From Aquisalinus flavus (GTDB lineage Bacteria > Pseudomonadota > Alphaproteobacteria > Caulobacterales > Parvularculaceae), in the NCBI RefSeq assembly GCF_022559625.1, contig NZ_CP042288.1, positions 1,078,409 to 1,142,408 of the forward strand: a stretch of 64,000 bases of DNA, in the 5' to 3' direction. The notes beneath the pieces are model-generated. The model was not told where the DNA came from. It worked only from the letters and a program-made list of their open reading frames with translations, and made no database searches. Position numbers and translations under genes: made by a program. Position 1 is the stretch's first letter; each line of letters begins with the position of its first letter. This document shows positions 1-64,000 of the stretch, one piece after another.

Positions 1-133
1 GTAGCCGCGTGGCAATATCGGCAAGCCGCTCGAGACTGAAGAACCCATCCTGCGCCAGATGGTGAGACAATTTTACGGGCCTGTCGGGATAGGCACCTGA
101 GAAAGCGTGCTTCGCGTCACCGGTAAAGATCAT
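1..133 (-). CDS. N-terminal fragment of a possible cupin-like protein (runs off the window)
   Basis: Reading the minus strand from an ATG at 133 gives 44 open codons up to the window edge, beginning MIFTGDAKHAF and continuing through PDRPVKLSHHL and FSLERLADIATRL. The ATG overlaps the stop of the upstream acetyltransferase gene as ATGA, which implies translational coupling and supports the start. The pattern Pro-x-x-Pro, Leu-x-His-x-Leu, then Leu-x-x-Leu-Ala resembles the N-terminus of cupin/JmjC-like proteins as I remember them. Only the first residues are visible and no metal-binding motif is in view, so the family is a guess and only the presence of a gene is well supported. Confidence 0.5.
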   Translation of the reverse strand, partial: MIFTGDAKHAFSGAYPDRPVKLSHHLAQDGFFSLERLADIATRL

Positions 134-1266
134 GCCTTGACGCCTTTCGTGCCGAGCATGAGGCGTGTACGTTCCGATGTCGTTTCGAGGAATTGGCACA
201 GCATTGACGCCGATCGGTTGGACAGGCCGCGAAGCGGGACATTGACATGGCACATGGTCTGACGCTCCGCCCACAGCTTGTCGATCATGGGATGATCTTC
301 CTGTGCGCATGAGTCGACCCTGGCAAGGCGGTTTTCGTCAAGGACCTGACGAGTTAGTTCCAGTTCCAGCATCACACCCGGGGAGTAGCGCGCATACTCG
401 GCGTCATGGGCAATCTTGAACGACCAGCCATGGGCACCCGCCGTGAAGTTGATCAGCATGCCGATACATTGATCACCGAGGTCAAGGCGCATGAAATGCA
501 GCTGTCTCGCGTGGTGTGCAGCGTGGACGATCTCTTTCAGAAATGCCGGTCCGGTTTCGTCGGTTGCGAGAGAAGAGCCGCCATGGCCACGCCAGCCCTC
601 ATGCTCCAGGCGCAGGAAGTGGTCGCACCAGCTCTCGATCTCATGGCCATGCTCAAGCGTGCTGAATCGGACCTGACCTTCTTCGGACAGCCTGTTGGTC
701 AGGCGACGCCATTCCTTCCTTTTCTTGCCGCGGATGTTCTGCAGGATATAGCCTTCATAGGACAGGGAGCTGTCAAGGCAGGCGCGTTGCCAGCGCGCGG
801 CAGCATAGGCATGCGGCCCGGCCACGTCGCGCAGGGCGGTTTCTAGCGCGCCGCCTTCCACGAGCTGACGGAACTGAAGGAAGGCGCCTTTCAGGCCTGC
901 TTCGGATGCGCCATTGATCAGGGTGGCAAAGAACTCTCTCTCATGGCCGGCGCGGACGAGCGGCGCCCCGAGGAAGCAATGGCGGTATAATCCGGTCCTG
1001 AGATAGGTTACGGGCAGCCTGGCATAGCCGGTCTTTGTTTCGACAGGCATGACGCCGATCAGAGCTTCGCCGGAGAATACGAGACAGAATACCATCCCGC
1101 CCATTTCGTCGAGCAGCGTGCAGGCAGGCTTGAGCAATGCCGGCGACAGGAAGGGATTGGGTTCGCAAGCCTTTTCAGCCAGCTCTCCAATGGCCTGCCA
1201 ATACTCATCAAGACCGGCGGCATCGGTCACATGCAGACGGCATGTCGCCAGATCGGGTTGTTCCAT
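130..1266 (-). CDS. CelD/FemAB-like GNAT-fold acetyltransferase
   Basis: A protein of about 378 residues with the layout of the BioF2/CelD acetyltransferase_6 family: two tandem GNAT-like halves and a C-terminal core around FMRLDLGDQCIGMLINF and WSFKIAHDAEYARYSPG, which is the typical acyl-CoA-binding half. Members act in the cytoplasm, often in exopolysaccharide or lipid modification; the substrate here is unknown. The open frame extends to an ATG at 1287, but I prefer the ATG at 1266 because AGGA lies seven bases upstream of it, while the earlier ATG has no ribosome site. The stop overlaps the start of the next minus-strand gene by four bases, so the two probably form an operon. Confidence 0.75.
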   Translation of the reverse strand: MEQPDLATCRLHVTDAAGLDEYWQAIGELAEKACEPNPFLSPALLKPACTLLDEMGGMVFCLVFSGEALIGVMPVETKTGYARLPVTYLRTGLYRHCFLGAPLVRAGHEREFFATLINGASEAGLKGAFLQFRQLVEGGALETALRDVAGPHAYAAARWQRACLDSSLSYEGYILQNIRGKKRKEWRRLTNRLSEEGQVRFSTLEHGHEIESWCDHFLRLEHEGWRGHGGSSLATDETGPAFLKEIVHAAHHARQLHFMRLDLGDQCIGMLINFTAGAHGWSFKIAHDAEYARYSPGVMLELELTRQVLDENRLARVDSCAQEDHPMIDKLWAERQTMCHVNVPLRGLSNRSASMLCQFLETTSERTRLMLGTKGVKA

Positions 1267-1445
1267 GGATAAATCCTGCACACTCATAGGCGGTGTCTAG
1301 CAAGTTTCGTGCAGGTTAGACCTGCAGATGCATTGATGCCGAAAGTTTTTCTGGCGCCGCCCGGCCGAGGTTGCGGAAATCCGGGTCGCGAGCCGGATAT
1401 CATTGTCGAATAATAATATAAATGATACCAAGGCATGAGCCATGA

Positions 1446-4676
<3,231 letters not shown>

Positions 4677-4680
4677 ACGC

Positions 4681-4790
4681 AACCTGCATTCGACCGGACT
4701 CATTCGAATGCAGAAAAGGTGATCGTTTCCAAGGTGTTGGGGCCGCTTCTCTGTGCCTACCCCGCTGCCGGCCGCTCTGGCCCCGGCGGG
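4681..4790. repeat. Dispersed intergenic repeat, copy A
   Basis: The first 78 bases here align without a gap to 23984-24061, downstream of parC, at about 72 percent identity by my count. The best block is CATTCGAATGCAGAAAAGGT (4701-4720). After it comes an imperfect inverted repeat, GGGGCC at 4739-4744 against GGCCCC at 4779-4784. It fills the gap between the beta-galactosidase gene and the AarF gene. It looks like a degenerate member of an intergenic repeat family and may also end transcription. Confidence 0.6.
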
Positions 4791-4872
4791 CAAAGAGGCT
4801 TGCTCGCGCGACCGTGCTGACTAGATGACGTTGGGCGGTCTGCGCGATCGATCTCGATATGAGTGGCATGTG

Positions 4873-6192
4873 ATGGCAAGAGACAAGAAAGACGACAGGA
4901 CAAGGTCAGTACCGCGCGGGCGCCTGTCCCGGCTCGGCGGGATCGGCAGTCTTGGTGCCGGTATTGCCGGCAATATGCTTGTCGATGGCGCGAGGCGTCT
5001 GTCGCGCGGCGAGAGACCGTCCCTTCAGGATCTCCTGCTGACCCCGCAGAATGCAGGAAAGGCTGCGGACCAGCTGTCGCGCCTGCGCGGCGCGGCGATG
5101 AAGGTCGGACAATTGGTATCCCTCGACAACGGAGATTTCCTTCCGCCGGAGCTGGCCGATATCATGGGTCGTCTGCGCTCTTCTGCCCATGCGATGCCGC
5201 CGCACCAGCTGAAACGTGTACTGAACGATAATTGGGGAAATGACTGGCGCAGGAAATTCGAAAGCTTCACCGTCAAGCCGATTGCAGCCGCCTCCATCGG
5301 CCAGGTCCACAGGGGCCGCACACTCGATGGCCGCGATGTCGCGATCAAGGTCCAGTATCCCGGTGTGCGGGAGAGCATCGACAGCGACGTCGACAATGTC
5401 GCAACGCTTGTGCGCATGTCCGGCCTGTTGCCAAAGAATGTCGACATCAGACCCGTGCTGGAGGAAGCCAAGACACAGCTGCGCGAAGAGGCGGATTACC
5501 TGCGCGAAGCGGCGTATCTTGATCGCTACCGCGACGCGCTTGGCGGCCGCGAGGGGTTCCTGTTGCCCGAGGCTTATGGAGACCTGACAACACGCGACGT
5601 CCTCGCCATGAGTTTCGTCAGCGGTGATCCTATCGAAAAACTCGGGGACATGGACCAGGAAGCGCGCGATTCCATTATGGTGCGTCTCATGACGTTGCTC
5701 CTTGACGAGTTGCTCGATCTCCGTCTCATGCAGACCGATCCGAATTTTGCCAATTATTTCTATGACCGCGACAGCGACAGGATCGTGCTGCTCGATTTCG
5801 GCGCGACCCGCGAGATCCCCCAGGGCCTCTCCGACGGCTATCGCCGGCTCCTGACGGCGGGGCTGAATGCCGATTGGGATCAGGCCCGCGCGGTCGCCAT
5901 CACCATGGGATTGATGTCGGACGATCTCGCGGATGAGGTCGAGACGATGATCCGCGAGGTTTTCGTGATGGCCGTGGAACCGCTCTCCGTGGCAGGGGCT
6001 TATGATTTCGGCGCATCGGACCTTGCCGGCAGGCTGAGCGAGAAGGCAATGACCCTGCGCAAGAGTGGCTTCGATCACATCCCGCCGCCGGTGACGATTT
6101 TCCTGCATCGCAAGATCGGCGGCATGTATCTGCTGGCGACGCGCCTCAAGGCACGCGTTGACCTAAGAGCCCTTGCCCAGCGCTATATCTGA
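4873..6192 (+). CDS. ABC1/AarF/UbiB-family atypical protein kinase-like protein
   Basis: A 439-residue protein of the UbiB/ADCK/Coq8 family. Signature pieces visible are LRGAAMKVGQLVSL (the KxGQ motif, about residue 73), AAASIGQVHRG (the alanine-rich nucleotide loop), VAIKVQYPGV with the ATP-contacting lysine, LREEADYLREA, MQTDPNFANYF and VLLDFGATREI (the DFG motif). Relatives support ubiquinone synthesis or lipid handling at membranes and have ATPase rather than classic kinase activity. I chose the ATG at 4873, which gives the usual N-terminus MARDKKDDR; the frame is open 16 codons further upstream. It stands alone between a repeat and a tRNA gene. Confidence 0.88.
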   Translation: MARDKKDDRTRSVPRGRLSRLGGIGSLGAGIAGNMLVDGARRLSRGERPSLQDLLLTPQNAGKAADQLSRLRGAAMKVGQLVSLDNGDFLPPELADIMGRLRSSAHAMPPHQLKRVLNDNWGNDWRRKFESFTVKPIAAASIGQVHRGRTLDGRDVAIKVQYPGVRESIDSDVDNVATLVRMSGLLPKNVDIRPVLEEAKTQLREEADYLREAAYLDRYRDALGGREGFLLPEAYGDLTTRDVLAMSFVSGDPIEKLGDMDQEARDSIMVRLMTLLLDELLDLRLMQTDPNFANYFYDRDSDRIVLLDFGATREIPQGLSDGYRRLLTAGLNADWDQARAVAITMGLMSDDLADEVETMIREVFVMAVEPLSVAGAYDFGASDLAGRLSEKAMTLRKSGFDHIPPPVTIFLHRKIGGMYLLATRLKARVDLRALAQRYI

Positions 6193-6209
6193 TGTTCCGC
6201 CCAGGCGAG

Positions 6210-6301
6210 TGGCGGAGTGGAAGGGATTCGAACCCTCGATACGGTTTAAGCCGCATACTCCCTTAGCAGGGGAGCGCCTTCGACCACTCGGCCACCACTC
6301 C
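6210..6301 (-). tRNA. tRNA-Ser (anticodon GCT)
   Basis: On the minus strand the acceptor arms GGAGTGG and CCACTCC pair, followed by discriminator G and an encoded CCA. The anticodon loop reads CTGCTAA, so the anticodon is GCT. The long variable arm (TATGCGGCTTAAACCGTA) is the class II hallmark of serine tRNAs. The T loop reads TTCGAAT. The total length is 92 bases. Confidence 0.97.
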
Positions 6302-6405
6302 ACCGGCGAAAATGTCAGAATTCTTCAGATATGCAAGGCGAAAGATCGGCTAATTGACTGATTTTTCCGCACATTGCCAGGGATTGATTGAACGGCGGCT
6401 TTGTA

Positions 6406-7458
6406 TCAGCCGCGAAGCCGCAGTTTGTGGAAGCGGGGGCGGGATATTTCTTCCCGGAAGACGGCGGCCGGGCACGATGTCTCGCCGATACCGCCCGGCC
6501 CGTTGATGAGTTGATCGCCCCAAGGCGACAGCGTGTCCGGATCGAAATCGACCGTAATGTCGAGATCCTCGACGATGGCGCTGTTACCGGACCATGACCA
6601 GCCGATATAGCCGATATCCATCTCATTGGTCAGGCGAAAAATGGTTTCCTCGTCGACCGGTTCGCCCTGGTGGTCGGGACCGAACTCGCCGACGATCAGC
6701 GGAAGGTCCATCGCGTCGAAAGCCGCGAAGTAGCGCGCGATGCTCTCTGCCTCGGCATAAACCTGATACATGTGCACACTGAAGATCGTGTTGGCGAGAG
6801 GGTCGGCGGCGGCCAGGGCCGGCGCTTCGGTCAGCATGGTCTGTCTCGCGTCCTGTCCCCAGTCATGACCATCAATGACCATTGTGTGGGTAAACCCTGC
6901 CGCCCTCAGTGCCTTGATCGTGGTCATCTGCATTTCCGTGTAGACAGCAGGAGCGATTGAATTGCCCGTCGGCTCGTTGCCCGGATTGATCAGCACATAG
7001 GCTTCCTGTCCGATCAGGATATCTGCGAGCGACATCCAGTAGGGGATCGTCTCGGCGAGATGGATGGCCCAGTCCTGCTGGCCATAGCCGGTGGTGTTGT
7101 GAACGGTGAACATCACGATCATGTCGTGGGCTTTCGCCAGCCGGATAATCTCTGCAACCTCTTCTTTCGGCGTTTCGCCCCATGGCGCGCCGGAGGAAAG
7201 CGAGACCCTGACGATATTGGCACCGGTTGCCGCGATTTCTGGCAGAGCCTTGGCTGTCCGCTGACGCTGCCAGGCATGGGGATGGTTGATCCCGCGCATG
7301 ACGAAGGGCGTATCCGTTGCGTCAAGCAACCGGTCTCCGGCAACGCTAAACCCTTTTTGCGGCACCGGACCGTTACCGGAGGACAGGGATGAGCAAGCGG
7401 AGACACCCGCCATCAGTGCGGCAAGCGGAATGAACAGCGGAAACGGGTTCGGTGTCAT
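6406..7458 (-). CDS. Glycoside hydrolase family 5 (mannanase-like) lipoprotein
   Basis: A 350-residue secreted TIM-barrel hydrolase. The N-terminus is a lipoprotein signal ending V-S-A-C at Cys22. The conserved start of the barrel is VMRGINHPHAW, the acid/base is the glutamate in INPGNEPTGN (Glu162) and the nucleophile is the glutamate in LIVGEFGPDH (Glu258). This pattern is closest in my memory to subfamily GH5_8 beta-mannanases, though the subfamily is an inference. AGGG seven bases before the ATG supports the start. It lies just downstream of the lytic transglycosylase gene (17 bases), so the two could share a transcript. With the GH2 lipoprotein nearby it suggests envelope-bound breakdown of plant or algal polysaccharide. 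Confidence 0.85.
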   Translation of the reverse strand: MTPNPFPLFIPLAALMAGVSACSSLSSGNGPVPQKGFSVAGDRLLDATDTPFVMRGINHPHAWQRQRTAKALPEIAATGANIVRVSLSSGAPWGETPKEEVAEIIRLAKAHDMIVMFTVHNTTGYGQQDWAIHLAETIPYWMSLADILIGQEAYVLINPGNEPTGNSIAPAVYTEMQMTTIKALRAAGFTHTMVIDGHDWGQDARQTMLTEAPALAAADPLANTIFSVHMYQVYAEAESIARYFAAFDAMDLPLIVGEFGPDHQGEPVDEETIFRLTNEMDIGYIGWSWSGNSAIVEDLDITVDFDPDTLSPWGDQLINGPGGIGETSCPAAVFREEISRPRFHKLRLRG

Positions 7459-7475
7459 GCCGGAACCCTATCAGG

Positions 7476-9821
7476 TCAGCAGGCTGATTCCACAGTTTCC
7501 ACATCGTCATCCAGGGCCAGGCGATTCAGCGTTTCGGCGTCGGCCTCACAGGGGTCGATCTCATTCGAAATCTTGCTCCGCTCCCCGACCAGAGGCTGAT
7601 TAAAGGAAGCGAGCATGGCAACCGGGTCCGGCACCTCCTGGGAGAATGCGGCCGGCACGGCAAGACCGGCCATGCGGTCATCGGTCATCGCCTTGCCGTC
7701 CCATTGGCTCGCCTTGGCCGACAGGATCGGACTTGGCTGCGCCAGCCCGATCGCCGTGGTCGTGCCGCCACCACGGACAAGGTCTCTGGCGAGCTTGCCG
7801 GCAATGGGCCCGCCCTCGACCTGGGCCCGGTAAATCTGGGTGTTCTCCAGCACACGCTGGACATAGTTTCTGGTCTCGTCGAACGGGATCAGTTCGACCC
7901 AGTCGACCGGATCGACATCCGGGTTGCGCGGATCGCCATAGCGCTCGATCCACTGGCTCGCCCTGTTTGGCCCGGCGTTATAACCGACGAGCGTGAGGAT
8001 GTACGAACCTTCGAAGCGCTCGATCAGGTGGCTGAGATGGGCCGATCCGATGACGAGATTATACAATGGATCGTCCATGAGGCGGGGCGTCGAGTACGGA
8101 AAGCCTTCCTTGCGGGCGGTCAATTGCGCCGTCGACGGCAGCAATTGCATCAGCCCGCGTGCATTGGCCGACGAATAGGCGCGGGGATTGAACTCGCTTT
8201 CCTGCCGCGACAGGCCGAGAATGAGGGGTTCCTCGACATAGTTTGACGCCTGACCGGGAACAAGGATGCGAGGCCAGGCGACGCTGGGCGCTTCGGCGCC
8301 ACGTCCGACGGCGACCTTGCCAGCGCGGACGGACAGGAAAAGCATATCTTCGCGCCTGACGAGGTCCTCGTAAAGAGCGTATTCGCCAGGCGTTGCCAGC
8401 ACATCGTCCAGTTGCCGCGCGAAGGCAATGTAACGGTATTCCTCATCCACTTCGGCCAGAATGCGCATGGCATGAACGAGTGGACGAGAATTGAACATCT
8501 CGCGATCCTCTGCGCTCGGCTCGACCGCGGGCGGGAAGCCGGGGGCATTCTCCGTGCCGAGAGATTCCTGTGCAAGTTGCCCGTAATAGGTAAACGGGTA
8601 GGCGGCTGCGACGGCATAATACTGCCGGGCGCGCTCGCGGTTGCCTTCGGCGGCAAAGGCGCGGCCGAGCCAGTATTGTGCCCGCGATTTCGAGATGGGG
8701 GAGGACACATTGGCATCAAGATAGGCAAAATGGCGCCGGGCGCGCTCCGGCTCCTTCAAGAAGCGCAGCGCGATCCAGCCGGCATAAAATTCCGCTTCCG
8801 CGAAATTCCCGCCTTCCTTCAGGCCGGAATAGGCTGCCATGCGATAGGCATCCTTGTAGAGGCCATCGCGCAACGCCCACAGCATCAGCAGGTTCTTCTC
8901 GCCCCACCAGGCTTCCGGATAGCGCAGATAGTCGGAGCTGACCGGCGCCTGCGCGGCATAGCCGATGGCTGTGGGCTCATTATCGCCGCGCCGGTAATAG
9001 CGTGCGGCGGCGTGCAGGACGCCGGAATCGCGAAGCTGTTCGGGACTGAGCCCTTCCAGTAGCCGAACGGCATTGCCATCGCGGCGCAGCAGGGCGATAC
9101 GGGCCTCTGCCATCTGCCGGTGGTTTGCCGCAAGATAGTCAAGCAGGCGAACGGAGTCCGTCGCGATGATGTCGAAGAGCTGGCGGTCGACCTTTGCGTA
9201 ATGATCGTCTTCACTCAGATGAGAGGCAAACTCCCTCGCGATATCGCGCTCATCCGAAACCGGCCAATTATGGTTGACCCAGGCGTCGCGCAGCCGGCGC
9301 TTGCCCTCGTCGGTCTGGCCGCTGTCGAGGAGGGCCCGGGCGAGGGCGATCTTGCCATAGCCTGAAACGGGCTGCTTGTTCCTGAAGAAAGCAAGAATAT
9401 CCGCCGGGGCGTCGTTCTCCGTCATCTCCTCTTCGGCGGTGCGCTGAATGGTGAAATCGTTGGGCCAGTCGGGATTCTCGTCGAGGAAGCGGCCAAGCGC
9501 CCGCCAGTCGAGATTATCTGGTTCGGCGCGATACCAGGCCCAGTCGGCGACGGTACGGGCAACGGAATCGCTGATCTGCGGACGATAGGAATCGGCAACG
9601 TCCCAGCGCCTGCGATCGAGCGCCTCGAAATACAGGTTGAGGATGGCGTGATCGCCCTCGGACACGTAGACGGGCCCGGGCGCGTCAGGTTTCACGCGCG
9701 GTACGGGCGCCTGCGCCGAGCTAGCACCGGTCGAGACGGCCAAAACAAGCACGCTCGTCAGGAGCAGGGAATTCACATTATTGCGGCAGCAATCAAAACA
9801 CCGCGTAACCATCCGGTACAT
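7476..9821 (-). CDS. slt: Soluble lytic murein transglycosylase
   Basis: A 781-residue periplasmic enzyme that cleaves peptidoglycan to 1,6-anhydromuramyl products. An N-terminal signal peptide ends near SSAQA. A long helical superhelix (about residues 60-500, many TPR-like pairs) precedes the SLT domain, whose catalytic glutamate is in LSRQESEFNPRA (about residue 541), followed by ARGLMQLLPSTA and LVGYNAGPNRA, the usual lysozyme-like motifs. GAGA a few bases before the ATG supports the start. It is divergent from dapA, an arrangement I know from other alphaproteobacteria. Confidence 0.93.
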   Translation of the reverse strand: MYRMVTRCFDCCRNNVNSLLLTSVLVLAVSTGASSAQAPVPRVKPDAPGPVYVSEGDHAILNLYFEALDRRRWDVADSYRPQISDSVARTVADWAWYRAEPDNLDWRALGRFLDENPDWPNDFTIQRTAEEEMTENDAPADILAFFRNKQPVSGYGKIALARALLDSGQTDEGKRRLRDAWVNHNWPVSDERDIAREFASHLSEDDHYAKVDRQLFDIIATDSVRLLDYLAANHRQMAEARIALLRRDGNAVRLLEGLSPEQLRDSGVLHAAARYYRRGDNEPTAIGYAAQAPVSSDYLRYPEAWWGEKNLLMLWALRDGLYKDAYRMAAYSGLKEGGNFAEAEFYAGWIALRFLKEPERARRHFAYLDANVSSPISKSRAQYWLGRAFAAEGNRERARQYYAVAAAYPFTYYGQLAQESLGTENAPGFPPAVEPSAEDREMFNSRPLVHAMRILAEVDEEYRYIAFARQLDDVLATPGEYALYEDLVRREDMLFLSVRAGKVAVGRGAEAPSVAWPRILVPGQASNYVEEPLILGLSRQESEFNPRAYSSANARGLMQLLPSTAQLTARKEGFPYSTPRLMDDPLYNLVIGSAHLSHLIERFEGSYILTLVGYNAGPNRASQWIERYGDPRNPDVDPVDWVELIPFDETRNYVQRVLENTQIYRAQVEGGPIAGKLARDLVRGGGTTTAIGLAQPSPILSAKASQWDGKAMTDDRMAGLAVPAAFSQEVPDPVAMLASFNQPLVGERSKISNEIDPCEADAETLNRLALDDDVETVESAC

Positions 9822-9991
9822 AAGTTCTCTTTCGGCCCTGTTCGTGACAAAATCCCCAGCTATCCGTCATTGTAACGATATTCGGCCCGGCCCGTAAGGC
9901 CTGCGCGAACACATGGACGATCATATAGGCACGATTGCAACACCGGCGGCACCCGATCGCAAAGTCGGCAACTCATGTCGTCGTCCAGCCT

Positions 9992-10012
9992 CCTTGCCAC
10001 TGCGGGGCAAGG
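9992..10012 (+). promoter_or_regulatory. Perfect hairpin in the dapA leader
   Basis: CCTTGCC (9992-9998) and GGCAAGG (10006-10012) form a perfect seven-base stem around the loop ACTGCGG, 37 bases before the dapA start. There is no T run, so it is not a simple terminator. I see no lysine riboswitch core around it. It may be a leader structure or an operator; its function is unknown. Confidence 0.4.
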
Positions 10013-10049
10013 CAGCTAACCATGCGCTGAGAATGGAAAGAAACATGAT

Positions 10050-10943
10050 ATGTCAGACAATTCCGGGCCGATGTTAAAAGGGTCAATCACAGCACTGGTC
10101 ACGCCAATGAAGGGCGGCAAGGTCGATGAAAAGGCGTTCACCGGTCTGGTAGAACGCCAGGTCAAGGCCGGCACCCATGGTGTTGTGCCGGTCGGCACGA
10201 CAGGCGAGTCGCCGACCCTGACCCATGAAGAGCATGCCCGCGTCGTCGATCTGTGCATCGAAATCGTTGCCGGGCGCATTCCGGTGATTGCCGGGGCCGG
10301 CTCGAACTCGACACAGGAAGCGATCATGCTGGCGCGGCATGCGGAAAAATCCGGTGCAGACGCCCTGCTGACGGTGACCGGCTACTACAACAAGCCCTCC
10401 CAGCCGGGGATCTACGCCCACTTCAAGGCGGTGCACGATGCCGTCTCGATCCCGCTCGTAATCTATAACGTGCCAGCGCGGACCTCCTCTGATGTGACGG
10501 TGGAAACCCTCGCCAGGCTTTCCGAGCTGGAACGGGTGATCGGGGTCAAGGACGCAACGGCCAATCTCGCGCGGGTACCGCAGCAGCGTCTTGCCTGTGC
10601 CGAAGGGTTCATCCAGCTTTCCGGCGAGGACATCACGGCGGTGGGCTTCAACGCCATGGGCGGTTCGGGCTGTATCTCGGTGACGTCAAACATCGTGCCC
10701 GAGCTGTGCGCCCAGATGCAGGAGGCCTGTCTCAAGGGTGATTGGACGAGGGCCGTCGATATCCAGGATCGGCTGACGCCGCTGCACGAGGCGGTCTTCG
10801 CCGACACCAGCCCAGCGCCAACGAAATACGCACTTTCCCGGCTCGGCCTGTGTTCTGACGAGATCAGGCTGCCGCTGGTCGGCGCCTCCGAGGCTGCCTG
10901 CAGCAAGGTCGATGCGGCGCTGGCCGGTCTCGGTCTTCTTTAA
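10050..10943 (+). CDS. dapA: 4-hydroxy-tetrahydrodipicolinate synthase
   Basis: A 297-residue TIM-barrel aldolase that condenses pyruvate with aspartate semialdehyde in the lysine/diaminopimelate pathway, feeding peptidoglycan. Visible signatures are GSITALVTPM at the start, VVPVGTTGESPTL (pyruvate-binding threonines), YYNKPSQPG, the tyrosine in YNVPARTS and the Schiff-base lysine in VIGVKDATAN (about residue 168). Length is normal. It is followed at 21 bases by smpB and divergent from slt. Confidence 0.97.
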   Translation: MSDNSGPMLKGSITALVTPMKGGKVDEKAFTGLVERQVKAGTHGVVPVGTTGESPTLTHEEHARVVDLCIEIVAGRIPVIAGAGSNSTQEAIMLARHAEKSGADALLTVTGYYNKPSQPGIYAHFKAVHDAVSIPLVIYNVPARTSSDVTVETLARLSELERVIGVKDATANLARVPQQRLACAEGFIQLSGEDITAVGFNAMGGSGCISVTSNIVPELCAQMQEACLKGDWTRAVDIQDRLTPLHEAVFADTSPAPTKYALSRLGLCSDEIRLPLVGASEAACSKVDAALAGLGLL

Positions 10944-10964
10944 TCGACGGAATATCCTGAGTTC

Positions 10965-11450
10965 ATGGCCAAACCTGCATCCACACCCTTCAAGGTCATC
11001 GCCGAAAACCGGCGCGCCCGCTTCGAATACGAAATCGAAGAGGAGTTCGATGCCGGTCTCGTGCTCACCGGTACCGAGGTGAAATCCCTGCGTACCGGCA
11101 AGGCCAATATTGCCGAGAGCTATGCAACGCCCGAAAGCCATGTCGGCACCGTCGAGATCTGGCTGATCAATTGCAATATCCCGGAGTACAAGCAGGGCAA
11201 TCGCGAAAACCATGATCCGAAGCGTAACCGCAAGCTTTTGCTGCACAAGCGCGAGGTGAACCGCCTCACCGGCGCGGTTGAGCGGAAGGGTTATGCAATC
11301 GTACCGATGCGCCTGTTCTTCAACGATCGCGGCATCGCCAAGATCAAGATCGGCCTCGGCAAGGGCAAGAAGATGCACGACAAGCGCGAGACGCAGAAAT
11401 CCCGCGACTGGGGACGCCAGAAGCAGCGCCTGCTGCGCGAAAACAGCTAA
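10965..11450 (+). CDS. smpB: SsrA-binding protein
   Basis: A 161-residue RNA-binding protein that brings tmRNA to stalled ribosomes for trans-translation. Family marks are [54 protein letters not shown] and the C-terminal basic tail [15 protein letters not shown]. It follows dapA in the same direction and probably shares its transcript, a conserved pairing in this class. Confidence 0.97.
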
Positions 11451-11473
11451 CGCCCCGGGGAGGGAGCAGACGG

Positions 11474-11644
11474 ATGTTCGAACCGGAAAAGCTGTTCGAG
11501 TGGAAACGCTGGCTGAAAATGCTGGCCCTGTGGTTTCCCGTGGCTATCCCGTTCGTCTATTTCAGCGTGCGCTATGACAGCGTGCTGTTGCTCGTGCCGC
11601 TGATCCTCTACGCTCTTTTCCTGAACTGGAATTTCTTCAAATAG
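11474..11644 (+). CDS. Small hydrophobic membrane protein, 56 residues
   Basis: An ATG at 11474 preceded by GGGAGGGAGC opens a 56-residue frame starting MFEPEKLFEWKRWLK and ending LNWNFFK. The N-terminus is amphipathic and basic; two hydrophobic stretches follow, about residues 16-30 (MLALWFPVAIPFVYF) and 37-50 (VLLLVPLILYALFL), likely a membrane hairpin. It lies 23 bases after smpB in the same direction and its last eight bases overlap the 3' end of the convergent uracil-DNA glycosylase gene. I do not recognise a family. Good ribosome site and membrane-like composition argue it is real. Confidence 0.65.
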   Translation: MFEPEKLFEWKRWLKMLALWFPVAIPFVYFSVRYDSVLLLVPLILYALFLNWNFFK

Positions 11645-12317
11645 CCTTCAGCCGGTTCCTGATCGAGACGAAAACGTCATCGAACATCGCTTCGGTGAGC
11701 CGTCCCGTATTCGTATTGTACCGGGAGCAGTGATAGCTGTCGATCAAGGCAGCGGGGCGGCTATCGAGCGTTATATCGTGTACGGCATTATGACCGAAGG
11801 CAAGGGCTGAGCGCTTCATGCCCAGCGCCGACAGGGTGTTGTCATGAGAGATACGCCCGAGGCACATGACGACCTTCAGGGCGGGCAGGGTGGCCAGGCG
11901 TGAAACCAGGAATTTGCGGCAAGTCCTTGCTTCGTCACCGGTCGGCTTGTTCTGCGGCGGCACGCAGCGCACGGCATTGGTGATCATCGCCTTGTGCAGA
12001 GTTAGCCCGTCATCGGGTCGCGCGTCGTAACTGCCTCTGGCGAAGCCATGGCGCAGCATCGTCGCATAGAGCAGGTCGCCGGCATAATCGCCGGTAAAGG
12101 GACGCGCCGTCCTGTTGGCCCCCTGCAGGCCGGGTGCGAGGCCGACGATCAGCACTTCGACAGCCTCGTCACCCTCGGGCGGGCCGAAAGAAGGAACCGC
12201 GCCGTTGAACCAATCCGGATGAGCCGCCTCATTCTCGCGCCTGAACGCGACGAGGCGCGGGCAAAACGGGCAATCGGCTATCGGCTCGGGTGGTACTATC
12301 TCTGTGCTGGCAGCCAT
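11637..12317 (-). CDS. Family 5 (UdgB-like) uracil-DNA glycosylase
   Basis: A 226-residue DNA repair enzyme that removes uracil and related deaminated bases. Features seen are the N-terminal DCPFCPRL cysteine pair and later cysteines (VRCVPP, RTCRKF) expected to hold a 4Fe-4S cluster, the motif A segment VGLAPGLQGANRT, FTGDYAGDLLY, ITNAVRCVPPQNKP, and the C-terminal SYHCSRYNTNTG in place of the usual histidine motif. The GLAPG motif without the polar residue of family 4 points to family 5. It lies 12 bases after the NYN gene and is probably cotranscribed with it. Confidence 0.88.
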   Translation of the reverse strand: MAASTEIVPPEPIADCPFCPRLVAFRRENEAAHPDWFNGAVPSFGPPEGDEAVEVLIVGLAPGLQGANRTARPFTGDYAGDLLYATMLRHGFARGSYDARPDDGLTLHKAMITNAVRCVPPQNKPTGDEARTCRKFLVSRLATLPALKVVMCLGRISHDNTLSALGMKRSALAFGHNAVHDITLDSRPAALIDSYHCSRYNTNTGRLTEAMFDDVFVSIRNRLKAI

Positions 12318-12329
12318 GAGTGACGACTA

Positions 12330-12932
12330 TCAGAACTCGTCTTCTTCAGCGAAAAATTCTTCTTCGTTGGTCTTGCGCGGCGGCGCGCCCTTGCGGCCGA
12401 TGACGCCCTGCAGGTCGGCAAGGTCGATGAAGTGGTCTGCCATGCGGCGGATATCGTCGCTGGCCATGGGCGGCGTGGTCTTGACCGTGGAGACGAGCGT
12501 GACTTTGACGCCCTTGCCCTGAACGGCCTCGATCGCGCGGCGGAAATCGCCATTGCCCGTAAACAGGACGATCGCGTCCAGCTTGTCGGCGAGCATTACC
12601 ATATCGACGGCAAGCTCGATATCGACAGACCCCTTGTACCGCTTCTTGCCCTGCGCATCGGTGTATTCCCGCGCAATCTTGGTGACCATGGTGTAGCCAT
12701 TATAGTCGAGCCAGTCGACGAGGGGGCGCAGCGGAGAATAGTCCTGGTCGCGGTCCTCCTGCATCGAGGTGTAGTAATAGGCGCGGATCAGCCGGCTTTC
12801 CTCGCGGGTCTTTTTCAGAAGGCTCTTATAGTCTATGTCGAAACCGAGATTGCGAGCGGTCTTGTAGAGATTGGCGCCGTCGATAAAAATCGCCGCGCGA
12901 TCGTCTTCATCCAGTCCAAGCCAGGGGTGCAT
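12330..12932 (-). CDS. NYN-domain (LabA/DUF88-like) putative ribonuclease
   Basis: About 200 residues with a PIN-like NYN fold. The acidic active-site residues are in AAIFIDGANLY (start), KGSVDIELAVDMV (middle) and VLFTGNGDFRRAIEAV (third acidic site). The C-terminus is low complexity and acidic (NEEEFFAEEDEF). NYN proteins are metal-dependent RNases or RNA-processing factors, and the target here is unknown. The frame is open from an ATG at 12938, but AGGA seven bases ahead of the ATG at 12932 favours that start. It is divergent from folK-rpoZ, a neighbour relation conserved in alphaproteobacteria. Confidence 0.85.
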   Translation of the reverse strand: MHPWLGLDEDDRAAIFIDGANLYKTARNLGFDIDYKSLLKKTREESRLIRAYYYTSMQEDRDQDYSPLRPLVDWLDYNGYTMVTKIAREYTDAQGKKRYKGSVDIELAVDMVMLADKLDAIVLFTGNGDFRRAIEAVQGKGVKVTLVSTVKTTPPMASDDIRRMADHFIDLADLQGVIGRKGAPPRKTNEEEFFAEEDEF

Positions 12933-13032
12933 TATCATTCCTTCCCAATATTGCCTGTAATATGTCGTGATCTGATATAGATGGCGTAACGTATTTGAAT
13001 CCTTGGAAAAATCAACCTCAAGTCAAACTACC

Positions 13033-13539
13033 ATGATCATTATCGCGCTAGGGTCGAACAAGTCATTTTGCGGACAACCGCCGGGTGAAATTATCGTCAA
13101 GGCCATGAACGCGCTTGCAGATTTCGGCACCGGCCAGAAGCGCTCGGGGCTCTATTTGAGCCCGGCCTGGCCCGATCCGTCGGAACCGCCCTATGTAAAC
13201 GCCGTCACTGCATTTGATCAGAGCCATCATACGCCCGAGGAAATGCTCGCTGCTCTTCATACCATAGAAGACGGGTTCGGACGGGAGAGGGCGTACCGGC
13301 AGAACCCGTCCCTGCGCTATGCGCCGCGCACGCTGGATCTGGACCTGATAGCCTTTCACGGGGAGAGGCGCGCTAACGGCCCGAATGGCCTGCATCTGCC
13401 GCACCCGGCCTTGTCCCGGCGCGACTTCGTCCTGCTGCCATTGCAGGATATCGTCCCATCTTGGCAGCATCCGGAATCATCCCTATCTGTGGACGAGATG
13501 ATTTCAGCCCTGCCGCAGGTCACAGCGACCCGGATTTAG
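13033..13539 (+). CDS. folK: 2-amino-4-hydroxy-6-hydroxymethyldihydropteridine pyrophosphokinase
   Basis: A 168-residue enzyme that transfers pyrophosphate from ATP to the pterin alcohol in folate synthesis. Motifs are IIALGSN at the start, the pterin site SPAWPDPSEPPYVNAV, IEDGFGRER and the signature RYAPRTLDLDLIAF, then LPHPALSRRDFVLLPL. I place the start at the ATG at 13033, where the family begins; the frame extends to a TTG at 13003. Neither has a clear ribosome site. The stop codon lies inside a perfect hairpin (13529-13553). Confidence 0.93.
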   Translation: MIIIALGSNKSFCGQPPGEIIVKAMNALADFGTGQKRSGLYLSPAWPDPSEPPYVNAVTAFDQSHHTPEEMLAALHTIEDGFGRERAYRQNPSLRYAPRTLDLDLIAFHGERRANGPNGLHLPHPALSRRDFVLLPLQDIVPSWQHPESSLSVDEMISALPQVTATRI

Positions 13540-13553
13540 CGTTTAAATCCGGG
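13529..13553 (+). other. Perfect 10-base-pair hairpin spanning the folK stop codon
   Basis: CCCGGATTTA (13529-13538) is the exact reverse complement of TAAATCCGGG (13544-13553), with the loop GCGTT. The folK stop TAG is at 13537-13539. No T run follows, so it is not a classic terminator. It could protect the folK mRNA end, partly block transcription into rpoZ, or serve as a processing site. Confidence 0.65.
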
Positions 13554-13630
13554 CAATACAGGTCTGTTTCGAGTTGATTTCGGCGATATGACACTGTACG
13601 AGTGCGGTTTCGCCGATTAGGAGATAATGA

Positions 13631-13993
13631 ATGGCTCGCGTCACTGTTGAAGATTGCGTTGAAAAGGTCGACAACCGTTTCGATCTCGTTCTGCTTGCTG
13701 CCCACCGCGCGCGGACGATTTCTTCGGGATCGCCGATTCTCGTCGACCGCGACAATGACAAGAACCCGGTCGTCGCCCTGCGCGAGATCGCCGATTCCAA
13801 CCTCAAGCCGGATGACGTCCGCGAAGACCTCGTGACCTCGCTGCAGAAACAGCTCGACGTTGATGAGCCGGAAGACGCCGAAGGCGCTGCTGCCGAGAAG
13901 GCTGACCTGCCGGAGCATGACACGATGAGCGAGGACGACCTTCTGCGTGCCCTTCAGACGACGGGCATGTCGCCGGTTCAGAACAAAGGCTGA
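13631..13993 (+). CDS. rpoZ: DNA-directed RNA polymerase omega subunit
   Basis: A 120-residue subunit that chaperones beta-prime and, in many bacteria, helps bind ppGpp. The core [33 protein letters not shown] and [11 protein letters not shown] are all present, followed by an acidic alphaproteobacterial tail ([10 protein letters not shown]). AGGAGA before the ATG marks the start. It lies directly upstream of rsh, so the ppGpp synthase and its polymerase effector are neighbours. Confidence 0.96.
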
Positions 13994-14081
13994 GACCGGC
14001 CACCGCTGATCCAGCCCTTGAAGTTAAATCGAGATTTCGGGCGCGGGCGCTGAACCGTCCGGCCTGACCGTCGGGTTGGAA

Positions 14082-16604
14082 ATGAGCACTCAGAAAGCCG
14101 GAACGTCCAGAACTCATGAGACCACTGAAAAGGTTTCGTCTGCAGTCCAGAAGAAACCAGCGACGAAAACTGGAAAGAGTGAGGCTGCACGGGGTACTGG
14201 CGGCCAGACGGATACGGCTGTTCTACAGTCAGAAGAGACAGGAAAACTTCAACGTCCTGCTCGCGGCGCGAAAGAGAAAACATCGCGTGCGCCAGCGGAT
14301 CCGGAAGGTCAGTCCGGGAGCGCAGCAAAAGCGCCAAAGACGGCAAAACCGGCGAAGAAGAGCGTAGCGCGCACAAGCTCCTATCCGGTCGGATTCATTC
14401 GTCAGTACGAACTGGTCGAGCGCGTCAAGGCCTATGATCCTGCGGCCGACGAGGACCTGCTCAACCGCGCCTATGTCTTCTCGATGAAGGCCCATGGCGG
14501 GCAGACGCGCTCATCCGGCGATCCCTATTTTACCCACCCTATTTCCGTCGCCGCGATCCTGACGGAGTTGAAGGCCGACCCGGAGACGATCGTCACCGCG
14601 CTGCTGCATGACACGGTCGAGGATACCGACACTACGGTCGAAGACATCGAGCGGCTTTTCGGGCCGTCTGTCGCTGAGCTGGTCGACGGGGTGACGAAGC
14701 TGTCACTGATGGAAATGCGCTCTGCCGAGACCAAGCAGGCTGAGAACTTCCGCAAGTTCGTCTTGGCCATGGCACAGGATGTTCGCGTGCTGCTAGTCAA
14801 GCTGGCGGATCGCCTGCACAACATGCGGACGCTGCATTACATCAAGCGCAAGGATAAGCGCCAGCGCATCGCCATGGAGACGATGCAGATCTACGCGCCG
14901 CTTGCCGGTCGAATCGGCGTGCAGAAATTCCGCGATGAGCTGGAGGACCTGTCCTTCAAATATCTCGACCCGGAAGGCTATACCGCGATCCGCGATGGCC
15001 TGCGCAAGCTCGGCAAGGATACGGTGCGCTCAGTCGTGCAGTTATCGCAGATGTTGCGTGAAAAGCTGGAAACTGCACGGGTCAGGGCCGAGGTCTACAG
15101 CCGCGAGAAGCGGCCATTTTCGATCTGGCGCAAGATGCAGCGCAAGGGCAACGCCTTCGATGAACTGGCGGATATCTATGCCTTCCGTGTTCTCGTCGAC
15201 AGTGTCGAGGACTGCTACAAGGTATTGGGCGTCATCCACTCGTCCTTTCCGATGATCCCGCACGAATTCGACGATTACATCTCGGTGCCCAAGCCCAACA
15301 ATTACCGTTCGATCCACACAGCCGTCCTGGCGCCGGTGGACGAAACCGGCGTTCGTCAGCGTGTCGAGATCCAGATCCGCACCAAGGAAATGCATGAAAC
15401 TGCCGAACGCGGGATCGCTGCCCATTGGCGGTACAAGGACGAAACCTCCTTCTCCGCCGCTGGACGACAAATCGAGATCGACCGGGCAGGTCAGTTCGAC
15501 CCCTATGAATGGGCACGAAATGCCGTTGAAATGCTGCAGCATGGGGACGATGTCGGAGAGTTCCTGGAAAACGCCAAGCTGGAACTATTCCAGGACACGA
15601 TTTACTGTTTCACCCCCAAGGGCAGGGTCATCTCCCTGCCGGTCGGGGCGACGGCTATCGACTTTGCCTATTCCCTGCATACGGATATAGGCGATACATG
15701 CGTTGGCGCGCGCGTGAACGGGGTGACAAAGCCCTTGCGCACGCCATTACGCAATGGCGATGTCGTTTCAATCCTGCGCTCTGACAACGCTGCGATACCG
15801 CAGGACTGGGAGACGATGGCGGTCACCGGCCGGGCGAAGTCGGGGATCAAGCGGCGCATCAAGCAATTGCAGAAGAAAGAGCAGGTCAAGTTCGGCCACC
15901 GTATCCTTGAATCCGAATTCTCGACCCATGGCCTTTCATGGTCGGAAAGCTCGATCGAGGAAGCGCTCGACAAGCTGGGCTATGCAAGCGTCAAGAAAGT
16001 CTATGAGGCGGTCGGGTCGATGCGGCTCGATGCAAAGGCAGTCCGCCAGATCATCTATCCTGGTACGGATGGCACGGATCAGTCGAAACGCCGGCTGCGC
16101 CAGAGCTATGAGGGCGGCCACCAGCACTCGATCCCGATACAGGGTCTCACCGGCGGCGTGTCGTTCAGCTTCGCGCCATGCTGTTCGCCCCTGCCGGGCG
16201 AGCGGATCATCGGGCTTCCTGGCGACGATGGCAGCGTCCATGTGCATCGCATCGACTGCGACACTTTGGGCCGGACAGCGATTTCCGAGGAACGCTGGCT
16301 CGACCTGCGCTGGCGCAGCGATACGGAGGAGGAATTCATCGCACCGATCAAGGTGACGGTGAAGAACCGCACCGGCGCGCTCGCTCACGTCGCCCTGATG
16401 ATGACGCAGTATGAAGCTGATATCCGCGATATCCGGCTGCGTCACCGCGAGGTCGACTTCAATGATATCCTGATCGACATCCTTGTGCGCGACGTGAAGC
16501 ATCTGAGCAATGTCCTGACTGGCCTCAGGGCGTCGGAACACGTGCTTGCCGCCGAGCGCCGCACGGATGTAGAAACAGCTTCCATTCAAGAAGAAGGACG
16601 ATAG
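14082..16604 (+). CDS. rsh: Bifunctional (p)ppGpp synthetase/hydrolase with long N-terminal extension
   Basis: An 840-residue RelA/SpoT homologue that makes and degrades the stringent alarmone. Order: a low-complexity Lys/Ala/Thr extension of about 105 residues; the HD hydrolase domain with HDTVED (about residue 176), VKLADRLHNMRTL and KRQRIAMETMQIYAPLAGR; the synthetase domain with KPNNYRSIHTAV and VEIQIRTKEMHE; TGS domain (IYCFTPKGRVISLP); and a C-terminal ACT domain. Both active sites look intact. The start is the ATG at 14082 (a TTG at 14076 is also possible). Homologues usually start near IRQYELVERV, so the extension is unusual. It sits between rpoZ and pyrE. Confidence 0.94.
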   Translation: MSTQKAGTSRTHETTEKVSSAVQKKPATKTGKSEAARGTGGQTDTAVLQSEETGKLQRPARGAKEKTSRAPADPEGQSGSAAKAPKTAKPAKKSVARTSSYPVGFIRQYELVERVKAYDPAADEDLLNRAYVFSMKAHGGQTRSSGDPYFTHPISVAAILTELKADPETIVTALLHDTVEDTDTTVEDIERLFGPSVAELVDGVTKLSLMEMRSAETKQAENFRKFVLAMAQDVRVLLVKLADRLHNMRTLHYIKRKDKRQRIAMETMQIYAPLAGRIGVQKFRDELEDLSFKYLDPEGYTAIRDGLRKLGKDTVRSVVQLSQMLREKLETARVRAEVYSREKRPFSIWRKMQRKGNAFDELADIYAFRVLVDSVEDCYKVLGVIHSSFPMIPHEFDDYISVPKPNNYRSIHTAVLAPVDETGVRQRVEIQIRTKEMHETAERGIAAHWRYKDETSFSAAGRQIEIDRAGQFDPYEWARNAVEMLQHGDDVGEFLENAKLELFQDTIYCFTPKGRVISLPVGATAIDFAYSLHTDIGDTCVGARVNGVTKPLRTPLRNGDVVSILRSDNAAIPQDWETMAVTGRAKSGIKRRIKQLQKKEQVKFGHRILESEFSTHGLSWSESSIEEALDKLGYASVKKVYEAVGSMRLDAKAVRQIIYPGTDGTDQSKRRLRQSYEGGHQHSIPIQGLTGGVSFSFAPCCSPLPGERIIGLPGDDGSVHVHRIDCDTLGRTAISEERWLDLRWRSDTEEEFIAPIKVTVKNRTGALAHVALMMTQYEADIRDIRLRHREVDFNDILIDILVRDVKHLSNVLTGLRASEHVLAAERRTDVETASIQEEGR

Positions 16605-16607
16605 ACG

Positions 16608-17216
16608 ATGGCAGTATCCGCCACGCACGCCATGACCAAGGACCAGGTTCTGGAGGAGTTTACCGCCTGCGGTGCCCTGATGAACGGTCATTTCATCCTG
16701 TCTTCCGGCCTGCGCAGCGATACATATCTGAATAAGTCCATCGTTTCCATGTATCCGGATCGCACGGCCCGCCTGTGCGCGGCTCTCGCGTTGAAGGCGC
16801 ACGAAGAGTTGGGCGATGCGATCGATTATGTCATCTCGCCGGCCATGGGCGGCATCATATATGGCTACGAGACGGCCCGCTCTCTCGAGCTGCCATTCAT
16901 GTATACCGAACGCGTCAACGGCCAGTTCGAGTTGCGCCGCGGTTTCCAGATCGAAGGAAATGGCCGTGTGCTGATTGTGGAGGACATTATATCGACTGGC
17001 CTGTCAGCGCGCGAGTGCGTCGAGGCGGTCAAGCGCCATGGCGGCACACCGCTCGCCGTTGCCTGCCTGATCGACCGCTCGGGTGGCAAGGCGAATGTGG
17101 GTCTGCCGATCCTGCCGCTGGCCGAACTCGATGTGCCGGCCTATCGCTCCGACCAGTTGCCTGATCATCTGAAAAACGTCCCGCCCGTGAAACCCGGCAG
17201 CCGGGGGCTCTCCTGA
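16608..17216 (+). CDS. pyrE: Orotate phosphoribosyltransferase
   Basis: A 202-residue enzyme that attaches orotate to PRPP to give OMP in pyrimidine synthesis. Seen are [33 protein letters not shown] and the PRPP-binding loop [11 protein letters not shown]. The AAGAAGGACG segment before the ATG fits a ribosome site. It follows rsh by three bases and overlaps pdxJ by one base (TGATG), so translation is likely coupled. Confidence 0.95.
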
Positions 17217-18010
17217 TGGTCGAGCGCGAGCCATTACAGCGTAATCCGGCGGCGGACGAGCCGCGCGCGCGTCTTGGCGTGAATATCGACCACGTCGCCA
17301 CGTTGAGAAATGCCCGCGGCGGCGCGAACCCCGATCCGATCCGCGCGGCCCTGCTGGCGGCGTCGGCCGGCGCTGATGGCATCACAGCGCATCTGCGCGA
17401 GGATCGCCGCCATATCCGCGACGAGGACATGTACCGCCTGAAGGACGAAGTCGGCCTGCCACTGAATTTCGAAATGGCAGCGACCGAGGAAATGCTGGCG
17501 ATCAGCCTCGACGTCCACCCGCATGCGGTCTGCCTCGTGCCGGAGAAGCGGACGGAGCGCACGACGGAAGGCGGACTCGATGTCGCCGGGCAGCGGCATA
17601 TGCTTGCCGGGTTCGTCGACCGGCTCGGCGAGGCGGGTATCCGCGTGTCGCTGTTCATAGACCCGCAGGAAGCGCAGGTCCGGGCGGCGGCTGAGTTGGG
17701 CGCCCCGGTCATCGAACTGCATACCGGCGCCTATCATCAGGCTGCCCTCGCCACGACACCGGCCCGCATCCAGGACGAGTTCGACAAGATCGAAGCGGCA
17801 GCGACGCTGGGCCAGGATCTCGGCCTTGAAATCCATGCCGGTCACGGTCTCGATTTTTACAACGTACAGCCGATTGCCGGCCTGCCGATGATCCGCGAGC
17901 TCAATATCGGCCATTTCCTGATCGGCGAGTCGGTCTTCATGGGGCTGCATGAGGCGATCCGCGAAATGCGCCGCCTGATCGACGATGCCCGCTCGGGCAT
18001 GCTGGTATAG
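17216..18010 (+). CDS. pdxJ: Pyridoxine 5'-phosphate synthase
   Basis: A 264-residue TIM-barrel enzyme making pyridoxine phosphate from 1-deoxyxylulose 5-phosphate and aminoacetone phosphate derivative. Motifs are [63 protein letters not shown] and [11 protein letters not shown]. The first 18 residues are an extra tail before the family core. The start overlaps the pyrE stop and acpS follows after five bases. Confidence 0.96.
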
Positions 18011-18015
18011 CGCCC

Positions 18016-18432
18016 ATGATCATCGGTCTCGGCAATGATCTCATCGACATCCGCCGCGTTGAAAAGACGCTGGAGCGGCACGGCGCGCGATTCACCGGGC
18101 GCCTGTTCACGGAGGTCGAAAAGGCGAAATCCGACCGCCGTCACAACCGCGCTGCCAGCTATGCCAAGCGCTTCGCCGCCAAGGAAGCCTGCGCCAAGGC
18201 GCTCGGCACCGGCCTCTCACGCGGCGTTTTCTGGCGCGATATGGGAGTGATCAACCTGCCGGGTGGCAAGCCGTCCTTGCAATTGACTGGTGGCGCAGCC
18301 AAAAGACTGGAACAGATCACGCCTGCCGGCATGAAAGCCGAAATCCACCTGACAATCACCGACGATTTTCCGTTGGCGCAGGCAATTGTCATCATATACG
18401 CTGTTCCGGACCGGGACAGGGTTGAACAGTAA
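18016..18432 (+). CDS. acpS: Holo-[acyl-carrier-protein] synthase
   Basis: A 138-residue phosphopantetheinyl transferase that activates acyl carrier protein for fatty acid synthesis. The magnesium-site motif [13 protein letters not shown] and the second motif [18 protein letters not shown] are clear, as is [12 protein letters not shown] near the end. Length is normal for the class. It is part of the tight pyrE-pdxJ-acpS-lepB run. Confidence 0.96.
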
Positions 18433-18445
18433 GCAGGACTTGCGC

Positions 18446-19264
18446 ATGAAATCTGTAAAAGAGCTTATCTCCGGCAAGGGTGGTATGGAAGGTGAGCGGA
18501 TCGGCAAGTCCGGCGGGGATGAAATGACCCCGGCAGAAGAAGCATGGGACATTCTCAAGACCATTCTTCTTGCGGTCGCGATAACCCTGGTTTTCAGGAT
18601 GGTTGCCTGGCAGCCCTTCAACATTCCGTCGGGCTCGATGCGGCCGAACCTGCTGGTCGGTGACTTCCTCGTCGTTTCCAAATTCGAGTATGGCTATTCC
18701 AAGGCGTCGCTGATCTACCCGCTGACGCGCCTGCCGGTTGAAGGACGACTGTTCGGCAGTGAACCGGACCGAGGCGAGGTCGTCGTGTTCAAGAACCAGG
18801 CGGATCGCAACCGCGATTATATCAAGCGCGTCATCGGGGTGCCCGGCGACAAGGTGCAGATGATTGGCGGCGTTCTGTACCTCAACGATCAGGCGGTGCC
18901 CCGCCAGCAAGTCAGCGACGATCCGGTCTGGTGCAACAATACCCGCGGCAATGCTGCGAGCTATATCGAGACCCTGCCCAATGGCGTCACCTACAGGATC
19001 CAGGAATGCGAAGGCGATAACGACCAGCTTGACAATATCGGGCCGCTCTTCGTGCCCGCCGGTCACTACTTCATGATGGGCGACAATCGCGACAATTCGC
19101 AGGACAGCCGCACGCCGCAGGTCGGCTTCGTGCCGGCTGACCAGATTGTCGGTCGCGCGCAGCGCCTGGTCTTTTCTGTCGATGGGCATGACACCAATAT
19201 CTTCCAGTTCTGGAACTGGCCAACCCATATCCGCTGGGGCCGGATATTCGACCCGGTGGAGTAG
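18446..19264 (+). CDS. lepB: Signal peptidase I
   Basis: A 272-residue inner-membrane serine protease that cleaves Sec and Tat signal peptides. An N-terminal membrane helix (ILKTILLAVAITLVFRMV) precedes the nucleophile serine in NIPSGSMRPNLLVGD and the general-base lysine in YIKRVIGVPGDKV; GHYFMMGDNRDNSQDSR is the third box. The frame stays open back to a TTG inside acpS, but AGGA eight bases before the ATG at 18446 supports this start. The insert with CNN and QECEG may form a disulfide in the periplasmic domain. Confidence 0.95.
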   Translation: MKSVKELISGKGGMEGERIGKSGGDEMTPAEEAWDILKTILLAVAITLVFRMVAWQPFNIPSGSMRPNLLVGDFLVVSKFEYGYSKASLIYPLTRLPVEGRLFGSEPDRGEVVVFKNQADRNRDYIKRVIGVPGDKVQMIGGVLYLNDQAVPRQQVSDDPVWCNNTRGNAASYIETLPNGVTYRIQECEGDNDQLDNIGPLFVPAGHYFMMGDNRDNSQDSRTPQVGFVPADQIVGRAQRLVFSVDGHDTNIFQFWNWPTHIRWGRIFDPVE

Positions 19265-19268
19265 GCCG

Positions 19269-19979
19269 TTGACTGATCAAGGGCACGACAAACTCGCCGC
19301 CCTCGAGGACAGGATCGACCATCGCTTCAGGGATAGAAGCCTTCTCGAACGGGCGGTGACCCATTCGAGCCTGTCCGGATCGGGTACAGTGCGCGATCTG
19401 GAAAGGCTGGAATTCCTCGGTGACCGGGTCCTTGGGTTGCTAACGGCGGAAACGCTGTGGCGCCGCTTTCCGGATTATTCAGAAGGCGACATGGCGCCGC
19501 GCCTGAACGCTCTGGTACGCAAGGAGACCTGCGCCAATGCGGCGCGCGCTATCGGTCTTGCCGATGCGCTGCGGATGTCGGCGTCCGAAGAGGATGCCGG
19601 CGGCCGGGACAAGGATGCGATCCTCGGCGATGCCTGTGAAGCCCTGCTTGGTGCACTTTATGTTGATGGCGGATTGAAAGCGGCGCAGAAGGTGTTCGAC
19701 GTCTATTGGGGCGCGAATTTCGACAAGCTCGCTGCGCGCTTCATGGATGCCAAGACTGCCCTGCAAGAATGGGCGCAAAGCGAGCGCAAGAACGCGCCCG
19801 TCTACAAGACCATCTCGACCGATGGCCCGGCCCATGCGCCTGTCTTCGTGGTCGAGGCAATTGTTGCGGGCCTGAAACCGGCAAAAGGCGAGGCGGGTTC
19901 CAAACGAGCGGCGCAGATGCTTGCGGCTCAGGCCATATTGTTGCGTGAAAAGATCTGGACGGATAACGACATTGACTGA
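19269..19979 (+). CDS. rnc: Ribonuclease III
   Basis: A 236-residue double-strand-specific endoribonuclease for rRNA and mRNA processing. The catalytic motif is ERLEFLGDRVLGLL (arginine where many homologues have serine), the second acidic cluster is in KDAILGDACEALLGALYVDGG, and a C-terminal dsRNA-binding domain begins near DAKTALQEWAQ and ends GSKRAAQMLAAQAIL. The start is a TTG at 19269 with GGAG nine bases upstream, four bases after lepB; the upstream ATG-free frame inside lepB is not used. Next gene, era, overlaps its 3' end by eight bases. Confidence 0.93.
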   Translation: MTDQGHDKLAALEDRIDHRFRDRSLLERAVTHSSLSGSGTVRDLERLEFLGDRVLGLLTAETLWRRFPDYSEGDMAPRLNALVRKETCANAARAIGLADALRMSASEEDAGGRDKDAILGDACEALLGALYVDGGLKAAQKVFDVYWGANFDKLAARFMDAKTALQEWAQSERKNAPVYKTISTDGPAHAPVFVVEAIVAGLKPAKGEAGSKRAAQMLAAQAILLREKIWTDNDID

Positions 19980-20919
19980 TGACCCCACCCATTGCGGCTT
20001 TGTGACGGTGCTCGGCGCACCGAACGCCGGCAAATCGACCCTCGTCAACCAGATGGTTGGCGCCAAAGTATCTATCGTGACCCACAAGGTGCAGACGACG
20101 CGTGCCCGGATTCGCGGCGTCGCCGTGCACGGACAAACGCAGATCGTCTATACCGATACGCCCGGCATATTCCAGCCGCGCCGCAAGCTCGACGAGGCCA
20201 TGGTCTCCGCCGCCTGGGAAGGCAATGAGGGCGCTGACGTCACGCTGTTGATGGTCGATGCGCCAGCCTACTATGAAAATCTCAAGGGGGATGCGAAAGC
20301 GGCGGCGCGCAAGTCGGCTGCCGACACCGATCGTATCGTCGAGGGGCTGAAATTGGCTGGCGTCAAGGCGATCCTCGTCCTGAACAAGATCGACCTGATG
20401 CCGAGCGATCATCTGCTCGCCATTACAGCAACCCTGAACGAGACTGCGGACTTCACCGAGACGTTCATGATCTCGGCGGAGAAGCGCCGCGGTCTGGAGA
20501 CGCTGCGCGACTATCTCATCTCCCGAATGCCGGAGGGGCCTTGGATGTACCCGGAGGATCAGCTCTCCGACATTTCAGATCGGCTGATGGCGGCGGAGGT
20601 GACGCGCGAGAAACTTTTCCTGCGCCTGCACCAGGAACTGCCCTATGCGCTGACCGTGGAAACGGAAAGCTGGAAGGAGCAGAAAGGCGGCGATATCCGG
20701 ATCGAGCAGGTGATCTATGTCGAACGCGACGGCCAGAAGAAACTGGTCCTGGGCGCGGGCGGTCATACGATCAAGGCGATCGGCCAGGCGGCGCGCGAGG
20801 AACTGCAACAGATGCTGGACGTCAAGGTGCATCTGTTCCTGTTCGTGAAGGTGCGCGAGAACTGGTCGTCAGACCCGGCACGCTATCGCGAGATGGGGCT
20901 GGAAGCCCCCAAGGGCTGA
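19972..20919 (+). CDS. era: GTPase Era, 16S rRNA maturation factor
   Basis: A 315-residue GTPase binding the 3' end of 16S rRNA. G1 is LGAPNAGKSTLVNQ, G2 VQTTRARIRG, G3 YTDTPGIF, G4 LVLNKIDLM, and the C-terminal KH domain contains IYVERDGQKKLVLGAGGHTI. No ATG or GTG sits at a sensible place; a TTG at 19972 gives MTDDPTHCGFVTVLGAPNAG, so I use it. It overlaps rnc by eight bases and recO follows one base later, so rnc-era-recO is translationally tight. Confidence 0.94.
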   Translation: MTDDPTHCGFVTVLGAPNAGKSTLVNQMVGAKVSIVTHKVQTTRARIRGVAVHGQTQIVYTDTPGIFQPRRKLDEAMVSAAWEGNEGADVTLLMVDAPAYYENLKGDAKAAARKSAADTDRIVEGLKLAGVKAILVLNKIDLMPSDHLLAITATLNETADFTETFMISAEKRRGLETLRDYLISRMPEGPWMYPEDQLSDISDRLMAAEVTREKLFLRLHQELPYALTVETESWKEQKGGDIRIEQVIYVERDGQKKLVLGAGGHTIKAIGQAAREELQQMLDVKVHLFLFVKVRENWSSDPARYREMGLEAPKG

Positions 20920-20920
20920 T

Positions 20921-21661
20921 ATGCAGTTCACGGATGAAGGCATCGTCCTCAGCGCCCAGCCCCATGGCGAGAACCATGCCGTCGTCAATATCTTTACCCC
21001 GTCGGCCGGTCGTGTCGCCGCGCTCGTTCATGGCGGGCAGGGCAAGACACGCCAGCCGGTGATCCAGCAGGGCAACACCGTCTCTGCCACGTGGAAAGGC
21101 CGGACGGAAGACAGCCTCGGTCACTTCTCGCTCGAACTTGTGGAACCGCGCGCCGCGACGCTGATGCAGGACGCGCTGGCGCTGACCGGGCTGACGGCAG
21201 CGACGTCGCTCCTGTCGCTCTGTTTGCCGGAACGCCAGTCCCTGCCACAGCTCTATGATGCGACCAAGGTCCTGTTCGATCTGATGGAGGACAGCGACGT
21301 CTGGCCGGTGATCATGGTCAAATGGGAACTGGGGCTGCTAGCGGCCGTCGGCTACGGCCTGATCCTCGATCGCTGCGTGGCAAGCGGCGCGACGCTGGAG
21401 GATGGCGCCGACCTGACCTTCGTATCGCCCCGCTCCGGCGGTGCCGTCAGCTATGACGCCGGCATGCCCTACAAGGACCGCCTTCTGCCCCTGCCGCCCT
21501 TTCTCATCGCGCGCGGGGAGCCGGATGTCGGCGATATGCTGGCCGGTTTCGCCCTGACCGGGCATTTCCTGGAAGAGCGCATCCTGTTTCCCGCCGACCG
21601 CCAGCTGCCCGATGCCCGCCAGCGGCTGCTGACCCGGCTGAAACAGAAATATCGAGGCTGA
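20921..21661 (+). CDS. recO: DNA repair protein RecO
   Basis: A 246-residue mediator of RecFOR recombination. It has the N-terminal OB fold (DEGIVLSAQPHGENHAVVNI), the segment VHGGQGKTRQPVIQQGN and a helical C-terminal part. The usual zinc-finger cysteines are reduced to a single RCVASGA region, which is common in alphaproteobacteria as far as I recall. It starts one base after era. Confidence 0.9.
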   Translation: MQFTDEGIVLSAQPHGENHAVVNIFTPSAGRVAALVHGGQGKTRQPVIQQGNTVSATWKGRTEDSLGHFSLELVEPRAATLMQDALALTGLTAATSLLSLCLPERQSLPQLYDATKVLFDLMEDSDVWPVIMVKWELGLLAAVGYGLILDRCVASGATLEDGADLTFVSPRSGGAVSYDAGMPYKDRLLPLPPFLIARGEPDVGDMLAGFALTGHFLEERILFPADRQLPDARQRLLTRLKQKYRG

Positions 21662-21735
21662 GACTGGAAAAGAAGTGAGGTAAAGGCCCTCGCAAACGCT
21701 TGCCAGCGGGCTGCGATGCGCTCTACTCAAGGGGC

Positions 21736-23979
21736 ATGAGCGACCTGAATGAAGATATTTTCCTCGAGCCCCTGTCCGATGCGCTGTCCCGGCGATATCT
21801 CGCCTATGCGCTGTCCACCATCACCTCGCGGGCGCTGCCCGATGTGCGCGACGGGCTGAAGCCAGTCCAGCGCCGCATCCTTTATGCCATGCTGCAGATG
21901 AAGCTGACGCCAACCGGGGCGCACAAGAAATCTGCGCGTGTCGTCGGTGATGTCATCGGTAAATATCACCCGCATGGCGATGCGTCGATCTATGACGCGC
22001 TGGTGCGTATGGCACAGGACTTTGCCTCGCGCTTCCCGCTTGTCGACGGGCAGGGCAATTTCGGCAATATCGACGGCGACAACGCCGCCGCCATGCGATA
22101 CACCGAATGCCGCACGACCGAAGGCACCATGTTGCTGCTTGAGGGAATCGATCAGGACACGGTCGATTTTCGCGAGAATTATGATGGCAACGATACAGAG
22201 CCGTCTGTCCTGCCAGCAGCCTTCCCGAACCTGCTCGCAAACGGTACGACCGGTATCGCTGTCGGCATGGCGACCTCCATCCCCCCGCACAATGTCGCCG
22301 AACTGATCGACGCCGCGATCCATATCATCAAGGCACCGAACGCCAAGGCAGAGACGCTGGTCGAGAAATACGTCAAGGGGCCGGACTTCCCGACCGGTGG
22401 TGTTCTCGTCGAGCCGCAGGCGTCGATGATCGAAGCCTATGCGACCGGCAGGGGGTCCTTCCGCGTCCGCGCCAGATGGGAAAAGGAAGAACTCACCCGC
22501 GGCAAGTACCAGATCGTCATCACCGAGATTCCCTATCAGGTCCAGAAGTCGCGCCTGATCGAGAAAATTGCCGAGCTGATCCAGACCCGCAAGTTGCCGA
22601 TCCTGTCGGATGTGCGCGACGAGTCCGCCGAGGATATCCGTCTCGTCCTCGAGCCTAAATCGCAGAACATCGATGCAGCGGTGCTGATGGAAACCGTCTT
22701 CAAGCTGACGGATCTGGAAAGCCGCATTTCCCTGAACCTCAACGTGCTCGATGCGCAGGGTACACCGCGCGTCATGTCGCTGCGCGAAGTGCTGCAGGCC
22801 TTTCTCGACCATCGCAAGGAAGTGCTGGTCCGCCGCTCGAACTATCGCCTCGGCAAGATCCAGCATCGCCTCGAAATCCTCGATGGCTATCTCATCGCCT
22901 TCCTAAATCTCGACGAGGTTATCCGCATCATCCGGGAAGAAGATGAGCCCAAGAAAGAGCTGATGGCGACGTTCAAGCTGACGGATGTGCAGGCCGAGGC
23001 GATCCTCAATATGCGGCTTCGCTCTCTGCGCAAGCTCGAGGAGATGGAGCTGAAGACAGAGCACAAGGAGTTGAAGAAAGAGCAGAAGGAGCTGAATGCG
23101 CTTCTCAAGTCCGATGACGCCCAGTGGAAGAAGATCACTGACGAATTGCGTGAGACGCGCAAGAGCTTCGATCCGAAATCCGGTATCGGCAAGCGCAGGA
23201 CCGAGATTGCCGATGCCCCTGCCGAAATCGAGGTCAATCTCGACGACCTGATCGAGAAGGAGCCTGTTACCGTCATCCTGTCCGACAAGGGCTGGGTGCG
23301 GACGATGAAAGGCCATGTCGAGAACATGGCCGACATCAAGTACAAGGAAGGCGACAAGGAAGGGCATGTCCTGTACGCCATGACCAATGAAAAGGTCATG
23401 CTGTTCGGCACCAATGGGAAGTTCTATACGCTCGATGTGAGGGATCTGCCCGGGGGGCGTGGCAATGGCGAACCGATCCGCTTGATGATCGATCTCGGCA
23501 ATGATGAATCGATTGCAGAGGTCTTCGTATTCAAGGGCGGGCGCACGCTCCTGCTGGCGTCGACTGCCGGGCACGGGTTTTTCGCCAATGAGGACGATAT
23601 TTTGGCGACAACGAAGAAGGGCAAGCAGGTTCTCAATGTTTCGTCAGGCTCGGAAGCCATTGTTTGCCGTCTGATGGACGAGGCGCCGGGCAAGGACACT
23701 ATGCTTGCCTCGCTCGGCACTAACCGCAAGCTGCTCATCTTCCCGGCGGAGGAATTGCCGACGATGAGCCGCGGCAAGGGCGTCGTGCTGCAGAAGGTGA
23801 CCGGCGGCAGTCTCGCCGATGCCAAGACTTTCAGCAAAAAGGACGAACTGAGCTGGAAGGACCGGGCAGGGCGCGTGCAGTCGGAGGCCGGGTGGAAAGA
23901 CTGGCTCGGCAAACGGGCTCAGGCGGGCAAAATCGTGCCGAAGGGCTTCTCCCGCACATTGAGTTTCGGCAAGGATTAG
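21736..23979 (+). CDS. parC: DNA topoisomerase IV subunit A
   Basis: A 747-residue type IIA topoisomerase subunit that decatenates daughter chromosomes with ParE. Motifs are [37 protein letters not shown] (the quinolone-resistance region), the catalytic tyrosine in AAMRYTECR (about residue 127), and [12 protein letters not shown] long coiled-coil region is visible around [17 protein letters not shown], followed by the beta-pinwheel. Gene position after recO and length favour ParC over GyrA. The ATG at 21736 follows AAGGGG closely. Confidence 0.93.
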
Positions 23980-23981
23980 AC

Positions 23982-24085
23982 CAACCTTCATCCATATCGA
24001 ATCATTTGAATGCAGAAAAGTTATTCGCTACCAAAATGTTAGAGCAGCTTGTCTGCGTCTAAAAAGACGCCGGCTGCTCTAAACC
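23982..24085. repeat. Dispersed intergenic repeat, copy B, with two-tier hairpin
   Basis: Bases 23984-24061 align to copy A at 4681-4758. The 3' part forms a strong two-level hairpin: AGAGCAGC (24041-24048) pairs exactly with GCTGCTCT (24073-24080), and inside it GCGTCT (24055-24060) pairs with AGACGC (24065-24070) around the loop AAAA. It lies between parC and the convergent gene at 24079, so it may end both transcripts. Confidence 0.7.
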
Positions 24086-24756
24086 GCCTTGCCGTCTTGC
24101 TCGCTATTGCCGGGAACGGTGTCCGTGAACGGGCTTTCCTTGCCCTTGAACACGTCCTCATACGGAAAGAAGTAGAAGGCGAGCAAAAGCCAGAGGACCA
24201 GCTCCTGTTTTATCAGCAGGGAGGTGAAGCCGATGAGGATGATCATCAGGTGGTTCTTCACCACGGCGAGATAGGGCGCGAACAGATTGAAGGTCCTGCC
24301 TTCCCTGGCTGCGTTGATGAGCGCCATGCTCCGCTCCGCCATGGTGACCGTCACGAATGGCCAATACAGAGCCAGGGTGGTCAGGATGATCGTCTTGAAA
24401 CCGGTGTCCGCGTCAATCCCCTCGACAGGAAAGAACATCTTCAGGAACTGCGCGTGGCCGAAGTGAAAACCGCCGAAGTGAACGGTGAAGAAGGCAAGCA
24501 GGAACAGGCCAAGCGCGATCATCGCGCTTGCAGGCGGGCGCGTCTCGACACTCACAGGGATTTTCCCGCCGAAACCGTCGCTATACATGATCTGATGACC
24601 GGAAGTCAGGATCGTCACGACAATCCAGGCGTAACCGGTGACGAGGCTCGAAATCCACATGCTCCAGGCGATATCGGCAGCGCGCCAATCCTGCAGCCAG
24701 GCGATCAGCACGGTCAGGGCGAACAGGCCGGCATTTCTGACATGATGCAGATGCAT
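24079..24756 (-). CDS. Multi-pass membrane protein, DUF6498-like
   Basis: A 225-residue protein with five or six hydrophobic helices (for example LFALTVLIAWLQ, MIALGLFLLAFFTVHFGGF, IILTTLALYWPFVTVTM, LMIILIGFTSLLIKQELVL). The aromatic and histidine-rich segment FFTVHFGGFHFGHAQFL matches my memory of the DUF6498 core, but I am not certain of the family. No function is known. It is convergent with parC and divergent from the lemA gene. Confidence 0.65.
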   Translation of the reverse strand: MHLHHVRNAGLFALTVLIAWLQDWRAADIAWSMWISSLVTGYAWIVVTILTSGHQIMYSDGFGGKIPVSVETRPPASAMIALGLFLLAFFTVHFGGFHFGHAQFLKMFFPVEGIDADTGFKTIILTTLALYWPFVTVTMAERSMALINAAREGRTFNLFAPYLAVVKNHLMIILIGFTSLLIKQELVLWLLLAFYFFPYEDVFKGKESPFTDTVPGNSEQDGKAV

Positions 24757-24865
24757 CGCTTTTCTTCCCCCTTGATTTCGAACAATTAATTCAATGTTTT
24801 TTTGATCGAAGCAAGTTATGGTGATTTCAATTCAGCTATCCGCCTATCGCGCAGGGAGAGAGTAA

Positions 24866-25432
24866 ATGATTTCACTTCTGGTTCTTGTCGGCCTCGTCGT
24901 CGTCGTCGGCCTTTTCGTCATCGGGATCTACAACCGGATCGTCAACCTCAATCAGCGCGCCGACCAGGCCTTTGCCGATGTCGATGTGCAGTTGAAACAG
25001 CGGCAGGACCTCGTACCCAATCTCGTCGAGACGGTTAAGGGGTATGCCAGCCACGAAAAAGAGACGCTCGACGCCGTCATTACTGCCCGCAACTCCGCGG
25101 TCGCGGCCAACGGCCCGGCCGATCAGGCGCAGGCGGAAGGCATGCTCAGCCAGGCGCTCGGCCGCCTGTTCGCCCTTGCCGAGGCCTATCCCGACCTGAA
25201 GGCGAACACGAACTTCCTCGAACTGCAGCGCGAGCTTTCCGACATCGAGAACAAGATCGCCGCCGCGCGCCGCTTCTTCAACAATTCGATCCAGGAATAC
25301 AATACGGCGATCATGCAGATCCCGGGAAATTTCGTCGCCCCGATGGGCAATTTCAGCAAGCGCGATTTCTTCGAGATCCCAGAATCCAGCCGGGCAGAAG
25401 CCGAAACGGCACCGCAGGTCAGCTTCAATTGA
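24866..25432 (+). CDS. lemA: LemA family protein
   Basis: A 188-residue protein with one N-terminal membrane helix (LLVLVGLVVVVGLFVIGIYNRI) and a long helical body typical of LemA: RADQAFADVDVQLKQRQDLV, NLVETVKGYASHEKETL, and VTARN-like and FFNNSIQEYNTAI segments. The C-terminus FSKRDFFEIPESSRAEAE also fits. Function is unknown; LemA genes often sit beside an M48 protease as here, which hints at a shared envelope role. The ribosome site is GGGAGAG. Confidence 0.93.
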   Translation: MISLLVLVGLVVVVGLFVIGIYNRIVNLNQRADQAFADVDVQLKQRQDLVPNLVETVKGYASHEKETLDAVITARNSAVAANGPADQAQAEGMLSQALGRLFALAEAYPDLKANTNFLELQRELSDIENKIAAARRFFNNSIQEYNTAIMQIPGNFVAPMGNFSKRDFFEIPESSRAEAETAPQVSFN

Positions 25433-25469
25433 TCTGTTGGTGTCCCTGAGTTCGTGAAAGGCTGACCCG

Positions 25470-26453
25470 ATGGGCGCCTATGGTCTGCAGTCCCATATCT
25501 GGAACAATAATCTGAAGTCGATCCTGCTGCTGATCGGTTTTCCGGTTCTCTTGTGCCTGTTGATCTATGCGCTTTTTCTGCTGATGGTCGGGGTCGGTGG
25601 CTCAGGCAGCCTGGCGACGGCAGGGGCTGAATCCCTCGACCTGACCCTGCGGTTCTGGCCCCTCGCTATAGGGGCGGCAGCGATCTGGTTTGCCATCGCG
25701 TGGTTCTCTCACGATGCAATGATCCGCGCGGTTACCGGGGCAAAGGGGCTGGAGCGGCGGGATAATCCGGAACTCTATAACCTTCTGGAGAATCTCTGCA
25801 TCGAGCGCGGCATCACCATGCCGCGCCTTGCGATCATCGAAACGCCGGCGCTGAATGCCTTCGCCAGCGGAATGCAGGACAAGGATTATACGATCACTGT
25901 CACGAGCGGCCTTCTCGATACGCTGGACAAGCGTGAGCTTCGGGCGGTGCTGGCACATGAACTGACGCATATCCGTAACCGCGATGTGCGCCTGCTGGTG
26001 ATCGCCGTCATTTTTGTCGGCATTTTTTCCTTTTTTGGAGAAATCGTCTTCCGGCGGATGTTTTATATCGGCAGAAGAACAAGCGGTTATTCCAGCGGCC
26101 GGAATGGTGACAGCCGGGGTGGTGGTGTGATCATCCTCATCGCTGTCGCCATCATCGTCATCGCCTATCTGCTCGCGCTCGCGATCCGCTTTTCCCTGTC
26201 GCGCAAGCGGGAGTATCTGGCGGATGCCGGGGCCGTCGACCTGACCCGGGATCCGGACGCAATGATCTCTGCCCTGAGGAAAATCTCCGCCAACTCGCAA
26301 TTCGATGCGCCAAATGACGTGCGCCAGATGGCCGTCCACAACTCCCAGGCCTTTGCAGGCATCTTCACCACCCACCCGCCGGTCGATAAACGGATCGAGG
26401 CGCTTGTCGATTATGCCGGCGGCATCGGGGCCCCGGCAGGCGATCCTGCCTGA
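25470..26453 (+). CDS. M48-family membrane metalloprotease, HtpX-like
   Basis: A 327-residue integral-membrane zinc protease. Two N-terminal membrane helices (about residues 16-43 and 62-85) precede the zinc motif LAHELTHIRNRD (HExxH), then two further helices (VIAVIFVGIFSFFGEIVF and IILIAVAIIVIAYLLALAI) and the third ligand in REYLADAGAVDLTRDP. The segment GIFTTHPPVDKRIEAL is typical near the end. It degrades damaged membrane proteins in known relatives. It follows lemA by 37 bases. Its 3' end overlaps the convergent GT39 gene by 43 bases. Confidence 0.92.
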   Translation: MGAYGLQSHIWNNNLKSILLLIGFPVLLCLLIYALFLLMVGVGGSGSLATAGAESLDLTLRFWPLAIGAAAIWFAIAWFSHDAMIRAVTGAKGLERRDNPELYNLLENLCIERGITMPRLAIIETPALNAFASGMQDKDYTITVTSGLLDTLDKRELRAVLAHELTHIRNRDVRLLVIAVIFVGIFSFFGEIVFRRMFYIGRRTSGYSSGRNGDSRGGGVIILIAVAIIVIAYLLALAIRFSLSRKREYLADAGAVDLTRDPDAMISALRKISANSQFDAPNDVRQMAVHNSQAFAGIFTTHPPVDKRIEALVDYAGGIGAPAGDPA

Positions 26454-27898
26454 TACTCCTTATGGCAGACCTGGTAGCCATAGGGGAAGGTCGCATTCCG
26501 GGCGAACCGTAGAGGCGCCGCGCGCATTTCCTCTTCATCACATTGCCATTCTGCGCCGAGCACGATTGCGTTGTCGGCGCGGGTAAAGGTACTGACGATC
26601 AGGATCGATGCAGCATCGGCGGGGATATTGCCCTGGGTCTTCGGGGCATAGACCCTCAGCCGCGGCTCGCGCGCCTTCAGCGTGGCCGCGAAGTGAGCAC
26701 TATTGCTGAGGATCGCGTCATGGCCTGCCGCCTTAACCAATGCCTCGTCGGCAATGAATGTATAGGGATGGTTTTCAACGGAATATTCTCCTGTTGCCCC
26801 ATCGATGAACGGTTCCGCCGCTCTCATGGTGCCAAAGGCAATCAACCAGATGCCGAGAAAGACGGCGACCAACAGATTGGTACGGTTGCCGTGCGCCCGA
26901 GAAAACCAGCTGGCCGCGACCGGCGCCAGCATAATCATGGCCGGCGCCAGCCAGCGGTCGCGGACGACATCGACGTTGGCGACCAGGATGACCACGCAAA
27001 ACAGACCGAGGACCATGGCGGTGCTGACCAGAAAGAATCTCTCGCTGCGGATGATCCCGTAGCCGGGCTGCGCCCGGCTCACGCTGGTCTTGCCGAGCCG
27101 GGAGCCTGCTATCCAAAGGGCCAGGAACATCAACCCGCCTTCCATCAGCATCGATGAGGCGAAATCGATCATCCCGGCGAGGCGGCGCGAGCCTTCCCCG
27201 GTCGCAAGGAATTCCGATAAGCCGGTCTGTACCGGCGCCTGGTTGAACACCATCAGCAGATAGATCGGGCTCGCGATCGCAACAGCTCCCAGAGCGGCCA
27301 CCAATAAACGGACGATGGTCTCGCGTGGCGGGCGGATCAGGAATACAAACGCCCCGATCTGGCCGGCCATGATCAGGAGCATGGTGTATTTGGAGAGTAA
27401 TCCCCCGGCCCAAACCAGAGCCAGAAACACGAGCGACGTTGGCATCCTCAGGCCGTCGCGACCGATGAAGAACGCGAAGCTGCCGACAGAAAAGGCGATG
27501 AGCGATGCCGTGTGCGTATATTCGCGCAGCATGTCCTCGTTCATCGTCGGGATGAGGAACATTGCCGTAGCGGCGATGAAGCCGGCGCGGCCGGAGCCGG
27601 TCATCGTCTGCGTCATGCGGAATATGACAATCACAGCCGCGACGACGCCGGCATATTTTACGATATCGGGCACGAGGATGAAATAGCTGGTGATATTCAG
27701 AAGCAGCGTCGTCAGCCAGGTGAGGACCGGCATCTGCTCATCATAGGTCCATGACAGGGTCTGGGAATAGACGACAAGTTCGGCCTGGTCGTGGACCAGA
27801 ATGCCGACGACATACCTGGATATCAGTGTCGCCGCGATGACTAAGGCGAGGATCGAATAGAGCGCCATGCGCTCGGCGGGTCCGCTCCTCGCTGTCAT
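26411..27898 (-). CDS. GT39/ArnT-like membrane glycosyltransferase
   Basis: A 495-residue protein with about eleven to thirteen membrane helices. The first periplasmic loop holds the acidic motif VHDQAELVVYSQTLSW followed by PVLTWLTTLL, the pattern of PMT_2/ArnT-like enzymes that use polyprenyl-phosphate sugars. The C-terminal soluble part (from about residue 390) carries no extra motif I recognise. The acceptor is unknown; lipid A or a surface glycan is possible. No sugar-synthesis genes are nearby. It converges on the HtpX-like gene with a 43-base overlap. Confidence 0.78.
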   Translation of the reverse strand: MTARSGPAERMALYSILALVIAATLISRYVVGILVHDQAELVVYSQTLSWTYDEQMPVLTWLTTLLLNITSYFILVPDIVKYAGVVAAVIVIFRMTQTMTGSGRAGFIAATAMFLIPTMNEDMLREYTHTASLIAFSVGSFAFFIGRDGLRMPTSLVFLALVWAGGLLSKYTMLLIMAGQIGAFVFLIRPPRETIVRLLVAALGAVAIASPIYLLMVFNQAPVQTGLSEFLATGEGSRRLAGMIDFASSMLMEGGLMFLALWIAGSRLGKTSVSRAQPGYGIIRSERFFLVSTAMVLGLFCVVILVANVDVVRDRWLAPAMIMLAPVAASWFSRAHGNRTNLLVAVFLGIWLIAFGTMRAAEPFIDGATGEYSVENHPYTFIADEALVKAAGHDAILSNSAHFAATLKAREPRLRVYAPKTQGNIPADAASILIVSTFTRADNAIVLGAEWQCDEEEMRAAPLRFARNATFPYGYQVCHKEYQAGSPAGAPMPPA

Positions 27899-27976
27899 GC
27901 CGGTCCCTCAGATACTCCGCTTCTCACGATCATTCAGAAATACGGGATATCTTGTTGCCGTGCAACAATCTGCGGA

Positions 27977-29599
27977 TCAGTCCGTGTACATGACGGAGGG
28001 CAGCCATGTGGCGATTTCGGGGAACAGCGCCAGTATACCGAGGGCGAGGATCTGGATCAGCACGAAGGGCAGGGCACCGCGATAGATCTGCATCGTGCGA
28101 ACGGATTCCGGCGCAACGCCGCGCAAATAGAACAACGCAAAGCCGAAGGGCGGCGTCAGGAAGGAGGTCTGCAGGTTGACCGCCATCAGGACGCCGAGCC
28201 AGACCGGATCGACACCCATCATCAGCAGTGCCGGCGCCACCAGCGGCACGACGACTAGCGTGATTTCAATGAAATCAAGAACAAAGCCGAGAATGAACAT
28301 CACGATCATCACGGCAATGATCGCCCCGGCGGCGCCGCCCGGTGTCGCTGCCAGGGCACTGGCAATGGTCTCCTCGCCACCCAGTCCGCGGAAGACGAGG
28401 GAGAAGAGAGCGGCGCCGATCAGGATGGTGAAGACCATGGTGGTGACGCTGGCGCTCTTTTCCACGACTGAATTTATCAGCCTGTCTTTTCGCATCACGA
28501 CGAGGCTCGCGACGACACCGGTCCCAATCAGCAGGCAGCATAGAGCGGCGGCGATGATGCCTGCCTGCTCGGCTGGCGGAATACTCGTGCGGCCAAGTCG
28601 CAAATCAAGCAGGGAGCTGAGCAAGACCAGGACGAGCGTTGCGGCGGCGCTGATGAGGATGAGCATCCGGGCAGAATGCCCCTTCGGGGCCAGCCTATAG
28701 CCCGCAATGAGCATCGCCCCGACGGCGCCGACACCGGCGGCCTCCGTCGGCGTGGCGATGCCGGCGAGGATCGATCCGAGGACCGCGACGATCAGGGCCA
28801 GGGGCGGCGGCAGCGTCTTCAGCGCGGCCAACAGTGCCGCGCCGTACTCGCCGCGCTCTTCCTTTGGCAGAGCCGGCGCTTTTTTCGGCGTGATCGAGGC
28901 GACGGCTGTCTGGTACAAAAGATAGAGCCCGACCAGCATCAGACCCGGCAAAAGAGCCCCGGCGAACAGGTCGCCGACCGATACCGTCTCCGGCGCATAG
29001 ACGCCCTGGGCCAGCTGCGCCTTCTGCCAGGCATTGGACATCTGGTCACCGAGCAGGATCAGGACGATCGAGGGCGGAATAATCTGGCCGAGCGTCCCTG
29101 CCGCCGCGATCGAGCCGGCGGAAAACGCCGGGTCATAGCCCCGGCGCAGCATGGTCGGTAGCGAGAGAAGCCCCATGGTGACGACGGTTGCCCCGACAAT
29201 CCCGGTCGAGGCGGCAAGCAAGGCACCGACAATCGTCACCGAAATGCCGAGACCGCCATGGAGCGAGCCGAACAGGCGCGCCATATTGTCGAGCAGGTCT
29301 TCGGCGATGCGCGATTTCTCCAGCACCACGCCCATCACGATGAAGAGCGGTACGGCGATCAGCACCTGATTGTTCATGATGCCGAATATGCGGATGGGAT
29401 AGGGCTCGGCGAAGAAAGAAATATCGAACGCCCCCATCGAAAGGCCAAGCAATCCATAAAACAGCGCGGTGCCCGCCAGGCTGAAAGCCGCCGGATATCC
29501 TGCCAGCAACAGGGCGCACAGCGTCAGCACCATGGCAATATCTAGCCAGTTGGCGCAGGCGCACAGACACAACACGACGTCGTTGAGGAAGCCTTCCAT
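27977..29599 (-). CDS. TRAP transporter large permease (DctM/TakM type)
   Basis: A 540-residue inner-membrane subunit of a tripartite ATP-independent periplasmic transporter, energised by ion gradients. Family motifs are PLFIVMGVVLEKSRIAEDLL, GATVVTMGLLSLPTML, AAGTLGQIIPPSIVLILLGDQ, ATPTEAAGVGAVGA and the C-terminal FLTPPFGFALFYLRG. It is about 100 residues longer than the classic DctM; the extra part between TEAAGVGAVGA and the next conserved block holds two more predicted helices (MLILISAAATLVLVLLSS and AGIIAAALCCLLIGTGVV). It overlaps the small permease gene by one base, so the three TRAP genes form one operon. Confidence 0.9.
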   Translation of the reverse strand: MEGFLNDVVLCLCACANWLDIAMVLTLCALLLAGYPAAFSLAGTALFYGLLGLSMGAFDISFFAEPYPIRIFGIMNNQVLIAVPLFIVMGVVLEKSRIAEDLLDNMARLFGSLHGGLGISVTIVGALLAASTGIVGATVVTMGLLSLPTMLRRGYDPAFSAGSIAAAGTLGQIIPPSIVLILLGDQMSNAWQKAQLAQGVYAPETVSVGDLFAGALLPGLMLVGLYLLYQTAVASITPKKAPALPKEERGEYGAALLAALKTLPPPLALIVAVLGSILAGIATPTEAAGVGAVGAMLIAGYRLAPKGHSARMLILISAAATLVLVLLSSLLDLRLGRTSIPPAEQAGIIAAALCCLLIGTGVVASLVVMRKDRLINSVVEKSASVTTMVFTILIGAALFSLVFRGLGGEETIASALAATPGGAAGAIIAVMIVMFILGFVLDFIEITLVVVPLVAPALLMMGVDPVWLGVLMAVNLQTSFLTPPFGFALFYLRGVAPESVRTMQIYRGALPFVLIQILALGILALFPEIATWLPSVMYTD

Positions 29600-30228
29600 C
29601 AGCCTTTCTCCTCAGCGCTACGGCCTGACAGGACGGCAACGGACTGGCTGGCAAGAGCGAAGCCGGCGAGAGCAAGAAGGATGGCGAAGGCAGGGATCAT
29701 GCTTTTCAGCAGGAAGACGCCAGGCAGACCGCTCGTCTCGCGAGAACCTTCCAACACGTCCCACGCCCTGAAGATATAGGGTCCAGCTGCCCAGACGATC
29801 AGGATACAGACAGGAAACAGGAACAGATAGGTCCCGATGAAATTCACCAGCGCCTTCCGGCGGGGTGAAGCGTCGCGATAGAAGATGTCGACGCGTACAT
29901 GTTCATCCGACAGCAAGGCATAGGCGGCCGTCATCAGAAACATGACACCGAACAGCCAGACGATCAGTTCCTGCAGCCAGATGTGATTGACGCCAAAGAC
30001 ATACCGCATGATCACGACCGCGACCTGAATGAGAACGATCGCAAGCCCTGCCCACATCACCACTTTCGAAACGCCAGCGACGATTTGAGCGCACAGAGCC
30101 GCGAGCGTGTCTGTCAGTCTGAAGAGAAATGGCGTCCGCAAGGCGAGCGTCAGCGCCGGCAGCAAGAGCAGGGCACAGCCGCACAGTGCGGCCAGCATCA
30201 GCATGTCACCGACCAGATCGAGCATCAC
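29599..30228 (-). CDS. TRAP transporter small permease (DctQ type)
   Basis: A 209-residue membrane protein with four or five helices. The conserved DctQ stretch VVIMRYVFGVNHIWLQELIVW is followed by LFLMTAAYALLSDEHVRVDIFY, which is diagnostic. It bridges the binding protein and large permease. Its start overlaps the end of the binding-protein gene by four bases and its end overlaps the large permease start by one. Confidence 0.9.
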   Translation of the reverse strand: MMLDLVGDMLMLAALCGCALLLLPALTLALRTPFLFRLTDTLAALCAQIVAGVSKVVMWAGLAIVLIQVAVVIMRYVFGVNHIWLQELIVWLFGVMFLMTAAYALLSDEHVRVDIFYRDASPRRKALVNFIGTYLFLFPVCILIVWAAGPYIFRAWDVLEGSRETSGLPGVFLLKSMIPAFAILLALAGFALASQSVAVLSGRSAEEKG

Positions 30229-31415
30229 AGCGAGAACAGGTTGCGGCGGACGGCGAGATAGGCTTCGTCGGAAATCGCACTCCAGCGCGACCCGGCGTTG
30301 AGAGCATCGCGATAGCTCTCGTAAATACGCCGCGACAGATCATCCTCGGCGGCGATTTCCTCCAGAACGGCCTTGGTATTTTCCGCCAGCGCCGCCATCA
30401 CGTCCCGCGGCATCTCGCGCAGCTGGACGCCGTGATCCTCAACCAGCGACCGCAACCCAATGGCGTTGTTATGCGCATACTGAGCGATCATCTGGTTGTT
30501 GGCGGCGCGGCAGGCATTGGTCACGATGGATTTCTCCTGCAGGGAGAGATCGTTCCAGAGGTCGAGATTCATGCCGACCGACAGCTGGGCCCCTGGCTCG
30601 TGGAAGCCCGGCCAGTAATAGAATTTCGCCTCGCGATAAAAGCCGAAAGCCAGATCGTTCCAGGGACCCACCCATTCGGTGGCGTCGATCGTGCCGGATT
30701 GCAGCGCCTGATAGAGCTCGTTACCGGGCAGGGTCACGGATGCGGCGCCGGTGCGGCGCATCACTTCGCCGCCGATTCCCGGCATGCGGACCTTCAGACC
30801 CCGCAGGTCTTCGAGAGAGTTGATTTCCCGCCGGAACCAGCCGCCCATCTGGTGGCCGGTATTGCCCGCGGCAAACGGCTTGATGTTGAACTGGCCGGCG
30901 AGCTCGTCCCACAATTCCTGGCCGCCGCCATATTCCGTCCACCCCATGATTTCCGAAATCGTCATGCCGAATGGGACGGCCGTGAAGAAGGGATAGGCGC
31001 GCGAGCGGGACGTCCAGTAATAATCGGCGCCATGATACAGGTCGGCCGAACCGCCCGAAACGGCATCGAACACATCGAAGGCACCGACGAGTTCGCCGGC
31101 CGCATACAGACGCACGCGCATCTTGCCACCGCTCATCTCCGTGATATGGCGGGCCACATGTTCCGCACCGTCGCCCAGCCCCGGAAAATCCCGTGGCCAG
31201 GTCGTGACCATTTTCAGCTCACGCTCGACGATACCGTCATTGGCAAAGCCCCCGGCTGCGGGGGAGACATTGCATCGCTCGGCACAGTCGCATCCGGCGG
31301 CGAGGGCTGCGGTTCCCAGCGCGCCTGCAGTCATGAATTTGCGGCGATTGACTTTTGCCGGTCTGCTGCCCGCTTCCACTGTCGTGGCATTGTCCTCTGG
31401 CACGTCGTCCCCCAT
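30225..31415 (-). CDS. TRAP transporter substrate-binding protein, TakP-like, predicted Tat lipoprotein
   Basis: A 396-residue periplasmic receptor. The signal region has a twin-arginine motif (NRRKFMTAG) followed by GTAALAAGCDC, so the first cysteine may be lipidated. The core matches the TakP (2-oxoacid) group as I recall it: LVGAFDVFDAVSGGSAD, TGHQMGGWFRREINS, LKVRMPGIGGEVMRR, TIDATEWVGPWNDLAFGF and YYWPGFHEPGA. Likely ligands are pyruvate-type 2-oxoacids, which is an inference from family. I chose the ATG at 31415 since it places the twin arginines near residue 22; the frame is open 77 codons further up, in non-conserved sequence. First gene of the TRAP operon. Confidence 0.9.
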   Translation of the reverse strand: MGDDVPEDNATTVEAGSRPAKVNRRKFMTAGALGTAALAAGCDCAERCNVSPAAGGFANDGIVERELKMVTTWPRDFPGLGDGAEHVARHITEMSGGKMRVRLYAAGELVGAFDVFDAVSGGSADLYHGADYYWTSRSRAYPFFTAVPFGMTISEIMGWTEYGGGQELWDELAGQFNIKPFAAGNTGHQMGGWFRREINSLEDLRGLKVRMPGIGGEVMRRTGAASVTLPGNELYQALQSGTIDATEWVGPWNDLAFGFYREAKFYYWPGFHEPGAQLSVGMNLDLWNDLSLQEKSIVTNACRAANNQMIAQYAHNNAIGLRSLVEDHGVQLREMPRDVMAALAENTKAVLEEIAAEDDLSRRIYESYRDALNAGSRWSAISDEAYLAVRRNLFSL

Positions 31416-31485
31416 GACTATTTTTGAAGCACTGTGCCGGGATTTACGGGGGACGTCCAGATAGGACTGAAGCAGACGATCGGCC

Positions 31486-32256
31486 CTATTTGCGTACGGC
31501 GTCGGGCTTTTTGAGGGGTTTCCAGCCCTTGGAGGACCATTTCTCCAGTGGCGCGAACTTGGCCTTGTAGTCCATCTTCGTGCTGCCATCGATCCAGTAG
31601 CCAAGATAGACGTAGGGCAGGCCCAATTCCCGTGCGAGGGCGACATGATCGAGGATCATGTAGGTTCCGAGACCCCGGCTGGCGGCGTCCGGCTCAAAGA
31701 AGGAATAGACCATCGACAACCCGTCGGGCAGGCGGTCGGTCAGCGCACAGGCAATCAGCGTGCCGTCGCCATCGCGGTACTCAATCAGCATGGTATCGAC
31801 GGCTGTCTGCTCAACCATGCTGGTATAGTCGAGGACGGTCATGTCGGACATGCCGCCATCGGCGTGACGCTCATCGAGATAGCCGCGCAGGACAGAGAAT
31901 TGTTCCGACGTCGCTTTCGGCGCCTTGATCTCACGCGAAATATCGCCATTGCGACGGCGATTGCGGCGCCATGCCTGTTTATCCTCCAACTCAGTGGCAA
32001 CGATACGGACCGGCTTGCACGCGTTGCAGGCATCGCAGGCCGGCAGATAGACGATGTTCTGCGACCGGCGGAAGCCGCGCTGGGTCAGGATCGCGTTGTA
32101 TTGCGGGGCCGTCGTACCGGACAGGAAGGTGAACACCTTGCGCTCCATCCGGTCAGGCAGATACGGGCAGCGGGATGGCGAGGTGAGATAGAATTCTGTA
32201 CGGGACTGGTCGAAAGGCCTGGTCAAGGTGGATGCCCTGTCATTACGCAACTTCAA
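31486..32256 (-). CDS. bpt: Aspartate/glutamate leucyltransferase (N-end rule)
   Basis: A 256-residue aminoacyl-tRNA-protein transferase that adds leucine to proteins with N-terminal Asp or Glu, marking them for ClpAPS. Seen are EFYLTSPSRCPYLPDRMERK, the cysteine pair YLPACDACNACKPVRI, YTSMVEQTAVDT and the C-terminal GLPYVYLGYWIDGSTKMDYK. Eukaryotic ATE1-type fold; the bacterial Bpt group is the best fit by length. Single gene between the TRAP operon and the SLC13 gene. Confidence 0.93.
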   Translation of the reverse strand: MKLRNDRASTLTRPFDQSRTEFYLTSPSRCPYLPDRMERKVFTFLSGTTAPQYNAILTQRGFRRSQNIVYLPACDACNACKPVRIVATELEDKQAWRRNRRRNGDISREIKAPKATSEQFSVLRGYLDERHADGGMSDMTVLDYTSMVEQTAVDTMLIEYRDGDGTLIACALTDRLPDGLSMVYSFFEPDAASRGLGTYMILDHVALARELGLPYVYLGYWIDGSTKMDYKAKFAPLEKWSSKGWKPLKKPDAVRK

Positions 32257-32329
32257 ATCCTAGCAGGGTCATTTTCTCCCGCAAGGCCCGGCCTTACTAC
32301 ACCAGGAGGGAGAGCATGTCACAAACTGG

Positions 32330-34183
32330 TTAAAGAAGTCCGGTCATGCGAAAATAATAAGGCGCAACGAAACTGAAAACGATCCACATGACAAGGATGA
32401 GGGGCAGGCCGATGATCAGGTAATCCTTGAACTGGTAGTGTCCGGGAGACATGACAAGCAGGTTGGTCTGATAGGCGACAGGTGTCGCGAAGGAGCAGTT
32501 TGCCCCGAAGATGACAGTCAGGACGAGGATCAAGGGATCGATCCCGGCCTGCTGGGCAGCACTGACCGCAATCGGTGTAAACAGCACTGCCGTCGCATTG
32601 TTGGACAGGACGTTGGTCGTCGCGGCACAGATAATGAAAAAGGCCGAAATCAGCGCGACAGGTCCGCCGGATTCGGCAATGGAAACAGCCTGTTCCGCGA
32701 TCATCTGGGCGCCCCCCGTGCGCTCCAGCGCCATGCCCATGGCGAGGGCCGCACCGATCAGCAGGAAAATGCGCCGGTCGATGGCGCGTGATGCCTGTCG
32801 AACGTTCAGGCAGCCGGAGGCGATCATCAGTGTGGCGCCGAGAAACGCGGACACTGCAATTGGCAGAAGGCCAAGACCCGATGCGGCAATGACGCCGAAA
32901 AAGATGATGGCAGCCCGAGCGGCGTTACTGGGGTCGGGCAGACCCTGCATCGACCATTCCAGCAACACGATGTCGCGGTCGGTTCTAAGGGAGCGCACGT
33001 CATCGATATCCCCGAGCAGAAGCAGGACATCACCCGCCTCGAGCCGGATGGAATTCATCTGGGAGCGGATCATGCGGCTGCGCCGCTGAATGCCGAGAAT
33101 GACGCAATTGGTCTGATAGCGAAAACCGATCTGGGCGATGGTACGGCCGATCATGCGCGAGCCCGGCGCCACGATTGCCTCAACCATGGTCAGTTCGCCC
33201 TTGTTCTGCGATTCTTCCTTCAACTCGACTTCGCTCATGACGCCGGCGAGAATGTCCGGCTTCGATCGCAGCAGATTGGTCAGGGCCTTGCGGGTCGCAG
33301 CGACGATAACAGTGTCGTGCAGGCGAAAGACGAAATCGTCATAGGGAGGCACGATGGCTTCCTCACGGCGCTGGACCATGCGCACGGTCACATCGGGCAG
33401 GTCCGGAAACAGCCCGGCAACGGCACCGCGCCCGATTAGCGGGTGTCCGCGCGAAATCTCGATCTGGGCGATGAACTGTTTGCCATCGCCATCGGACCCG
33501 CTGACGCTTTGCGCCTCCCGGTTAGGCAAGAGAAAGGTTCGCGTCGCGAACATGTATAACGCCCCGACACCGGCAAGCACGAGGCCGATGGGAGCAAGGG
33601 CGAAGAAGCCGATCTGGTTTCCGGTCACGGTCGTGTAGGCTTCGGCAGCCAGAAGGTTTGTCGAAGAGCCGATGATCGTGATCATGCCGCCAAAGATCGA
33701 CATGAAGGAGAGAGGGATCATGTATTTCGATGGCGCAACCTTGCTGCGCGCGGCGATGGCCGACATGATCGGGATGAACATCACGACAACGGGCGTGTTG
33801 TTCAAGAACGCGCTCACAATCATGACCAGCAGGAACACTGAGGCGATCGCGATGTAGCGCGATTTGTTGTAGGCGGTCAGCAAAAGCCGCGTCGGATATT
33901 CCAGTGCACCCGCCTGGAACATGCCCTGGCCGATGATCAGCAGCCCCATGATCGCGAACAGCGCGGGGCTGGCAAAGCCTGATAGCAGCATCCTGGCGTC
34001 GAGAACATTTTCGCCGCCAGGTCCCTGTACCGGAAACATGTGAAAGAAGACCATCAGCGCGATGATGATCGCCGCTGACACCATCTCGAGGGAGAATCGG
34101 TCCGATGCATAGGCAACGACGCCAACCGCGATGATGAGTATCGCCGTCCACATCTGCCAGTCTGGAAAAAGCAGATTTTCCAT
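32330..34183 (-). CDS. SLC13/DASS-family permease with TrkA-C (RCK_C) domains
   Basis: A 617-residue membrane protein. The N- and C-terminal halves each carry several helices with the conserved NNTPVVVMFIPIM and SNNATAVLFTPIAVS ion/substrate loops. Between them, roughly residues 210-400, are two soluble RCK_C/TrkA-C domains (for example VEAIVAPGSRMIGRTIAQIG and RLEAGDVLLLLGDIDDV). Such proteins move sulfate or dicarboxylates with sodium; the substrate is unresolved. The ATG at 34183 has AGGGAG three bases upstream; an upstream in-frame ATG at 34213 has no such site. Confidence 0.88.
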   Translation of the reverse strand: MENLLFPDWQMWTAILIIAVGVVAYASDRFSLEMVSAAIIIALMVFFHMFPVQGPGGENVLDARMLLSGFASPALFAIMGLLIIGQGMFQAGALEYPTRLLLTAYNKSRYIAIASVFLLVMIVSAFLNNTPVVVMFIPIMSAIAARSKVAPSKYMIPLSFMSIFGGMITIIGSSTNLLAAEAYTTVTGNQIGFFALAPIGLVLAGVGALYMFATRTFLLPNREAQSVSGSDGDGKQFIAQIEISRGHPLIGRGAVAGLFPDLPDVTVRMVQRREEAIVPPYDDFVFRLHDTVIVAATRKALTNLLRSKPDILAGVMSEVELKEESQNKGELTMVEAIVAPGSRMIGRTIAQIGFRYQTNCVILGIQRRSRMIRSQMNSIRLEAGDVLLLLGDIDDVRSLRTDRDIVLLEWSMQGLPDPSNAARAAIIFFGVIAASGLGLLPIAVSAFLGATLMIASGCLNVRQASRAIDRRIFLLIGAALAMGMALERTGGAQMIAEQAVSIAESGGPVALISAFFIICAATTNVLSNNATAVLFTPIAVSAAQQAGIDPLILVLTVIFGANCSFATPVAYQTNLLVMSPGHYQFKDYLIIGLPLILVMWIVFSFVAPYYFRMTGLL

Positions 34184-34383
34184 TGTCTCCCTCTGATCCT
34201 GCCGGACTGACACTTATCGGCATCGCGGGCAGGATTTCAATATCAATCGACAGGCGTAGCAATATTTGCGAAATGAGCAAATAACTGAAACAATTATCCA
34301 AATCGCCTTATATATCGCCCTGTATACCGGGACGACCCAATGGGACGCAGCCCGCACTCCTCCACGCCAACGCAAGATCCCTA

Positions 34384-34869
34384 ATGACTTTCACCATCAA
34401 CGACCTGAAAAATACCTTCACCCGCTATACGACGGGCGTGACCATAGTGTCCTGTATCCCCCCCGGTGGCGATAAGCCGATCGGCATTACCGTGAATTCC
34501 TTTACCTCCGTGTCCCTGGATCCGCCGCTTGTGCTGTGGTGCATCGACAGGCATTCAGGCGTGTTTGAGGCGTTTAACGGCGCGGACGACTATGCCGTGT
34601 CGGTTCTTCGGGATGATCAGGCGGATATCTCGACCCGGTTCGCGACACCCGGAAACCATGACTTCGCGGAGGGCGAGACGGAGACGATGGTGACCGGTGC
34701 GCCCGTCCTGAAGCAACGCCTTGCAGCGATCGATTGCAGGGTCGAGGCGCGGCACGACGCCGGCGATCATGTCATTCTCGTCGGACGAATTGTCGATTGC
34801 GATTACCGGCCGGGCAAGCCGCTCATCTATGTCGCCCGCAGCTATCTGACCGGGCCCGAGATTGTCTGA
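34384..34869 (+). CDS. Flavin reductase-like protein (FMN-binding split barrel)
   Basis: A 161-residue protein of the NADH:FMN oxidoreductase (RutF/HpaC) family. It begins with FTRYTTGVTIVSC, has the flavin loop GITVNSFTSVSLDPPLVLWC and the conserved aspartate/histidine region HDAGDHVILVGRIVDC. It normally supplies reduced flavin to a partner monooxygenase; no such partner is adjacent, so its client is unknown. It is divergent from the SLC13 gene across 200 bases with a low-G+C centre. Confidence 0.88.
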   Translation: MTFTINDLKNTFTRYTTGVTIVSCIPPGGDKPIGITVNSFTSVSLDPPLVLWCIDRHSGVFEAFNGADDYAVSVLRDDQADISTRFATPGNHDFAEGETETMVTGAPVLKQRLAAIDCRVEARHDAGDHVILVGRIVDCDYRPGKPLIYVARSYLTGPEIV

Positions 34870-34894
34870 ACACGCGTAAACCGGGAGGATTTCC

Positions 34895-35758
34895 ATGAAG
34901 CTCTCTTTTCTGGGCCTTGGTGTCATGGGCTATCCCATGGCCGCCCACTTGCTGAAGGCCGGCCATGACGTGACCGTCTTCAACAGAACGTCGGAAAAGG
35001 CCGCGAAATGGGTGGCGGAAAATGGCGGCGCGATGGAACCAGACCCCGTATCGGCCTGCAGGGACGCCAGGATCGTTCTTGCCTGCGTCGGCAATGATGA
35101 TGACAGCATCGCCGTTGCAACGGCCGCCCTGTCAGGCATGGAAGAGGGCGCGCTCTATGTCGATCACACGACGACATCGGCGGCCTGCGCTGAAGAAATT
35201 GCGAGGCGCGCGGCGGAGCGCGGGATCGGCTTCGTCGATGCGCCGGTGTCAGGCGGTCAGGCGGGGGCCGAGAACGGCGCCTTGTCGATCATGTGCGGCG
35301 GATCGGATGCCGACTTTGCCACCGCTGCAGCGGTAATGGACCGGTACGCCAAGCGCATCGTCCATATAGGGCCGGTGGGCCACGGGCAGCTCTGCAAGGC
35401 AGTCAACCAGATCTGCATTGCGGGACTTCTGCAGGGGCTTTCGGAAGCGGTTCATTTCGGCTCGCGTGCCGGTATCGACATGGACAAGGTCTACGAAGCG
35501 GTCTCCGGCGGCGCGGCGCAAAGCTGGCAGATGGAGAACCGCTGGGCGACCATGAACAAGGGCGAATTCGATTTCGGCTTCGCCGTCGACTGGATGCGCA
35601 AGGACCTGCGCATTGCGCTCGATGAAGCTGGGCGCCATGGGGCGAGCCTGCCGGTGACGGCTCTCGTCGACCAGTTCTACGCCCAGGTGCAGGAGAATGG
35701 AGGACGGCGCTGGGATACGTCCAGTCTGGTTTCAAGACTCAACAAGAACTCCTCCTAA
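34895..35758 (+). CDS. NAD(P)-dependent beta-hydroxyacid dehydrogenase (3-hydroxyisobutyrate dehydrogenase family)
   Basis: A 287-residue oxidoreductase with N-terminal Rossmann motif LGLGVMGYPMAAHLLKAG and the family signatures VFNRTSEKA, DAPVSGGQAGAENG and the catalytic lysine region GHGQLCKAVNQI (about residue 170). The relatives include 2-hydroxy-3-oxopropionate reductase and glyoxylate/succinic semialdehyde reductases, which I cannot separate by eye. GGGAGG before the ATG is a strong ribosome site. It lies 25 bases after the flavin reductase gene, and the stop overlaps the convergent hemB stop by four bases. Confidence 0.9.
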   Translation: MKLSFLGLGVMGYPMAAHLLKAGHDVTVFNRTSEKAAKWVAENGGAMEPDPVSACRDARIVLACVGNDDDSIAVATAALSGMEEGALYVDHTTTSAACAEEIARRAAERGIGFVDAPVSGGQAGAENGALSIMCGGSDADFATAAAVMDRYAKRIVHIGPVGHGQLCKAVNQICIAGLLQGLSEAVHFGSRAGIDMDKVYEAVSGGAAQSWQMENRWATMNKGEFDFGFAVDWMRKDLRIALDEAGRHGASLPVTALVDQFYAQVQENGGRRWDTSSLVSRLNKNSS

Positions 35759-36759
35759 GTCATTAATTCTGCAGCCTCTTTAGCAAAGTAACTAATTATT
35801 CCGTCAGCCCCGGCCCGGCGGAAACACACCAGCGATTCGAGAATGGCCTGATCACGGTTAATCGCGCCGGCATCGCCGGCCATTGCAATCATGGCGTATT
35901 CACCGGACACCTGGAATGCGTAGGTCGGCACCCCAAAGGTTTGTTTGACCCGCGTAATCATGTCCAGATAGGGCATCCCCGGCTTAACCATGACGCTGTC
36001 AGCGCCTTCCGCCAGGTCCAGCGCTACCTCGTGCAGGCCTTCGTCGGCATTGGCGGGGTCCATTTGATAGGTTTTCTTGTCGCCCTTCAGCAGGTCACCC
36101 GACCCGATGGCACCGCGATAGGGACCGTAGAAGCACGAAGCGTATTTGACCGCATAGGACATGATCTGGCGGTCGCCGAGACCGGCGCCATCGAGCGCTT
36201 CGCGGATTTTCCCGATCCTGCCATCCATCATGTCGGACGGGGCAACGATGTCGAACCCGGCCTCGGCCTGGACGACCGCCTGTCTGCACAGCACCTCGAC
36301 CGTTTCATCGTTCAGGATAATCCCGTCCTGCATCAACCCGTCATGGCCATGATCGGTGTAGGGGTCGAGGGCGACGTCGCAGATCAGACCGACGTCCGGC
36401 ACGGCATCCTTGATCGCCTTCGCGGTCCGGCACATCAGATTATCGCTGTTCAGTGCCTCGGCACCATCGGCGGAACGCTGGCCACGGTCAGTATAGGGGA
36501 AGAGGGCGAGGGCATTGATGCCGAGCGCGCGGGCCTCCTGTGCCGCCTTCACCGCCTCGTCCGGCGACAGCCGGAAGACCCCGTTCATGTGGTCGACGGG
36601 CTCCTTCACACCCTTTCCGTCCTTGAGCACGATGGCCCAGATCAGGTCGTCCGGCGACAGGCGCGTTTCGCGCATGAGGTTACGCGACCAAGTCTGTGCC
36701 CGGGGGCGGCGCAATCGGGTTGCCGGATAGTGACGGGGGGTGAAGGCTAGTTTGCTCAT
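35755..36759 (-). CDS. hemB: Porphobilinogen synthase (delta-aminolevulinic acid dehydratase)
   Basis: A 334-residue enzyme joining two 5-aminolevulinate molecules to porphobilinogen. The Schiff-base lysines are in SYAVKYASCFYGPYR and DSVMVKPGMPYLD. In the usual zinc site the sequence is DVALDPYTDHGHDG with no cysteine triad, so this is the magnesium-dependent type seen in many alphaproteobacteria. The start could be the ATG at 36759 (GGAA eight bases upstream) or the in-frame ATG at 36771. It is divergent from ldtR and one gene away from hemA, the preceding enzyme of the pathway. Confidence 0.95.
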   Translation of the reverse strand: MSKLAFTPRHYPATRLRRPRAQTWSRNLMRETRLSPDDLIWAIVLKDGKGVKEPVDHMNGVFRLSPDEAVKAAQEARALGINALALFPYTDRGQRSADGAEALNSDNLMCRTAKAIKDAVPDVGLICDVALDPYTDHGHDGLMQDGIILNDETVEVLCRQAVVQAEAGFDIVAPSDMMDGRIGKIREALDGAGLGDRQIMSYAVKYASCFYGPYRGAIGSGDLLKGDKKTYQMDPANADEGLHEVALDLAEGADSVMVKPGMPYLDMITRVKQTFGVPTYAFQVSGEYAMIAMAGDAGAINRDQAILESLVCFRRAGADGIISYFAKEAAELMT

Positions 36760-36835
36760 GACGGTTTCCACAGCACAATTGCGGCCAATCCGTAAATGAT
36801 TTCAGGCCACTAAACATAAAAAAAAGCATGTCGGC

Positions 36836-36850
36836 TTAACCAGCCCTTAG
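36836..36850 (+). promoter_or_regulatory. CtrA-like half-site pair in the hemB/ldtR divergent region
   Basis: TTAACCAGCCCTTAG fits TTAA-N7-TTAA with one mismatch in the second half. It lies 57 bases before the ldtR start and 77 bases before the hemB start. Chance matches are common in AT-rich gaps, so this is a weak call. Confidence 0.3.
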
Positions 36851-36906
36851 ATTTTGCCTGATAGCCTTCACCACTGTTGCGTTAGAAAACACCTAAGGGG
36901 ATTACT

Positions 36907-37428
36907 ATGGTAGCGGGCTTTTCATCCGGGCTACAGACGAAAGAAACTCTGTCGGGCCGTGAAAATACTGATCTTGAGGCAGCCTATCAGAAGCTTCTGC
37001 AACTGATCGAAAGGTTGCACCGCCAGCTTCTGGATGTGATCAAGAGCGAGCTGGAACGCGTCGGCCAGACCGATGTGAATGCGGTGCAGGCATTGCTTCT
37101 CTACAATATCGGTGATGCCGAATTGACAGCGGGCGAGCTTCGTACCCGTGGGCATTACCTAGGCTCCAATGTTTCCTACAATCTCAAGAAGCTCGTCGAT
37201 GCCGGCTATATCAGCCATGAACGCAGCAAGACCGATCGCCGGTCTGTGCGCGTTTCCCTGACGGACAAGGGCTGTGATATCCGCGACATGCTGGTTGATA
37301 TGTTCGAGCGTCAGCTCGGTTCCGTCGAGCAGGTCGGCGATGTCCACGCGGAAATGATGGCGTCAGCGAGCATCACGCTGGAGAGACTTGAACGCTTCTG
37401 GGGTGATCAGATTCGCTTCCGGCTCTAA
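36907..37428 (+). CDS. ldtR: LdtR-type winged-helix MarR-family regulator
   Basis: A 173-residue transcription factor. The helix-turn-helix lies around GELRTRGHYLGSNVSYNLKKL (about residues 79-99), followed by the wing KTDRRSVRVSLTDKG. Helices before it (LIERLHRQLLDVIKSELERV) form the dimer part. It matches the LdtR group described in alphaproteobacteria (Liberibacter LdtR regulates an L,D-transpeptidase), although its target here is unknown. AAGGGG ahead of the ATG is a good ribosome site. It lies between hemB and hemA and ends at a clear terminator. Confidence 0.85.
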   Translation: MVAGFSSGLQTKETLSGRENTDLEAAYQKLLQLIERLHRQLLDVIKSELERVGQTDVNAVQALLLYNIGDAELTAGELRTRGHYLGSNVSYNLKKLVDAGYISHERSKTDRRSVRVSLTDKGCDIRDMLVDMFERQLGSVEQVGDVHAEMMASASITLERLERFWGDQIRFRL

Positions 37429-37461
37429 ACCGCCTTCAAAATCATAGCGTAATCACCCAAT

Positions 37462-37498
37462 AAGCCGTCCTGTCGCATTGCAGGGGCGGCTTTTTTTT
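37462..37498 (+). terminator. Rho-independent terminator after ldtR
   Basis: AAGCCG (37462-37467) pairs with CGGCTT (37487-37492), extended by a few wobble and bulged pairs around the loop TCGCATTG, and runs into eight T residues (37491-37498). It separates ldtR from hemA. Confidence 0.85.
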
Positions 37499-37540
37499 CG
37501 CATATAGACGGGATCAGACAATCAGAGTATCGCGCCCATC

Positions 37541-38761
37541 ATGCTTGATTACGAAAAAGCCTTCCAGACAGCCGTCTCAGCCGTAAAATCGGAAGGCCGC
37601 TATCGTGTCTTCGCCGATCTGGAAAGAATCAGCGGGCGCTTTCCGCAGGCGCGCTATCATGACGGCAACTCTGATCCGAAGGAAGTGACCGTCTGGTGCT
37701 CCAACGACTATCTTGGCATGGGCCAGCACCCGGACGTGGCACAGGCCATGAAAACCGCGATCGACCAGGTCGGTGTCGGGGCCGGCGGAACGCGCAACAT
37801 TGCCGGGACGACACATTATCATGTCCGCCTCGAAAAAGAGCTGGCCGACCTTCACAACAAGGAAGCGGCGCTGCTTTTCACCTCCGGTTATGTCGGCAAC
37901 GAGGCGACGCTGTCGACACTCGGCAAGCTGCTGCCGGACTGCATTACCCTGTCTGATGAACTGAACCACGCATCGATGATTCACGGCATCCGGGGCGGCA
38001 AGGGCCCGAAGCTGATCTGGCGCCATAACGATCTCGTCCATCTGGAATCGCTTTTGAAAGACCTGCCGGCAGACAAGCCCAAGGTCATCGCATTTGAATC
38101 CGTCTATTCGATGGATGGCGACATCGCGCCTATCGGCAGGATTTGCGATCTGGCAGACAAATATAATGCCTTCACCTATCTCGATGAAGTCCATGGCGTC
38201 GGCCTGTATGGCGAGAAGGGCGGCGGCGTTGCCCAACGGGATGGCGTTGAGCACCGCGTCGATGTCATCGAGGGTACGCTCGGCAAGGCCTTTGGTGTGA
38301 TGGGTGGCTATATTGCCGGCTCGTCGGCGTTGATCGATGCCGTTCGCTCCTACGCCTCCAGCTTCATATTCACGACGGCCCTGTCGCCGGTTCTGGTTGC
38401 CGGAGCGCTCGAAAGCGTCCGCACCCTCAAGAAGAGCGAAGACCTGCGGGCGCGCCATCAGGAGCGTGCCGCCCGGATGAAGGAAGTCCTGTCCAATGCC
38501 GGCTTCCCGGTAATGCCGTCCGTCAGTCATATCGTGCCAGTCTTCGTCGGTGACCCGGTGGCCTGCAAGGCCGTGTCCGACCGGCTGTTGACGGACCATT
38601 CCATGTATGTGCAGCCAATTAACTATCCTACCGTCCCTCGAGGTACAGAACGACTGCGCTTTACCCCGACGCCGCTCCACACCGATGCTCACATAGAGCA
38701 GCTGGTCGAGGCCCTGGACGTTGTCTGGACCGATCTTCAGTTGAAACGCGCTGCGGCCTGA
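37541..38761 (+). CDS. hemA: 5-aminolevulinate synthase (Shemin pathway)
   Basis: A 406-residue PLP enzyme condensing glycine and succinyl-CoA to 5-aminolevulinate, the alphaproteobacterial route to heme. Motifs are [57 protein letters not shown] and the PLP lysine in [14 protein letters not shown] (about residue 249). Length matches the ALAS family rather than other oxoamine synthases. It starts 112 bases downstream of ldtR. Confidence 0.96.
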
Positions 38762-38766
38762 CAAGA

Positions 38767-38793
38767 AAAACCCCGGCGCAAGGCCGGGGTTTT
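38767..38793. terminator. Bidirectional terminator between hemA and mucR
   Basis: CCCCGGC (38771-38777) pairs exactly with GCCGGGG (38783-38789) around GCAAG. AAAA precedes and TTTT follows, so the element can end transcription from both sides, as expected between these convergent genes. Confidence 0.9.
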
Positions 38794-38815
38794 CAAACAG
38801 GGTGTGAATGCCTGA

Positions 38816-39283
38816 TCAGGCTTTCTTCTTGGTAGCGCGTTTGCGTGTCGTCTTCTTGGTCGGCGTGGCCGTTCCGGCAGCCTTGCCAAGGCCGATCTTC
38901 TTGGCGAAGGCAGAACGCTTCTTGGCGTAATTCGGGGCGACCATCGGATAGTCAGCCGGCAGGTTCCACTTACGGCGATACTCTTCCGGCGTCAGGTCGT
39001 ATTGAGTGCGTAGATAGCGTTTCAGCATTTTCAGCTTCTTGCCATCTTCGAGACAGATGATGAAATCAGGTGTGATCGACTTGGAGACCGGGACAGCCGG
39101 CTCCTTGTTGGTCACTTCGCTGTCGCCACCGGCGCGAAGGCTCGTAAGCATCGCAAACGTCTTTTCCAGCAGTTGCGGGATTTCGTCGGCGCTGGATTTA
39201 TTGTTGCTTACGTATGCCGAAACAATATCGGTTGTTAAGTGCAGAATATCATCCGCATCGATCTGTTGTTTGTCGTCAGCCAT
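38816..39283 (-). CDS. mucR: MucR/Ros-family transcriptional regulator lacking usual zinc-ligand histidines
   Basis: A 155-residue regulator with the MucR layout: N-terminal oligomerisation region (ILHLTTDIVSAYVSNNK), then the Ros-type domain FIICLEDGKKLKMLKRYL, RTQYDLTPEEYRRKW and ADYPMVAPNYAKKRS. The helix normally reads R-H-L-x-T-H-Y; here the two histidines are Tyr and Gln (RYLRTQY), and the first ligand pair is C-x2-D, so zinc binding is doubtful. Zinc-free Ros relatives that still bind DNA have been reported in Mesorhizobium. The tail (about 20 residues) is rich in Lys, Arg and Thr. It ends at a bidirectional terminator shared with hemA and has an AT-rich upstream region. Confidence 0.9.
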   Translation of the reverse strand: MADDKQQIDADDILHLTTDIVSAYVSNNKSSADEIPQLLEKTFAMLTSLRAGGDSEVTNKEPAVPVSKSITPDFIICLEDGKKLKMLKRYLRTQYDLTPEEYRRKWNLPADYPMVAPNYAKKRSAFAKKIGLGKAAGTATPTKKTTRKRATKKKA

Positions 39284-39583
39284 TATCAGCTTCCTTTCTT
39301 GTGAGAATGTCTTGTGGCCTGTTTGGATATCTTGAAATGAATGATCAAGTGAATTGCTCGTTGCAGCAGCGTTTTATCTACTAGACATGTTGCTAAATGC
39401 TTACAACGTATAAATAGTTGCATTCATTTAAGATTAAAATACTGGCTCGAGAATTACTGTAATCGCCGCAACCCGAAAGTCCGGTACCGCTTCCTTTGGG
39501 CGCGGGGCTGATCCCTCGAATCGGATTGTCCTCAGCGGCTCAGGTCTGTATATGCGTGCGTAAATGACAGTATGGAGGCCATC
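39284..39583. promoter_or_regulatory. AT-rich divergent control region between mucR and glyA
   Basis: The 300-base gap holds no gene I can support. Its middle, about 39365-39445, is strongly AT-rich with several TA steps (for example TATAAATAGTTG and TTTAAGATTAAAATA), unlike the rest of the window. MucR proteins bind such AT-rich TA-step DNA, so autoregulation is plausible but not shown. I saw no recognised riboswitch before glyA. Confidence 0.4.
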
Positions 39584-40882
39584 ATGAGCGCGACACCATC
39601 CCACCAGGGTAAACAGGACGGGTTTTTCTCTTCATCCCTGAAAGACAGTGACCCTGTGCTGTTCGGCTTTATGCAGGATGAACTGCATCGTCAACAGGAA
39701 CAGATCGAACTCATCGCCTCGGAAAACATCGTTTCGCGCGCCGTGCTTGAAGCACAGGGATCGGTTCTGACGAACAAATATGCCGAGGGTTATCCGGGCA
39801 AGCGCTACTATGGTGGCTGCGAGTCCGTCGACGAAGTCGAAAGGATTGCGATCGAACGGGCCTGCAAGCTCTTCAATTGCGAGGAGGCCGTGGTTCAGCC
39901 GCATTCCGGCAGCCAGGCCAATCAGGCCGTGTTCATGTCGCTGATGCAGCCGGGCGATACCTTCCTGGGCATGGACCTGGCCGCAGGCGGCCACCTGACC
40001 CATGGCAGCAAGGTCAACCAGTCCGGCAAGTGGTTCAATGCCATCCATTACAGTGTCAATGAAGATGACCAGCGCATCGATTATGACGCGGTCGAGGCAT
40101 TGGCCAAAGAGCACAAGCCGAAGGTCATCATTGCCGGCGGCTCGGCCTATTCACGCATCATCGATTTCAAGCGCTTCCGCGAGGTCGCTGACATGGTCGA
40201 TGCGTATCTGATGGTCGACATGGCGCATTTCGCCGGGCTCGTCGCTGGTGGCCACTATCCGAACCCGCTCGACCATGCCCATGTCGCGACGACGACGACG
40301 CACAAGACGCTTCGTGGTCCGCGCGGCGGCATGATCCTGACCAATGACCCGGCGCTAGCCAAGAAATTCCGCTCCGCCATGTTCCCGGGCATCCAGGGCG
40401 GCCCCCTGATGCATGTCATCGCGGGCAAGGCCGCTGCCTTCGGCGAGGCGCTGAAACCCGAATTCAAGACTTACGCAAAGCAGGTCATCGAAAACGCCAA
40501 GGCGATGGCCGAAGTGCTGGTCGATGCCGGTTATGCCGTCGTCTCCGGCGGCACTGACACCCATCTCGCGCTGATCGACCTCCGGCCCAAGGGCGTCAAG
40601 GGCAACATGGCCGAGGAGAGCCTCGAGCGGGCAGGGATCACCTGCAACAAGAATGGCGTCCCGTTCGATCCGGAGAAGCCGGCCATCACCTCAGGCATCC
40701 GGATCGGCTCTCCCGCCGGCACGACCAGGGGCTTCGGGGTCGCCGAATTCCAGGAAGTCGGCCGCCTGATCGCGGAGGTGCTGGACGGACTGGCCGAGAA
40801 CGGCGAGAATAACGCAGAAATCGAAAAGGCGGTGCTGGCCAGGGTGAAAGCGCTCACTGCGCGTTTCCCGATATACAGCTGA
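39584..40882 (+). CDS. glyA: Serine hydroxymethyltransferase
   Basis: A 432-residue PLP enzyme interconverting serine and glycine with tetrahydrofolate. Motifs include [51 protein letters not shown], the PLP lysine in [14 protein letters not shown] and [13 protein letters not shown] near the end. The frame opens at an ATG at 39572, but GGAGG sits ten bases before the ATG at 39584, which I take as the start. Next gene is nrdR at 50 bases. Confidence 0.96.
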
Positions 40883-40932
40883 GCCGCCTGATCCGGGGCC
40901 AGGACCGGCGCCTGAATACAGGATAAGAATAG

Positions 40933-41406
40933 ATGCGCTGTCCGTTCTGCGGCAATGAAGATACCCAGGTAAAGGACTCTCGGCCGACGGAGGACTCCGC
41001 CGCGATCCGCCGCCGCCGCCAGTGCTCTGCCTGCGGCGGCCGCTTCACGACCTTCGAACGGGTGCAGCTTCGCGAACTGACGATTCTGAAAAACTCCGGC
41101 AAGAAAGTGCCGTTTGATCGCGAGAAGCTGATGCGGTCGATCAATATCGCGACACGCAAGCGCAATATCGACCCGGAACAGCTCGAACAGATGGTCTCCG
41201 GTATCGTCCGCAGGCTTGAATCCCGTGGCGACAGCGAAATTGAGTCGCGCGAGCTGGGCGGTCTCGTTATGCAGGGACTACAGGAACTGGATGATGTGGC
41301 GTTCGTTCGCTATGCCTCCGTTTACAATAATTTCGGCCGGGTCGAGGATTTCGAGAAATTTCTCGGCCGCATGGCCGCCGATGTGAGTAAGGACAGTAAA
41401 GAATGA
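40933..41406 (+). CDS. nrdR: Ribonucleotide reductase transcriptional repressor NrdR
   Basis: A 157-residue repressor. The N-terminal zinc ribbon has [17 protein letters not shown] and [13 protein letters not shown]; the ATP-cone domain follows ([20 protein letters not shown]). It senses dATP/ATP and binds NrdR boxes before nrd genes, which are not in this window. It overlaps nusB by four bases (ATGA) and follows glyA. Confidence 0.96.
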
Positions 41407-41900
41407 TGGCTGATGCCATGGACACAACCGCGATCAAAAAGCTTGATCCGATGGACGGGCGCTCGCTCGCGCGGCTCGGTGCCGTGCAGGCGCTCTACCA
41501 GATGGAGCATTCGGGCATCGGCGTGAATGGCGTGATCCGCGAATTCCAGAACTATCGCCTTGGCGGCGAACTGGATGGCGAGGCGATCCGCGATGCAGAC
41601 CCCGACTATTTCGAGGACCTGGTGCGCGGTGTTCTGGAACTCCAGGGCAAGGTCGATCCATTCATCAACAGGCATTTGTCGAAAGGCTGGACTCTCAAGC
41701 GTCTCGACGCAACGGCCCGGGCGATCCTGAGATGCGCTGTCTACGAACTTATCCGCCGATCGGATGTGCCGGCGCGCGTGGTGATCGACCAGAGCGTCGA
41801 GCTCGCCAACGCTTTCTTCGATGAAGGCAGCGACGAGGCCTCTTTCATCAATGCCGTGCTGGACAAGGCCGGGCATGAAGTGCGGCCAGACGAATTTTAA
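41403..41900 (+). CDS. nusB: Transcription antitermination factor NusB
   Basis: A 165-residue all-helical RNA-binding protein needed with NusE for rRNA antitermination. Seen are [13 protein letters not shown] near the N-terminus, [19 protein letters not shown] and the C-terminal [27 protein letters not shown]. Start overlaps the nrdR stop. The order glyA-nrdR-nusB-thiL lacks the rib genes that sit between in some relatives. Confidence 0.93.
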
Positions 41901-41945
41901 CGGCAATAGCAATCAGCCATCTCGCTGAGGAAAGGCTGGCACGGC

Positions 41946-42935
41946 GTGGCGACGAACAGCCGGCTTGGCGAATTCGATATCATCCGGGAGATTTTCCGTC
42001 CCCTTGCCGGGGAGGACGGGTTGAACCTGACGGACGACGTGGCTGTTTTTTCACAACGGGCTGATATCGTCACCAAGGACCTGCTGATTGCCGGCACACA
42101 TTTCCTGGTTGACGATCCTCCCGACCTGATCGCCCGCAAGGCCCTGCGCGCCAATATTTCCGACATCATCTGCAAGGGTGCAAAACCCGCAGGCTATCTC
42201 CTCGGGCTGGCCTTGCCGCGCCTGTGCGATGCCGACTGGCTACAGCGCTTTGCCGATGGCTTGTCCCATGACCAGCAGGTCTTCGATATCCACCTTCTCG
42301 GCGGCGACACGACCCGGCATGCCGGTGATGGTCCTCTGGTCATTTCGATAACGCTGTTCGGAAAGATGACGGAGGGCCTGAGGCCGGTTCTGCGATCCGG
42401 CGCGGCGCCGGGTGACGTGCTGGCTGTGACGGGCACGATCGGCGATGCGGGACTGGGGCTGGCGGTTGCACAGGCAGATCTTCGGCTCGATCCGGAGGCA
42501 GATGAATTCCTGATGCGACGCTACCGTGTGCCGGTACTGCGCCAGGAACTGGCGCCCGCGATTGCCATTAGCGCCTCCGCATCCCTCGACATATCTGACG
42601 GCCTCATCGCCGATGCAGGGCATATCGCGTCAGCCTCCGCGTTGCGGATCGATCTCGATCTCGACAAAATGCCCCTCTCGCCTGCGGCGCAATCATGGGT
42701 CTCACAGCAGGCCGACACGGCGTTGGCCCTGTCACAGCTGGCGTCTTTCGGCGACGATTACGAGATCCTGTTCACTGCCCCTGCGCCACGGATGATTGCC
42801 CTCAAGGCAAGGGCGGCTGACAGCGGCGTCACCGTGACCGTCATCGGACAGTGCCGCGAAGGCGAGGGAGTAGCTGTTCTGTCCGGCGGAAAGGAAATAA
42901 CCCCGCCGAAACGGGGTCATGACCATTTTGCCTGA
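41946..42935 (+). CDS. thiL: Thiamine-phosphate kinase
   Basis: A 329-residue enzyme that phosphorylates thiamine monophosphate to the diphosphate cofactor. It has the PurM-like pattern GEFDIIREIFRPLAG, NLTDDVAVF (metal/ATP aspartates), GTHFLVDDPPDLIARKALRA, LLGGDTTR and LDISDGLIADAGHI with FGDDYEILFT. The start is a GTG at 41946 with GAGGAAAGG upstream. It follows nusB by 45 bases. Confidence 0.94.
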   Translation: MATNSRLGEFDIIREIFRPLAGEDGLNLTDDVAVFSQRADIVTKDLLIAGTHFLVDDPPDLIARKALRANISDIICKGAKPAGYLLGLALPRLCDADWLQRFADGLSHDQQVFDIHLLGGDTTRHAGDGPLVISITLFGKMTEGLRPVLRSGAAPGDVLAVTGTIGDAGLGLAVAQADLRLDPEADEFLMRRYRVPVLRQELAPAIAISASASLDISDGLIADAGHIASASALRIDLDLDKMPLSPAAQSWVSQQADTALALSQLASFGDDYEILFTAPAPRMIALKARAADSGVTVTVIGQCREGEGVAVLSGGKEITPPKRGHDHFA

Positions 42936-42947
42936 GGGCTGACGCTA

Positions 42948-43409
42948 TCAGCGCTGATCCTGTCCGGGGACCTGTGGGCCCTGCGTTGGCGGCAGCTGGC
43001 CGACAGAGCCGACGAGCTGTTCGATGAAGGTCAGCTGCTTGCCGCGGGTCGGCGTTTCACGATCGACGAGATTGATGTTCATCGCATCATCCAGGGCATA
43101 GGTCTCGACCGCCGTCACGCTGCCTTCATTGTCGAAATTGAAGGCAACCACCTGCCGGTTTGTGGTCTGGGTGCGAAAAAAGGCGCGGGCATTGGTCGTC
43201 ATGGTGACGTAATACCAGGTGTTATCGTTCAGGGCCGGGCGCAGTGTCGGCTCGCCATATCGGGCAAGGACGCTCTCGCGGGAGTCGAGTCCCTGTTCGG
43301 CAGTCAGTTCGGTTTCGCCCCGCTCGATAATGTAGCCGTGGCGGGCCCGCGTGGAAACGCAGGCGCTGAGCGCGATAATGACAGCGACAAGCGTGATGGC
43401 ACGTAACAT
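42948..43409 (-). CDS. bamE: Outer membrane protein assembly factor BamE
   Basis: A 153-residue lipoprotein with lipobox A-L-S-A-C near residue 16. The SmpA/OmlA fold is seen in TAEQGLDSRESVLARYGEPT, the NDNTWYYVTM strand and VVAFNFDNEGSVTAVETY. BamE helps the BAM complex insert beta-barrels. The C-terminal tail PPTQGPQVPGQDQR is Pro/Gln-rich. It is divergent from the ubiquinol-cytochrome c chaperone gene, an arrangement I know from relatives. Confidence 0.9.
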   Translation of the reverse strand: MLRAITLVAVIIALSACVSTRARHGYIIERGETELTAEQGLDSRESVLARYGEPTLRPALNDNTWYYVTMTTNARAFFRTQTTNRQVVAFNFDNEGSVTAVETYALDDAMNINLVDRETPTRGKQLTFIEQLVGSVGQLPPTQGPQVPGQDQR

Positions 43410-43531
43410 AGAGAAGACCTGTTCCTAAACGCAGATAATTGACTATCTCTTTACCTCGATAGCGAAGTGTTTGCCAAGCCCGGGCGGCGTTTGGCATATG
43501 ACAAAGATTCAATGTAGCACGCAGGAGCATC

Positions 43532-44089
43532 ATGCTTTCCCGATTTTTCAAGAAAGACAGAACCAGAGACAGGGCGCGTGAACTCTACCGCGACATCATC
43601 GTTCAGGCGCGCAAGCCGGCATTTTACGAGGCCGGGGTTCCGGATACCGTCGATGGGCGTTTTGACATGATCTGCCTTCACATGTTTCTCGTCATGCGGC
43701 GGCTGAAACCTGAGGAGGGCCGGACCTCGGAATTCTCGCAGGCCCTGTTCGACGTCATGTTCAAGAATATGGACGATTCCCTGCGCGAGATGGGGGTCGG
43801 CGATCTCATCGTCGGCAAGCGCGTGCGCAAGCTGGCAGAGGATTTTTATGGTCGCATCAATGCCTATGACCGCGCGCTGAATGATGAGGAAGAGAGTGCC
43901 CTGGCCGATGCCCTGAGCCGGAACATCCTCGGCCTGCCGGGTGACGAAGCCGAGGCCCGGGAGGTAGCGCAACCGCTGGCCGCCTATGTCCGCCAGGCCG
44001 CCGCAACACTCGGCAATCAGAAAGTGGAACGCCTGATGCTCGGCTTTGTCAGTTTTCCTGAGCCCGCCATGACAGGAGCAACCGCCTGA
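43532..44089 (+). CDS. Ubiquinol-cytochrome c chaperone family protein
   Basis: A 185-residue homologue of yeast Cbp3 (UBCC domain) that assists cytochrome bc1 assembly. Conserved features are YRDIIVQARKPAFYEAGVPD, GRFDMICLHMFLVMRRLK, FSQALFDVMFKNMDDSLREM and the motif VGKRVRKLAEDFYGRINAYD. It shares one base with the following DUF177 gene. Confidence 0.92.
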   Translation: MLSRFFKKDRTRDRARELYRDIIVQARKPAFYEAGVPDTVDGRFDMICLHMFLVMRRLKPEEGRTSEFSQALFDVMFKNMDDSLREMGVGDLIVGKRVRKLAEDFYGRINAYDRALNDEEESALADALSRNILGLPGDEAEAREVAQPLAAYVRQAAATLGNQKVERLMLGFVSFPEPAMTGATA

Positions 44090-44616
44090 TGATAGACCAT
44101 CTCACCGATCAAAAGCCGGATAATGGCTTCGAAAAACCGATCCGGATCGACGACATCTCCCCCCGACCGAAATCGTACACTGTCGTCTTTCCGGAGAATG
44201 CGCTCCAAAAGGTGGCGCACAGGCTGGAGACCGAATCCGCCTCATCCGTCGAGGCATCTTTCGAGATCAGCCGCAGCGGTCAGATCATCCTGATCGAGGG
44301 CCATGTGAAGGCACAGCTCGTCCGAACCTGCGTCACAAGTCTTGAGCCGATGGATGAAGGCATCGACGATGATTTTTCCTTCGAACTTGAAGTGGTTGAT
44401 GAAGTGCCGGACCTCGCCGGCGAGGTGGAGATCGATATCGAAGCGCCCGACCCGATCACGGGCGACACGATCGACCTCGCCGAGCAGGCCGTCCAGCAGG
44501 TGTCGCTCGCCATGGAGCCGTTCCCGCGCAAGGAGGGGGCCGAACCGGTGAAGGACGAGGCGGAGCAGCCATCATTGTCGCCGTTCGCTTCGCTCAAATC
44601 GCTCAAGCAGGATTAG
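44089..44616 (+). CDS. DUF177/YceD family protein
   Basis: A 175-residue protein matching DUF177: FEISRSGQIILIEGHVKAQL, VRTCVTSLEPMDEGID, and the acidic conserved tail IEAPDPITGDTIDLAEQA. In most bacteria the family precedes rpmF and plsX and is linked to 23S rRNA or ribosome assembly. Here plsX follows after 102 bases with no rpmF. The C-terminus is low complexity. It overlaps the preceding chaperone gene by one base. Confidence 0.88.
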   Translation: MIDHLTDQKPDNGFEKPIRIDDISPRPKSYTVVFPENALQKVAHRLETESASSVEASFEISRSGQIILIEGHVKAQLVRTCVTSLEPMDEGIDDDFSFELEVVDEVPDLAGEVEIDIEAPDPITGDTIDLAEQAVQQVSLAMEPFPRKEGAEPVKDEAEQPSLSPFASLKSLKQD

Positions 44617-44718
44617 CAATTTCGGTCAACCGGGGGTAAGAGGCGTCTCCCTGTCCATTGCGCGACGGGAAAGACTCTGTATTTTGCACACACCCGCTAC
44701 TGAAACGTTTGGAACAGT

Positions 44719-45810
44719 ATGACCACAGATCTGTCGATCGCCGTAGACGTGATGGGGGGAGATGGCGGCCTCTCAGCCATGTTGAACGGCTGCGCCAAGG
44801 CGCTGAACGAGGGACTGAAGTCTAGGCTCGTCCTCGTCGGTAACGAGGCCGAGTTGCGCCGCATCATCGCCGAGGAAAAAATTGCTTTTCCCGATGGCCG
44901 CTACGACATCATCCATGCCGACGGCGTCATCACGATGGACGACAAGCCGAGCCAGGCCGTGCGCCGCGGCCGCAATACCTCCATGTGGAACGCGATCAAG
45001 ACGGTCAAGGAAGGCCAGACGGCGGCTGTCGTCTCCTGCGGCAACACCGGCGCGCTGATGGCAATGTCCGTGATGCAGCTGCGCATGATCGAAGGGGTCG
45101 ACCGCCCGGCGATCACGGCTCTCTGGCCGACAATGAAAGACGGCAAGACGGTGGTGCTTGATGTCGGCGCCAATGTCGAGGCAACCGCCGAGCAACTGGT
45201 CCAGTTTGCGATCATGGGCGAGGCCTATTATCGCGCCATGACGGGCAAGGCAAAGCCGGTCGTTGGCCTGCTCAACGTCGGCGCCGAAGAGCTTAAGGGG
45301 CATGAACTGATCCGCACCGCTGCCCTGACCCTGCGCGATGCCGACCCCGAAATGGAATTTGCCGGTTTCGTCGAGGGTGACGACATTGCCAAGGGCACGG
45401 TCGATGTCGTCGTGACCGACGGGTTTACCGGTAATATTGCCCTGAAAGCGGCTGAGGGGACGGCTCGGATGATCGCCGGCTGGGTGCGTGAGGCCGTGAC
45501 ATCCAATCTTGCCGCGAAACTCGGGGCTCTGCTGATGTATGGCGGCCTGTCGAAAATGCGGTCGAAGGCAAACCCGTCCAACGTCAATGGCGCGCCATTG
45601 CTCGGCCTCAACGGGCTGGTGATCAAAAGCCATGGCGGGGCTGACGCCGAAGGCGTCGCATCGGCCTTGAAAGTTGCTGACAGTCTGGTACGCCAACCGT
45701 TCCAGGACGAAATCAAGTCTACCATCGCCAAGGTCAAGGCACGGGCAGAAAAGCTTCCGCCAGCCAGCGAGACAGACGACAGCGGCGAACCGCGAGAGGC
45801 AGTAGTTTAA
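44719..45810 (+). CDS. plsX: Phosphate acyltransferase PlsX
   Basis: A 363-residue peripheral membrane enzyme that converts acyl-ACP to acyl-phosphate for phospholipid synthesis. It begins [13 protein letters not shown] and shows [53 protein letters not shown] and [19 protein letters not shown]. Its stop shares one base with the fabH start. Confidence 0.95.
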
Positions 45811-46781
45811 TGAGTTTGAAGGCTGTGGTCGAAGGGGTTGGTGGATATCTGCCAGACCGTGTCGTGACGAATGACGAACTGGCTGCCCGGGTCGACACGA
45901 GTGACGAGTGGATTACCGAACGCACCGGCATCCGTCAGCGCCATGTCGCTGCTGAAGGACAGAGAACCTCCGATCTCGCCACCGAGGCCGGCCGCCGTGC
46001 GATGGACCATGCCGGTGTCGGGCCGGATGATATCGACCTCGTGATCATAGCCACGGCAACGCCTGACCTGACTTTTCCTGCAACCGCTGCCATTACCCAG
46101 GCAAAGCTCGGCATTACGGCGGGTGCCGCTTTCGATATCCAGGCGGTCTGCACCGGTTTCGTCTATGCCCTCTCGATCGCCGAAAAATTCCTCGTCAGCG
46201 GACAACACAAGCGGGCGCTGGTGATCGGCGCTGAGACCTTCTCGCGCATCCTCGACTGGGAAGATCGCGGCACCTGCGTGCTGTTTGGCGATGGTGCCGG
46301 TGCCTTTGTCGTCTCTGCCATGGATGAGGACGAAGCCAATGGCCGCGGCATCCTTTCCAGCTATCTGCGCTGCGATGGTCGCTTGACCGAGCTACTCTAT
46401 GTCGATGGCGGCGTCTCCGCGACCGGCACGATCGGGCACCTGCGGATGCAGGGCAACAAGGTGTTCAAGGAAGCCGTCAATAAGATCTCAGAGGCGATGG
46501 AAGGCGCTGCCGCTGCTGCCGGCATCGATCCGACGACCGTCGACTGGTTCGTCCCCCACCAGGCGAACCAGCGCATCATCAATGGCGTCGCCAAGAAACT
46601 CGACCTGCGCGACGACCAGGTGATTTCCACAATAGCGATGCACGGCAACACCTCTGCCGCCTCAATCCCGCTCGCCTTCAACGAGGCCGTGAAGGACGGC
46701 AAGTTCAAGCGCGGCGACCTGATCATGCTGGAAGGCATGGGTGGCGGGCTGACCTGGGGCGCCGCATTACTACGCTACTAG
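45810..46781 (+). CDS. fabH: 3-oxoacyl-ACP synthase III
   Basis: A 323-residue thiolase-fold enzyme that starts fatty acid elongation with acetyl-CoA and malonyl-ACP. The triad is Cys in [15 protein letters not shown] (about residue 113), His in [11 protein letters not shown] and Asn in [13 protein letters not shown]. The [13 protein letters not shown] and final [15 protein letters not shown] blocks are standard. plsX, fabH, ihfA and a MerR gene form a run known from this class. Confidence 0.96.
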
Positions 46782-46838
46782 GCCTGTTTCTGCGCCGCTA
46801 AATTCCCTTTTTTTCAAGGACTTATAAGCTTTCCTTGG

Positions 46839-46867
46839 TTGACCGCCGTGACTTTAGGCTGTTTAAT
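46839..46867 (+). promoter_or_regulatory. Candidate sigma-70 promoter for ihfA
   Basis: TTGACC (46839-46844) and TTTAAT (46862-46867) are separated by 17 bases, 29 bases before the ihfA ATG. The position and spacing fit a housekeeping promoter, but nothing tests it here. A CAAGG/CCTTG inverted repeat lies just upstream around a palindrome CTTATAAG. Confidence 0.5.
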
Positions 46868-46895
46868 CCTAAGCCTCACCGATTGAGGAACGAGC

Positions 46896-47219
46896 ATGTC
46901 AGGCAAAACACTCACGCGGGCCGACCTTACCGAAGCCGTCTACCGGAATGTCGGTCTCTCCCGTAACGAGTCCGCTGAACTGGTGGAAACGATCCTCGAA
47001 ACCATGGCTGGAAAACTCGAGACAGGCGAGACCGTGAAGCTCTCTTCGTTCGGCACGTTTTCCGTTCGTGAAAAGAACCAGCGAATCGGGCGCAATCCCA
47101 AGACCGGAGAGGAAGTGCCCATCAAACCGCGACGGGTGCTGACGTTCCGTCCATCCCATGTCCTCAAGGACCAGATCAACGACTCCATGCGTGCCCTCAA
47201 TGGCAAGGCGGCGGACTAG
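46896..47219 (+). CDS. ihfA: Integration host factor alpha subunit
   Basis: A 107-residue DNA-bending protein. It has the HU/IHF fold signatures [40 protein letters not shown], and the beta-arm [20 protein letters not shown] bends DNA at promoters and origins with the beta subunit encoded elsewhere. It precedes the MerR gene by 11 bases. A candidate promoter is just upstream. Confidence 0.95.
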
Positions 47220-47230
47220 GCCGCTCAATT

Positions 47231-47725
47231 ATGGCGAAAGCACCGGACGCATTCAGAACCATCAGCGAAGCGGCGGAGCAGCTCGACCTGCCCCAGCACG
47301 TATTGCGCCATTGGGAAGATGTGTTCGGCACCATCCGGCCGATGCGCCGGGCAGGGGGACGGCGTTATTATCGCAGCTATGACCTGGAGCTGCTGAATGG
47401 CGTCAAGACCCTTCTGTACAAGGAACAGTACACTACCAAGGGCGTACAGAAGATTTTCAAGGATAATGGTGCCCAGTTCGTCGCGGAGATCGGCCGCCGC
47501 GCCTTTGCCGGTGAAGAGATCGAGATGAAGCCGGCCCCGGCGGACGATGAGGACGGGCAGGACGATGCACCGGCGCGCGCCATCCCGGCGATCCGGGAGG
47601 AAGATCATGTCGTGATCTCGAAGGAGACCCTGCGCGACCTGCTCAGGCGGCTCGAGGCGGTGCAGGACAATCTCGACGAGGCGACGCTGGCGATCGACAC
47701 GATCGTCGCGCTGGACGAGAGCTGA
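47231..47725 (+). CDS. MerR-family transcriptional regulator
   Basis: A 164-residue regulator with N-terminal winged helix RTISEAAEQLDLPQHVLRHWE and the second segment GGRRYYRSYDLELLNGVK, then a short helical dimer region and an acidic linker (PADDEDGQDDAPAR). No C-terminal metal or drug site is seen. Its target is unknown. The conserved position after ihfA suggests a long-standing housekeeping regulator of this class. Confidence 0.9.
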   Translation: MAKAPDAFRTISEAAEQLDLPQHVLRHWEDVFGTIRPMRRAGGRRYYRSYDLELLNGVKTLLYKEQYTTKGVQKIFKDNGAQFVAEIGRRAFAGEEIEMKPAPADDEDGQDDAPARAIPAIREEDHVVISKETLRDLLRRLEAVQDNLDEATLAIDTIVALDES

Positions 47726-47754
47726 GGTGCTTCTGCTTTGCCGGATGAGAAAAA

Positions 47755-47831
47755 TGGTCGGAGCGGCCGGATTTGAACCGACGACCCCTACACCCCCAGT
47801 GTAGTGCGCTACCAGACTGCGCTACGCTCCG
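47755..47831 (-). tRNA. tRNA-Pro (anticodon GGG)
   Basis: On the minus strand the acceptor arms CGGAGCG and CGCTCCG pair, followed by discriminator A and an encoded CCA. The anticodon arm CTACA-CTGGGGG-TGTAG gives GGG. The T loop reads TTCAAAT, and the length is 77 bases. Confidence 0.96.
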
Positions 47832-47936
47832 ACATTCGCCGGCGGGTCATCCCGGCGAGGGGCGGACTATATGTCGGTCGACCATGGCACGCAACAACTC
47901 ATCGACGCTTCAGAGCAGGTTTTTGGCGGGCTCTTT

Positions 47937-48155
47937 TCAGTCGTCCGTGTCATCGACTGGCCGGTTCATCCACGCCATGGCAGGCTTCAGAGGGAACGCC
48001 CAGATGGTGCCCATGATGACGTAATAGACGAGATACACTGCCCAGTGATCGGGAATGTGATCGGCAATCGTCACGACGATCCCGGCATAGATCAGCAGCG
48101 CTGGCAGGAACAGGATCAGGCCGATCAGCTTCTTTGTTCTGGGGTGCAGTTTCAT
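47937..48155 (-). CDS. DUF2842 small membrane protein
   Basis: A 72-residue protein with a basic start (MKLHPRTKKLIG), two membrane helices (LILFLPALLIYAGIVVTIA and AVYLVYYVIMGTIWAFPLKP) and a conserved end PAMAWMNRP. This matches DUF2842 as I recall it, a family of alphaproteobacterial membrane proteins of unknown function. It is divergent from the heme A synthase gene, which may suggest a link to oxidase assembly. Confidence 0.8.
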   Translation of the reverse strand: MKLHPRTKKLIGLILFLPALLIYAGIVVTIADHIPDHWAVYLVYYVIMGTIWAFPLKPAMAWMNRPVDDTDD

Positions 48156-48186
48156 CTCTTGTCTTTCGGGTCAGGGGCGCGGCGCT

Positions 48187-49392
48187 ATGGCACTTGCCCG
48201 TCTCGAAGGCTCTCTATATGGCGATGGCATGAACAAGTCACCCGTCACAGAAGCCGCAGGCGGCGCCACGCCGGCAGCGGCGCTTGAAGAAAAGGCACAG
48301 GCCCGCGCCGGGTCTTTTCCCGTTCGCCAGTTCTATGGCGCGCACGACCAGCGCACCGCCAGGCGCATGGCCATTTGGCTCTACGTGATGTGCGGTCTCG
48401 TCGCGGCGATCGTCACTGTCGGCGGCGCGACGCGGCTGACGGATTCAGGGCTGTCGATCACCGAATGGGACGTCATCATGGGGGCATTCCCGCCCATTGG
48501 TGAGCAGGCCTGGATGGAAGAGTTCGAGAAATATCGCCAGATCCCCGAATATCAGCGGGTCAACAAGGGCATGAGCCTCGAGGAATTCAAGACGATCTAT
48601 TGGTGGGAATGGGGCCATCGCAATCTCGGCCGGTTTATCGGCATGGCCTATCTCATCCCTTGGCTGGTCTTCCTGTTTTCCGGCGCAATGAAAACGACCG
48701 CCCTTAAAGTGAAAACCGGCGCCGGGATCGTGCTCATCGGTCTGCAAGGGGCGCTCGGCTGGTACATGGTGTCCTCCGGTCTTGTCGATCGGGTCGATGT
48801 CAGCCAATACCGGCTTGCGGCGCATCTGGGGCTGGCGTTCTGCATCTTCGGATACTTCCTCTGGCTCGCTTTCAATCTCAGCCTGCACAGCCGTGCGGGT
48901 GAGGTGTCAGGCGAGCGGCAAAAATTCTGGCTTGCAACGGTGCTGTTCGGCGCCCTGATGGGACTGCAGATCCTTTTGGGCGCACTCGTCGCGGGGCTGC
49001 GGGCGGGCAAGGCCTATACTTCGTGGCCGCTGATGAATGGCGAGTTCTTCCCGAGCGGATATTTCTCGGCCAATCCAGGATTCCATGACCTGTTCGAGAC
49101 GATGGCCGCGGTTCAATTCAACCACCGGATCGGTGCCTATCTGGTCTTCGCGGCGGCCATCGCCCTCTGGCTCTCCATGGCAAGGGCTGGCAAACCATTC
49201 CGGAAACGGGCAGGGCTCATCGTGATGGGGGTTTTCTTCCAGATGCTGCTCGGCATCTGGACGATCGTGGCGGCGGTGCCGGTCTCCGTCGCGCTGCTGC
49301 ACCAGCTTGGCGCGCTCGTCCTGATTGCGGCTGTTCTTTACAATGCCTTTCACCTCAAGGCATCGCCCATGGCGCAAGCAAGCGCGACCTAA
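48187..49392 (+). CDS. ctaA: Heme A synthase (CtaA/Cox15)
   Basis: A 401-residue (or 387) inner-membrane enzyme that oxidises the methyl of heme O to heme A for cytochrome aa3 oxidase. Eight helices are visible, with histidine motifs in WWEWGHRNLGRFIG, YRLAAHLGLAFCI, AAVQFNHRIGAYLVFA and VALLHQLGALVLI. GGATRLTDSGLSITEW is the family hallmark. The start may be the ATG at 48187 or at 48229, and neither has a strong ribosome site. Its last few bases overlap the convergent lipoprotein gene. Confidence 0.94.
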   Translation: MALARLEGSLYGDGMNKSPVTEAAGGATPAAALEEKAQARAGSFPVRQFYGAHDQRTARRMAIWLYVMCGLVAAIVTVGGATRLTDSGLSITEWDVIMGAFPPIGEQAWMEEFEKYRQIPEYQRVNKGMSLEEFKTIYWWEWGHRNLGRFIGMAYLIPWLVFLFSGAMKTTALKVKTGAGIVLIGLQGALGWYMVSSGLVDRVDVSQYRLAAHLGLAFCIFGYFLWLAFNLSLHSRAGEVSGERQKFWLATVLFGALMGLQILLGALVAGLRAGKAYTSWPLMNGEFFPSGYFSANPGFHDLFETMAAVQFNHRIGAYLVFAAAIALWLSMARAGKPFRKRAGLIVMGVFFQMLLGIWTIVAAVPVSVALLHQLGALVLIAAVLYNAFHLKASPMAQASAT

Positions 49393-50666
49393 AGGTCCTC
49401 AAAGTCGGGCACGGAGAAGTCGAGAGCGCCGTCGTCGACCGGCTCATCTTTCTGGGTGATATCCCGGCGATTGAGAACGTCTGCGTCGAACAAGGACCAG
49501 TTGCGCAAGGCCGTCGACAGCGGCGCCAATTTGAGAGTCCGGGTCTCATCGCCGCCGATCGTGGCAAGAACACCCTTGCGGTAGATGCCGCCGAAATTGC
49601 CGCCATCGGCCGCAAACAGGTTGAGGCCGGAGACACCGTCAATCTCGCTCAACGGCGAGACCGTGAAAGCACCGAGTTCTTCGCCGGTCTCGATGTCATA
49701 GCCGAAAAACCGGGCATCTTCACCCCGGTAGGAAAGCAGAATCTGGCCTTGGCCGCTCTGTAAACTTGTCGCAATGCCATTAACGTCGGAAGACGGCAAG
49801 GTCGCGATGCGATCGACGAAAGGCCTGTCATCAGGATCAGAACCGTCACTCGTTTCGCCGCCGGTCCCGACCGCGACGAGCTTGCCCGTTCCGGTCGCGA
49901 TGACGATGATGCCATGGCTGTCATCACCGGCGCAGGCTAGCGGCTGTGGCACGTTAACCGTGACAGGTGCCGACATGCTCAGGCTTCCATCCTGATTCTG
50001 GTTTATGGAAGCGTGGCTTATGGTATTTTCCTGACCTATCACTGCAATATCTGCGATAGCAGCATCGCCCCGTGCGACGACGCAGATCTGTAGCGGATCG
50101 GCAGGCAGGGCATTGGCACCGGATACCTCCCACTCTCGGAAGGTCAGTGCTTCCGCGTCGATGTCGAAGAAGCGATAGCCGCTGTCGGCATCATAGGCAG
50201 CGATCAGCGATTCATCGCCCCGCGTCCAGTCAGGATAGGTGACAGCGAGGCCACCGACGAAAGTGCCTTCAACGGCATCCGGATTTCCCTTTTCAAAGTC
50301 GATGGCGATCAGGCCGGCATCGCCATTGGCTGCCAGAACGGCGCCTTGATAGGCCACCGTCGGGTGGGCCCATAATGCCAGGCCATGCACTTCGCTGGCG
50401 AAACTGCCGAGCTCATCGGTCACCGGGATATCTGTTCTCATCTCCTCAGGGGCAGGCGTTGCACCCCCATCACCGGCCTCGTCATCGCGGTCCAATGACT
50501 GGATCGGGCCCTCATCTGACCGGTCCTCTACAGCAACGTCGTCGCGGCGTTCGACAGCGCTCTCATCGGTCTGGTTTTCTCTGCCGCCCTGCTGCTGGGA
50601 GCACGCGGCGAGAAGTGCGAGGAGGGCGGCGGTGCCTGTGAGCCTGCGTCTGGAGAAATTTACCAT
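49389..50666 (-). CDS. Large acidic lipoprotein, possible beta-propeller (phytase-like)
   Basis: A 425-residue secreted protein. The signal sequence ends in the lipobox L-A-A-C near residue 22, then a very acidic linker (residues about 30-75). The body shows repeated strand patterns with Gly/Asp turns such as VLAANGDAGLIAIDFEKGNP, GIIVIATGTGKLVAVGTGG and FFGYDIETGEELGAF, like a beta-propeller and vaguely like beta-propeller phytase. No catalytic motif is certain and I give no function. It lies alone before rplM and is divergent from it. Confidence 0.7.
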   Translation of the reverse strand: MVNFSRRRLTGTAALLALLAACSQQQGGRENQTDESAVERRDDVAVEDRSDEGPIQSLDRDDEAGDGGATPAPEEMRTDIPVTDELGSFASEVHGLALWAHPTVAYQGAVLAANGDAGLIAIDFEKGNPDAVEGTFVGGLAVTYPDWTRGDESLIAAYDADSGYRFFDIDAEALTFREWEVSGANALPADPLQICVVARGDAAIADIAVIGQENTISHASINQNQDGSLSMSAPVTVNVPQPLACAGDDSHGIIVIATGTGKLVAVGTGGETSDGSDPDDRPFVDRIATLPSSDVNGIATSLQSGQGQILLSYRGEDARFFGYDIETGEELGAFTVSPLSEIDGVSGLNLFAADGGNFGGIYRKGVLATIGGDETRTLKLAPLSTALRNWSLFDADVLNRRDITQKDEPVDDGALDFSVPDFEDL

Positions 50667-50819
50667 GAAACAAAGTCCTGATTTTGATGGGGAATTTATG
50701 TGGTATCTATTTACCGCACATAAAAGAGGTTGTTTTTCCTGCTTTTTTCACAAAGACATTGACTTGAACGGCTACATCTATAAAAGCCGCTTCTCCGAAC
50801 TTCAAACAGGATACACATC

Positions 50820-51287
50820 ATGAAAACCTATAACGCCAAGATGGCGGAAGTAGAAAAGAAATGGGTCGTGATCGACGCCGAGGGTCTCGTCGTCGGCCGT
50901 CTCGCTTCCCTGGTGGCGATGCGCCTGCGTGGCAAGCACCTGCCGATCTACACGCCGAATGTCGATTGCGGTGACTATGTCATCATCGTCAACGCCGATA
51001 AAGTCGTCTTCACCGGCAAGAAACGCACCGACAAGAAGTATTTCTGGCACACCGGCTATCCGGGCGGCATCAAGGAACGCACCGCGGACAAGATCCTCGA
51101 CGGCCGTTTCCCAGAGCGCGTGATCAAGAAGGCCGTCGAGCGCATGCTGCCGAAGGAAAGCCCGCTGGCGCGCCAGCAACTTGGCAACCTCAAGGTCTAT
51201 GCCGGCCCGAACCATCCGCATGAAGCCCAGCAGCCTGAACCGCTGGATATTGCATCCATGAACGAAAAGAACACGCTGCGCGGCTAA
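50820..51287 (+). CDS. rplM: 50S ribosomal protein L13
   Basis: A 155-residue ribosomal protein. It has [39 protein letters not shown], the H-T-G-Y-P-G-G turn ([14 protein letters not shown]), and [18 protein letters not shown]. The ATG is preceded by AGGATACACATC. rpsI follows after 12 bases, the standard L13-S9 operon. Confidence 0.97.
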
Positions 51288-51299
51288 AGGAACATCACG

Positions 51300-51791
51300 A
51301 TGAGCGAAACGAACACTCTTGAAGACCTGAAAGACGTCGCCGCTGCCGCTGGCATGACCGACGCTCCGCAGGAAAACACTGTCGCCGAGCCGAAGATCGA
51401 CGAGCATGGCCGCGCCTATGCCACCGGCAAGCGCAAGACGGCAGTCGCCCGCGTCTGGATCAAGCCGGGCAATGGCAAGATCATCGTCAACCACAAGGAT
51501 CACACCGAATATTTCGGTCGTCCGGTTCTGCAGATGATCATCAAACAGCCGCTGGTCGCCGCCGAGCGCAATGACCAGTTCGACATCTACTGCACCGTAA
51601 AAGGCTCGGGCCCGTCCGGTCAGGCCGGTGCCGTGCGTCACGGCATCTCCCGCGCGCTGACCTATTACGAGCCGGGCCTGCGCGGCGTCCTGAAAAAGGG
51701 CGGGTTCCTGACCCGCGACTCACGCGCCGTCGAACGGAAGAAATACGGCAAGGCAAAAGCCCGCCGTTCGTTCCAGTTCTCCAAACGCTAG
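51300..51791 (+). CDS. rpsI: 30S ribosomal protein S9
   Basis: A 163-residue ribosomal protein. An N-terminal extension of about 35 acidic residues, usual in alphaproteobacteria, precedes the core [19 protein letters not shown]. The C-terminal basic tail [17 protein letters not shown] reaches the P-site tRNA. Two terminators follow directly. Confidence 0.97.
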
Positions 51792-51810
51792 ACCCCGACG
51801 AAACACCAAA

Positions 51811-51836
51811 AACCCCGCCTTCGAGCGGGGTTTTTT
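51811..51836 (+). terminator. First terminator after rpsI
   Basis: CCCCGC (51813-51818) pairs with GCGGGG (51825-51830) around CTTCGA, then six T residues (51831-51836). It ends the rplM-rpsI operon. Confidence 0.9.
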
Positions 51837-51854
51837 ATTGCCCTGACCATGAAG

Positions 51855-51881
51855 AAAGCCCCGCTTGTCAGCGGGGCTTTT
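51855..51881. terminator. Second, tandem terminator after rpsI
   Basis: AAGCCCCGCT (51856-51865) pairs exactly with AGCGGGGCTT (51870-51879) around TGTC, with flanking A and T runs. It works in both directions in principle, so it also closes the convergent 62-residue gene. Confidence 0.88.
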
Positions 51882-51928
51882 GTTCGTTGCCTGATGGGTT
51901 TCTGGGGTGGGCAGGCAACAAATGGGAA

Positions 51929-52117
51929 TTATTCAGCCGTCCTTGTACGGATCATCGCCGTGTATCTGGTCGCGCCGTCCGGCGAGAAGCCCGAAGAAGA
52001 GGAACTGCCGGCATTGCGCAACTGCCTGAAGATGTTTTCGGCAATTGCCCGGCGTCGCTGCGGTGACGCGGCGAGTTTCTCGTAAAGCTCTCTCGTAGCA
52101 GATTTATTCGCTGACAT
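51929..52117 (-). CDS. Small uncharacterised protein, 62 residues
   Basis: An ATG at 52117 with GGGAGG five bases upstream opens a 62-residue frame. The first half is helical and basic (ELYEKLAASPQRRRAIAENI), then a serine run (SSSSSG) and a tail rich in Thr and Arg (RYTAMIRTRTAE). I do not recognise a family. A near-perfect CtrA-type box sits 59 bases upstream, so it may be cell-cycle controlled. It converges on the rpsI terminators. Confidence 0.6.
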   Translation of the reverse strand: MSANKSATRELYEKLAASPQRRRAIAENIFRQLRNAGSSSSSGFSPDGATRYTAMIRTRTAE

Positions 52118-52175
52118 GGCACCCTCCCAATTAAGAAGATTTCGACCATGATCAGTAAGCGACGATTCGAGATGG

Positions 52176-52190
52176 TTAACAATTCCTTAA
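52176..52190 (-). promoter_or_regulatory. CtrA-type binding site TTAA-N7-TTAA
   Basis: On the minus strand TTAAGGAATTGTTAACCAT has two TTAA halves seven bases apart and ends in the TTAACCAT consensus. It lies between the phaC stop and the start of the 62-residue gene, 59 bases upstream of that start. Confidence 0.6.
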
Positions 52191-52214
52191 CGGATTGCCC
52201 CTGACGGTTCGGCG

Positions 52215-54257
52215 TTAAACCGTGGTCACCTTGACATAGGAGCCGGGCGCATCCTCGATGACCTTCAGCTTGCCATCGCCGGGCACACGGGCTGGGACGG
52301 TGCCTCGGCTGACCTCGTTCAGCCATTCCATCCAGTAGGGCCACCAGGAGTAATCGTGCCGTGTCGCGCCTTCGACCCAGTCTTCCATCGTTTCCGGCAG
52401 CGCATCATTGGTGGAATAGTGATATTTCCGCCGGTCCGGATGGTTCACGACGCCGGCAATATGGCCGGAACCGGCGAGCATGAACCGGGTCGGACCGCCA
52501 TAGAGCCGGGCCGACCGATAGATCGAGCGGGGCGGGGCGATATGGTCCTTCTCGCCGGCCTGCATGAAGACCGGGATCTTCACCCGGCCCAGGTCGAGGC
52601 GGACATTGTCGAGCACCAGCTCGCCCTGCGACAGGCGGTTGCTCTGATAGAATTCGCGCAGATAGAACAGGTAGACCTCTTTCGACATGCCGGTAGAATC
52701 GGAATTCCAGTAGAGCAGGTCGAACTGTTTGGGCTCTTTGCCCTTCAGGTAATTGTCGATGTATACGGACCAGATAAGGTCGACCGGACGCAACATGTTG
52801 AAGGTCTTGCTCATGGCAGAGGCTTCCATCACGCCGCCGGCCGCGTCGATCTGCTTTTCGAGATTGGCGATTTGCTGGTCGTCAATGAACAGCAGCAATT
52901 CACCGGCTTCCCGGAAGTCCATCTGCGCGGTGAAGAATGTGGCAGACTGGATGCGCTCGTCTTTCTTGGCCGCCATGTAGGCGAGAGTACAGCCAAGCAG
53001 CGTCCCGCCGATGCAATAACCGATCGTGTCGACCTGGTTTTCACCGGTGGCCTTCTCGATCGCCTCCAGCGCGTCGAAAATCCCTTCATGCATGTAATCG
53101 GCGAAACTCTTGTGGGCGAGATCCGACCCCGGATTGACCCACGAAACGACGAAGACGGTCCGGCCCTGAGCGACCAGCCATCGGATCAGCGATGTATCCG
53201 GCTGCAGATCTAGAATATAGAACTTGTTGATCCACGGCGGAATGATCAGCATCGGCCGTGTCGCGACGTCATCCGTCGTCGGGGCATACTGGATCAACTG
53301 CATCAGGTCGTTCTGATAGACGACCTTGCCCGGCGTCATCGCCAGGTTCTCGCCGACCTTGAAATAGTTCATGTCAGCCTGTTTCATCAGCAGTTCGCCA
53401 TGGCCGCGCTCCATGTCGTCGATGAAATTGCGGAAACCGCGCAGGAAGTTTTCCCCCCGCGTCTTCATCGCTTCCTCGATCACTTCCGGATTGGTCGTGG
53501 CGAAATTGGTCGGCGCCATCGCGGCGAGGAACTGCTCCATATAAAAGCTCGCCTTGCGCCGGGTGTGCTCATCGACACCCTCTGCCTTGTTGACGAGTTC
53601 CCGCGCCCATTTGCACTGGATCAGATAGGACTGTTTCAGATAATCGAGGGTCTGGTTTTCTGTCCATGCCGGATGGGCGAAACGCCTGTCGCCTGCATGG
53701 GGCTCGGCAACCGGGTCGACGTCGTTGCCGGTCGCTTTCTTGACCATGGATTCGGCAAGGCGTGCGGTGTCTTCCCACATGCCGAACTGCATGCGCATGA
53801 CGTTGTAGGGGTCGGAAAACACATTGGTGAACACATCCGCCATCGTGTCCTGCATATTCAGCGGATCGCTCGGCGCCTGTACCTTGTTTCGGCCTTTCGC
53901 GGCGTGCTGATCGACCATGCCGGAGAGGATGCCCTGACCCTTTTCCTGCAGTTCCGCGACATAGGTCGCCATCGTCTCATAGTCACTGAACAGATGGTTC
54001 GCTGAGTGGCCACCAGGTGCCGCCTTTGCAATCTGCTCGGGCGCCGGCTTGGCGGAAGCACCGGCATCCTTGCGCCTGTCACTCGCAGACTGAGTCGCTT
54101 TCGGCTTGCTGGAGCCTGCCTTCTTGCGTCCGGGAGAGGCCTTGGCGGGTTTTTCGGCGGACCTGGCTGGCCGACCGGAAGATGATTTCTTCTTTTTCGA
54201 CGGTTTTTTGGCCGTTTCGGTCTCTTCGCCGGGGTTTTTTTTCATTCTGTCGGTCAT
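52215..54257 (-). CDS. phaC: Class I poly(3-hydroxyalkanoate) synthase with lysine-rich N-terminal extension
   Basis: A 680-residue enzyme polymerising hydroxyacyl-CoA into storage polyester granules. Seen are NYFKVGENLAMTPGKVVYQN, the lipase-like box GYCIGGTLLGC with catalytic Cys415, LIWSVYIDNYLKGKEP, and the Asp and His in AGEKDHIAPP and GSGHIAGVVNHP. The first 85 residues are Lys/Ser/Ala/Pro-rich (KKPSKKKKSSSGRP), longer than in typical class I enzymes. The start is the ATG at 54257; no strong ribosome site. No phasin, phaA, phaB or phaR gene is adjacent. Confidence 0.93.
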   Translation of the reverse strand: MTDRMKKNPGEETETAKKPSKKKKSSSGRPARSAEKPAKASPGRKKAGSSKPKATQSASDRRKDAGASAKPAPEQIAKAAPGGHSANHLFSDYETMATYVAELQEKGQGILSGMVDQHAAKGRNKVQAPSDPLNMQDTMADVFTNVFSDPYNVMRMQFGMWEDTARLAESMVKKATGNDVDPVAEPHAGDRRFAHPAWTENQTLDYLKQSYLIQCKWARELVNKAEGVDEHTRRKASFYMEQFLAAMAPTNFATTNPEVIEEAMKTRGENFLRGFRNFIDDMERGHGELLMKQADMNYFKVGENLAMTPGKVVYQNDLMQLIQYAPTTDDVATRPMLIIPPWINKFYILDLQPDTSLIRWLVAQGRTVFVVSWVNPGSDLAHKSFADYMHEGIFDALEAIEKATGENQVDTIGYCIGGTLLGCTLAYMAAKKDERIQSATFFTAQMDFREAGELLLFIDDQQIANLEKQIDAAGGVMEASAMSKTFNMLRPVDLIWSVYIDNYLKGKEPKQFDLLYWNSDSTGMSKEVYLFYLREFYQSNRLSQGELVLDNVRLDLGRVKIPVFMQAGEKDHIAPPRSIYRSARLYGGPTRFMLAGSGHIAGVVNHPDRRKYHYSTNDALPETMEDWVEGATRHDYSWWPYWMEWLNEVSRGTVPARVPGDGKLKVIEDAPGSYVKVTTV

Positions 54258-54324
54258 GAGAACTTATTTTTGTCTATGTCTTGGTGTAAGCAGGGAGAAC
54301 CAGATAAACCGGATTCTCGATGAT

Positions 54325-54789
54325 ATGCTTGCCAGATCCAGCCTTTATGTAGCCGCCCTCGCTCTTCTTGCCAGCTCTTGTAGCAGCATACCGGCCCTTG
54401 GCGAAAGACAAGGCGCCTATGAAAGCGAGAACGAGGCTTTTGCCGAGGTCGAGCAGCGTGAGGACCTTGCCTTTCCCGTGCTGTCGCAACGGCCGAACGA
54501 GCGTCCGGTACCGGAGACCCCTGCTGTCGTAGAGGCCCAGTTTACCTCCCTGATGCGCGACCATGACCTGCTCGCCGAACAGATTACCCTGGATATTGCC
54601 CGGGCCAAAGCCGAGCGCCAGCAAACGGTTGTCGTGACAAATCTCAACGGTAAACAGGTGGAGCTTCCCCTCGAGGAGGCCATCGTGCGGCTGGAGGCCG
54701 CAAAGCAGGCCGACCAGGCAGCGGCGAAACGGCAGACGAGCCAGCCGCTGCCCAAGCTGGGCGGCAAGCCACCCAAGAGCGACCGCTAG
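54325..54789 (+). CDS. Small lipoprotein of unknown function
   Basis: A 154-residue secreted protein; its signal sequence MLARSSLYVAALALLASSC suggests a lipobox A-S-S-C. The mature part is charged and helical (about half Ala, Glu, Gln, Lys), with YESENEAFAEVEQREDL and LEEAIVRLEAAKQADQAAA, likely coiled. The frame is open further upstream, but ATG 54325 is where the signal starts. I do not recognise the family. It is divergent from phaC. Confidence 0.65.
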   Translation: MLARSSLYVAALALLASSCSSIPALGERQGAYESENEAFAEVEQREDLAFPVLSQRPNERPVPETPAVVEAQFTSLMRDHDLLAEQITLDIARAKAERQQTVVVTNLNGKQVELPLEEAIVRLEAAKQADQAAAKRQTSQPLPKLGGKPPKSDR

Positions 54790-54831
54790 ACCGGCGCCTT
54801 TAGCAGACATCTTTCACAGCACGTGATTCAC

Positions 54832-56016
54832 ATGACAGAAGAGTTTTATCGTATTCAACGCTTGCCTCCGTATGTTTTCGAGGAGGTTAACCGGCTGAAG
54901 GCCCAGTTGCGCGGGCAGGGGCGTGACGTCATCGATTTCGGCATGGGCAACCCGGACATGCCGACGCCGCAGCACATTACCGACAAGCTGATCGAGACAG
55001 TGCGCAAGCCCAAGACCAACCGGTATTCGGCTTCCAAGGGCATCAATGGCCTGCGCAAGTCGATCGCGCGCTATTACGAGCGCCGGTTCCGGGTGAAGTT
55101 GAACCCTGACACGCAGGTGGTCGCGACGCTCGGCTCGAAGGAGGGCTTTGCCAACCTTGCCCAGGCAATCACCGGGCCCGGCGATGTCATCCTTGCGCCG
55201 AACCCGGCCTATCCGATCCATGCCTATGGCTTCATCATTGCTGGCGGCCTGATCCAGGCGATCAATGCGCCTGACCCGGAAACCTATCTGTCCGGTGTCG
55301 CCCATGCCCTGGAGAACGTGCTGCCAAAACCAAAAGCGGTAGTGATCAACTATCCGTCGAACCCGACGGCGCAGATGGTCAATCTCGACTTCTACAAGGA
55401 TGCCGTCGCGCTTGCCCGCAAGCATGACACGCTGATCCTGTCGGACCTTGCCTATTCGGAAATCTATTTCGACGAGCCTGCAGTGTCGTTGCTGGAAGTG
55501 CCGGGCGCGCTCGATATCGCTGTCGAGGTCAACTCACTGTCCAAGACCTATTCAATGGCCGGCTGGCGCGTGGGTATGGCAGTTGGTAATGAGCGGATGA
55601 TCAAGGCGCTGGCCCGGGTCAAGTCCTACCTCGATTACGGCGCCTATACGCCGATCCAGGTCGCGGCTGCGGCGGCTCTCGATGGACCGCAGGACTGTGT
55701 CGATGATATCCGCGCGATCTACAAGTCGCGCCGCGACACGCTGGTCAAGAGCTTTGCCAATGCAGGATGGGATATCCCCGTACCCCCGGCGTCCATGTTC
55801 GCGTGGGCACCCCTGCCGGCGAAATATGCCGATATGGGGTCGCTCGCCTTTTCCAAGATGCTCATGGAAGAGGCCGATGTCGCGGTCGCGCCGGGTGTCG
55901 GCTTCGGCGAAGCGGGCGAAGGCTTCGTGCGCATCGGTCTGGTCGAGAATGAACAGCGCATCCGCCAGGCGGCAAGAAATATCAAACAGCTTCTAGCCAG
56001 ACGCTCTGCCGCCTGA
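54832..56016 (+). CDS. alaC: Alanine/LL-DAP-type PLP aminotransferase (AlaC-like)
   Basis: A 394-residue class I aminotransferase. Motifs are DFGMGNPDMPTPQHI, NRYSASKGINGLRKSIARYY, NYPSNPTAQMVN, LSDLAYSEIYFDEP, and the PLP lysine in VNSLSKTYSMAGWRVG. It is followed by hom, an order that in related genomes marks the glutamate-pyruvate aminotransferase AlaC. Other roles such as methionine or aspartate family transamination remain possible. The frame opens nine bases earlier at a GTG; I use the ATG at 54832. Confidence 0.88.
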   Translation: MTEEFYRIQRLPPYVFEEVNRLKAQLRGQGRDVIDFGMGNPDMPTPQHITDKLIETVRKPKTNRYSASKGINGLRKSIARYYERRFRVKLNPDTQVVATLGSKEGFANLAQAITGPGDVILAPNPAYPIHAYGFIIAGGLIQAINAPDPETYLSGVAHALENVLPKPKAVVINYPSNPTAQMVNLDFYKDAVALARKHDTLILSDLAYSEIYFDEPAVSLLEVPGALDIAVEVNSLSKTYSMAGWRVGMAVGNERMIKALARVKSYLDYGAYTPIQVAAAAALDGPQDCVDDIRAIYKSRRDTLVKSFANAGWDIPVPPASMFAWAPLPAKYADMGSLAFSKMLMEEADVAVAPGVGFGEAGEGFVRIGLVENEQRIRQAARNIKQLLARRSAA

Positions 56017-56062
56017 TAAGGCCTTCCCTTTAACAGGAATGTCTAAAGGTAAGGGTTTTTCG

Positions 56063-57370
56063 ATGACAAAGTTGCGCGTTGGCGTTGCTGGCCTCGGCGT
56101 CGTGGGCGGTGGCCTGCTGTCCATCCTGATGCAGAAGAGCGAGCGTTTCGACCGTGCCGGCATTGAGGTGGAGATCGCCGGTATCAGCGCCCGCAACCGC
56201 CATCGCGACCGCGGTGTGCCCCTTGAGGGCATCAAATGGTATGACGATCCCGTCGAACTCGCGCGCTCCGATATCGACATCTTCATTGAGCTCGTCGGCG
56301 GCGCCGATGGCACTGCCCGTGCCGCCGTCGAGGCGGCGCTGTCTGCCGGCAAGCACGTCATTACCGCCAACAAGGCGCTGATCGCCGAGCACGGCCTTCA
56401 CCTGGCCCGGCTCGCCGAGCAGAAGGGCGTGTCCCTGTTCTATGAGGCCGCTGTGGCTGCCGGCATCCCCGCGATCCATGCCCTGCGCGGCGGCGCGGCG
56501 GCGAGCTCGATCCATCGCATCGTCGGCATCCTCAACGGCACCTGCAATTACATGCTGACCCAGATGGCCGAAACCGGCGCGACCTATGAGGCGGCGCTTC
56601 AGGAAGCCCAGCGGCTCGGGTATGCCGAGGCCGATCCGACCTTCGATGTCGGCGGTTTCGACGCCGCCCACAAGCTGTGCATCCTCGCGATCATCGGCTT
56701 CGATGCCGCCGTAGATTTCAAGACGATCTCCATTTCGGGTATTCAAAAAATCACTGCCGAAGATATCGCCGCCGCCAGGCAGCTCAACTATCGCATCAGA
56801 CTGCTTGGCATTGCGACGCGTTCGGAAAGCGGACTCGAACTCAGCGTGCACCCGGCGCTGGTCGACGAGGAAGACCCTATCGCCCGCGCCGCGGGGCCGG
56901 ATAACGTGCTTGTCTTCGAAGGTGATCCTATAGGCCGCATACAGATTTCAGGGCCGGGCGCCGGTGCCGGACCGACAGCGGCTGCCGTCGCCGCTGATAT
57001 CGTTACCATTGCCCGTGGCGGCGGCGGTCCGGTGTTTAATGCGCCGGCAGACCGACTGCGCGACCTGAAGGTGATCGACCCGGAGCGCCAGACGGGCAGG
57101 TTCTATCTGCGCATCACGCTGAAAGACGTACCCGGTGCCATCGCCGCGATCACCGATACGCTGGCGAGGAACGATATCTCAATCGACAGCCTGCTGCAGC
57201 CATCTGTCGAAGCAGCGCTGAAGAAGCACCAGCCCGCAGACAGCGCTACGCTCGTTCTGACGACTCATTCCACGTCAGCGTCGAAAATGTACAGCGTTGC
57301 CCGCGAAATCAGTGAAAAATCATTTGTATCCGGAGTGCCATCCGTTATTCGTATTGAGGACTTTCAATAG
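56063..57370 (+). CDS. hom: Homoserine dehydrogenase
   Basis: A 435-residue enzyme reducing aspartate semialdehyde to homoserine for threonine and methionine. The Rossmann motif is VGVAGLGVVGGGLLS, then ANKALIAEHG, IVGILNGTCNYMLTQM, YAEADPTFDVGGFDAAHKL and a C-terminal ACT domain with RFYLRITLKDVPGAIAAI. The upstream ATG at 56039 has its ribosome site too close, so I use the ATG at 56063 with AAGGTAAGGG ahead. It follows alaC by 46 bases and glpX follows after 17. Confidence 0.95.
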   Translation: MTKLRVGVAGLGVVGGGLLSILMQKSERFDRAGIEVEIAGISARNRHRDRGVPLEGIKWYDDPVELARSDIDIFIELVGGADGTARAAVEAALSAGKHVITANKALIAEHGLHLARLAEQKGVSLFYEAAVAAGIPAIHALRGGAAASSIHRIVGILNGTCNYMLTQMAETGATYEAALQEAQRLGYAEADPTFDVGGFDAAHKLCILAIIGFDAAVDFKTISISGIQKITAEDIAAARQLNYRIRLLGIATRSESGLELSVHPALVDEEDPIARAAGPDNVLVFEGDPIGRIQISGPGAGAGPTAAAVAADIVTIARGGGGPVFNAPADRLRDLKVIDPERQTGRFYLRITLKDVPGAIAAITDTLARNDISIDSLLQPSVEAALKKHQPADSATLVLTTHSTSASKMYSVAREISEKSFVSGVPSVIRIEDFQ

Positions 57371-57387
57371 AATGACGGAGAAATCGC

Positions 57388-58353
57388 ATGGCGGATGAAG
57401 CAGGATATCTTGATCGTATCCTGACGATCGAACTTGGCCGGTGTACCGAAGCGGCGGCAATCGCTGCCTCGACCATGATCGGGCGCGGCGACAAGGAAGG
57501 GGCCGACCAGGCCGCTGTTACAGCCCTTCGCAATGCGTTGAACCAGCTCGCCATCGATGGCACCGTTGTCATCGGCGAAGGCGAACGGGATGAAGCGCCG
57601 ATGCTGTTTATCGGCGAAAAGGTCGGGCGCGGCGGACCCAAGGTCGATATTGCGCTCGATCCGCTGGAAGGCACGACGCTGACGGCCAAGGCGATGGCGA
57701 ACTCCCTCGCTGTCGTTGCCATGGCGCAGGGCGGCACGCTGCTGCATTCACCGGACGTCTACATGCAGAAGATCGCCTGTGGCCCAGGCTATCCCCAGGG
57801 CGTGATCGATCTCGATGCCCCGACCGAGGACAACATCGCCGCACTCGCCAGAGCCAAGGGAGTCGATCCGTCGGAAATCACGCTTTGCGTTCTCGACCGG
57901 CCGCGGCACGATCACATCATCGAGGCCGCCCGCAAGATGAATGCACGGGTCTTCCTGATTTCCGATGGCGACGTCGCCGGTATCTTTCACACCACCGAGC
58001 CGCGCACCGGCATCGATCTCTATGTCGGATCGGGTGGCGCACCGGAGGGCGTGCTGGCAGCGGCAGCCCTCAGATGCGTAGGCGGTCAGATGCAGGGGCG
58101 GCTTCTGTTCCGCAATGACGATGAGCGCGCCCGGGCGGAGCGGGCCGGGATCACGGATCTCGAGCGCAAATACGACCTGATGGACCTTGCCTCCGGCGAC
58201 GTCATGTTCGCCGCAACCGGCGTGACTGACGGAACGATGCTGAAAGGGGTACGCTGGGAGGGTCGGCGCGTTCATACCTCAACGCTCGTCATGCGCTCCA
58301 AGACCGGCACGGTGCGCTATATCGATGCGACATCCCAGCGGCCAGATCGCTGA
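57388..58353 (+). CDS. glpX: Class II fructose-1,6-bisphosphatase
   Basis: A 321-residue gluconeogenic phosphatase. Metal-binding motifs are VIGEGERDEAPMLFIGEKVG and IALDPLEGTTLTAKAM; the catalytic and substrate segments include VLDRPRHDHIIEAARKM, DGDVAGIF and YVGSGGAPEGVLAAAALRCV. The ribosome site is GGAGAA. In this class the gene sits between hom and recJ as here. Confidence 0.95.
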   Translation: MADEAGYLDRILTIELGRCTEAAAIAASTMIGRGDKEGADQAAVTALRNALNQLAIDGTVVIGEGERDEAPMLFIGEKVGRGGPKVDIALDPLEGTTLTAKAMANSLAVVAMAQGGTLLHSPDVYMQKIACGPGYPQGVIDLDAPTEDNIAALARAKGVDPSEITLCVLDRPRHDHIIEAARKMNARVFLISDGDVAGIFHTTEPRTGIDLYVGSGGAPEGVLAAAALRCVGGQMQGRLLFRNDDERARAERAGITDLERKYDLMDLASGDVMFAATGVTDGTMLKGVRWEGRRVHTSTLVMRSKTGTVRYIDATSQRPDR

Positions 58354-58404
58354 TGTTCAAAACAAGCCGGTGACGGCGGTGCGAATCGCCGTCAGGATTG
58401 CGGT

Positions 58405-60225
58405 ATGAGCCTGACGGCACCCATCCCTCCATCACCACCGGCTCTCGTGGAACGCTCGGTCTGCGGGAAACGCTGGGTGATGCGCGAAATATCAGAGCGC
58501 GACGTGCTGACCATGGTCCAGCAGCTCGGCATCGACCGGACGCTGGCCGAAACCCTGTCTGCGCGCGGTATTGTGCCGGAGGAGGCATCCGCTTTCCTCA
58601 ACCCCTCCCTGCGCGACTGCATGCCGGACCCGTCCTGCATGGCCGATATGGACAAGGCAGTCGCCCGCATCGTCACTGCCATCAAGTCTGGCGAGACGAT
58701 CGGCATCTTCGGGGATTACGATGTCGACGGCACGACCTCGGCGGCACTGCTGGTGCGTTATTTCACGGCGCTCGGGATCGACCATTTCGTCCATATCCCG
58801 GACCGGCTGACGGAAGGCTATGGGCCGAGTGCCCAGGCCTTTGCGGGCTTGAGAGAGAAGGGTGCTAGCCTGTGCATCACCGTCGATTGCGGCGCCATGG
58901 CCCATGACATCATCGAGCAGGCTCAGCTTGACGGCCTCGATATCGTCGTGACCGACCACCACCAGATGACCCTGCCGGCCCCGCCAGCAGCTGCAACGGT
59001 CAATCCGAACCGTCCCGACGATATCTCGGGGCTCGGCAATCTTTCGGCAGCAGGCGTGGTCTTCATGGTGCTCGTCGCGCTCAACCGCGCCCTGCGCCGG
59101 GACGGATATTTCACTGACCGTTCTGAACCCAAGCTCCTGGAATGGCTCGATCTCGTCTCCCTCGGCCTGATGTGCGATGTGATGCCGCTGACCGGCCTGA
59201 CCCGCGTGCTGGTTGCCCAGGGGTTGAAGGTCATGGGCACCTTCGGCGAGGGGGTGACGGCGCCTGCGGCCTATCCCGGGCTGTTCCATCTGGCGAGCGC
59301 GGCGGGTGCCAGTGGCGCCGCCAGCGCCTATCATCTGGGTTTTGTTCTGGGACCCCGCATCAATGCCGCCGGGCGTATCGGACATGCCCGTGAAGCGTTG
59401 TCGATGATGACGCTGAATGATCCAGCAAAAACAGTACAGTTGGCCGAAAGACTTCATGGATTGAACGCAGTCCGCCAGGACATCGAGAGCAGCGTTCTCG
59501 AAGAGGCGATCAACCAGGTCGAGGTACAGCGATTGAACGACAGGCCGAACCTCGTCGTGACCGCCGGCGATGGCTGGCACCCGGGCGTCATCGGTATCGT
59601 CGCCGGGCGCCTGAAGGAGCGCTATGACTGCCCGGCCATCACCATCGGCTTTGATGGCGATACCGGGAAGGGCTCCGGCCGGTCGCTGCCGGGCGTTGAT
59701 CTTGGCAGCGCCATCGCTGCGGCCTATCGCGAAGGGCTGCTGCTCGGGGGCGGCGGGCACGCCATGGCCGCGGGCCTGACCATCGAGAAGGACAAGCTCG
59801 GCGCGTTCACGGCCTTCCTGAAAGAGCGCCTTGCCGATGACATTGCACAATCGCGTGCCCGCGCTGCCGTGAAGATCGATTCGATCGCCAGTCTGGCCGT
59901 CGTGCGCAAGACCTTCGCCGATTCGCTGGCCGGCGCCGGCCCTTTCGGCACCGGCAATCCCGAGCCGCGCTTCGTCTTCGAGCGGGTGAGGGTGCGATAT
60001 GGCGACATCAAAGGTGGCAAGCACATCGCCTGTACGCTGGCCGATTCCATGGGCCGTACGGCCCGGGCCATCGCCTTTCGCTGTGTCGATGAGCCCATGG
60101 GCGACGTGCTGCTGAATGCCGGGAATCGGATCATCAGCATTGCCGGAAAAATCCGCGAAGATGCATGGCGCGGCGGCGATGCAGCGCAGATTCATATCGA
60201 AGATATCGCGCTGGCGGAGACCTGA
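58405..60225 (+). CDS. recJ: Single-stranded-DNA-specific exonuclease RecJ
   Basis: A 606-residue 5'-3' exonuclease for recombination and mismatch repair. The DHH-family motifs are IFGDYDVDGTTSAALL (motif I), LCITVDCGAM (II), VVTDHHQMTLP (III), and the DHHA1 part has GGGGHAMAAGL. The C-terminal OB-like domain includes GPFGTGNPEPRFVF. The start is the ATG at 58405, with a weak ribosome site. It ends 100 bases before tRNA-Glu. Confidence 0.94.
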   Translation: MSLTAPIPPSPPALVERSVCGKRWVMREISERDVLTMVQQLGIDRTLAETLSARGIVPEEASAFLNPSLRDCMPDPSCMADMDKAVARIVTAIKSGETIGIFGDYDVDGTTSAALLVRYFTALGIDHFVHIPDRLTEGYGPSAQAFAGLREKGASLCITVDCGAMAHDIIEQAQLDGLDIVVTDHHQMTLPAPPAAATVNPNRPDDISGLGNLSAAGVVFMVLVALNRALRRDGYFTDRSEPKLLEWLDLVSLGLMCDVMPLTGLTRVLVAQGLKVMGTFGEGVTAPAAYPGLFHLASAAGASGAASAYHLGFVLGPRINAAGRIGHAREALSMMTLNDPAKTVQLAERLHGLNAVRQDIESSVLEEAINQVEVQRLNDRPNLVVTAGDGWHPGVIGIVAGRLKERYDCPAITIGFDGDTGKGSGRSLPGVDLGSAIAAAYREGLLLGGGGHAMAAGLTIEKDKLGAFTAFLKERLADDIAQSRARAAVKIDSIASLAVVRKTFADSLAGAGPFGTGNPEPRFVFERVRVRYGDIKGGKHIACTLADSMGRTARAIAFRCVDEPMGDVLLNAGNRIISIAGKIREDAWRGGDAAQIHIEDIALAET

Positions 60226-60324
60226 AATTTTCGCGAAAAAAGTGCACCTGAAGGCAAATCAGGTCTTGCGAATTTCCGCGTGCTTTCATATACACACGCT
60301 CTCGCCGCAAGGCGCTGATAGTGC

Positions 60325-60399
60325 GGTCCCTTCGTCTATCGGTTAGGACGCCAGGTTTTCAACCTGGAAAGAGGGGTTCGATTCCCCTAGGGACTGCCA
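60325..60399 (+). tRNA. tRNA-Glu (anticodon TTC)
   Basis: GGTCCCT pairs with AGGGACT (one G-U), discriminator G, then an encoded CCA. The anticodon arm CCAGG-TTTTCAA-CCTGG gives TTC, and the T loop is TTCGATT. Length is 75 bases. Confidence 0.97.
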
Positions 60400-60533
60400 T
60401 TCCTCCTTCACTTTCCCTTTGCCAGAGGCCTGATCCGGGCTTGCGTCCTCCTTACAGTTTGATAAGGTTTCATTAACGCCTTGAATCCGTCGAGGGCACC
60501 GTCGGGCGTTTGCGTCAACGTGGAGAGGATCTC

Positions 60534-60974
60534 ATGAAGAAACTGGCTGGTATCGCGCTTTCCATCGGGCTGTTCTTCGCAGCGCCTTTTGCCCACGCCA
60601 TCACACCATCCGAGATCAGTGACGTTCTGGAAGCACAGGGTTATCCGGTCCATTCGATCAGCGAGTCGATGCTGGCCGTGAATTATCAGGGGATGACCGT
60701 CCTCATCGCGATTAACGGCGCCGACGGAGACGTGTCGTACCTGACCTATCTTCAAAACGGGTCTGACAATGTCAGCGAGGAATTTCTCAACAACTATAAT
60801 TACAGTGTGAAGTTCGGTCGCGCCTTCATCGATCGCGACGGCGATGTCGTTATCCAGATGGACCGCAACGCGTCGGGTGGGGTATCGCTTGGTAATGTTA
60901 CGTCTGATTTTGATGTCTTCATTTCTCTGGTCGAGAAATTCCTGAATGATGTCAGCAATCAAGTGACTGTATAA
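60534..60974 (+). CDS. Secreted YbjN-like protein
   Basis: A 146-residue protein with a signal peptide ([20 protein letters not shown]) cleaved near AHA. The mature part has the YbjN (T3SS-chaperone-like) pattern: [19 protein letters not shown], then alternating strands ([20 protein letters not shown]) and helices ([15 protein letters not shown]). Cytosolic YbjN proteins help stress survival and flagellar functions; the secreted form's role is unknown. GGAGAGG before the ATG at 60534 makes the start secure, though the frame is open to 60510. Confidence 0.75.
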
Positions 60975-60979
60975 CATAC

Positions 60980-60991
60980 ACTTGTACAAGT
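60980..60991. other. Perfect 12-base palindrome ACTTGTACAAGT
   Basis: ACTTGTACAAGT is its own reverse complement and lies just after the YbjN-like stop and 136 bases before the cold-shock start. It has the size of a dimeric repressor operator. No T run follows, so it is not a usual terminator. Function unknown. Confidence 0.4.
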
Positions 60992-61050
60992 ATCGGCGTA
61001 TTCTGCAACTTCAGCGAGAAGTCTCCTTATTTTCCTGCTTTATCGGCTAA

Positions 61051-61079
61051 AAAGCATTGTCATGAAGATGACATGCTTT
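61051..61079 (+). promoter_or_regulatory. Long hairpin in the cold-shock gene leader
   Basis: AAAGCA (61051-61056) and TGTCAT (61058-61063) pair exactly with ATGACA (61068-61073) and TGCTTT (61074-61079) with one bulged T and loop GAAG, giving a 12-base-pair stem. It ends 47 bases before the likely start of the cold-shock gene, so it may be a temperature-sensitive leader structure. Confidence 0.55.
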
Positions 61080-61126
61080 ACGAATGCGATTATGCTCTGC
61101 AGCAGGGAATGAGAGACGAGAGACAT

Positions 61127-61669
61127 ATGATGAATCAGGATCTGGGAGCCGACGAGACGGACGCAGACGCTGACGAGGAGTCCTTCCAAATCACCGGTAT
61201 CGTCAAATGGTTCGATACGGTGAAGGGCTATGGCTTCATCATGTCCGATCAGTCAGATGGCGACATCCTTCTTCATTCTTCCTGTCTCAAGCAAACAGGC
61301 CGCAGCGCCGCGCCTGAGGGGTCGACGGTGATCTGCGAGGCAGTCCGTCGGCCGAAGGGACTGCAGGCATTGCGTGTCATCAAGATTGATGAAAGCACAG
61401 CCGCACCGGTCCTGCCGTCCGAGGAGTACGCCCTGCCTGTAGAGCCAGCAGGTCAGTTGAAGACGGCCGAAGTGAAATGGTTCAACAGGGCAAAAGGGTA
61501 TGGTTTCCTGACGCAGGGACCGGGCACTGAGGATATCTTCGTTCATATGGAAACGCTGCGCCGGTCAAACCTGTCGGAGCTTCAGCCGGGACAGCGCGTG
61601 CTGGTTTCCTACGGCAAGGGACCGAAAGGCCTGCTCGCAGCAGAAGTCAGGCTCGATAGCGGCAACTGA
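61127..61669 (+). CDS. Double cold-shock-domain protein
   Basis: A 180-residue nucleic-acid chaperone with two cold-shock domains: about residues 23-89 ([21 protein letters not shown]2 DILLH) and about 113-178 ([21 protein letters not shown]2 DIFVH). The N-terminus is acidic (EEDADADEE-like). Two-domain Csp proteins are typical of alphaproteobacteria. The start at 61127 has GAGAG upstream; the frame opens to an ATG at 61073 which lies in the hairpin arm, so I reject that start. The leader carries a strong hairpin. Confidence 0.88.
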
Positions 61670-61672
61670 CGT

Positions 61673-62689
61673 CTATTCCTCGATCCGTGCCAGATAGTCA
61701 GGGCTCGGGCACTGGATCATCCGTGTCCGGCTTCCCCGCGTGCTGACGCTACAGCGCTCGACGAACGCAAGCAGGCGATAGGACGGGCAGGCGATCGGCG
61801 CGTTGGCATCCTGATCGTTGCGAACATAACACCCCGTCTCGATCAGGGTCAGATCGTCCGTATTGCACATGAAGCGGCCATAGGTGCCAGCGCCTGCAAC
61901 CACGGTGCAGCTCTTCCGGATATCGCCAATGGTAACAGTGCGCCCGGCGGGCAGGGTGATCTCGATGCCATCAATTGCGGCTTCGATTTCACCCGCGCGA
62001 TCCTGCGCCTGTCGCTCTGCATCGGATAGCCGGATACATTGCCCGTCTTTCTGCACATAGCCTTGCATGCAGGTCCAGTCATCCCCTTTATTCGTATACG
62101 TTGCGTTTTCCGGGATGACAAAGCCGCGGCAGCGACCATCCTCGAAACGCAAGCCGCGTGTACAGTCCGTCTCGCTGCCGCCGGCGGCAGACAAGCCTGA
62201 CGGCGCGCATCGACCGCCAGCCCGCTGATAGCCATCAAGGCAATGCCAGTCGGTGCCGCCCCAGGTGAGTTCTGCATTGGCCGGAACGATGACCTGGGCG
62301 CAGACCTCGCCATTCCGCTCGAACCCTTTCAGACAATACCAGCTATTGCCCTGCAGACGCAGGTCTGCATTGGCCGGCACTGCAATCTCGCTGCATTCAT
62401 AGCCGTCTCTCTGATAACCGCTCTCGCAGCGCCAGCCACGCCCGTCGATCGACAGGGATGCATTGACCGGGACATCGATCATTTCACAGCTATTGCCCTG
62501 ACGGCGAAAACCCTGAGAACATTTCCACCCAACGCCATCGGCTCGGGGTTCAGCATTTTGCGGAAAATCGACGCGCTGGGCCAGCACCTGACCTTGCAGG
62601 GCCAGCGACATGCACAGAACGGCAGGAAGGATGTATCGCCACATGAACGCTAGTCTACGCTGATTTGCCCGGCACGAACATTGCGCCAT
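61673..62689 (-). CDS. Secreted protein with six CX10C modules
   Basis: A 338-residue protein with a signal sequence (ILPAVLCMSLALQGQVLAQ). It then has repeats of about 32 residues, each reading roughly VPxNAxLxxxGxxWxC, then GYxRxGxxC. The cysteine pairs are always spaced C-x10-C: WKC...SC, WRC...EC, WYC...VC, WHC...RC, DC...RC and WTC...QC. A C-terminal part of about 110 residues with four further cysteines has no known family. I recall similar repeats in Rhodobacterales and SAR11 secreted proteins, function unknown. Start at 62689 has GGAAG nine bases upstream; 62644 is an alternative. Confidence 0.8.
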   Translation of the reverse strand: MAQCSCRANQRRLAFMWRYILPAVLCMSLALQGQVLAQRVDFPQNAEPRADGVGWKCSQGFRRQGNSCEMIDVPVNASLSIDGRGWRCESGYQRDGYECSEIAVPANADLRLQGNSWYCLKGFERNGEVCAQVIVPANAELTWGGTDWHCLDGYQRAGGRCAPSGLSAAGGSETDCTRGLRFEDGRCRGFVIPENATYTNKGDDWTCMQGYVQKDGQCIRLSDAERQAQDRAGEIEAAIDGIEITLPAGRTVTIGDIRKSCTVVAGAGTYGRFMCNTDDLTLIETGCYVRNDQDANAPIACPSYRLLAFVERCSVSTRGSRTRMIQCPSPDYLARIEE

Positions 62690-62771
62690 GCAAGTACTTC
62701 CGTATGGGAGACAGTGGATCAGGAGCCAGATCCGGATCGGCGAGAAGTCGGTATTTCAAAGGGGGAGGGAG

Positions 62772-62848
62772 TGGTGACCCCGGCACGATTCGAACGTGCG
62801 ACCATCTGATTAGAAGTCAGGCGCTCTATCCAGCTGAGCTACGGGGCC
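62772..62848 (-). tRNA. tRNA-Arg (anticodon TCT)
   Basis: On the minus strand GGCCCCG pairs with CGGGGTC, discriminator A and encoded CCA. The anticodon arm CCTGA-CTTCTAA-TCAGA gives TCT. T loop TTCGAAT, length 77 bases. Confidence 0.96.
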
Positions 62849-62913
62849 ATTGAAAATCCTTATGGCGCATACCAGACATGCTTGGCCAGCGCGAAGGACG
62901 AAAAATCCGGGAC

Positions 62914-63222
62914 TCAGTGGGTCCAGGGTTTGCGGCGGCGGGCGCTGAAATTGTCGGAATAGGCCTTGATGACCGGCTTGCCGCCATGCGACTCCGAAAC
63001 CTTGTGCGGTATCCCATGTTCCGTCGCATAGGCAACGGCTGCTTCCTTGCTGTCGAATTTCAGCCGGACCTGATTGGATTTCATGTCATCGGACGATATC
63101 CAGCCCATCAGCGGATCGACCCGGCGCGCAGCGCTTTGCTCGAATTCCAGCACCCAGCTCCTGGTCTTGCCCTTGCCGGACTGCATGGCGGTCTTTGCCG
63201 GTTGATAGATGCGCGCGAACAT
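62914..63222 (-). CDS. NDUFS4-like complex I subunit (ETC_C1_NDUFA-type)
   Basis: A 102-residue homologue of the mitochondrial 18-kDa complex I subunit NDUFS4. Conserved are [15 protein letters not shown] (the start), [35 protein letters not shown] and the end [24 protein letters not shown] before the ATG at 63222 fixes the start; the longer frame runs through the tRNA-Pro gene and is not real. The gene lies apart from nuo genes, between two tRNA genes. Confidence 0.93.
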
Positions 63223-63265
63223 AAAACCCTCTTTATCGTGCAGTGACCCGCCATATTGGTTTCGA

Positions 63266-63342
63266 TGGTCGGGGCGGCAAGATTCGAACTTGCGACCCTC
63301 TGTTCCCAAAACAGATGCGCTACCAGGCTGCGCTACGCCCCG
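63266..63342 (-). tRNA. tRNA-Pro (anticodon TGG)
   Basis: On the minus strand CGGGGCG pairs with CGCCCCG, discriminator A and encoded CCA. The anticodon arm TCTGT-TTTGGGA-ACAGA gives TGG. T loop TTCGAAT, length 77 bases. It is the second proline tRNA of the window. Confidence 0.96.
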
Positions 63343-63618
63343 TCTCAACGAAATCAATATCTTGACTGCTCTTGCCCCGCCAGGGACGGCGAGCGCCAGA
63401 ACGATCACTGCCTAAAGGGATTATCCCCGGATTTCAAGCAAAACAAAACGCGATCCGGCTTTGGTCGCCGGCCACTCGTCAATCGGCAGCCGAGAATCGA
63501 GATGAAATAAAATATCACCAGATGGTGCATTGCGGCATAATCTGTGGTTTTCTGTCAATTGGGAAGCAGGAATGACCGCGAGAGGGGGAAGCCTGCGAGG
63601 AATGGGGATTTTCTATCG

Positions 63619-64000
63619 ATGCTTCTGGTTCGCATCGCCACAGCGTTTTTTCTGTCGCTCGTCAATCTTTTCACCACGCTGCTCGTCTGGTTGTTGCCGT
63701 TGGCGGCGCTACTGCTGGCCCAAACCTGGCTGCCACTGGAATTTCGCGATTGGCCGATCCTTCTGCAGGCCACGGGGCTGATCAAGGATCACCTCCCCGG
63801 GGCGGGCGAAGCAGGCATCACGCCGTTGGCTCTGGCGCTCTGGCTGGGATTGGGTGCCCTGTTCCTCAAGTACCAGCTGCACGCCGACAACCGCATCCTT
63901 GCGGCGAGCCGGGATCACGGCGCGGCCGTCGACGCGAATATGCGCAGCCTCCCGGACCTGTTCTTTCAGGCCGGCTTTCTGCTGGTGCTCGGCCCGCTGG
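63619..64000 (+). CDS. N-terminal part of a membrane protein (runs off the window)
   Basis: An ATG at 63619 opens 127 codons that continue past the window. Hydrophobic helices are LVRIATAFFLSLVNLFTTLL, VWLLPLAALLLAQTWL and ALALWLGLGALFLKYQL, and the final visible part ends FFQAGFLLVLGPL. GGGG eleven bases before the start is a modest ribosome site. The frame is uninterrupted and helix-rich, which supports it. I do not recognise the family. Confidence 0.6.
   Translation, partial: MLLVRIATAFFLSLVNLFTTLLVWLLPLAALLLAQTWLPLEFRDWPILLQATGLIKDHLPGAGEAGITPLALALWLGLGALFLKYQLHADNRILAASRDHGAAVDANMRSLPDLFFQAGFLLVLGPL

Follow-up and report, generated by a model that had tools for sequence, protein, structure and literature searches.

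Each of the two EGF domains of MSP1-19 from Plasmodium falciparum contains three disulfides (PMC3579805). BAD-1, a surface protein of the fungus Blastomyces, is made of tandem short modules with one disulfide each, and its repeats have 17-residue loops with a WxxWxxW motif and bind heparin (PMC3708853). We analysed a cysteine-rich repeat protein encoded in a 64,000-nucleotide stretch of the Aquisalinus flavus genome (the window). For the most part it is a variant EGF-like repeat protein, to which one orphan repeat domain is added.

An open reading frame for 338 aa extends over 61673-62689 on the minus strand. The true start is probably its internal ATG at 62644 (MWRYILPAV...), because the orthologue in Aquisalinus luteolus NH6-79 (L039/L005) begins there, with a stop just upstream, and because a clean signal peptide results. 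The gene then spans 61673..62644 (-), with its stop at 61673-61675, and encodes 323 aa, the length of the orthologue, which aligns without gaps at 69% identity; residue numbers of modules and tail refer to this form. Residues 1-22 (62579..62644, (-)) read as a signal peptide with predicted cleavage between VLA and Q, C11 within it lies outside any lipobox, and the orthologue is organised alike. All 18 mature cysteines are kept in the orthologue. Between the two genes dN/dS was about 0.13 overall, 0.09 in the modules and 0.18 in the tail, with dS near saturation. Modules and tail are both under purifying selection, and the gene encodes a real protein, predicted to be secreted. No sigma-70-like promoter was found for it.

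The mature protein has six cysteine pairs with ten residues between them, as the preliminary description had claimed, and shuffling its residues 100,000 times gave six in only 13 cases. Its claim of a uniform spacing of about 32 residues did not hold, as the steps are 31, 31 and 31 residues, followed by 26 and 31. The core said to be shared by all six modules is found in five, which have W-x-C; the fifth pair (C161/C172) lacks the Trp and the NA motif. The five canonical modules are 31 residues each and follow VPxNA...GxxWxCxxG[YF]xRxGxxC. They are, all on the minus strand, module 1 (residues 23-53, W40-K-C42...C53, 62486..62578), for which AlphaFold gave hairpins at 31-33/40-42 and 46-49/52-55 with pLDDT ~78; modules 2 (residues 54-84, C73-C84, 62393..62485), 3 (residues 85-115, C104-C115, 62300..62392) and 4 (residues 116-146, C135-C146, 62207..62299), defined by sequence repeat and AlphaFold; and module 6 (residues 173-203, C192-C203, 62036..62128), defined by sequence repeat and Pfam. 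Degenerate module 5 (residues 147-172, C161-C172, 62129..62206, (-)) is identical in the orthologue in lacking the Trp and NA motif. There is good support for a secreted protein with a disulfide-pinned repeat: the orthologue keeps the CX10C spacing exactly, and each pair would form one disulfide. The 18 conserved cysteines might instead cycle or bind metal in a periplasmic redox or metal buffer, and several homologues have Crp/Fnr, GroEL, UspA-like or glutathione-peroxidase-type genes in the same island (the UspA and peroxidase assignments were made by eye). However, a CXXC motif is absent and the fixed W/G/Y frame round each pair looks structural, and we consider such a buffer very unlikely.

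We compared the modules with known domains. Pfam EGF_MSP1_1 (PF12946), with a curated gathering cut-off of 27 bits, scored 27.7 bits for the 338-aa form and 32.2 bits for the 323-aa form, and it matched all 14 family members tested (E<=1; best E 4.6e-13). The sole plausible sequence match in the PDB was Plasmodium MSP1-19 (E 0.005 with the single protein, 0.001 with the family profile). In this alignment the bacterial cysteine pair corresponds to EGF C5-C6, the final cysteine of the bead before it stands at the place of EGF C1, and the remaining EGF disulfides are absent. Matches to phage head-fibre structures in the PDB and to D-lyxose isomerase in Pfam (E 0.1) were below significance. The AlphaFold check proposed beforehand gave two small hairpins per canonical module, as a recurring strand-strand, strand-strand pattern, in a full model with a mean pLDDT of only 55 (pTM 0.31) and a tail mostly below 50. 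Foldseek placed this low-confidence model closest to strings of EGF domains (NELL2/NELL1 EGF, Pvs25 and MSP1-19), and the highest DALI-scale Z for it was 3.2.

The suggestion that the repeat might turn out to be an ordinary domain with a defined role, such as SEL1 or EGF, was borne out in part: the HMM gives EGF_MSP1_1, but the modules lack two of the three EGF disulfides, and no role for this family in bacteria came to light. Classical EGF domains have six cysteines paired 1-3, 2-4 and 5-6, whereas each module has two. SEL1 repeats are all-helical units of 36-38 residues, whereas the modules are predicted to be all-beta and have no Pfam Sel1 match. We describe the modules as probable minimal one-disulfide EGF-like beads because they combine the EGF_MSP1_1 match and EGF-like modelled hairpins with only the C5-C6 disulfide. 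Descent from an EGF domain and convergence on the same hairpin are indistinguishable at 31 residues. A literature search on bacterial EGF_MSP1_1, PF12946 or the module found nothing relevant. Pfam also returned weak resemblances to TIL-like (E 0.065) and Antistasin (best 0.28) domains, and trypsin-like peptidase genes adjoin two homologues (L046, and L087, read by eye), as might be expected of a small cysteine-rich protease inhibitor array in which each bead is a canonical loop for extracellular proteases. Those matches are below the cut-off, though, the CX10C loop has conserved W, G, Y/F and R, unlike the variable reactive site of an inhibitor, and a protease neighbour is absent at most loci; an inhibitor array is therefore unlikely.

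The preliminary description placed the repeat in marine alphaproteobacteria, and this proved right: homologues are numerous in Rhodobacterales and Rhizobiales as well as in the order to which the window belongs. Standalone secreted arrays of 6-8 modules, annotated as hypothetical protein, are common in Alphaproteobacteria; a paralogue in the same genome (L002) has 38% identity, and module proteins also occur in Shewanella, Vibrio and Burkholderia. A search with the single protein reached the module family at E down to 2e-27, and the family profile, of which the window protein is itself part, matched that protein at E 2.8e-73. Among 180 modules the informative positions were G at -3, R at +4, G at +5 and Y/F at +6, the W and both Cys being uninformative because the collecting pattern fixes them. 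The bead family occurs widely among proteobacteria, and the libraries searched contained no description of it. Relatives were absent from phage records, PHROGs and viral contigs, so a phage origin of the window protein is unsupported.

Standalone W-x-C arrays and the window protein have in common a signal peptide and tandem CX10C modules with a spacing of 31 or 33, and in the window protein these comprise five canonical modules and one degenerate. The standalone arrays end in a cap module, NAHLxxSGNxWECxxP. In contrast, the window protein lacks the cap: module 6 has W-T-C-M-Q-G in place of the usual W-E-C-x-x-P and is followed by a 110-residue tail. Compared with the standalone arrays, the window protein thus adds one degenerate module and a 110-residue second repeat domain, and the tail takes the place of the usual family cap. 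Another added tail was seen on a Vibrio breoganii plasmid (L042:4992-5630), where a module protein has its own, different cysteine-rich C-terminal end.

The preliminary description had left the C-terminal 110 residues unassigned. They do lack a database assignment, but most of the region is clearly a second disulfide repeat array. Its last 78 residues contain six Cys in steps of 14, 12, 14, 12 and 14, the same as in the A. luteolus orthologue, and three 26-residue units of the form CX13C-x11 align within them. Random placement produced such a 14/12 alternation in 20 of 400,000 trials. With Cys counted, the self-similarity of the tail at a shift of 26 exceeded all 20,000 shuffles, and without Cys it was still unusual (p 0.006 for the window protein, 0.0003 for the orthologue). 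Cysteine spacing and self-similarity place unit 1 at residues 244-269 (61838..61915), unit 2 at 270-295 (61760..61837) and unit 3 at 296-323 (61676..61759), each CX13C and all on the minus strand. They are preceded by a linker (residues 204-243, 61916..62035, (-)) that AlphaFold predicts, at low confidence, as a helix followed by short strands. A model of the tail by itself hinted at a hairpin and a helix per unit, at a pLDDT of 44.

Of the six Aquisalinus genomes, only the window genome and that of A. luteolus were found to carry the tail. There was no convincing match in 62 genomes of the family and 385 of the class, no match in plasmids and nothing significant in the PDB (best E 0.039). The weak tail matches in other genomes (L025-L027, L029 and L092-L095) look like chance, as they fall in antisense frames and in a von Willebrand-type protein, a nucleotide kinase and an RNase-E-like protein.

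The gene lies downstream of the 3' end of a tRNA-Arg(TCT) (62772..62848, (-), ARAGORN) and tail to tail with a gene for a two-cold-shock-domain protein (61073..61669, (+); Pfam CSD, 107.5 bits), with 3 bases between the frame ends. In four genus mates this site is empty, with some 10-50 bases from the tRNA-Arg 3' end to the cold-shock gene; in the window, just this one gene (about 1.1 kb) fills the gap. The simplest interpretation is that a single gene was gained next to the tRNA, although the gene may instead have been lost in the other four genus genomes. In A. luteolus, one side of the locus still has RecJ, tRNA-Glu, YbjN and the cold-shock gene and the other side differs; no tRNA-Arg was found at the corresponding place. 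At 62772-63342 the window carries a block conserved in the genus, consisting of the tRNA-Arg(TCT), a gene for an NDUS4-like complex I accessory protein and a tRNA-Pro(TGG).

A Shewanella xiamenensis plasmid (L040:3014-4459) encodes a protein that begins with a hydrophobic, transmembrane-like stretch and a domain for peptidoglycan binding and continues with five nearly identical W-x-C modules, a fusion that would place the modules outside the cytoplasm. Genes for an Hsp70-family protein and an ATP-binding protein adjoin. Because of the signal peptide, the conserved disulfides, the EGF-like match and the Shewanella fusion, we favour, at about even likelihood, an exported, disulfide-oxidised string of beads that forms a periplasmic or extracellular stalk and holds out a binding tail. 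The binding or scaffold role suggested in the preliminary description is likewise an inference. The Sec signal peptide, as read from sequence, would export the protein. Each N-terminal bead would fold as a short hairpin that ends at W-x-C and another that is held shut by the CX10C disulfide, equivalent to the EGF C5-C6 bond, and the array would form an elongated periplasmic or extracellular stalk, resistant to proteases and stress. The CX13C units would probably each be a disulfide-closed hairpin with a short helix, and the domain of three such units, replacing the family cap, could act as the ligand- or envelope-binding part. Since the arrays of different family members have net charges anywhere between -16 and +9, a single electrostatic ligand class does not fit all of them, and a uniform cationic-polysaccharide binder was dropped.

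The neighbourhoods of other family members may point to a different role. DUF1611 is directly downstream of the module gene at 7 of the 21 distinct loci with neighbours read; where the loci were read further, a gene for an alanine-racemase-fold PLP enzyme comes after it, in genus mate G003 among others. A conserved cassette of a W-x-C module gene, DUF1611 and, where read, a gene for an alanine/ornithine-racemase-like PLP enzyme was seen at L081:4044-7388 (G003), L041, L043, L083, L084, L052, L053 and L058, and in many cases a Crp/Fnr regulator and small, conserved proteins of unknown function are close by. A DUF1611 protein is reportedly a D-glutamate N-acetyltransferase; no literature on DUF1611 with D-glutamate was found. 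These neighbours suggest that standalone members are linked to D-amino-acid or cell-wall chemistry. The module family as a whole might then be a cell-wall-associated binder tied to D-amino-acid/peptidoglycan metabolism under stress, the window protein being a diverged member with a new tail. Such a role would agree with the peptidoglycan-binding domain fused to modules in Shewanella, with a D-Ala-D-Ala-ligase-type ATP-grasp gene that overlaps upstream at one locus, and with Crp/Fnr regulators near several module loci. However, the window gene lies outside a DUF1611 context and DUF1611 was not found in its genome, and the association may reflect a single ancestral island because 6 of the 7 loci are Rhodobacterales-like. 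We regard such a cell-wall role of the family as doubtful, and for the window protein keep to the stalk with a binding tail.

We tentatively propose, as possible rather than probable, a family of one-disulfide EGF-like beads in which one lineage swapped its end cap for a genus-restricted, orphan CX13C repeat domain, giving an all-repeat protein of two repeat types with a new tail fold. If this is right, the bead would be a tractable model for the lower size limit of disulfide beads, and a young, lineage-specific domain would have been joined, beside a tRNA, to an array of older origin. For the family, the recurring DUF1611-racemase neighbourhood is a testable functional lead.

No sequence match was found between BAD-1 and the window protein. 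The two are alike in having tandem short one-disulfide modules, but the loop of the window protein is 10 residues long and lacks WxxWxxW. With EGF_MSP1_1, the first EGF module of Plasmodium MSP1-19, the likeness is in sequence: its core, VPxNA...W-x-C-x2-G-[FY]-x5-G-x-C, aligns with the bacterial module. Unlike MSP1-19, the bacterial bead keeps one disulfide and is present in 5-8 tandem copies.
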